64,000 nt of DNA from Owenia fusiformis (taxonomy: Eukaryota > Annelida > Polychaeta > Sabellida > Oweniidae), in the NCBI GenBank assembly GCA_903813345.2, contig CAIIXF020000005.1, positions 374,001-438,000 of the forward strand, written 5' to 3'. The notes under the pieces are model-generated. The model was not told the DNA's origin. It did not search any database and saw only the letters and a list, made by a program, of their open reading frames with translations. Of the stretch, positions 1 through 64,000 are shown in pieces (the stretch's first letter is position 1; each line of letters begins with the position of its first letter). The position numbers and the translations under genes were made by a program.

Positions 1-547
1 AATCTTTGATTATTAACGGGGCATAGTGCTCCTTCCCTTCTTTAAAGCATCAAATAGATCGCGATTGTCTGCGTTTTTCTCCATTGTCGTTTACAGTATG
101 CGAACGTTACAAAAAAGAACCAATACGGGAACAGCGATTATGAGGTAGCGGGCAGATATACTATATCTGCCCGCTCGGAGCGGGACGTAAAGCTATATCT
201 GCCCGCTGATGAAAATATAAGTTTTTACAAACCGGCTTTATGTACCCGTAACACATCCAAGTTGTGGATAAAGGTATTTATCCCACACTTGGACGTGTTA
301 CATGTACATAAAGCAGGTTTGTAAAAACTTGAATTTTCATCAGCGGGCAGATATAGCTTTACGTCCCGCTCCGAGCGGGCAGATATAGTATATCTGCCGG
401 CTACGTCATAATCGCCGCTCGCACATTGATTATTTTTTGTTACGTTCACATAATAAAGTTGTAAATGACAATGGAGGAAAATGCAAACAATCGCTATCTG
501 TTTGATGGTTTAAAGAAGGGAAGGAACATCCGGTTAATCAAAAATTC
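1..547. repeat. Foldback (long inverted-repeat) element
   Basis: Bases 1-262 and about 283-547 are imperfect reverse complements. The outer edge has TTTGATTATTAACGG on the left against its complement near 530-545. The middle has the blocks CTTCCCTTCTTTAAA and CTCCATTGTC, each matched on the other side. The centre (249-302) is itself palindromic around TAACAC...GTGTTA. Each arm also carries short palindromes of the type GCAGATATA...TATCTGC. No coding capacity is seen, so it is probably a non-autonomous foldback or MITE-like element. The left end may be cut by the window edge. Confidence 0.7.
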
Positions 548-890
548 GAGAAAATAAATGTGGCAATATCTTAAAGAACGGGAAAATCAAGCCACGGCCA
601 AAAAAACAAAACTGGACAATACTGGGCAATATAATATATCTACCCTCGGGACCTACATCCCTCAGGCAGATATATTATATTGGCCTCGGGATAATCCCAA
701 TATCCTGAACCTCATATAGGATAATCTCTATTTATCCTATGCCCAGTAGAGTTTTGGAAGGTAAGCTTGTAAGATATATCCTGTATCCTGATTTTGAGGT
801 TTCCATATCCAGAACCTTCATATCTCCCACTCCAGGGCATATCTTCCCATGAAAAAAAATTTAGAAAAAAGATGACAAAAATAAAAAATA
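548..890. repeat. Degraded palindromic repeat debris
   Basis: No gene is seen. Bases 618-695 form an inverted repeat (CAATATAATATATCT against AGATATATTATATTGG) around CTCGGG motifs. The rest has repeated ATATCCTG/CAGGATAT words. It looks like remnants of the same palindromic class found at 1866-2560. Confidence 0.4.
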
Positions 891-892
891 CC

Positions 893-1832
893 AAGGCATT
901 AACATGACAAAATGTCACCACCTAGTTGCTCACAATATCATGAGTTCAATCTTAAGTCAGATTTGAATTTCTGAGAACTTGTAGATGATTTTGAAAATAA
1001 ATTGGTCAATTTGAAGCAAGTTGAAAAAATACCCTTTTTTGACCTTAAGAAGGTCATTGAAGGTGAAATCTCCAATCTAAAAATTTGGTCAATTTGAAAA
1101 AAGACCTTCTTGACCTTGAGAGGGTCATAGATGGCCAAATCTCTTTCGACCTTCTGGGGTCATTTAAAGCAATTTGGTCAATTTGAAGCTAGTTGAAAAA
1201 GACCTTTTTGACCTTTTTTGAACATCAGAAGCTCATTGAAGGTGAAATCTCAAATCAGATTTGAACTTCTGATAACTTGTAGATGAATTTTAAAAAAATT
1301 GGTCAATTTGAAGCAAGTTGAAAATACCTTTTTTGACCATAAGAAGGTCATTGAAGGTGAAATCTCAAATCAAAAGTCAGATATGAACTTCTGATAATTT
1401 GTAGATGATTTTGAAATTTTTTTGTCAATTTGAAGCAAGTTGAAAAAAATACCCTTTTGACCTTTTTTTGACCATCAGAAGGTCATTAAAGGTGAAATCT
1501 CAAATCTAAAATCAGATTTAAACTTCTGATAGTTTGTAGATGATTTTGAAAAAAAAATTGGGTCAATTTGAAAACAAGTTGAAAAAATACCTTTTCGACC
1601 TTTTTTTAAAACTTTTTTGACCTTGAGAAGGTCATTGAAGTTCAAATCTCAAATTTAAAGCCAGATCTGAACTTCTGAAAACTTGTAGATGATTTTGAAA
1701 AAGACTGAAGTCAAACTAAACAGTGTTTGCTAAGTTATTGGAAGTTGTAAGAATTTGTTACATAGACGCTAACTGCCACCACAAAAAACCGGAGACCATA
1801 ATCATATGTCACCACTTTTTGGGGGTGATATA
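893..1832 (-). repeat. Hairpin-end tandem-repeat element, family A, minus-strand copy
   Basis: Read on the minus strand, it starts at 1832 with a diverged hairpin (ATATCACCCCC...GTGGTGACAT). It continues into a 'TATGGTCTCCGG' segment, then several diverged units of about 100 bp (TTGAAGCAAGTTGAAAAA, TTTGACCTT, AAGGTCATTGAAGGT, AACTTGTAGATGATTTTGA read on the plus strand). It ends at 893-921 with the complement of GGTGGTGACATTTTGTCATG and TTAATGCCTT. The same ends occur at 20298-20709 and 61690-63632. No ORF is present. It lies just downstream of the minus-strand BTB gene, in that gene's orientation. Confidence 0.75.
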
Positions 1833-1865
1833 AAAATTGAAAAAATTTAGAAAACTACTGGGTAT

Positions 1866-2560
1866 AGGATAAAGCAGCTATGTATGGTCGGTTTGGATAT
1901 GGGGTTTATCCCTCGTGAGATATGCACATCTACCTTTGGTCCCTCAGGTACAGTGTAGATATAGGGGTTATGCACTGGGAGGTTTTGGATACAGGGAATA
2001 TCCCGAGGGATATACAATATATCTTCCCGAGGGACCGAAGGGACCAAGGGAAGATATATTGTATATCCCAAGGGATATTTCCTGTATCCAAACCGACCGT
2101 GCATAACTGTTGTATTCCATACCTGATGAGGTTTGAAATTATAAGCATGTATCCCATATGCTCTGGTGTGTTTACTTGCAAAATATGTTATCATTTTCAA
2201 AAAAATTCAAATTTTTTTTCAAATTTTTTTTTCTCAATTATTTCCATAATTTTTTTTCAGAATTTTTTTCAATAATTTTTTCAATAATTTTTTTCCAAAT
2301 TTTTATTTTCACATTTTTTTCCCGAATTTATTTGTAAATTTTTTTTTCAAATTTTTTTCAAATCTTTTTTTTAAGCGGGACATACGATTTATATGTCCCG
2401 GAGCTCCGTTGGAGCGGGACATACGAAAAATATTTGCCCGGATATGGAATATATTCCCGGTTGATATGTCCCTGAGACCTCATCAGGTATGGAATACATG
2501 CATATATCCCTCTGGATAAATCCCATATCCAAAACCTCTCAGTACATAACGGTACCCTTA
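1866..2560. repeat. Cluster of foldback elements
   Basis: The core palindrome is at 1966-2110: GGTTATGCACTGGGAGG with TATACAATATATCTTCCC on one side, their complements on the other, centred near 2038. A second inverted pair joins 2113-2132 (ATTCCATACCTGATGAGGT) to 2480-2500 (its complement). Between them, 2190-2372 is T-rich low complexity (runs of AATTTTTTTC). Short spurious ORFs on both strands come only from the palindromes. No gene is seen. Confidence 0.6.
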
Positions 2561-3191
2561 TATATAGATAGAAACAAACATTGTATTTGGCGAGTAACAT
2601 TTCTCAAAGATATTCTATTTAGTTTTTTATATACTGCAGTACAAATAACAGAATATTAATTATGAGCTAAAGTGAATGGCCATTGAACAATTCGTGTAGG
2701 TTAAATTGATCAGTTTATAGAACAGAAAAAGTCAACTTGAACATCTCTGTAAAGAGAAAACTTCCATAAGTGGACCCATGATCCATCCACTAAAGTTATG
2801 TTAAATGCACATTGTAAATGGAAAAACTCAGTGACATTTTTAGGATACCAGTAATGTTCCCCTTGCACAGGTTTTACTGTAAATGGTCATAATGGTACAA
2901 ACTGTCTGTAAATTCATTCATTTACAAATATGAAATGAAAAATGGCAATGTTAAACACAACTAAAACATTTTTACAATTAGAACAATATTCTTGTTACCA
3001 GTCTCTTGTATTCCGAGTTGAAAATACTCTACTTTTGAAAATGGTAATATTTGTTAAGGGAAAATGTCAAAAATAAGACTCATAATCTAGGCTATCTTGA
3101 ATATCTAATAGAATACACTAGGTATACTAATATTGGATGGATTGAAATGAAATTGGCACTTTGCTTTTGCTACTAAGTCCGTTATTAAAAT
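2561..3191. other. AT-rich stretch, probable 3' UTR and downstream of the BTB gene
   Basis: No ORF or clear repeat is seen. On the minus strand this follows the BTB-Kelch stop codon, so at least the part nearest 3191 should be its 3' UTR. I did not find a convincing AATAAA on the minus strand close to the stop. Confidence 0.3.
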
Positions 3192-5543
3192 TTAGAAATA
3201 CTCCATATCATCAGAGTTTTCTTCATCTTCGTCACTGTTGTCATCATCATTGAACAGTAACCATGGAAACAGCCCACCAATACCACCATACCTAGGGGGT
3301 GGAGAGTAGGACTGGTACTCTTCATCAGAGTCATAGTAACTTCGTGTCCGTTTAGGAGAGTTCTCAATGGCAGCCAAAGCCGCAGCCCTGTCTTTGGTAC
3401 CAAGAGGATAATGCTGGAATTTTCTTGAAGCGTACTGGCTCTCTCTGAATTCCATAGAGCTGAATGGTTGGCTTTCAATCACTGATTGATCCATTTCAAT
3501 TTCTTTGAATGTACTGAGCAAGTCGGTTGGCACATCGAGGATTGAATAATCATGTATAGTGAGAGATTTCTTGGAAGGAGGGGGTGATGGAAAAATTTGA
3601 CATTCCTGGGTGTTGAAACAGAATATTCCAAAGCAATTGCATGCAGCTGTTTTCAGTGTAACGCGATATTCATCGTTTGGTGTAAAGACATGCGCACTAC
3701 TACTCTGGAGGTAATCCAACTTCAAATACTCAAACTCATTCTGTATTTTGTGTTTACAAAACCTCAGATTAGTCTTCCTATTCCATGTTTTAGCCGCAGT
3801 ATTGTAAACTACACAATAATTTTGATCTCTTGCAGCAACTGTAATATTTGGATATGAATAGCTCAAAGAGAGCTTTGAGTGATCGTACATTAATTGAACC
3901 ATAAAGTCCTTCAGCACTTGGTCAGTCTTCGCTTTAGGACCACCTTTAATGTTGACAATTGTTTCGATTATCTTATCAGACTCTGTGTTGAACTTTAAGA
4001 TATGGAGTCCACGCTTCTTGGTTCTGTTCTTTGTAGATACAAGTAAGTAAAGGTCACTTGGCTTTTCGCCTGAAGCATGTGAGATTGATATAGATGTTAC
4101 ATTGTTAGGTAATGGAGATTCGTAGCATACTTTCCATTCTTTCTTCTTCTCCACATACCTCATCAACTGAACCGTCTTTTGTTTAGTGTCAGAGTTGGAT
4201 TTGGAAGGTCTCCCAGAGTAACCTGGTTGATCATAATCATGGTAGTCGCCACACTTTACACATTTCTTCGCACGACCTTTCCCTGACCCCTTAGATTTTC
4301 TGGTAGAAGCATTTCTTGTTGTTTTTTTGTTTTCTGCAGTGACAACAACAAAGCAGTAGAGAGCCTGATTGTGTATGAAGACCTCCCTGACATTGTCACT
4401 ATCAGGTAACTCAGCAAATCTATATGATACTCCAGTATCAAGACTCGTTGCGGATGTAGCAGTGCTGGAAAACCTTGAACAAAAGATGAACCGATGATCG
4501 ATCATACCCATCAGGGTGCTCCTTCTTTCATAAGTGCCTAATCTATCAGGATGACCCAATGCTTCCTTCTTATCTATAACTATTGTCTTTTCCAACCATT
4601 TCTTGGTTGACAAGTCAAATAGAGTCACCTCCTCTGTGTTAGCAACTTGGTCGGCCATTCTTTGAGTTGATCCTGTCAATGCCACCATACATTTATGTGT
4701 ATGCACCGAGTCTGAAGCTGTCACTACCTTGTCCTTTGCTTTCTTAACTAAGTGTTCGATAGTTGAGAAAGTGGAGCCATCTTTCTTCAATTCTGAGTAC
4801 TCCAACTCATCAAGTGATTTCCACTCAAATGCACCCACAAGCTCCTCTAACTTTGAGAGACGTTCATCTTTTTTCTCATTCACCCAACGCAACACCAAGC
4901 TTATAAGCTGGAAAGTGGAACAGTGACGTACAGTGTCATCTTTCAGCAACTTTGACAGAAACTCAGCAGGGACATTCAGAATTTCATCTCCATTAATGAC
5001 TACATCGTGGAACCTGTCATTGACTAGACGCTGAGCAACATTTCTCATATTGGTGAGCTCATACAGATTGGCGAGAGCAAGGGTTTCGAGACAGTTACTC
5101 AATGTCAGATTCATTAGGAGATGCTGACTACAGAACTCTTGTATATCTTTGATCAACAGAAGAGATGATATGGCAAGAATCTCTTCAACCGAATGTTGAG
5201 ATATCACCATGTGTCCTGTATAGATAAAATTGATTATCTCATTCAACGAGCTGAAGTCCGTCACAGTATGGGACATATCTATCGTCATTGACCCACTGTG
5301 GCTCTCCTGTGCCAGACGTCCTTCCAAAAAGTCACTCGTGAGCATGGTTTGGAAATATGGGCTTTTGGCAGTCATCACACATTTATGAGTAGCCACTTTG
5401 TCATTGCCGACCTTCAGATCCAAGTCACAGTTTTCTGGATTATCTCGTTGCTTATTTAATAGTGTCACTAAATCCAGAGCACTCCCCTTCTGATCACTGA
5501 TGCAGTATTCCATGATACTATAATCCACCTTACTTTGCGTCAT
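3192..5543 (-). CDS. BTB-BACK-Kelch-like protein
   Basis: A 783-codon single coding exon. The first in-frame ATG is at 5543; the four in-frame codons before it (from TTG at 5555) are not needed. An intron acceptor lies just upstream: minus-strand TATTTTCAG ends at 5569, leaving a 25-base 5' UTR on this exon. Residues about 20-145 form a BTB/POZ domain (DLDLKVGNDKVATHKCVM, then SPYFQTML and the FIYTGH segment). Residues about 150-250 look like a BACK domain ending in an RWVNE-type helix. The rest resembles degenerate Kelch blades (for example VTLFDLSTKKW). A basic low-complexity insert with a CVKC pair sits near residues 420-450, and the tail is strongly acidic (DDDNSDEDEENSDD). BTB-Kelch proteins often act as Cullin-3 substrate adaptors; that role is only inferred here. 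At 783 residues it is longer than the usual 550-650. The Kelch repeats are weak, so subfamily is left open. Confidence 0.85.
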   Translation of the reverse strand: MTQSKVDYSIMEYCISDQKGSALDLVTLLNKQRDNPENCDLDLKVGNDKVATHKCVMTAKSPYFQTMLTSDFLEGRLAQESHSGSMTIDMSHTVTDFSSLNEIINFIYTGHMVISQHSVEEILAISSLLLIKDIQEFCSQHLLMNLTLSNCLETLALANLYELTNMRNVAQRLVNDRFHDVVINGDEILNVPAEFLSKLLKDDTVRHCSTFQLISLVLRWVNEKKDERLSKLEELVGAFEWKSLDELEYSELKKDGSTFSTIEHLVKKAKDKVVTASDSVHTHKCMVALTGSTQRMADQVANTEEVTLFDLSTKKWLEKTIVIDKKEALGHPDRLGTYERRSTLMGMIDHRFIFCSRFSSTATSATSLDTGVSYRFAELPDSDNVREVFIHNQALYCFVVVTAENKKTTRNASTRKSKGSGKGRAKKCVKCGDYHDYDQPGYSGRPSKSNSDTKQKTVQLMRYVEKKKEWKVCYESPLPNNVTSISISHASGEKPSDLYLLVSTKNRTKKRGLHILKFNTESDKIIETIVNIKGGPKAKTDQVLKDFMVQLMYDHSKLSLSYSYPNITVAARDQNYCVVYNTAAKTWNRKTNLRFCKHKIQNEFEYLKLDYLQSSSAHVFTPNDEYRVTLKTAACNCFGIFCFNTQECQIFPSPPPSKKSLTIHDYSILDVPTDLLSTFKEIEMDQSVIESQPFSSMEFRESQYASRKFQHYPLGTKDRAAALAAIENSPKRTRSYYDSDEEYQSYSPPPRYGGIGGLFPWLLFNDDDNSDEDEENSDDMEYF

Positions 5544-5568
5544 CTTTACTTTCAATGCTTAGCCAGAC

Positions 5569-6182
5569 CTGAAAATATAAAAGACCACGTGGAATTAAAT
5601 AGGCAAGTATCTGATAAAATTAGAAAATAGAAACAAAATGGTCAGTATTGTTATTGAAAATTAGTTGGATTTACACTTGACTATCTTCAGAGCTCTAATA
5701 TGTAAAATTTTAGACCTCTTAAGACATGTAAGATTACAGTTATGTGTATAGATTAACAATTTATTTCATCATTTAAATATTTTAATGCATAAAAGCTTGC
5801 CAATCGCCTTACTGGCATTATAGGCTAAGCTGAACAACATTAATGTAAATGTATGCAACAAGGAAGCATAAAGGCAAGATGGGTAAAAAGGTGGGAAATT
5901 GGACAGGCTTGGGTTGTTCATGTGTCATGGTCTCAGTGAGGGAGTAGTGGGAATAGGTAATACTTGCATGGAGGGTCCCATAAAAATATCACTATAATGT
6001 TATGTGTTCTTTATCAAAGAGTTGGCAACAAGAGCAAAAAGTTCATTATTTTGTGCTAAGGATAGTATGTCACTCCCATATTTCGAAAATCTATAAATTG
6101 ATTTTTATTCTTAATGGTTATAGGCTTATAAGTCTAAACAAGTGTGAGAAAAGTGTTTCTATTTTGTGTAATGTTTGGACAA
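5569..6182. other. Intron or upstream region of the BTB gene, no feature seen
   Basis: On the minus strand the BTB coding exon is preceded by an acceptor at 5569-5571, so this stretch should begin as intron. The upstream non-coding exon and promoter were not located. The sequence is AT-rich without a convincing ORF. Confidence 0.3.
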
Positions 6183-6510
6183 AAATCTTTTTTTGACCTT
6201 GAGAATGACATTGAAGGTAAATCTATAGTCAGATTTGAACTGTTGAGAACTTGTAGATAATTTTGAAAAAATAAATTGGTCAATTTGAAGCAATTTCAAA
6301 AAAGACCTTTTTGACCTTTAAAAGGTCATTGAAGGTCAAATCTCAAATCCAAAGTCCTTCTGATAACTTGGTTATCAAAAAAATTGGTCGATTTGAAGCA
6401 ATTTGAAAAAAGACCCTTTTTACCTTTTTTTACCTTGAAAAAGGTCATTGAAGGTCAAATCTTAAATATAAAGTCAGATTTGAAGTTCCGAAAACGTGTA
6501 GATGAAAATT
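6183..6510 (-). repeat. Internal-unit fragment of family A
   Basis: It contains three diverged units of TTTTTGACCTT, AAAGGTCATTGAAGGTCAAATCT and GAACTTGTAGATGA. These match the internal units at 893-1832 and, in reverse orientation, 61690-63632. Neither terminal hairpin is present, so this is a truncated minus-strand copy. Confidence 0.65.
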
Positions 6511-6689
6511 CATTGTCCAAATAGCTCTAGTTTGCGATGTCAAACACAGAGGATGACTAGAACAAGTTTAGGAAATAATTCAGAATCTGAGAATCTCCAG
6601 TGTCAAAAGAAAACACAACCCTGGAATGCACCAATGAGATGATGTTCAATTTTTGAAATTTTTCTGAAATTTCACAATAATCTAAGCTT

Positions 6690-7041
6690 AGACTACTTTC
6701 CAAACTCCCATGCAGTGTCTCGGAATAGACACTGCGGCGGGCAGATGAAGAAATCATCAAAATCTGGAGAAGATGGTCCCCGTTTTCATCACAGATGTAC
6801 TCAATTTTCACACAACTTATAAAATATATATTCTTTTACGTTCCCCAATCATTATTTTGTCGAAATGTTTAAAATGAAATATATGAAGAAATATCTGCGG
6901 CAGGATTTAGAGTTAAAAGTTTTGCTGATAATGTTTCACCGCACGCACAATCAAACCAATGAACTTTTCTTACAATCACGAGTGAAACCAGCGTGAGATA
7001 AGAACCAATCAGGTAAGTTGTTTATTACAAAGTTGCCATGC
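6690..7041 (+). repeat. Hairpin-headed repeat, family E, copy 1
   Basis: It starts with a 9-bp stem hairpin at 6712-6735 (GCAGTGTCT...AGACACTGC), then CGGCGGGCAGA. It is collinear with 8590-8975: shared words include CATCACAGATGTACT, CACACAACTTATAAAATATAT and TTGTTTATTAC. The 3' terminal part present in copy 2 is missing here. No coding potential is seen. Confidence 0.6.
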
Positions 7042-7244
7042 TTACGATACAAGGGCATAACGCCTGGTACGCACTACGCACTCACAGGCGTACCAGATGG
7101 TTTCAAATTGCACCAAAATACAACCAAATTCCAAAATTTTCCTCGGGGGAGAACCCCACAGACCCCCCTGATTCCTGAATGCTTTTTTACTTCTCTCAAC
7201 TCTTGCTCCCATGCGGGCTCCTGTGGTGGCATACTTAGAAAAAT

Positions 7245-8005
7245 CACATGCTATCTATTGCAAGACTTATGCCTGGCACAACCGTCACCATGTTATTAAG
7301 TGTTTTAAAGTTTCGCAAGGATCCTGCCATGACCGTGGTATTGTTATCGTGAAAGCCTGGTATAACCGTGACAATGCTATATTATATTACAATGCATAGG
7401 TTCATGGAAGGTCAGGATACTACAATGACCGTGGTAATGTTAAGGTCTTATATGACTGTGGCAATGGTTGTATTGTAAGGCCTGTCATGACCGTGGTAAT
7501 GTTAAAGCCTGATATGACAGTGACAATGTTCACATTCTTGAATGAGATTAGAATTACAGTTTGTTGAAATGAATTATGAGTTAAAGTAGTGGTACATGTA
7601 GTAGTAGTCTAGATTTACATATTTAACGTAGATAAACAATGAAAATTTTCATAACGGTATTCTCATGCTACTAAATGTAATTTAATATAATCATTGTCAC
7701 GGTCATACTGTGCTTTAACATTACCACGGTCATGACAGGTCTTACAACCATTGCCTCAGTCATATAAGGCTTTTACATTACCACAGTCATGACAGGCCTT
7801 GCAATATAGTATATCAATGTCACAGTCATATCAGGCTTTAACATTACCACGTTCACGACAGGCCTTGCAATATAATATAGCATTGTCACGGTTATACCAG
7901 GCTTTCACGATAACAATACCACGGTCATGGCAGTATCCTTGCGAAACTTAAAAACATGGTGACGGTTGTGCCAGGCATAAGTCTTGCAACAGATAGGGTC
8001 TCAGA
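7245..8005. repeat. Large inverted repeat (CATGACCGTGGTAATGTT motif)
   Basis: The left arm (about 7245-7530) and right arm (about 7695-8005) are reverse complements. TTGCAAGACTTATGCCTGGC at 7258 is mirrored at 7970-7990. Each arm repeats a unit of about 55 bp built on 'GACCGTGGTAATGTTAAGGCCTGATATGAC' words. The loop is AT-rich and has no ORF. It is likely a non-autonomous DNA element. Confidence 0.65.
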
Positions 8006-8158
8006 AAAATAGCGCTACGGCCATGTGATAAACGATCTGTCCGCCGCAGCATGGGCTCATGGCCGCAGTGACATGTTGAAGACTTCTATCACTGATAAAT
8101 TATATATCTGCTTTGATGGGCTTATTAGCCTTTAGCAGATTATTGACATAGACATAGG

Positions 8159-9351
8159 ACTGCACTTATCCTGTTCCCGGACTATAGTCCTGTACTGAGC
8201 CCATACATTTGCCTGTACGATTGCAACTTGGGAGAATTATCTACGCCCCTTCCACTTAAGAAACCTACCTCAATGCATTCTAGAACTCAAAATGTTACTT
8301 CTAATATATTGGAACCGCCGATTGTCTGGGTTATTTGGCAGAACGAGGTCTTTTTGTTTCTTATGGCTCTTTTGGTCGAAGTTCGATTAAGATGGCGGTT
8401 ATAACGAAATTTCCCGAACTCTTCCGTAATAGCACGAACTTGGTTTTTCGTTACGTCACTTCCGTGTAAAATGGATTTGTTTCCGGTAAGAAACATTGTT
8501 TAACCATTCGGTATACAGTTAAGAGCATAGGATGTCGACATGGCAGTAAATATTGAAAATATTGTCCGAAATTTTCGAAATTCCCTCTTACCCGAACTCC
8601 TATGCAGTGTCTCGGTATAGACACTGCGGCGGGCAGATTATGAAATCCCCAAAATTTGGGGAAGATAGTCCCCCTTTTTGTCACAGATGTACTTGTTTTT
8701 CACACAACTTATAAAATATATGTTATTTTATGTTCATCAATAATTATTTTGTCAAAATATTCCAAAATCCATGAAATATAAGAGCAAATCCCCGCGGAAG
8801 GAATTCTGAGTAAAAGTTGTGTTGATAAAAGTTTACCGCACGTGTTGTTTATTAGTTAATACGCGCAATTCAACCAATGAAATTGTCTAAATTTTACAAT
8901 CACACGACCTGAGCATGGGACTAGAACCAATCACGGCAGTTGTTTATTACGATGTTACCATGCTTACGGTGAGACACCTGCCCGCCGCAGTGACATATCA
9001 CTGCACGGGAGTTCGCCTCTTACCGGAAACATATCCATTTTACACGGAAGTGACGTAACGAAAAACCAAGTTCGTGCTATTACGGAAGAGTTCGGGAAAT
9101 TCCGTTATAACTGCCATCTTAATCGAACTTCGACCAAAAGAGCCATAAGAAACAAAAAGACTTCGTTCTGCCAACTAACCCAGACAATCGGCGGTTCCAA
9201 TATATTAGAAGTAACATTTTGAGTTGTAGAATGCATTGAGGTAGGTTTCTTAAGTGGAAGGGGCGTAGATAATTGTCCCAAGCTGTAATCGTACAGGCAA
9301 ATGTATGGGCTCAGTGCAGGACCATAGTCCGGGAACAGGATAAGACTGCAC
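8159..9351. repeat. Foldback element with 335-bp arms
   Basis: The arms are 8159-8491 and 9018-9351. Both carry, in opposite orientation, TTATCCTGTTCCCGG, CTACGCCCCTTCCACTTAAG, CGAAGTTCGATTAAGATGG and GTTACGTCACTTCCGTGTAA. The central 520 bp holds a complete family E element. A spurious ORF of about 88 codons lies in the right arm and should not be annotated as a gene. Confidence 0.75.
8604..9003 (+). repeat. Hairpin-end element, family E, copy 2 (complete)
   Basis: It begins with hairpin GCAGTGTCT...AGACACTGC (8604-8627) followed by CGGCGGGCAG. It ends with the complement CTGCCCGCCGCAGTG (8978-8992), which overlaps a 3' hairpin CAGTGACATATCACTG (8988-9003). The 5' terminus and subterminal 3' sequence are therefore mutually inverted and followed by a short hairpin. 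That is the plan shared by families A-D. It sits in the loop of the foldback at 8159-9351. Confidence 0.6.
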
Positions 9352-10593
9352 GGGAGTTTGGCTACTTTCAACTTTGAATTTTCAGAAAATTTTCATGGAT
9401 GTCAATGTCATGAAAAATCAGGCGATGAAACATTTTTATTTTTCATACGTTTACAGAATCATGACACATATCACCGAATGAGTCGGTCCCTGTTAATACT
9501 CACAAAGGCAGGATATATTTCGAAATGTTTTCTTCAGACGGATCAACGTTGTAGATAAGAGATGAACGTGCTTGGTTTCGTTTGCCAGTTTGCACTCGTT
9601 TGGCGCCGGAGAGCTCTCTAACCTGAAGGTGCGATTTATCAGAACTCTTCAAACTGAAGGATTAAACACGTAAACCTCGACGGAAATTCAAACCTCGTAA
9701 ATGTTGTTTTCTTCCCTGAGATACACTCTGTTATCTGAATTATGGTAGGGAATGTAAAGCTCAAGCAATGTAGTATATTTTTCCTTGGATGGATAGCATA
9801 TGGATCTTTGTATTTACTAAGAAAACCAGTCGGAATCGTAAGTTCAGATTTTTTTTTCATGTTTTTTTAATTTTCGTTATTTTTAGGCTAGGCTTACCAT
9901 AGGCCCCGGGCCATAGGCAGTGGTGTAGCCAGGATTTGGTGACCGGGGCTTCTATTTTTATGTTATTCACAACCCCCCCCCCTCATTAGGGTTTCTCAAA
10001 TAATGCAATTTGTACAATTACACTCCCTCCAAAAGTTTGGCAATCCTAACTAACCTTACTTCCTGCGAAAGCTATTTGGATTTTGATATAATAGCTTTAC
10101 TCGAGTCTCTAGCTTACAGCTAGACGGGACTTCACTGATTTCGTATGTACTGTGCTACACGCACCTACACGCACCTAGAACTCATTTTTAATAAATTTTA
10201 TAAATATTTTTAAGAATATTAATCATATTTAGGATGAAGCGTTGCTTGCCTGGATTTAGATATTTCAAAATTTCATTTCGGAGTTTGAAACATGATGAAA
10301 TTTTCTCGCTGTAGCTAAAAATGGCTTCCGGTTCTGGACGTGAATAAAATTTGAAATTATTCTCGCTTAAAGAAATCAAATATAACAATAGATTCAGACA
10401 GGGATGTGAGCTGATGTTCTTCAAATCTATACATAAAGGTATATTTCATATTATTATGCCATATTTACTGTGCGTGTGACACAATGATTTACAATATTTA
10501 TAATACTAAGGCAGCTCAATCTTCCTCCTCAAAGCCGGAATATAGAGAAGGCTTTGGACCGAAGTAATAATAGCTTTCCCACGGAGCATTTGG
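9352..10593. other. No gene seen; fragments of G/C-run repeats
   Basis: Bases 9890-10060 carry a TAGCCAGGATTTGG...GGGG and CCCCCCCCC repeat. It is related in inverted orientation to 12960-13235 and similar to the element at 49741-50121. The rest is AT-rich without a convincing ORF. Short ORFs here end quickly and resemble no family I know. Confidence 0.35.
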
Positions 10594-11070
10594 ACAGCTC
10601 AATGATCGTGACCTTTGAAATCGAATTAAGTCGATCCGCGGCTTACTTTTGGTCTCTAACTGTGTCTTACATCAGTATCATCAATCCGTGTAAGTATTGG
10701 AGCGCTGGTGTACTTCTTTTTCGATCAAGACTTGTAATTGTTAGTCGAGTGAATCGTTTTACTGCCAAAATCCAATATGGCGGTTTCTGCTCGGACATTT
10801 TCGTAAATCTCCGGAGGTTGTCCGAACCTAACTAATTCTCAAAATTCATTTCGTTCGTTGCGTATCTCGCACCTAGCAAACCGCCATATTGGAAATAGGT
10901 CTGTAAAACTTTAACTCGATGAACAATTTACAAATCTTGATCGAAAAAGAAGTACTCCAGCGCTCCAATACTTACACGGATTGATGATACTGATGTAAGA
11001 CACAGTTAGAGACCAAAAGTAAGCCGCGGATCGACTTAATTCAATTTCAAAGGTCACTATTGATCAGCTG
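10594..11070. repeat. Foldback element with 190-bp arms
   Basis: The arms are 10594-10786 and about 10886-11070. Matching words in opposite orientation include GACCTTTGAAATCGAATTAA, CCGCGGCTTACTTTTGGTCT, CTTACATCAGTATCATCAAT and GTACTTCTTTTTCGATCAAG. The core carries CCAATATGGCGG and its complement. No coding capacity is seen. Confidence 0.75.
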
Positions 11071-12136
11071 TTCACTTCTCCGTTTGAGAGCCATAAGTTT
11101 CAAAATCTAACATGGCTCTCGAAGTGAGTAAAACTAACCCATTGGATTATGTATAAAAGCATCTTTAAGTTTGAATTCGTATTTGCATAATTTGTAAAGA
11201 AAAAACTATAATGGGAGGGGAAATATAATTCATTTCAATACCTTCATTAAAGTCAGAATCTGATCTATAGGGGGTGACAAAATTACAAGCAACATGTATA
11301 ATTGACCTACCAATCTATTCCTTACAATATCTAATACAATATCTCCCAAAAGATTCACAACATGTTATAAATTGGTGAAGTTATTAATGATTCAAAGTGC
11401 AAAAATGAGTGGAAAATGTTTAAATTCTCCCAAATAATAAGAATTGTAACCATTCTTAGAGAAAAAATAATACATTTTTGTAAAATTCTTTAGTTTTCCT
11501 GGAATAAAGTATGCACTGCTTTGATTTTTAGAAAATAGACATGACAAGGAATGACATGAGAAAAGTCTGAAAGTAATAGGCTTTATCAAGAAACCTCTCC
11601 CATTGAAATACAACGTAAAAATGATTTTCAAAAATGACCTTGTAGCTTTGTAACTTTAATGTTCACAAAGTAAAATAAACAGGCAACGTGCAAAAAATAG
11701 TCGGACAACTTATAATTAATTTTCTGCATCAAAATATATTTCGGTGAATCTTTTACTGAATACATATCCTGAAATCTGATTTGCCCGAATCCACCATTAT
11801 TTCGACTGATTTCTAGAAGACCCTGGAGCATGATTTGTTTCCATGGTATATCAACTATTTCGCACAATTTATTCTTTAACTTAAGCTAATCCATCTAGGA
11901 TAAAATAAATCAACTCATGCAATGGCTTATCATTATTTTTCAGGAATTTTGTTGGAAGCCAGTTCGGATCAAATGCAAGCTTATTGAAATTGACGCAAAC
12001 ACCCTATACTCCGAAAGATCGTTCTTCTATGATAACTTTTAACAACGCATACACGAAGGCTTTATAAACTTTCCGGGATAGTAGTATTCTGATGAAATAT
12101 CTATTATTCAAATAAGTGGGTCTCGGTTATGCTTTG
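11071..12136. other. AT-rich stretch, no gene seen
   Basis: Only short ORFs in scattered frames are present, with no domain, splice pattern or repeat periodicity that I can support. Bases 11081-11110 match 14318-14347 (GAGAGCCATAAGTTTCAAAA); see the findings. Confidence 0.3.
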
Positions 12137-12690
12137 TTTTAAAAAGTTAAAAATATTTCTTTGGACGTCCCCGGAGCTCAGTGGTAAGTCCCCCAGAGCA
12201 GATCAACCGCAATTGATAATATTTATTATTTATAAATACAAGCGACTGTTATTTTGTTAAGTTCAGATGACTTGATAACAAATTAGGCCTTCATTATTTG
12301 AAGATTAATACCATATGATTTTTCAATGTTTTTTATTATGTAATTTATTCGCTAAACATATCGTGACATTAACATGAAAATGGAGTAAACTTGAACGATA
12401 ACAATTTGAATTCTATACAATCTCTTAGATGAGTGGAGTGTATCTGAAAAAACAAAATCATTTTTTGCAATGATTGATTTTTTTTGGAAAGTGATGGGTA
12501 TAAATAAATACTGAACAAATGAAAGAATGAATGAATTTGAACAAATGCTTGGGTTTATAAATGATATAGGCTTTTAAATAATTCATTTCACAACGTTTTT
12601 AAATATTTAACGCAATTGGTTTCGGGGACTTGCCAGCCCCAGGTACGTCCCAAGAAATATTTTAAATTTTAATCGAAATAAAACAAAACA
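12137..12690. repeat. TIR element of about 550 bp
   Basis: The left end (AAAATATTTCTTTGGACGTC, then CCCGGAGCTCAGTGGTAAGT) is mirrored at the right end (GGGGACTTGCCAGCCCCAG, GTACGTCCCAAGAAATATTT). The AT-rich interior has no ORF. It looks like a non-autonomous DNA transposon. Confidence 0.6.
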
Positions 12691-13340
12691 GAGATGTACA
12701 CATTTGAAACAACATCTATTCCAGATATTTATTCGTCAATGCTGTAAAAATCATTCGGAGTATGGGACGTCTGCATTGTTTTCAAAAACTTTCAATAACT
12801 TCGTATTGGACCAGAACTGGCTTAAAACAAAATTCATACAAAGGACTGATTTAGCCATTGCCCAAGATGGGTTATTTTGTCCGAGAAGAAGCATGTTTTA
12901 AGCTAATTGTCCGAAAATATTGTTATTTCTAAATGTAAAATCTCATGCTCTGGGGTTTTCCCAAAATTAAATCTCATCCCGTACCTTAGGTTGCCAAACG
13001 TTTTGAGGGAAGTGTAAATTCACTATGACATGTTTTTAAGAAAATAAGGCTCTCGTGTTCACCATAACAAATATCAATTCATTTACTGCTCATATATGTA
13101 GTTTTCAAATAGCACAGTAATTTAATGATTCTGGTTAGATGCATTTTTTCCGCAGAATGATATTTTGGGAAATCCCGACCGGGGGTTCGTTCGAACCCAC
13201 CGAACCCCCGCTGCCTACGGCTATGCATAGGCCAAGGGTAAAGTAATAGTACGCCGTATATAGAAGAGACAGGTGAACAAGTCTGACTTAGACCACTTAG
13301 ATTTCAACAACATGATAGAAAATTGATAGTTTGTAGCTCT
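12691..13340. other. No gene; G/C-run repeat fragment
   Basis: Bases 12960-13235 include GACCGGGGGTTCG and CGAACCCCCGCTGCC. They are partly the inverted counterpart of 9890-10060 (GCCAAACGTTTTGAGGGAAG against its complement). No reading frame is supported. Confidence 0.35.
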
Positions 13341-14158
13341 TACACTCTTTTTTTTATTCTGTGAATCAGTTCATATGGTTAAAATAACGAAAGAATGTGA
13401 TGTAACCATGACGTGTCTACTTACCAGCTTGTTCTATGTCATCCATCGGACTAGGTTACATTGTGGAATGCAGCCAAACAGGACACTGAAGGCAACAGCA
13501 TATCGATCTTGATCTTAGCCAAATTTTTGGAAATTTAGATCGTCCATTTTGCAAGCTCAAGTGACTGACACGTGACACATGTCTGATCACGTGACTAGTT
13601 ACTGTATCGATCATGTGACTTAATGACGTGTCACCCAACCATGTCTTCAAGGAAAACAGAAGTAAATATTTTGGAAAATGTTTTCCGAGCATTTGCTACT
13701 GATTATAGAAGGCCCAATTACGCAACGAACGAAACTGCTAAATTGTTTTTCGTGCCTAACAGGCGCAGAACGCAATGAAAGAAATTGCTAAATTGTATTT
13801 TTAGTCTGCTTATTGATCTATTGATTCATAAAGACCTGAAATGATGCATTCAAATAAGACCGCCTCCTAAATGAAAACACTACACATAAGGTGAATAACA
13901 ACGAACTAAAGTTGAAAGATCGCAACGTTCGCTACTTTGTTCAATTCCGGAAATCTCCAAGGGGCTGCAAATGGGAAATTATTTAGATTTTATAACCTCA
14001 GAATACTGCCTTCAGTGTCGTGTTTGGCTGAGTTCCACAATGTAACCTAGTCCGATGGATGACATAGAACAAGCTGGTAAGTAGACACGTGGTTACATCA
14101 CATTCTTTCGTTATTTTAACCATATGAACTGGTTCACAGAATAAAAAAAATGAGTGTA
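13341..14158. repeat. Foldback element with 150-bp arms
   Basis: The arms are 13341-13494 and 14007-14158. Opposed matches include ATTCTGTGAATCAGTTCATA, AAAATAACGAAAGAATGTGA, CTACTTACCAGCTTGTTCTA and GTCATCCATCGGACTAGG. The 510-bp interior has no supported ORF. Arm identity is high, with only a few differences, so it may be a fairly recent insertion. Confidence 0.75.
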
Positions 14159-15817
14159 CCTAAGATTGAAACTCAGTGATATATAATGAGTAATGCTGTC
14201 TAAAAGAGAGAATTTGTGCAAACTAAGTAAGGCTAGGCCTAGAATTGTACATAAATGACATTTGTATATATTCGATTTACTTCCTGCGAAAGCTATGTGG
14301 ATTTTGATTTAATAGCCGTTGGAGAGCCATAAGTTTCAAAATCTGAGTAATCTTGGATTGCTTCTAGTTTGGCTAATAAAGTATGTGGCCTCTTTAATAT
14401 TATATTTTGATGCTTCCCCCAATGCTTCTCTGCCATAGTTTTTTCAAAGATTAACATGGCTGAAATTCTTTAGATTACAAGAGGGCATATAGGCTATTGC
14501 ACAAAAAAACTTAATAATCTGAATTATACAAATGTCATTCATGTACAATATGAATATACTTTTCCATATATTATTGCACAAAGGTCTCCTGATTTCTTAT
14601 TTTTGGGGTTCTACTGACGAAATAAAACAGTTAGAATGGGCTTGTTTTAATTATTGTTTTTGACTGAGTTGGAGGCACTACGAAAGTATAGTGAAGACCA
14701 TTCCATTCAGGGATTCTAATAGGAGACTAATAGATAACTATCAATAGAGATCATAATGGATGGTTACTGAACACAGCTAGCTCAAAGAGACTTCTGTCAG
14801 CTCGGTAGAGTAAATGGATGGTGTTCACAATGACGGAAAGGCTCTGATTCAATTTACTCACTCCAGACCCCAAGTCATATTAATGCTTATGATTTACTCG
14901 AGTCTCTAGCCAAGACATGACATGTGGACCTAACATTCTATCAAATATTCTGTTTGCTATAGACCAATAGCATGTGTCAAGAAGACCTTGAATATGGGTA
15001 GATTTGAGGTGTTTTAGCCTTTAAGTTTCTTTGTCAGTGGGCCAGAATAACTGCAAGAGATCGCCAGTAATAGACTGCAACAGCAGTTATATAGTGTACC
15101 ATGTACGGTTATATCAAGACAACCACGAGTCCGTGAATCATTGACACAGTTAAACTGTAAACATGCGGTTTTATCTAACCTCAGCTGCAGTAAGAATCTT
15201 AAAATCATAGATTCAAAAATGTAAAAAATAAAAAGGGGGACGTCCATCCTTTCAATTGCTTATTTAGAAGTCTATTTGCAAGTATGATTGGTGGTATTCA
15301 TCAACAAGTTCATATATTTTAAGAAAATAGGTATGGCTAAGAAGATATAAGGCCAAACGTTGCACTAATAACTCATGAAAGCTAAAATGACTCCCCAGTT
15401 TCCTCTATTGTCTTTACTGCACCTTTAAGTAGCAATGTGCAGAGAAAAGGAAATGAGTAGAACTGCTTGGAGAATGAAATGTTGTCTTCATTTCATTAAT
15501 AAATTCCAAAATTAATATAATACAAGATGTTGGCAGGTGTTTCATTCAGCAATAACATGTTATCAGACATTTTGTATTAAATTGCCAATTACAGTTTCTA
15601 GTTAATATTCTTGGGACAAATACTACATTCACATCCAATGAAATAATATTTAAAAGTATATCTACTTCAGAAATATAGACCTCAGAACAGGTGTTATATC
15701 GACTAATAGACCCCGCAGGGCTAGGCTCAAACGTTTTCTGCATCCAAAAAAGGAATGAGGGGTTCGAAAGCTTTTTGTGTCCTAAGGGGTGTATTTGTTG
15801 ATATTACACCTTCTCTG
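14159..15817. other. AT-rich stretch, no gene seen
   Basis: I searched here for the missing first exon of the downstream SLC37-like gene (a first membrane helix ending in an RKP-type motif) and did not find it. TTTACTCGAGTCTCTAGC at 14892 is also present at 10096 and, inverted, near 50350, so it is a dispersed repeat word. Confidence 0.3.
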
Positions 15818-16999
15818 CCCAGCCTATTGCCAGGTATAGTCAGTCTATACCAAAAGTATACTAAAAGTATACCTTGTTGATAGGTCTATACTGATACCAG
15901 ACTGATACCATACCAATTAATAGGTATATATACTGAATATAGATCTGTAAATAGGTATGAAGATACTGAATATACTGAAAGTATACCTGTTTTACTTATG
16001 ATTTTCAATAGTATACTGAAAGCATACCAAACAAACTCTGATAAATACTGAATATACTGAAAGCATACCAGTTTTACTTATGATTTTCAATAGTATACTG
16101 AAAGCATACCAAATAAACTCTGATAAATAATGATTAGACTGAACGTATACCAGTTTTACTTTATCATTTTATAATATAAACGGCAAATGCAAAATTCATG
16201 ATAAAAGTCAACAATTATTCATATGTAAGTTCTATTTTATGACCATTTGTTTCCACAACCTGTCCTACCAGACTAGGTGGCAGGGGAGCATTCCTGCTCA
16301 TAATTACATTGAATGTTTTATACATTGAAAACACAAAAAATGAGAGAAAGATATGAAAGATACAGTCATAGTAAAATTTAAAAAAAAATACAGTTAAAAT
16401 TTGAAAATTAAAACTTTGCATCAAAAATACATCATGAATAAAATTTGAATATAGTTAATATAAGAATATTAATTTATTTGTGGTATGTCTTTTAGAAGTC
16501 TTCATAATCCTGCATCTAATTAATTAGATAATGTAATGCTAGAAAATAAGACTGCTATCCAAATTACATGTACTAATTTTTCTCATCTGCAGAATGATTT
16601 TAAATTTAAGGTATCTCAATGGTAGAGTCATATTCATCCATATCAGTCTACAGACTGACATGTTAAGACTGTCAGTATAGACTAAATGTCGACCTATAGG
16701 TATATACTGATACCATACTGAGAGTATACCTATACGTATATACTGAATGTATATCCATTGGTATAAACTGAAATTATACTGAAACCATACTGTCATGTAT
16801 ATACTGAAAGTATACTGAATGTATACCTATTGGTTTATACTGAAAGTATACTGAAACCATACTGGTAGGTCTAATTACCATAATTGAAACATACCTGTCA
16901 ATGGAATCATAACATGGGACATATACTGAAAGTATACTGAAACTAGACTAAAAGTATACCTGTCAGTATATACTGACCATACCTGGCAATGGGCTGGGT
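15818..16999. repeat. TIR element built of TATACTGAAAGTATACC repeats
   Basis: The ends CCCAGCCTATTGCCAGGTAT (15818) and ATACCTGGCAATGGGCTGGG (16980-16999) are inverted copies. Next to both ends are runs of a palindromic word close to TATACTGAAAGTATACC with drifting spacing (15840-16150 and 16660-16980). The middle is AT-rich with no supported ORF. It is a DNA element whose subterminal regions are minisatellite-like. Confidence 0.7.
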
Positions 17000-17367
17000 G
17001 AGGTTTATAAATACGATTCAAACATGAAACTCACCAAGATGTTGATGGATATACCCCGGCAGGGTGAAATGATGCCATCGTTCACAGTTTATAGAAGACG
17101 CCATGAATACAGTCATGTTGGAATATCTTTTATTGACCCCCATTCTCAACATGGAGTATAAAATCCTAATATTTTTATCAAAATTATTATTTATCATTAT
17201 CATTATTTCATCTTTTTGAGTTAGCAAACAGATTCACAACAGAATTAATTGCATGTCATTTTGACAGGGTCAACTTTAAGTTGTTGTAATGCATGGAGAT
17301 CACCCAGGGGAGATCGCTGTATATACCTACAAGTCCTACAACATCTACTGTACATTGACATTTTCAG

Positions 17368-20300
17368 GTGAAGAGTGATTTAGAATCAGATTTACACTTC
17401 TCCAAGTCCAAACTCGGGTGTCTAGACACTGCATTCCTTCTACCATATGCTGTTATACAGGTATTTATTTGAAGAAACTTGTCCTTGGTTTTCAAGACAT
17501 GGAAAAGTCATCCCATCATTGCTAGTAGACACACCTTATAGTCTATTAATAATGTGCAAAAATCTTTCTATCAGATCACCATTTATCTATTTTTCAGATA
17601 TTTCTTGGTCAGCTTGGTGAACGATTTGGAGCAGGAAAGACATTTGGCATCTGTATGTGTCTCTCAGGCGTATCTATGGTACGTATTCAATAGAATTCTG
17701 TATGAATAAATACTCATAAGCATTATACATGGCACATTCTCATAAGACATTTTGGCTAGAAATGGCCACCATTTTTATGTGTGTTATTTTACGTTTTGGG
17801 CCATTTTGTTTATATTTGATATGTGAATGCTCATTCGCATGGCACACTGTCCTATGACACTTTGACTTTGGTTGTAGCTGGCTCAAAATGGTCACTATTT
17901 TTACTGTATGTGTTATTAACATTTTTTACTGTAACTTAAAAGGTAGTGCAGTGATTTTATTTGCGCCTACTTAGAAGCATTACATTTTCTTATACCAACT
18001 TGTTGAGTGAGTGGCCATTTTTATTTGTGTTCTTTTACAATTTTTGCTATAACTGAAAAGGTAATGGGGGATTTTGTAAAAATGGCAGCAATGGCTGTTG
18101 TGTTGCTGTTATCTTGTTACATTTTCTTTACATTTCTAATCAGGTGATGTTTGGCCAAGTCAGTAATTATTATGTGATGCTCACCTTGCTCTTTCTGAGT
18201 GGATCTTCCCAGTCATTATGCTGGCCTAATGCTACGAAGGTGGTTGGTGCGTGGTTCTCAGAAACTGTAAGGAACTCGATGTTTGGGGCGTATGGAATGT
18301 GTGGATTTGCTGGAGGATTAGCAGGAACATCAATAGCAGTTTGTATTAAAATCTTATATTTTGTAAATGTATCATAGAAATGAATGCAATGTGTCATTCA
18401 GATTACTTAATACTGACAAGACCTATCCAGAGGTTGTGGCTGTTAAGATTATTTTACAACATTGTAAATCGATACTGCAAGTCAAAATTTAAAGTGGAAG
18501 CTTATATTTGTCAGAAGTCTATTACATTTCTTACTTCATTTCAGGAGAATTCTGGAGCTTCAATAAGGTGTTTTCAGTCCCATTCTCTTTTCAATATTCA
18601 GGCTCTGAGAAATGCTTTCATTCACTCTTAGCACAATGTATTGATTTAGATGTCTTGTGTTTTAGGTTTACCTCCAAGTGCATTATGGCTGGAGAAGTAT
18701 GTTTTTCACACCATCTATAATTGTGGTAGGTTAATATTCCTACAAGACCTCAAAAGTGTCATACGTGTTGTGTTGTGCCATTATCTTCTCAAAATGGTGA
18801 TCTTCCGCCTGCTAACAGTATTGTAGCAACAATATAATGGCAGTTGAAAATTTGATTTTCTTTTCTGCCTGAAAGCTTTCACCAGAAACAACTTTTGATT
18901 GGCTATTGAGAGTGACCTTTGATGGATAAATACATTGTAAACTTCATGTGTATTTTCTATTTTTCTACATGAATAAATACAATTGTAAACTTCATGTGTA
19001 TTTTCTTCAAGGATAAATACATCGTAAACTTTATGTGTATTTTCTTCATAAATACATTGTAAACTTCGTGCATATTACTTTGTTTCAGATTGGTCTTGGT
19101 ATATTAGTGACCTTAGTGTATAGGCTCCCCATGGAACAGGCTAATTTATGTTATCTCACGGAAGACCCTTCAGCCACCACAGCAACTAAACAATTAACAG
19201 ATCACACTCCACAACAATACAGCTTTATAACTCTGCTCAAAATCAGGTAGACCTAAAAATAAGTCACATGACAGATTGTCTTCAATGAATGATGGGACTT
19301 ATTGCGGTCAAGGTGGGTGGCTTGAGAATAACAGAGGTGGTAGGCCTTAAAGGAATATTCCTTTTCAGACCATTTCTCTCCTGATATTGTAGCTACAACC
19401 ATTATATACTTTCCATATTATGCAAAACACGGGAGAATGTTTCGATATGGTCAACATTGATCATTTTAATATGTAGTGCTCATTTTTAGTGGTTTACCAT
19501 CTTTTAGATTTTAAACAGGAAGCCGTTGACTCTTTTATAACATTGCCCATAACAGTATTGGAAAGTAGCCCAAAATAGTTTCTAGACACCTGGCTCTTAC
19601 TTTCTGCGCAAAAGAATAATTTCAGTGCTTGTGAACTTAGAGTTATCTTAGAGATTATCTCAAGGATTAAATCATTGACAAAATTGAAAAAGCGTATTCA
19701 GCTGGTTTTGTAATTCTTAAATACCTCCTTACTTAAGCAAATTTGAGAATCTTGAAAGATGGCAGCCCATATAAGGAGAGAAATGGCTTGGCAAGAAATA
19801 ATTCTTTAAGGTGGCCAGATATGGGTGATTTAAAGATGGCTAGAGGTAGGTGGACAGGGTTGGGACAAGGTGGGCAGAGATGGGTGGCTTTTAGGTGCAG
19901 AGGTGGGTGATTTAAAGTTGTGAGATGTAGGAGATTTAAGGTGGATGGCCTTACGGTGGGCTGGTTGGTTGACTAAAGATTGACAGAGGTGGGTGGTTTA
20001 AGTCTGGTAGAGGGGATGGCTCAAGGTGGACAGGGTTCGGTGACTTTAGAGGCCAAAGGTTGGTCGATCTAAAATAGGCAGAAGTGGCTGGGGCAGAGAT
20101 GGGTTACTTTTGGACATCAGTCCCTATGTAAAACTTAAGTTGTTATTCATAAGGGTTGACATCAAAAGTCCTAACAACATTATTTCTGAAAATTATCTAT
20201 GTTAACACTCTCTTATATTTTCATAAAGTATTTGATTTTAAGGCATCTCAAAATCTGTATTATTTGTGTCTGTTTGCTTGCTGATTCCAAAGTTTTTATG

Positions 20301-23300
20301 TCACCACCAAAAGTGGTGACATGATGGTCGGCTGTAACAAATTCTTACAACTTCCAATAACTTAACAAATACTATTTAGACTGACTTCAAATGTTTTCAA
20401 AATCGTCTACAAGTTCTCAGATTTGAGATTTGACCTTTTCAAGAGAAGGTAAAAAAAAAGATGAAAGGTCTTTTTTCAACTTGCTTCAAATTGACCAAAT
20501 TTATTTCTCAAAATCATCTACTAGTTCTCAAAAATTCAAATCTGACTTTAGATTAGAGATTCGACCTTGAATGAGCTTCTCAAGTCAAAAAGGTAATTTT
20601 TCAACCTACTTTAAATTGATCAAATTCTTTTTCAAGATCAGCTACAATATTTTAACTCATCATAATGTGAGAAGCTGGTTGGTGATATTTTGTCTTGTCA
20701 ATGCCTTGTTCAACTTCACCCCACGCAGACTGAGCCTGTGGGAAATACAATTTTATTGATATTAAGTGTCAACTACACATATATGAATATATTTGAAGAT
20801 ACAAAATGGCTTAGTTTCAGATATATCGCAAATTTAAATTCAAAAATGACCATTACCTCTGCACCGAATGCTCATTCCTACCGCACCAAATATTTCCCAC
20901 AGGCTCCGTCTGCATAGGTTGAACTTTATTTTGTTCAAACAACATGATAACAACAATCTAATTATTGTATATTTAGTACAGTGAAGGAGGTGGCATTTGG
21001 TGTCCTGTGTTTGAAGGTGGTGAGATATACCATGTTTCTATGGTTACCCATGTATCTGCTAAACCAGGTAAGAATTCATGATCCCAACTCTCAAGTGAAA
21101 TGTTACTGTAAAATTAGACAAAATCATCAAATCATATTGTTATGGTCTCCAACTTTTGTGATCGGGATTGGCATCCAGCGTCTGGCAATCGGTGTTTGGT
21201 GTGTGTACAAATGGCAGGTGATGACATTTTGCATGTTAATGCCTTGTTTAATTGCTAGAATTGCATTGATTGAAAAAGTGCAAAACTGAATTGTAGATGT
21301 ACATTAGTGTACATGTATAAAACATGGCTGCAAATACTTTGTTTTATGTGATAAATGTAATTTTTTAAAAAAGACCATACATAGTAAGAAAACAAGACAC
21401 ACTAAGGCCAGATTATTATTCCTTTGATGCAAATATGATGAAATATAAAATAATACTTTTAACATTTTCTAAAATTATTCATTTTTCTCTTTGTTTCAGC
21501 TAAACTATCCAAAAGAACATGCAGGTCTGTTCTCTATGGCATTTGAGGTTGGAGGTCTAATTGGTAGTCCCCTCATAGGCATCATTCTAGATAGGTATGT
21601 CCATATTACTTCATGTTTCATTGGGGACTTTGTGAGCTTAAACATTTTCTAAATTATGTAATACATTACAAGTTCTTTAAAAAACCTCAAGAAGTTAAGA
21701 GAATGACATATTCATCTATAGCTATACATTGATGGGTGGACTAGTGGGAGAATGTATATTATATTATCTTGTTGGCACATTTTCACACATTGCCATTGTT
21801 TTAAATGTAAAAAAGTTATAAGGACATTAATAAAGCTAGAAATGTAGATATTTAAAAAACATTTTAGGTGATTTTTATGTACAATATTGTTCACCATGTG
21901 CTTGTTGTACTTTCAGATATTTCCAACACAACAGTCTTACTGGGGTGTCATTAAGTATATTCCTGAGTGCAATAAGTCTTATTTTCTACTCAGTGACTTC
22001 CTCATGGGGCATGATATTCAATACAGTATTCATGCTTCTAGCTGGAGCCTTTAACTGTGGACCTGATTCAATTCTCAGTACGTACATTGTCTTCATTACG
22101 TTAGAATCTTGTTTGTCTGATTGTATGAAAGGTCAAAGTAAAATCGATTGATTGAATGGATTGTTTCAACTTTAAATGGTCCCAAGTAAATCCATAGTAT
22201 ACTTAAGCTAAATATAGTATGGCCATTTTCAGTGTCATTCATGGTTAGTGAAATGCAATGATATACCATTTGTTATATCATGATTCTAAAATGGCGCTAT
22301 TGTTAACCCTGATGAACATAACCTTTTGAAGATGCAGTTTCCATTATGCTGTTCTCCAGTATTTCATGTCAACTGACACCAAATTTCAGTATTTTTGTAC
22401 CAAATGTAAATGCATAAGGAGTATACACGTGAATTGTAAATTACCACATGACAAGTTTTTCAGTTTATTTATCCAACATGTTTTCATTATTCTGCTGTTT
22501 CCAGCTGGGTCTCATCCAAACAAACTGTCAGCTATGGTAGCAGGTACAGGTGGAGCAGCTATAGCAGGTGTTGTAAATGGTAGGTTGCCCTTGTTGTCTT
22601 ATAGCAGGTGTTGTAAATGGTAGGTTGCCCTTGTTGTCTTATAGCAGGTGTTGTAAATGGTAGGTTGCCCTTGTTGTCTTATAGCATGTGTTGTAAATGG
22701 TAGGTTGCCCTTGTTGTCTTATGGCAGGTGTTGTAAATGGTAGGTTGCCCTTGTTGTCTTATGGCAGGTGTTGTAAATGGTAGGTTGCCCTTGTTGTCTT
22801 ATAGCAGATGTTGTAAATGGTAGGTTGCCCTTGTTGTCTTATAGCAGGTGTTGTAAATGGTAGGTTGCCCTTGTTGTCTTATGGCAGGTGTTGTAAATGG
22901 TAGGTTGCCCTTGTTGTCTTATGGCAGGTGTTGTAAATGGTAGGTTGCCCTTGTTGTCTCATGGCAGGTGCTGTAAATGGTAGGTTGCCCTTGTTGTCTT
23001 ATGGCAGGTGTTGTAAATGGTAGGTTGCCCTTGTTGTCTTATAGCAGGTGTTGTAAATGGTAGGTTGCCCTTGTTGTCTTATGGCAGGTGTTGTAAATGG
23101 TAGGTTGCCCTTGTTGTCTTATGGCAGGTGTTGTAAATGGTAGGTTGCCCTTGTTGTCTTATAGCAGATGTTGTAAATGGTAGGTTGCCCTTGTTGTCTT
23201 ATAGCAGGTGTTGTAAATGGTAGGTTGCCCTTGTTGTCTTATAGCAGGTGTTGTAAATGGTAGGTTGCCCTTGTTGTCTTATAGCAGGTGTTGTAAATGG

Positions 23301-25386
23301 TAGGTTGCCCTTGTTGTCTTATAGCAGGTGTTGTAAATGGTTGGTTCCCCTTGTTGTCTTATAGCAGATGTTGTAAATGGTAGGTTGCCCTTGTTGTCTT
23401 ATAGCAGGTGTTGTAAATGGTAGGTTGCCCTTGTTGTCTTATAGCAGGTGTTGTAAATGGTAGGTTGCCCTTGTTGTCTTGTAGCAGGTGTTGTAAATGG
23501 TAGGTTGCCCTTGTTGTCTTGTAGCAGGTGTTGTAAATGGTAGGTTGCCCTTGTTTTCTTATAGCAGGTGTTGTAAATGGTTGGTTGCCCTTGTTTTCTT
23601 ATAAGTCCTGGTTATTATTCTTTTGTATGCACTCTATACCTGAAAGTATAATAATGTTATAGTATGTGAGTTGTTGGGTAGATCAAATGTAAGATAAGCT
23701 ATAGTTCATAGTTGACCTCCTAATTATCTCTTCTGCATACAATTTTCATTTGGTTATCTTAACTTCCTTCTTTATCTTAGTTTGTTTCTGAAAGTGACAT
23801 GATCAATAAATGGCTTTTGACTGATCAGATGATAATATGACATGATGAATGTGAATTTGTAGACCAAAAATAGAAGTTCACCCCTGTGAAGATAAGGAGG
23901 TTATTCCCTTTTTGGTTTTAGGCCAATATAAACATGGTAGTAGTGTAGAATTTATATTTTGATGATTCCCTGAGTAGAGGTGTCATCATCGTGAGATATC
24001 ACAGCCTTCTCTCAGTTTCCTTCTAGAACGCCTTGTGCATAGCAGAGATGGTCTGAGTATCAGAATGAGGTGTCATGGGTCAGATATTTTTGGGTCGGGC
24101 CAGAAAAAAGTGTGCGGGTCGGTAATTTCAGGTCAGGTCAAAAGAAAACAGAAAATGAATTTGACTTTGTCGAACCATCAAAGTTTTTGATAAGATCTTT
24201 TGATAACATCATTACTACATATTTTATAAAGAAAAAAGGGGATAGGAACTTAACATTCAATCAATCAGGAAACCCTTTCCATTCATTTGACTTCACTCTT
24301 TCAGTTGACAATAAATCTCTGATCTCATCGAGCCAATTAGAGTTTGTCCTCGAAATACAGACAACTTTCATTCATCTGACACTCCCGCATAGTTAATGAG
24401 CACTTATTTAGCATGGGTTCCTTCCACTTCGCTGATTGGTTGAGAAAGGGTCAGCGTTGTAGATTTAAAATGATTTATTACCCGGGCTGTCAAAGGCACC
24501 AATCTTCGGGTAGGACTGCTAAACTGTAATATAGTCTATACTAGGCAGAGGGTAGTTTATAGCTAGACTCTGCATGCAGGGTGCATTCAGGAAGAAGTAT
24601 AAATCATTTTCTGTTTTTAATTTTTACATATATAACAAATAAGCCAGCTAGAAGTTTGAATTTTTTGCCAGGAATATAAAGCATTTTACAATACACTGTA
24701 ATTCACAATATTCCTGGGTGTTCTGACCCGACCCCAAATTCGTAAGAACTTGTTCGTGACCCGACCCGAGCCTTATGACCTGAGATTGGATCAACTTCGG
24801 GTCGGTGTGACACCTCTATCTCTGAGGATATTAAACCTGCACATCGCTCCAAAACGCAATCTTGGGTTGTTTCGGGGTTGAATTTTATCATTTTGAGCTT
24901 AATGAAAGATTATAGAATGATGAACAAATGGGGCAAATCTTGTGTACAAATACTCACGATAAATGTGTCATTACAAAGATTGTTCATTGAATTGCTTCGA
25001 TTGTCGACGACGATATGATTTTTGGAAGGTTTCTAAATTAAGGAGGTGACGTCACTTCTGAATTATAGCATTCAACATAAGTAGTGGGTGGACTGTCCTG
25101 CTATTATCTAACTTGAAGCCTATGGCAATTCTTTAGACATTTGTGAATTTCGAAAAAATATGAATTCTAAATATGTATGTTTTATTCATTTTCAGGTTTC
25201 GGAAGCTTAGGTACAGTTGTACAAGGACCAATTATAGGCTTTGTGTCAGAATTGTATGGCTTTCAAGCCATGTTTTACATCATGATAGGACTGTCGCTCA
25301 CTGGTGCATATACTGTTTACACTGCTTCTCAACAACTACAACACCTGCAAAATACAGCTGCAAAATATCACACAACAGTTCTATGA
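17368..25386 (+). CDS. SLC37-type sugar-phosphate transporter (MFS), first exon(s) missing
   Basis: Ten coding exons join in frame: 17368-17460, 17598-17678, 18144-18338, 18666-18725, 19089-19246, 20977-21067, 21500-21594, 21917-22077, 22505-22579 and 25196-25386 (stop TGA). Every junction is GT-AG and phases agree, giving 399 residues. Family signs are the exon-1 segment LGCLDTAFLLPYAVIQ, then GQLGERFGAGK, WPNATKVVGAWF, FLWLPMYLLNQ, FEVGGLIGSPLIG and VVNGFGSLGTVVQGP. SLC37 proteins exchange sugar phosphates for phosphate across the ER membrane; the substrate here is inferred only from the family. About 40-60 N-terminal residues with the first helix are absent; exon 1 starts where relatives read ...V-VKS. 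The loop after CGPDSIL is several residues shorter than in human SLC37 members, so a small exon may have been missed between 22078 and 22504. Introns carry several repeats, including a 26-copy array at the exon-9 donor. Confidence 0.85.
17700..18095 (+). repeat. Family C-like internal-unit fragment in an SLC37-like intron
   Basis: Diverged units read 'GATATGTGAATGCTCATTCGC', 'GGCACACTGTCCTATGACAC' and 'ACTGTAACTTAAAAGGTAGTG'. These match the units at 44700-45200 (GTGAATACTATAAGCATGAC, ACACTGTCCAATGACACTTT, ACTCGAAAAGTAGTGGAGCG). No ends are preserved. Confidence 0.5.
19300..20115 (+). repeat. Degenerate GGTGGGTG-rich repeat in an intron
   Basis: Bases 19310-19350 and 19805-20110 repeat words such as GGTGGGTGGCTT, GGCAGAGGTGGGTGATTTAA and AGGTGGACAGGG, with spacing of about 25-30 bp. 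They are strongly diverged. The remainder (19350-19800) is unique AT-rich intron. There is no coding evidence. Confidence 0.4.
20298..20709 (+). repeat. Hairpin-end element, family A, short plus-strand copy
   Basis: The 5' hairpin ATGTCACCACC-AAAA-GTGGTGACAT is perfect (20298 onward). It is followed by a GTAACAAATTCTTACAACTT segment and about two internal units. The end is a diverged GGTGATATTTTGTCTTGTC and AATGCCTTGT. It lies in an SLC37-like intron in the sense orientation. Confidence 0.75.
20700..20935. repeat. Small TIR element (MITE-like)
   Basis: GTTCAACTTCACCCCACGCA...GCCTGTGGGAAATA at the left is mirrored by TATTTCCCACAGGC...TGCATAGGTTGAAC at the right. The AT-rich centre is about 130 bp. 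It adjoins the 3' end of the family A copy and ends about 40 bp before the acceptor of exon 6. Confidence 0.6.
21132..21247 (+). repeat. Minimal family A copy without internal units
   Basis: It joins a 5'-type segment (CATATTGTTATGGTCTCC, GGCATCCAGCGTCTGGC) directly to a 3'-type end (GGTGATGACATTTTGCATG, TTAATGCCTTGT). The tandem-unit interior is absent, as in a copy that collapsed by recombination or a short source element. Confidence 0.55.
22561..23600 (+). repeat. 26 x 40-bp minisatellite made from an exon/intron junction
   Basis: The unit is ATAGCAGGTGTTGTAAATGG plus TAGGTTGCCCTTGTTGTCTT, exactly 40 bp. It is repeated 26 times in register with only scattered substitutions. The first unit's opening 19 bases are the coding end of exon 9 (22505-22579) of the SLC37-like gene, and the remaining 21 are intron starting with the donor GTAGGT. 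So almost every unit repeats the 5' splice site. The unit at 23321 and the last at 23561 carry GTTGGT instead. This is not a CRISPR array because there are no spacers. Confidence 0.95.
24068..24822. repeat. Probable short-TIR DNA element
   Basis: GAGGTGTCATGGGTCAG at 24068 faces CGGGTCGGTGTGACACCTC at 24800-24818. The subterminal regions contain GGGTCGGG / GACCCGACCC words in opposite orientation. A 108-codon open frame inside shows no recognisable domain and is not called. It lies in intron 9 of the SLC37-like gene. Confidence 0.45.
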
Positions 25387-25410
25387 TGCATTGGGGCATA
25401 TACTGTATGC

Positions 25411-25416
25411 AATAAA
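25411..25416 (+). promoter_or_regulatory. Candidate polyadenylation signal
   Basis: AATAAA lies 25 bases after the stop codon of the SLC37-like gene. That would give a very short 3' UTR, so a distal signal may also be used. Confidence 0.4.
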
Positions 25417-25784
25417 CAAATTGCAGTAAAACTTGTCTAATCTGAAAGCCACAGGGACCAGCCGGAAGTATTTGGATTGGCAGGTGTTTGCATGATGAGG
25501 TTTTTTAACATGGAGTTGCATGGCAGATTAAACAATGGGAACAAAAAATATTCACATTTAAAAGTGTTCAGATTAGAGAGGTGTTCTGATATATACAGGT
25601 TTTAATAATTTAATAATTTAATTTAATTATTCAGAATGCATTACAGTATATCATGCATGCACTGTTGAATATTGGAGAAACATTCTCATTGGTATATTTT
25701 ATTACAAGAAATACATTATATCTGGAACTGGTACATGTGTTGTAGTATATTATATTATATTATATTATGGTGTATTTATTTTTG

Positions 25785-25860
25785 GCTCACGTGATGATTC
25801 TTATGGAATCACCCACTCATCAGTCTGTCCATCCGTCTTTATGTCAAAAATCTCAGGCAC
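25785..25860 (+). repeat. 5' end fragment of a family D-like hairpin element
   Basis: GGCTCACGTGATGATTC, a short loop, GAATCACC, then CATCAGTCTGTCCATCCGTC. This is a hairpin followed by a GTCC-rich tract. The outer word is the complement of the family D 3' end near 54785 (ATGTGAGCC). Internal units are not evident downstream. Confidence 0.4.
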
Positions 25861-26145
25861 TTGAAATTCGCATTCATCTGAACTGATTGTCATTTACCTT
25901 ATTTATAATATTATTATGTGAAATCAAAATGATAGTTTACACCATCAGTCATGGCTCCTCCCTTTGCCTCCTTTTTGTTGTCAAAATGGGCATAAGAAAT
26001 GACCATGTAAACCAACTGAATTCATATCTGGTACATATGGTGTTCAATAAGTACTTATCAAAATGCTGTAACTTTTTAATTGTTTCATACATCTGACTAA
26101 TGTTTCAAGTGTGCATTGTTGAGTATTATACTGATGTACCTTGTA

Positions 26146-26885
26146 AGTTACCGGAATATGCTCCAACAGGAATGTGGTGCTGGGTTGAGCCAAAGGTGAT
26201 TAGTGATGGATCAGGTCTGCAAAAAAAAGTTTCAAAATGACCAAATAAAAATGTGAATGTTGCTCCTTAATCAACTGTTTGCACACCAACTTGTCACACA
26301 TCGATGTCATTTCTAAATCATTATGAAAATCATGGTGTGAGGGACCAGTTCTTGAATCAGTCTGGTTTGCAATTTTTCTGATAGGAATCCATTCAATATA
26401 TCTTTTATTGCATCAATCTGAGGAGGGGAAGTTACAGCTTTTGTTCACCCTGTCTGGGTTCATCTTCAACTGACTTCTCCCTCTTTGAAATAGATGACCC
26501 AAAGATATATGCCAGGGGTAGATAATAGTGTCCTTCCCATGAGCTTCATGAATGTCCTTTATTGTATCCTATTTTGATATACCTATGTATATATATTGAT
26601 AAATTATCTGATCTTAATTGCTCTGTGGTGAAATTGTATTCTTATGAATTGCTCCTTGATGTCATTTCCACTTTGCAATTTGCTCTTTGATGTCATAAAT
26701 AGGTCTTGCCAAAGTATCTCAGTACCAGTGTTTATTTACACACCGTCAAAATTGATTCAAAAATAAAATTATGTATGAAAATGTTCACATTTCAAGTCAG
26801 TTATTTTGGATTTTTTTTGTGCAGAACTGAACCACCACGAACCACCTTATGCTCAACCCAGTACCACCTTCCTGTTAGGGTAACT
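26146..26885. repeat. TIR element beside the 15-bp minisatellite
   Basis: GTTACC...CAGGAATGTGGTGCTGGGTTGAGC (26146-26192) is mirrored by GCTCAACCCAGTACCACC...CCTGTTAGGGTAAC (26850-26885). The interior has no supported ORF. The right end lies only a few bases from the start of the 26890 array. Confidence 0.55.
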
Positions 26886-26889
26886 CGCC

Positions 26890-29492
26890 ATTTACACTAT
26901 CACCATATACACTATCACCATATACACCATCACCATATATACTATCACCACATACACTATCACCATGTACACTATCACCATATACACCATCACCATATAC
27001 ACTATCACCATGTACACTATCACCATATACTCTATCACCATATACTATCACCATATATACTATCACCATATACTCTATCACCATATACTATCACCATATA
27101 CACTATCACCATATACACCATCACCATATATACTATCACCATATAGACTATCACCATGTACACTATCACCATATACACTATCACCATATACACTATCACC
27201 ATATATGCTATCACCATATAGACTATCACCATGTACACTATCACCATATACACTATCACCATATACACTATCACCATATACACTATCACCATATACACCA
27301 TCACCATATATACTATCACCATATAGACTATCACCATGTACACTATCACCATATACACTATCACCATATACACTATCACCATATATGCTATCACCATATA
27401 GACTATCACCATGTACACTATCACCATATACACTATCACAATATACACTATCACCATATACACTATCACCATATACACCATCACCATATATACTATCACC
27501 ATATAGACTATCACCATGTACACTATCACCATATACACTATCACCATATACACTATCACCATGTACACTATCACCATATATGCTATCACCATAAAAACTA
27601 TCACCATATACACTATCACCATGTACACTATCACCATATACACCATCACCATATATACTATCACCATATACACTATCACCATATACACCATCACCATATA
27701 TACTATCACCATATAGACTATCACCATGTACACTATCACCATATACACTATCACCATATACACTATCACCATACACAATCACCATATCAACTATCACCAT
27801 ATACACTATCACCATACACAATCACCATATCAACTATCACCATATACACTATCACCATACACTATCACCATACACTATCACCATATACACTATCACCATG
27901 CACTATCACCATATATGCTATCACCATAAAAACTATCACCATATACACTATCACCATGTACACTATCACCATATACACCATCACCATATATACTATCACC
28001 ATATACACTATCACCATATACACCATCACCATATACACTATCACGATATACACTATCACCATACACAATCACCATATCAACTATCACCATATACACTATC
28101 ACCATGTACACTATCACCATATATGCTATCACCATAAAAACTATCACCTAATACACTATCACCATGTACACTATCACCATATACACTATCACCATATACA
28201 CTATCACCATACACAATCACCATATCAACTATCACCATATACACTATCACCATGTACACTATCACCATATATGCTATCACCATAAAAACTATCACCATAT
28301 ACACTATCACCATGTACACTATCACCATATACACCATCACCATATATACTATCACCATATACACTATCACCATATACACCATCACCATATATACTATCAC
28401 CATATAGACTATCACCATGTACACTATCACCATATACACTATCACCATATACACTATCACCATACACAATCACCATATACACTATCACCATACACTATCA
28501 CCATATATGCTATCACCATAAAAACTATCACCATATACACTATCACCATGTACACTATCAATCACCATATATACTTTCACCATATATACTATCACCATAT
28601 ACACTATCACCATATACACTATCACCATGTACACTATCACCATATACACCATCACCATATATACTATCACCATATACACTATCACCATATACACTATCAC
28701 CATATACACCATCACCATATACACTATCACCATACACTATCACCATATATGCTATCACCATAAAAACTATCACCATATACACTATCACCATGTACACTAT
28801 CAATCACCATATATACTATCACCATATATACTATCACCATGTACACTATCACCATATACACTATCACCATATACACTATCACCATACACAATCACCATAT
28901 CAACTATCACCATATACACTATCACCATGTACACTATCACCATATATGCTATCACCATAAAAACTATCACCATATACACTATCACCATGTACACTATCAC
29001 CATATACACCATCACCATATATACTATCACCATATACACTATCACCATATACACCATCACCATATAGACTATCACCATGTACACTATCACCATATACACT
29101 ATCACCATACACCATCACCATATATGCTATCACCATAAAAACTATCACCATATACACTATCAATCACCATATATACTATCACCATATATACTATCACCAT
29201 ATACACTATCACCATGTACACTATCACCATATACACCATCACCATATATACTATCACCATATACACTATCACCATATACACTATCACCATATACACCATC
29301 ACCATATCAACTATCACCATATACACTATCACCATGCACTATCACCATATATGCTATCACCATAAAAACTATCACCATATACACTATCACCATACACTCT
29401 CACCATATACACTATCACCATAAAAACTATCACCATATACACTATTACCATACACTATCACCATATACGCCATCACCATACACTACCACCAT
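26890..29492 (+). repeat. 15-bp minisatellite array 1 (CACTATCACCATATA)
   Basis: About 2.6 kb of a 15-bp unit CACTATCACCATATA with variants (ATGTACAC, ATATATGC, ATAAAAAC, ATATAGAC). The stretch 27121-27540 has a perfect 180-bp higher-order period. Because the unit is a multiple of three and lacks stops, several frames on both strands stay open for hundreds of codons (HYHHI, YTITI, LSPYT, MVIVY and YGDSV repeats). These are not genes. Confidence 0.95.
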
Positions 29493-29848
29493 TTCCATGA
29501 AATGGACCTGGGAACATAATGCATAGGCAAAGGTCTTCCAACTTTACAGATTTGAGGTACTTGCTAACATTTTTAACGCTTCCAGAACTATTTACCTGTT
29601 TACACTATGGATGGGGCAGTTACAGTTACATTTCGTCACTAATTAGGTAGTAAAAATCATGCACGTTTAACAAATTAACACACTGCACCCAAACCTAAAA
29701 CACTGAGGTTATTGGTACATAAAGTGTGAAAATATATAGTGTATCTACTTGTGGGATGGATATTTGTGTATCTATCCTGTTATCCATCATCAAGGCCAGG
29801 TACGTAAAGCTGTATTCATAACATATGTATTGCATAATCCTGCAAATA
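29493..29848. other. Spacer between array 1 and the ankyrin gene
   Basis: AT-rich, no ORF. The part nearest 29848 should be the 3' UTR of the minus-strand ankyrin gene, though no clear polyadenylation signal was found. Confidence 0.3.
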
Positions 29849-31171
29849 TCACATGTGATTTGCATCTTTGAAAAGTAGCATCATCTCAGATACTTCATTT
29901 TTAAACATCATGAAGTTGTTCAATCCTTCAGGTAAATGCCCTCCTTTTATCAATGTCGAAACAGTTTTCACATATGCATCACAATCCATTCCTTTGCTTT
30001 CAAACACACACATCCTGGCCTGATATTTGAGGCACAATTTCCTACTTTGAATAAGATTAATTAAATCAAGTTGTCTTTTAATGTTAATACGATGTTCTTT
30101 AAATATAGCATTGAGACGTTGGTGGTTGGGGTCTTCAACACCAAAGGTGATATCTACACAAAACATAATAATTTTGTTGCAGTGTTTTGAATGAACCAAA
30201 CTTTTGTTAGCAGCACATAAATCTGCCCCTTTGTCAATAAGCATTTCCAAATACTCAGTTTTATTCCTTTCAATTGCATAACTTAATGCACTCTTCCCAC
30301 TGTTGTCACAAGTATTCAAATCTGCGCCATTATTGATCAACATTTGCATATAGTCAATGTCAACACAATCAATTGAATAGATTAAAGCAGTTTTGCCAGA
30401 TTTGTCAACAGCATCTACATTAGCTCCATTTGCAATGCATTCTTTCACACATTCTTTGTTATTCTCTTCAATTGCATACATCAATACAGTTTTCCCATAT
30501 TTGTCATCCATATTTACAACTGCTCCACTGGCAAACAACATATGGAAGCAATCATTTCTATATTTCACAATTGCATACATCAATGCATTCATTCCATAGT
30601 TGTTGGTGACGTTTACATCTGCACCACTGTCAATCAGTACCTTCAACACCTCACTTCTATCATTCACAATTGCAGACATTAGTACTGTTCTTCCATATTT
30701 TCCTGCTGCATTTACATCTGCTCCGTTGGCAATCAACTTCTTCACACATTCAACAGTATTACACTCAATTGCATACACTAATGCCGTCTTCCCATCTCTG
30801 TCTGCAGCATTTACATCAGAATGGTTTACAATCAGCAAATCAACACAAACAGTCCTATTCCCCTCAATAGCATACATTAATGCAGTCTTCCCATATCTGT
30901 CAGCAGCATTTATATTTGATCCATTGGATAAACACATTTTCACACTTTCAGTTTTAATACCTTCAATTGCATACATTAATGCTGTCTTTCCGTATTCATC
31001 AGTATCATTTATATTCGCTCCATCGGCAATCAACATCTCAACCAACTTTGCTGGATTTCTTTTAACTGCAGACATTAGGCCTAATGCAATCTTTCCTTGT
31101 TGGTCAGTGGTAATTGTATTTGCTCCATTCACAATCAATATCTCTACAAACCTTTTTTGATTTCTTTTTAA
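29849..31171 (-). CDS. Ankyrin-repeat protein, 3' terminal exon
   Basis: An open frame of about 440 codons with nine to ten ankyrin repeats of 33 residues, each carrying a G-K-T-A-L-M-Y-A-I type motif and a V-x-x-L-I-x-x-G-A-x-[VI]-N motif. A non-ankyrin tail of about 110 residues follows (residues 330-440, with Cys and basic helices). There is no ATG at the open-frame start; the codon there is GTG after an in-frame TAA. The frame opens in the middle of an ankyrin repeat just after minus-strand TGTGTGCAG at 31172. I therefore take 31171 as a splice acceptor boundary and the gene as 5' incomplete. The nearest internal ATG is at 31075. No upstream repeat-coding exon is visible between 31172 and 31700. 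Ankyrin repeats mediate protein binding; the partner is unknown. The exon is bracketed by two inverted minisatellite arrays. Confidence 0.8.
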   Translation of the reverse strand, partial: LKRNQKRFVEILIVNGANTITTDQQGKIALGLMSAVKRNPAKLVEMLIADGANINDTDEYGKTALMYAIEGIKTESVKMCLSNGSNINAADRYGKTALMYAIEGNRTVCVDLLIVNHSDVNAADRDGKTALVYAIECNTVECVKKLIANGADVNAAGKYGRTVLMSAIVNDRSEVLKVLIDSGADVNVTNNYGMNALMYAIVKYRNDCFHMLFASGAVVNMDDKYGKTVLMYAIEENNKECVKECIANGANVDAVDKSGKTALIYSIDCVDIDYMQMLINNGADLNTCDNSGKSALSYAIERNKTEYLEMLIDKGADLCAANKSLVHSKHCNKIIMFCVDITFGVEDPNHQRLNAIFKEHRINIKRQLDLINLIQSRKLCLKYQARMCVFESKGMDCDAYVKTVSTLIKGGHLPEGLNNFMMFKNEVSEMMLLFKDANHM

Positions 31172-31177
31172 CTGCAC

Positions 31178-31708
31178 ACATTAATTACTGCTTCCATAAA
31201 TCAGGTAATACATAACATTACAAGACGTGTCTTTTGATTTGAAATGGTTTGTAAAAAACAGTTAAACGATTCAGCAGTAAAAAACATATTTTGCTGTTTC
31301 GCTCCAGAAACTAAGTGTATGTCTACAATTGAAATATGAACAGTGCATATATAAATGACATTAAATAGGTTAGCGCACTGCTCTATTTTATATTTACTTC
31401 CTGGTGTCTACATAATTATGTGTAAACCTTCGTTTATGAGCAATACTGAATTGATTCCATCAATCATTTACTTCTGTTTTTGGAGACATCAAATTTAATA
31501 ACATGACGAATGATCATTACGTCCTCATTATCTCTCTCTCTCTCTCTTATTGTTTTTATTTTTCAATACCTGAGAGTGTAGAATTAATTTTACTGGCTAC
31601 TTGAATGAACATACAGTATTGCTTGCTGCTTAGTTGCATCTCAGTTGCTAGGCTGTATTATGTATGAATTAATTAATTGTTAATAAGTATGATTAATTAA
31701 CTCAACTA
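31178..31708. other. AT-rich region upstream of the ankyrin exon
   Basis: It contains a (CT)n tract near 31533-31550 and palindromic ATTAATTAAT words near 31667-31700. No ORF is seen. It is probably an intron, or else the promoter region if the gene is a single exon starting internally. Confidence 0.3.
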
Positions 31709-32903
31709 CATATATGGTGATAGCGTATATGGTGACAGTGTATTAGGTGATAGTGTTTGGTGATTGAGTATATGGTGATAGTGTATATGGTGATAGTGTA
31801 CATGGTGATAGTGTTTATGGTGATAGTGTATGGTGATAGAGTATATGGTGATAGTGTATTAGGTGATAGTGTATATGGTGATAGTGTTTATGGTGATAGT
31901 GTTTATGGTGATATTGTACAAGGTGATAGTGTATATGGTGATAGTGTTCATGGTGATATTGTACATGGTGATAGTGTATATGGTGATAGTGTATGGTGAT
32001 AGAGTATATGGTGATAGTGTGCATGGTGATAGTGTATATGGTGATAGTGTATATGGTGATAGTGTATGGTGATAGAGTATATGGTGATAGTGTATATGGT
32101 GATAGTGTATATAGTGATAGTGTACATGGTGATAGTGTATATAGTGATAGTGTACATGGTGATAGTGTTTATGGTGATAGTGTACAGTGTATATGGTGAT
32201 AGTGTATATGGTGATAGTGTTTATGGTGATAGTGTTCATGGTGTTTATGGTGATAGTGTATATGGTGATAGTGTTTATGGTGATAGTGTTCATGGTGTTT
32301 ATGGTGATATTGTACATGGTGATAGTGTTCATGGTGTTTATGGTGATATTGTACATGGTGATAGTGTATGGCGATAGTGTATATGGCGGATAGCGTATAT
32401 GGTGATAGTGCATATGGTGAAAGTGTATATAGTGATAGTGTACATGGTGATAGAGTATCTGGTGATAGTGCATATGGTGAAAGTGTATATAGTGATAGTG
32501 TACATGGTGATAGCGTATATGGTGATAGTGCATATGGTGAAAGTGTATATAGTGATAGTGTACATGGTGATAGTGTACATGGTGATAGTGTATATGGTGA
32601 TAGTGTATGGCGATAGTGTATATGGTGATAGTGCATATGGTGAACGTGTATATAGTGATAGTGTATATGGTGATAGTGTTTATGGTGATATTGTATATGG
32701 TGATAGTGTATATGGTGATAGTGTATGGCGATAGTGTATATGGCGGATAGCGTATATGGTGATAGTGCATATGGTGAAAGTGTATATAGTGATAGTGTAC
32801 ATGGTGATAGAGTATCTGGTGATAGTGTACATGGTGATAGTGTATATGGTGATAGTACATAATATGGTGATAGTGTATGGTGATAGTGTATATGGTGATA
32901 GTG
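31709..32903 (-). repeat. 15-bp minisatellite array 2, inverted relative to array 1
   Basis: About 1.2 kb of TATGGTGATAGTGTA units, the reverse complement of array 1. Variants include GTTTATGG, GTACATGG and CATATGGTGAAAG. A larger duplication repeats the GGCGATAGTGTATATGGCGG segment at about 32371 and 32727, 357 bp apart. Frames on both strands are open throughout. It lies upstream of the ankyrin exon. Confidence 0.95.
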
Positions 32904-33015
32904 CAAAATCATCTGCAAATTCTCAGAACTTCAAATCTGACTAAGATTTGAGATTTGACCTTCAATGGCCTTCAAGATAAATAAAAAGGTCAAAAAGGTA
33001 TTTTTCAACTTGCCT
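32904..33015 (+). repeat. Family A internal-unit fragment
   Basis: AAAATCATCTGCAAATTCTC, TTCAAATCTGACT, GATTTGACCTTCAATGGCC and GGTCAAAAAGGTATTTTTCA are one unit of the family seen at 61690-63632. It abuts array 2 without spacer. Confidence 0.65.
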
Positions 33016-33499
33016 CACACAATCATCTACAATCCTTATTCACGTGTAAATATGTGCAAATGTGTACATAACATACACTACATGTAAACAGCACAACAGT
33101 TCACATAATAGTCATCTTTATCCGGGATCTTTAACTATTAACCAATTATCATTAATAAACTTGTTTTCGTTTTTCTATTACAAAAATTATCGTTCGAATT
33201 TTTAACGTAGCATATGTGTGCAACTTCCGGTCACTGAGTTGTGAAATAAATCCGGTAAATATCTCTTAATATCTTATTTAATATGAAAGTGCAACAATGT
33301 TCCTGACGCTCATAACTATATTTTATACTTGTTTTCATGCTGCATTGCATAAATTTTGTTGTAAACGTTTTTGACTCAGCAATGAATGACTTTGAATTAT
33401 TTTTATATTTCTGGTCTACACTGTATGGTCGCACTCGCAGTCTCTGTTTTTAAGTTAATTCACCGGGTGATCGAAAAAAATTAGCGGATGGAGGATGCA
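33016..33499. other. AT-rich spacer, no gene seen
   Basis: No supported ORF, repeat or RNA gene was recognised. Confidence 0.3.
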
Positions 33500-33828
33500 G
33501 CGATTTCTGCCAGAAATTCAACAAATCAGGCTGGGTCACCAAAGCTCCTCAAGACCTACAGTGGGAGTCAATGAAGAAGCGTCGAGAGGCTGCTAGAGTT
33601 TTCCTTTTTTACAACGGAGTGGCTCCAGGACCGACAATTGTCGGTACTGGAGACTCTCCAGGGGTATTTGCTGGGGTACCGACAATTGTCGGCACTCTAT
33701 CGTCACCTAGTAGTGCCAGATAGAGAACCGACAATTGTCGGTACGCAAGTGGCTGCTATGTGTTTTTGCTAGAGAGCCGACAATTTCATAAATAAATCCA
33801 CTACTTTTACTTCAGAAATTACCTCATC

Positions 33829-33899
33829 ACTGGTAGCCTAGTGGTTAGCGAGCACGACTCGAACACACTCGGTCCCGAGTTCGAATCCCGGCAGGACCT
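33829..33899 (+). repeat. tRNA-like SINE head (Pol III A and B boxes)
   Basis: A-box-like TAGCCTAGTGG (33834-33844) and B-box-like GAGTTCGAATC (33877-33887) are spaced as in tRNA genes, followed by a T-run (TTTTTTCTTTT). The presumed acceptor strands (TCACTGG / CAGGACC) do not pair and the anticodon arm is poor. I therefore call it a tRNA-derived repeat, not a functional tRNA. Confidence 0.55.
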
Positions 33900-34039
33900 A
33901 CTTTTTTCTTTTGAGGGGGGGCATAGTGCTTCTTTTGCAGTATGGAATCGTACAGGCATTAACTTGTAGTGAGCCATAATTTATTTCGACAAAAATTGAT
34001 TCAACTTCCATCAAAATTGTCCTACAAGCTTCAATTAAA

Positions 34040-34890
34040 AAACATTTTAAAGCTCTTTTCTTGTTCCATCTAATGGGTCGATATATACAGTTAGGGATGG
34101 GAATGCTTTCGCCCCCGTCACTCTCTACCCTTACTACGCCATGGCACAGGAGAAATATCTCATTTGGAATATATCACTGTTTACTTTGCGTTTGGTAGCT
34201 CTCTCATGCGAGATGGAATTGTGGCCATTAACTAAGGGAGCCAAATGCGACTTCCATCAAAAATTGTGCTATAAGGTATGAGTACCGCAATCCAACACCA
34301 AATTCGAAAATTCATAACAATACTTTGCACATATGGCGTTCGTGACCAACTACGAAACGCTTACCCCCCATAGTGTTATATATCAAAATGCACCTGTCCA
34401 CATAGGGGTTCGATTGACCTACATCAAATTATAGGGAGTCAGGTTACTTTTTGAGATATCAGCGTCCGTTTATTGTAACTCGCGTTTGCTACCACTTCCT
34501 CAATTCTGATATGACGGGCAAACGCGTAGTAAACATGCTCACGTTCGGAACTATTTTGACCTACATCGCTATTTTCGTAATTCAAATGAAAGTTGAACTC
34601 CTCTTTATTTTGATACCAAATAGTGGCATACTAGGTACCCTAGAAGCCAACTATGGGTTATTTAGAATGATACCACAGGTTTTTAAATGGACTATAGAGG
34701 GGTCATACCTTTTGGCGGATGGATATGGAACCTTATACCATAAGCTTCAAATAAAAAACATTCTAGCTATTTTCTTCAATCTAATGGGTAGCAAACGCCC
34801 CTTTCTACGCCTGATCGGCTCAGGAGAAATATCCTGTCTGTTTAGAATATATATAGCCGTTTACTCTGCATTAATAGCTCTCTAACGTCT
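34040..34890 (+). repeat. Direct duplication inside the composite element
   Basis: AAGCTTCAATTAAAAAACATTTTAAAGCTCTTTTCTTG, ATCTAATGGGT, CAGGAGAAATATC and TAGCTCTCT occur in the same order near 34027-34210 and 34740-34885. The 144-codon frame starting at 34451 uses a TTG codon, lies in this repeat and is not supported as a gene. Confidence 0.5.
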
Positions 34891-35290
34891 TACTTGTTCA
34901 TGTTTTTTGGGGTTTTCAACGTTTACTACCATTCCCTGTTCCCGGGCTACCATTTTTTGACTGTTTGGTAATCCCCGGGTAACCGGGGCTAATGCCCTCC
35001 CCGGGTTTTGCACTTGTTCCCAAAATATCCGTATGATATCTGAAATATCCCCCCCCGCATTGCGCATGCGCCAGAAAATTCGAAAATCAATATTTGTCGG
35101 CCCTCTAGCGTGTAAACACAGCATATCTCCCGTACCAACAATTTATTTGTCGGTCCTCTAGCGTGCCACCACATCAGAGTCTAGAGTACCGACAATTGTC
35201 GGTACTCTAGCCTTTACGTTTTTACAAAGGAAAGCAAAACCTAGCAGCCATCGACGTGCCTCCATACTTCCGCCAACAGATCAATACCAA

Positions 35291-36429
35291 CACTAGGTTG
35301 TATCATCCTTCAAAGTTCATACAACCATCAACTAGATGCATACCAACTTAGCTATTTCCCTAGGACAATAGCTCAGAAATATCTTGCTTTAGGGGCAAAT
35401 TGCGCAAGGTTCCATTTTTTGGCATGTGCATAATGATCACGTGATTGCACTTGAACAATGGTTTAAATCAGGTCTTCAGCTAGGGGCCAATCGTAGGACT
35501 CGTACTGATTACTGCTTGGAAATTGAGTAATGGATAACTTCCTATTACTTGCCTCGTACTATTTCGATCAGAAATCAACTTTTGGGAAGGAAACTTCGAA
35601 AGAAAATTTTATTTCTTTTAGAAACAGAATTTCCTTCAATTATGAAGTGGATTCTTACGAAAGAAAGAGACTGAAGATCTTTATTAAATGATTCATCGAA
35701 AGTTGATTTCATGCATATAACTTGCACTGCGTCCAAAAATGCAGTTCATTTTTATATCCAGCTCCAACATTTTTTCTTTGTGTTTTTTCAATGCTTGGAC
35801 GGCGTTATTGAAAACACAGCATAGACATAGATCAGGAAGATTTATTTCTTTCAGCTGTAAGGTTACTTTTCAGGCTCAATGGTATAAAATATGTTAGGTA
35901 TTCTCATGGGCTCGGTATTCTAGAATTTTTTTTGAATTGATACTCTTCTAAGGTATGAGATTTGTTAAAAAATGCATAATGCCACCAACGTGCACAAGTC
36001 AATGTTCCAGGCCTGCCAACTTGAGAACACCTAACATGAGGGAGGAACAAGAAATTTTGAATCAAATGCATGACATATACAAAATAACGGAACCCATTCG
36101 CTTTTTCAGCATTAGTTTTTTGCTGTATCTGCTGTATTATAAAAAGCAGATTTTTTTTAAATATCAACTTAATGCGTGATTTGCATGACATTTTATCATA
36201 CACGCAAATTGCGTGACTTCAATTTTCCAGCAAATGCGTGACAATCACTCCTAATGTGTGAGGGGCAGGGCAGATCTTCTTGCTATAAATCAGTCGACAC
36301 TCCATATTTATTACAGGTCAAGAAGACCCCCTATAAGTATTTATTATGGGCTGTGTAGAACATTGTTGCCTGATATATAGCTATTTAAACACTTGTCTTT
36401 TGCACGTTGGTGACGATGCACCTTTTTTT
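35291..36429. other. No gene seen
   Basis: AT-rich sequence. Near 36170-36260 the word AATGCGTGA and its complement recur several times. Short ORFs around 35900-36200 show no recognisable domain. Confidence 0.3.
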
Positions 36430-39248
36430 ATGTCCCCATCACATAGTGTGGGGCCATATTGTCGTCCTAGGCGCGTCCGTCCGTCTGGTTGTCTGTCTGT
36501 CTGTCTGTCCGTCCGTACGTTCGGCAGTTTTCTCCAAAACTGCTACAGGTATCACCTTCAAATTTTCAGGAATAACTTGTGAGTGCATACAGATGTGGAT
36601 GAGAAAAAATTAACTCGATAGCTACTTCCTGTCGGCCATTTTGAGGTCAAATGCTAAAATCCTTGTCTGCAAACTTTAAGAAAATCGGCTTCACAGTTGC
36701 TTTAAAAACTTTAACATCTTGTTCAGCTCACTTCATTCTACATCTGATTAGGTTTTGGACCTGTTGGCTCAGTCATGTCAGCCATTTTGAATGTCTTAAG
36801 AAAAGTTAGCGCGCGATGATACTTTGTTTCACATTGAATGGTGTTTTTGAGTTTTCATACTTTAACTATTTAGTAGCTTTATAAATAATTTCAGGTGTAC
36901 TTTGTTGTAAAAGCCTATGTTATTGTTTATAGTAGTTATAATTTTGTAAAAGGAAATCAGCAAAAACTCTTAATCACTTTTTATTTATTGTTGGCCATTT
37001 TTATGTCCCCACCACATAGTGTGGGGCCATATTGTCGGCCTAGGCGCGTCCGTCTGTCTGTCCGTCCGTCCATACGTCCGGGAGTTTTCTCCAAAACCGC
37101 TACAGATATCACCTTCAAATTTTCAGGGATAACTTATGAGTGCATACAGATGTGGATGAAAAAAAATTTAACTCGATACCTACTTCCTGTCGGCCATTTT
37201 GAAGTCAAATGCTAAAATCCTTGTCTGCAAACTTTAAGAGCTTCACAGTTGCTTTTAAAACTTTAACATCTTGTTCAGCTCACTTCATTCTAGATCTGAT
37301 TAGGTTTTGGACCTGTTAGCTGAGTCATGTCAGCCATTTTGAATGTCTTAAGAAAAGTTAGCGCATGATAATACTTTGTATCATATTGAATGGTGTTTTT
37401 GAGTTTTCATACTTAAACTATTTAGTAGCTTTATAAATAATTTCAGATGTAACTTTGTTGTAAAAGCCTATGTTATTGTTAAAAGTAGTTATATGTGATA
37501 ATTATGTAAAAAGAAATCAGCAAAAACTCATAATTCTTAGTATAAAAATCTAGATCTGATTAGTCTTTTGGCATTCTGGGTAAATGTGAAGGCAGCCATT
37601 TTGGATTTTCTGTCCTCAAATCTTGTCTGTAAAGTCTCGTCTACGCGTTTTCAGGTGAACCGTTTGGTAGATCAATTTCAAATTTTCAGGGATGATTCTT
37701 AGTATGAAAATCTAGATCTGATTAGTTTTTTGGCATTCTGGGTAAATGTCAAGGCAGCCATTTTGGATTTTCTGACCTAAAATCTTGTCTGTAAAGTCTT
37801 GTCTACGCATTTCCAGGTGAACCATTCTGTAGATCAATTTTAAATTTTCAGGGATGATTCTTCGTATGAAAATCTAGATCTGATTAGTTAATTGGCATTC
37901 TGGATTAATGTCAAGGCAGCCATTTTTGGATTTTTCGTCTTAGAATCTTGCCTGTAAAGTCTTGTCTACACGTTTTCAGGTGAACCATTTGGTAGATCAA
38001 TGTCATATTTTCAGGGATGATTCTTAGTATGAAAACCTAGAAACAGATTAGTTTTTTGACATTCTGGGTAAATGTTAAGGCAGCCATTTTGGATTTTCCA
38101 TCCTAAAATCTTGTCTGTAAAGTCTTGTTTACATGTTCTCTGGTTAACTTTGTGACGGATCAATTAAAAATTTTCAGGGGTGGTTCTTAGTTTGAAAATC
38201 TAGAACTGTAGGCATTCTGGGTAAATTTTAAGGTGGCCATTTTGGATTTTCCGTCCTCAAATTGTGTTGGTAAAGTCTTGTCTACTCATTTTCAGGATAA
38301 CCATTTGATGGGATCACCCATTGGTGGGGACATTTTGTACACATTTGTGTTCTTGTGGTTTTTTCCGTCCTAAAATCTTGTCTGTAAAGTCTTGTCTACG
38401 CGTTTTCAGGTGAACTGTTTGGTAGATCAATTTCAAATTTTCAGGGATGATTCTTAGTATGAAAATCTAGATCTGATTTGTTTTTTGGCATTCTGGGTAA
38501 ATGTCAAGGCAGCCATTTTGGATTTTCCGTCCTAAATCTTGTCTGTAAAGTCTTGTCTACTACGCATTTCCAGGTGAATTGTTTGTTAGATCAATTTCAA
38601 ATTTTCAGGGATGATTCTTAGTATGAAAATCTAGATCTGATTATTTTTTTGGCATTCTGGATAAATGTCAAGGCAGCCATTTTTGATTTTCCGTCTTAAA
38701 ATCTTGCCTGTAAAGTCTTGTCTACGCATTTTTGGGTGAACCGTTTAGTAGATCAATTTCGAATTTTCAGAGATGTATTTTCTTAGTATGAAAATCTGAA
38801 TTTGATTTGTTTTTTGGCATTCTGGGTAAATGTCAAGGCAGCCATTTTGGATTTTCTGTCCTAAAATCTTGTCTGTAAAGTCTTGTCTACGCGTTTTTAG
38901 GTTAACCGTTTGGTAGATCAATTTCAAATTTTCAGGAATGATTCTTAGTATGAAAATCTAGAACTGATTAGTTTTTTGACATTCTGGGTAAATGTCAAGG
39001 CAGCCATTTTGGCTTTTCCATCCTAAAATCTTGTCTGTAAAGTCTTAATTACGGATCAATTTCAAATTTTCAGGGGTGGTTCTTAGTATGAAAATCTAGA
39101 ACTAACTAATTTTGGGTGAATTTTAAGGCGCCCATTTTGGATTTTCCGTCCTCAAATTGTGTCAACAAAGTCTTGTCTACTCATTTTCAGGATAACCATT
39201 TGACGGGATCACCCATTGGTGGGGACATTTTGTACATTGTGTTCTTGT
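36430..39248 (+). repeat. Hairpin-end tandem-repeat element, family B, copy 1 (interrupted)
   Basis: The 5' hairpin starts ATGTCCCCATC...GTGTGGGG at 36430. It is followed by GTCCTAGGCGCGTCC, a GTCTGTCC tract and diverged internal units of about 160-180 bp (GGCAGCCATTTTGGATTTTC, CTTGTCTGTAAAGTCTTGTC, GATCAATTTCAAATTTTCAG). The 3' end GGTGGGGACATTTTGTAC...GTTCTTGT closes at 39248. Copy 2 is inserted at about 37003. No ORF is present. Confidence 0.75.
37003..38356 (+). repeat. Family B element, copy 2, nested in copy 1
   Basis: It runs from ATGTCCCCACCACATAGTG at 37003 to GGTGGGGACATTTTGTAC, ACATTTGTGTTCTTGT at 38356. Host units of copy 1 resume immediately: GGCCATTTTT stops before the insert and TTTTTTCCGTCCTAAAATC continues after it. 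The flanks are T-runs, consistent with insertion into a T-rich target. Confidence 0.7.
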
Positions 39249-39523
39249 AATAAATCTTATTTCTTAGAAGCGTATCTGTTCAAAAAAATCTTAGAAGACC
39301 CGACATATTTTGCCATACCGTTTGTCTATCCATTCAGCAATTCGAGAGTAAACATTTTCTTGAAAAAATAAATCTTTCAGATTTGTTGAATTTTCTTGCA
39401 GAAATTGCCGCATCCACCCCTCTGTTCATTTTGTCTGATCACTAGTCGAGTTGCAGTACAGTTACAATGAATGATTGATTTGTTTGATGATTTCGATGTA
39501 TAACACGTTTCATTTAGTTTTTT

Positions 39524-41358
39524 ATGTCCCCACCACATAGTGTGGGGCCATATTGTCGTCCTAGGTGCGTCTGTCCGTCCGTCTGTCTGGTTGTCTGTCT
39601 GTCCGTCCGTACGTCCGGCAGTTTTCTCCAAAACCGCTACAGGTATCACCTTCTAATTTTCAGGAATAACTTATGAGTGACCATAGATGTGGATGAAAAA
39701 AATTTAACTCGAAACCTACTTCCTGTCGGCCATTTTGAAGTCAAATGCTAAAATCCTTGTCTGCAAACTTTAAGAAAAACTGCTTTACAGTTGCTTTTAA
39801 AACTTTAACATCTTGTTCAGCTCACTTCATTCTAGATCTGATTAGGTTTTGGACCTGCTAGCTCAGTCATGTCAGCCATTTTGAATGTCTTAAGAAAAGT
39901 TAGCGCGCGATAATACTTTGTATCATATTGAATGGTGTTTTTGAGTTTTCATACTTTAACTATTTAGTAGCTTTATAAATAATTTCAGATGTACTTTGCT
40001 GTAAAAGCCTACTTTATTGTTAACAGTAGTTATATGTGATAATTTTGTAAAAGAAATCAGCAAAAACTCATAAGGACTTTTTTATCGTCGGCCATTTTGG
40101 ATTTTTCGGTCCTAAAATCTTGTCTGTGAAGTCTTGTCTGCGCGTTTTCAGGTGAACCGTTTGGTGGATCAATTTCAAATTTTCAGGGATGATTCTTAGT
40201 ATAAAAATCTAGATCTCATTAGTTTTTTGGCATTCTGGGTAAATGACAAGGCAGCCATTTTGGATTTTCCGTCCTAAAATCTTGTCTGTAAAGTCTTGTC
40301 TACTCGTTTTCAGGTGAACTGTTTGGTAGATCAATTATAAATTTTCAGGAATGATTCTTAGTATGAAAATCTAGAACTGATTAGTTTTTTTGCATTCTGG
40401 GTAAATGTCAAGGCAGCCATTTTGGATTTTCCGTCTTAAAATCTTGCCTGTAAAGTCTTGTCTACGCGTTTTTAGGTGAACGGTTTGATAGATCAATTTC
40501 AAATTTTCAGGGATGATTCTTTGTATGAAAATCTACATCTGATTACTTTTTTTGCATTCTGCGTAAATGTTAAGGCAGCCATTTTGGATTTTCTGTCCTA
40601 AAATCTTGTCTGTAAAGTCTTGTCTACCCGTTTTCAGGTGAACCGTTTGGTAGATCAATTTCATATTTTCAGGGATGATTCTTAGTATGAAAATCTACAA
40701 ACAGATTAGTTTTTTGACATTCTTGGTAAATGTCAAGGCAGCCATTTTGGATTTTCCATCCTGAACCGTCTTAAAATCTTGCCTGTAAAGTCTTGTCTAC
40801 GCGTTTTTAGGTGAACGGTTTGATAGATCAATTTCAAATTTTCAGGGATGATTCATTGTATGAAAATCTACATCTGATTACTTTTTTTGCATTCTGCGTA
40901 AATGTTAAGGCAGCCATTTTGGATTTTCTGTCCTAAAATCTTGTCTGTAAAGTCTTGTCTACCCGTTTTCAGGTGAACCTTTTGGTAGATCAATTTCATA
41001 TTTTCAGGGATGATTCTTAGTATGAAAATCTACAAACAGATTAGTTTTTTGACATTCTTGGTAAATGTCAAGGCAGCCATTTTGGATTTTCCATCCTGAA
41101 ATCTTGTCTGTAAAGTCTTGTTTACATGTTTTCTGGTTAACTGTGTGACGGATCAATTTCAAATTTTCAGGGGTGGTTCTTAGTATGAAAATCTAGAACT
41201 GACTAAATTTTTGGCATTCTGAGTAAATTTTAAGGTGGCCACTTTGGATTTTCCGTCCTCAAATTGTGTTGGTAAAGTCTTGTCTACTCATTTTCAGGAT
41301 AACCATTTCACGGGATCACCACTTGGTGAGGACATTTTGTACACATTTGTGTTCTTGT
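39524..41358 (+). repeat. Family B element, copy 3
   Basis: It starts ATGTCCCCACCACATAGTG at 39524 and ends TGGTGAGGACATTTTGTAC...GTTCTTGT at 41358. It has about ten internal units, two of them a larger duplication (40430-40600 repeated near 40790-40950). The 3' hairpin ACACA-TT-TGTGT is intact. It lies about 270 bp before the first coding exon of RTCB, in the same orientation. Confidence 0.75.
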
Positions 41359-41633
41359 ATAAATATAATTTTCTACATATGAATTTTCTATGAGTATTAT
41401 AGTACCACAGACACAGGTGTATAATAGATCTAAACATAGGGCCTCAGCAGATGCCACTTCTATATTTTTTGTGGTCAAGCGGAGCATTCAATAGTCCAGC
41501 CTTTTAAAAGCCAATGCTTTTTGGCACAAGCTATACTATTGACTTTACATATAAGTGTATGTATACATGCTACATATACATATTATTTATTTGATGGCTT
41601 ATAAAGTCTAAAGATTTTATTTCAGCTGACGTC

Positions 41634-63932
<22,299 letters not shown>

Positions 63933-64000
63933 TATAATTGTGATTGTGAACAGAATGTGGACTTAGGATAATGCTTAAGGCACTACTGCCATCTTTAAAT

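Follow-up and report, generated by a model that had tools for sequence, protein, structure and literature searches.

In the annelid Owenia fusiformis, the 5' splice junction of a gene encoding a transporter of the SLC37 kind is amplified into 26 tandem copies, and 24 of these carry an identical splice donor. All positions given here refer to the window, the whole stretch of 64,000 nucleotides that was analysed. The array occupies positions 22560-23599 on the plus strand and consists of 26 units arranged head to tail, each exactly 40 bp long (unit TATAGCAGGTGTTGTAAATG|GTAGGTTGCCCTTGTTGTCT, exonic part before and intronic part after the bar). TRF reported a period of 40, 26.1 copies, 97% matches and 0% indels (span 22560-23603), and cutting the sequence into 40-mers gave the same picture. 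It is thus a minisatellite in the usual sense of near-identical head-to-tail units of 10-100 bp. When cut from 22560, ten of the 26 units were identical to the consensus. The 21 substitutions found in 1,040 bases are confined to nine of the 40 unit positions and define nine distinct unit types, which follow each other without simple repetition. In this register each unit comprises 20 exonic and 20 intronic bases: the coding exon at 22505-22579 ends with the first 20 bases of unit 1, and the other 20 open the final intron. Twenty-four of the 26 units preserve the donor ATG|GTAGGTTG and with it GTAGGT, and units 20 and 26 read GTTGGT. The 26 copies and the about 24 identical 5' splice sites in series, both proposed in a sequence-only reading of this DNA, were thereby borne out. 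The division into 19 coding and 21 intron bases given there differs only by a rotation of one base within the same array, and the exon concerned, counted there as exon 9, ranks as the tenth of 11 coding exons in the present model. A DNA search matched the array at one place in the 498-Mb assembly; this search skips common words and gives lower bounds, so that the single place is no proof of uniqueness.

The gene model joins 11 coding exons on the plus strand (9742-9837, 17368-17460, 17598-17678, 18144-18338, 18666-18725, 19089-19246, 20977-21067, 21500-21594, 21917-22077, 22505-22579 and 25196-25386) to a frame of 431 aa with a single terminal stop, and all ten introns are GT-AG when the first donor of the array is used. 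The putative start codon lies in the first exon, which contributes 32 aa, with an in-frame TGA just upstream. The penultimate coding exon has 75 nt and is followed by a final intron of 2,616 bp (22580-25195), the second longest of the ten. The last exon includes the TGA, and an AATAAA is found at 25411, 25 bases past the stop codon. No Rfam match at gathering scores was detected in the window.

The protein matches MFS_1 with an E-value of 3.3e-45. Among the proteins of the PDB set, phmmer found the plant-named Os08g0156600 (1.3e-30), SLC37A2 (4.2e-28) and SLC37A4 (about 3e-13). By family and sequence similarity the host gene is therefore an MFS transporter of the SLC37 sugar-phosphate exchanger kind; transport of sugar phosphates is putative, the best NCBIfam match, TIGR00881, reaching 171.9 bits and staying under its cut-off of 407.75. 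A search of the own genome with the 431-aa protein recovered all 11 exons, which is no independent support for the gene model, as the query was built from the same exons. Two further matches lie elsewhere on C5 (36% and 27% identity). The first of them, L028 (C5:14.63-14.64 Mb), is SLC37-like and has the homologous motif GIVDGTGSVGAAIGQ (reverse strand, 2906-2956), uninterrupted where the array gene has NG|FG. In this paralogue a GT follows GQ, about 10 codons past the point matching the last intron of the array gene. From one paralogue it cannot be told which state, the split or the unsplit motif, may be the older one.

Only donor 1 (GTAGGT, 22580-22585, plus strand) yields the intact protein. 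Across the junction, the alignment to SLC37A2 is free of gaps (...AIAGVVNG|FGSLG... versus ...AIIDGTGSIG..., phmmer), its nearest gaps lying about eight residues before and nine after it, which identifies donor 1 as the coding donor. The alignment to Os08g0156600 is gapless at NG|FG, too. Among the choices translated, the C-terminus was unchanged with donor 1 alone. Donor 2 gave a frameshifted product of 454 aa with the stop at 25413. Use of any of the donors 3-26, or full retention of the intron, would result in a protein of 382 aa (350 aa in the partial frame plus the 32 aa of exon 1), comprising 369 shared residues and 13 new ones and missing the last 62. All of these choices end at the same in-frame TAG (22621-22623, plus strand), so the truncation is independent of the remainder of 40 divided by 3. 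The earlier expectation that downstream donors damage the C-terminal part thus holds; the reason given for it, that 40 is not a multiple of 3, matters at donor 2 only. With a later donor k the exon would measure 75 + 40(k-1) nt, and the TAG precedes the junction by 36 nt for donor 3 and by 76 nt for donor 4. A reading of the array as exonic sequence was rejected, because the frame closes at 22621-22623.

Predicted pairing with the 5' end of U1 RNA, taken from this genome (ATACTTACCTG), was -8.8 kcal/mol for 24 of the 26 array donors and -5.0 kcal/mol for those of units 20 and 26. By this model the downstream donors are not weaker than the first one. The nine other donors of the gene ranged from -2.8 to -11.0 kcal/mol; seven are weaker than those of the array, one is equal (-8.8, after 18725) and one stronger (-11.0, after 21067). 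Exon 10 and its intron together contain 277 GT sites, and better predicted pairing was seen for three of them, all outside the array (after 24117, 24509 and 24800). Given the equal pairing of the downstream sites, the choice must depend on position, exon length or signals in the exon if donor 1 wins. A simple rule by which the first donor wins should not be assumed: in DOK7, with two competing donors, the intron-proximal one is described as preferred, being also the stronger one in that case (PMC5585400). By analogy, such a preference would favour the later donors of the array.

We consider it probable that the array belongs to the last intron as a minisatellite whose start happens to lie inside a coding exon, that it has expanded neutrally and that donor 1 is mainly used. 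A TATA is found at the exonic 5' edge of the array (22560-22563) and again in the intron directly after it (23600-23603, both plus strand), as would be expected of a duplication between short repeats; with four bases the two could also match by chance. The founding event may have been a tandem duplication between the exonic TATA (22560) and the intronic TATA (now at 23600), a candidate microhomology, which would have copied the exon end together with its donor. Unequal exchange or slippage would later have expanded the duplication to 26 copies. A block of four units recurs (units 5-8 and 14-17); since shuffled unit orders reach this in 799 of 20,000 cases, it lends modest support to unequal exchange of blocks as its possible source. 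Variants at unit positions 2 and 37 are limited to units 24-26 at the 3' end of the array, and unit 26, with GTTGGT as in unit 20, may preserve the former start of the intron. Neither GTAGGT (one of nine, hypergeometric P 0.59) nor the 9-nt donor (one of nine, P 0.33) is depleted of variable positions, so that this test, weak with its nine variable positions, gave no sign of selection on the array donors. Most likely the spliceosome would join the acceptor of exon 10 to the first donor, giving the exon of 75 nt, and the array would be removed as part of the intron. Low-level use of some downstream donors is probable, and the resulting frameshifted or truncated transcripts would mostly be decayed. 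We also considered the gain of an intron by the array. In such a case the copies supply both ends of the new intron; here some 1.6 kb separate the array from the acceptor of the coding intron (25195), and this candidate was rejected.

The array might instead act as a length-dependent splice switch, in which more copies lead to more use of donors 3-26 or to more retention, so that array length sets the amount of transporter. The equal predicted U1 pairing of 24 donors fits such a switch, as does the single TAG shared by donors 3-26 and by retention. Under the 50-55-nt rule of nonsense-mediated decay, the distances of 36 and 76 nt between TAG and junction mean that transcripts spliced at about donor 4 or later would be expected to undergo decay. 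The donors carry no sign of constraint, however, as far as the weak test goes, and we regard a switch as unlikely. A parallel exists in human TERT VNTR6-1, an intronic repeat with a 38-bp unit and 24-27 or 40.5-66.5 copies, which is similar to the 40-bp array and is reported to shift splicing (PMC11830802); it differs in acting via an expandable G-quadruplex, and an exon donor is not mentioned in the abstract of that report. A variant of the idea, in which copy number works as a splicing rheostat, any choice after donor 2 costing the transcript, and rare in-frame inclusion of 12 or 15 nt is a by-product, appears quite doubtful to us. The array could also load U1 onto the last intron and thereby suppress early polyadenylation at the AATAAA sites 23805 and 24310. 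U1 telescripting has been described in the literature, and two AATAAA and one ATTAAA do occur in the intron 3' of the array. Base composition predicts 1.31 AATAAA and 1.47 ATTAAA in this part, though, close to the two and one seen, and use of these sites is putative; we hold such a shield to be very improbable. Depletion of U1 by this single transcript looks unlikely, too, judging from the at least 42 U1 gene matches scored genome-wide. U1 RNA gene matches lie in a tandem array of their own (G000:C9:23745153-23771556), mostly about 750 bp apart. Finally, long tandem arrays are hard to assemble, and the true copy number might be very different, the array having been collapsed or inflated. Since the nine unit types follow no simple repeating order, a pure artefact is unlikely, even if the copy number may be off, and we attach the least credence to this explanation.

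Inclusion of parts of the array as micro-exons was weighed as well. The consensus unit contains a C/T-rich tract, TTATAG, 15 bases and then GTAGGT, which the sequence-only reading had taken for a micro-exon look-alike present in each unit. Such look-alikes exist, and the first downstream one lies at 22605-22619 in unit 2 on the plus strand, preceded by AG and followed by GTAGGT. Some units lack them: the first AG, in the form TATAG or TGTAG, is kept in 17 of the 25 downstream units and replaced by ATGG in the other eight. Beyond what was noted earlier, the 15-nt piece is in frame. It adds AGVVN, and the frame stayed open when one, two or three inclusions were translated. In TATAGCAG a second AG (CAG) follows three bases on, which would give a piece of 12 nt, in frame as judged from its length. 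First AG and GTAGGT occur together in 15 of the 25 downstream units, and in 23 if the second AG counts. An in-frame cassette adding AGVVN repeats to the C-terminal half could be built from these pieces. However, adjacent units would leave introns of 25 nt, compared with 137 nt for the shortest intron of the gene, so that at best non-adjacent units can be joined; inclusion would be possible between distant units only and is unlikely. The insertion would furthermore hit a motif that this protein shares with SLC37A2, and one length in three is divisible by 3 by chance. In the fold predicted for 22580-22659 the acceptor is paired with the preceding tract, yet this fold is no stronger than that of shuffled sequences (z -1.27). 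Altogether we give very little weight to a cassette of this kind. The other four of the five folded stretches had z-scores of -2.56 (units 2-4), 1.13, 0.01 and 0.47; these folds were not taken as evidence for RNA structure.

A sample of twelve 8-kb stretches, drawn from eight contigs (96,000 bases; period of at least 15, at least three copies), contained 19 merged tandem arrays covering 10,935 bases (11.4%), four of the 19 abutting in one stretch; five of the 12 stretches had no array. The coverage counts in favour of the neutral reading, the empty stretches against it. The window contains 15 such arrays over 15,896 bases. Some arrays would be expected to touch splice sites in so repeat-rich a genome. 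A search with MFS_1 for a base rate scored nine of 519 candidates and gave at least 13 matches, lying in open frames 344-739 aa long; these look intron-poor, and no rate of splice-edge arrays was taken from them.

Other repeats were observed within the same gene and around it. At 18924-19088 an intron end stands in four degenerate copies, each 37-46 bp long, and the last one is the acceptor region of exon 6; 35 of 47, 32 of 45 and 29 of 43 columns of the others agree with it (gapped columns included), one earlier copy ends in TTTTCTTCAAG, and a TRF row lies within this repeat (18973-19067). We regard it as a weaker, acceptor-side counterpart of the donor array. The first intron holds two inverted repeats. 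One, at 13348-13494 and 14007-14150, has arms of 84 nt (96%) and 61 nt (98%), 512 and 681 nt apart; the other, at 10591-10786 and 10878-11074, has arms of 147 nt (94%) and 51 nt (73%) and is perhaps a short hairpin-like mobile element, a type guessed at here. Two long 15-bp arrays (26888-29492 and 31711-32903), composed of CCATATACACTATCA and its reverse complement, flank a minus-strand frame of 443 aa (29849-31180) that looks ankyrin-like by eye. Repeats of about 135 bp with GACCTTCAATGACCTTCTCAAGGTC-like motifs were seen at 1174-1702, 20440-20650 and 62062-63455, the second of them inside an intron of the array gene; by eye they seem to be related.

A minisatellite at a donor junction is of a kind already known, and one clear, direct precedent was found. 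Turri, Cuin and Porter reportedly described in 1995 that the minisatellite of human IFI6 (6-16, G1P3) provides multiple splice donors. The two cases share that units of a tandem repeat supply splice donors; in the array, the first unit holds the exon end, as translation, alignment and gene model indicate, and the units carry a donor that pairs with U1 by predicted energy. They differ in the gene and in the unit: the IFI6 unit has 12 bp, so that extra units stay in frame, whereas 40 bp lead to a shift and a stop. Two downstream repeat units of IFI6 act as splice donors and give rise to three mRNA species (PMC4526556), whereas use of the downstream donors described here is putative. In a potato RdRp gene, a tandem duplication across an intron-exon boundary, copying splice signals as in our case, is reported to have led to intron gain (PMC4974935); there, one duplication made a new intron, while here 26 copies are present and the acceptor lies outside the array. 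Among the top-ranked open-licence PMC literature matches, none dealt with a donor array of 40-bp units or with a repeat of this type in an SLC37 gene.

The array indicates that a splice junction can be amplified within a gene while the reading frame is kept intact, provided that donor 1 is used. Constructs with two sites are commonly used to study how a choice is made among equal 5' splice sites, be it the first, the last or the one closest to the upstream acceptor. This gene offers 24 identical donors in steps of 40 nt, and each choice leaves a readable mark of 0, 40, 80 or more extra bases. How the splicing machinery selects one among many identical sites can thus be tested on a natural example.
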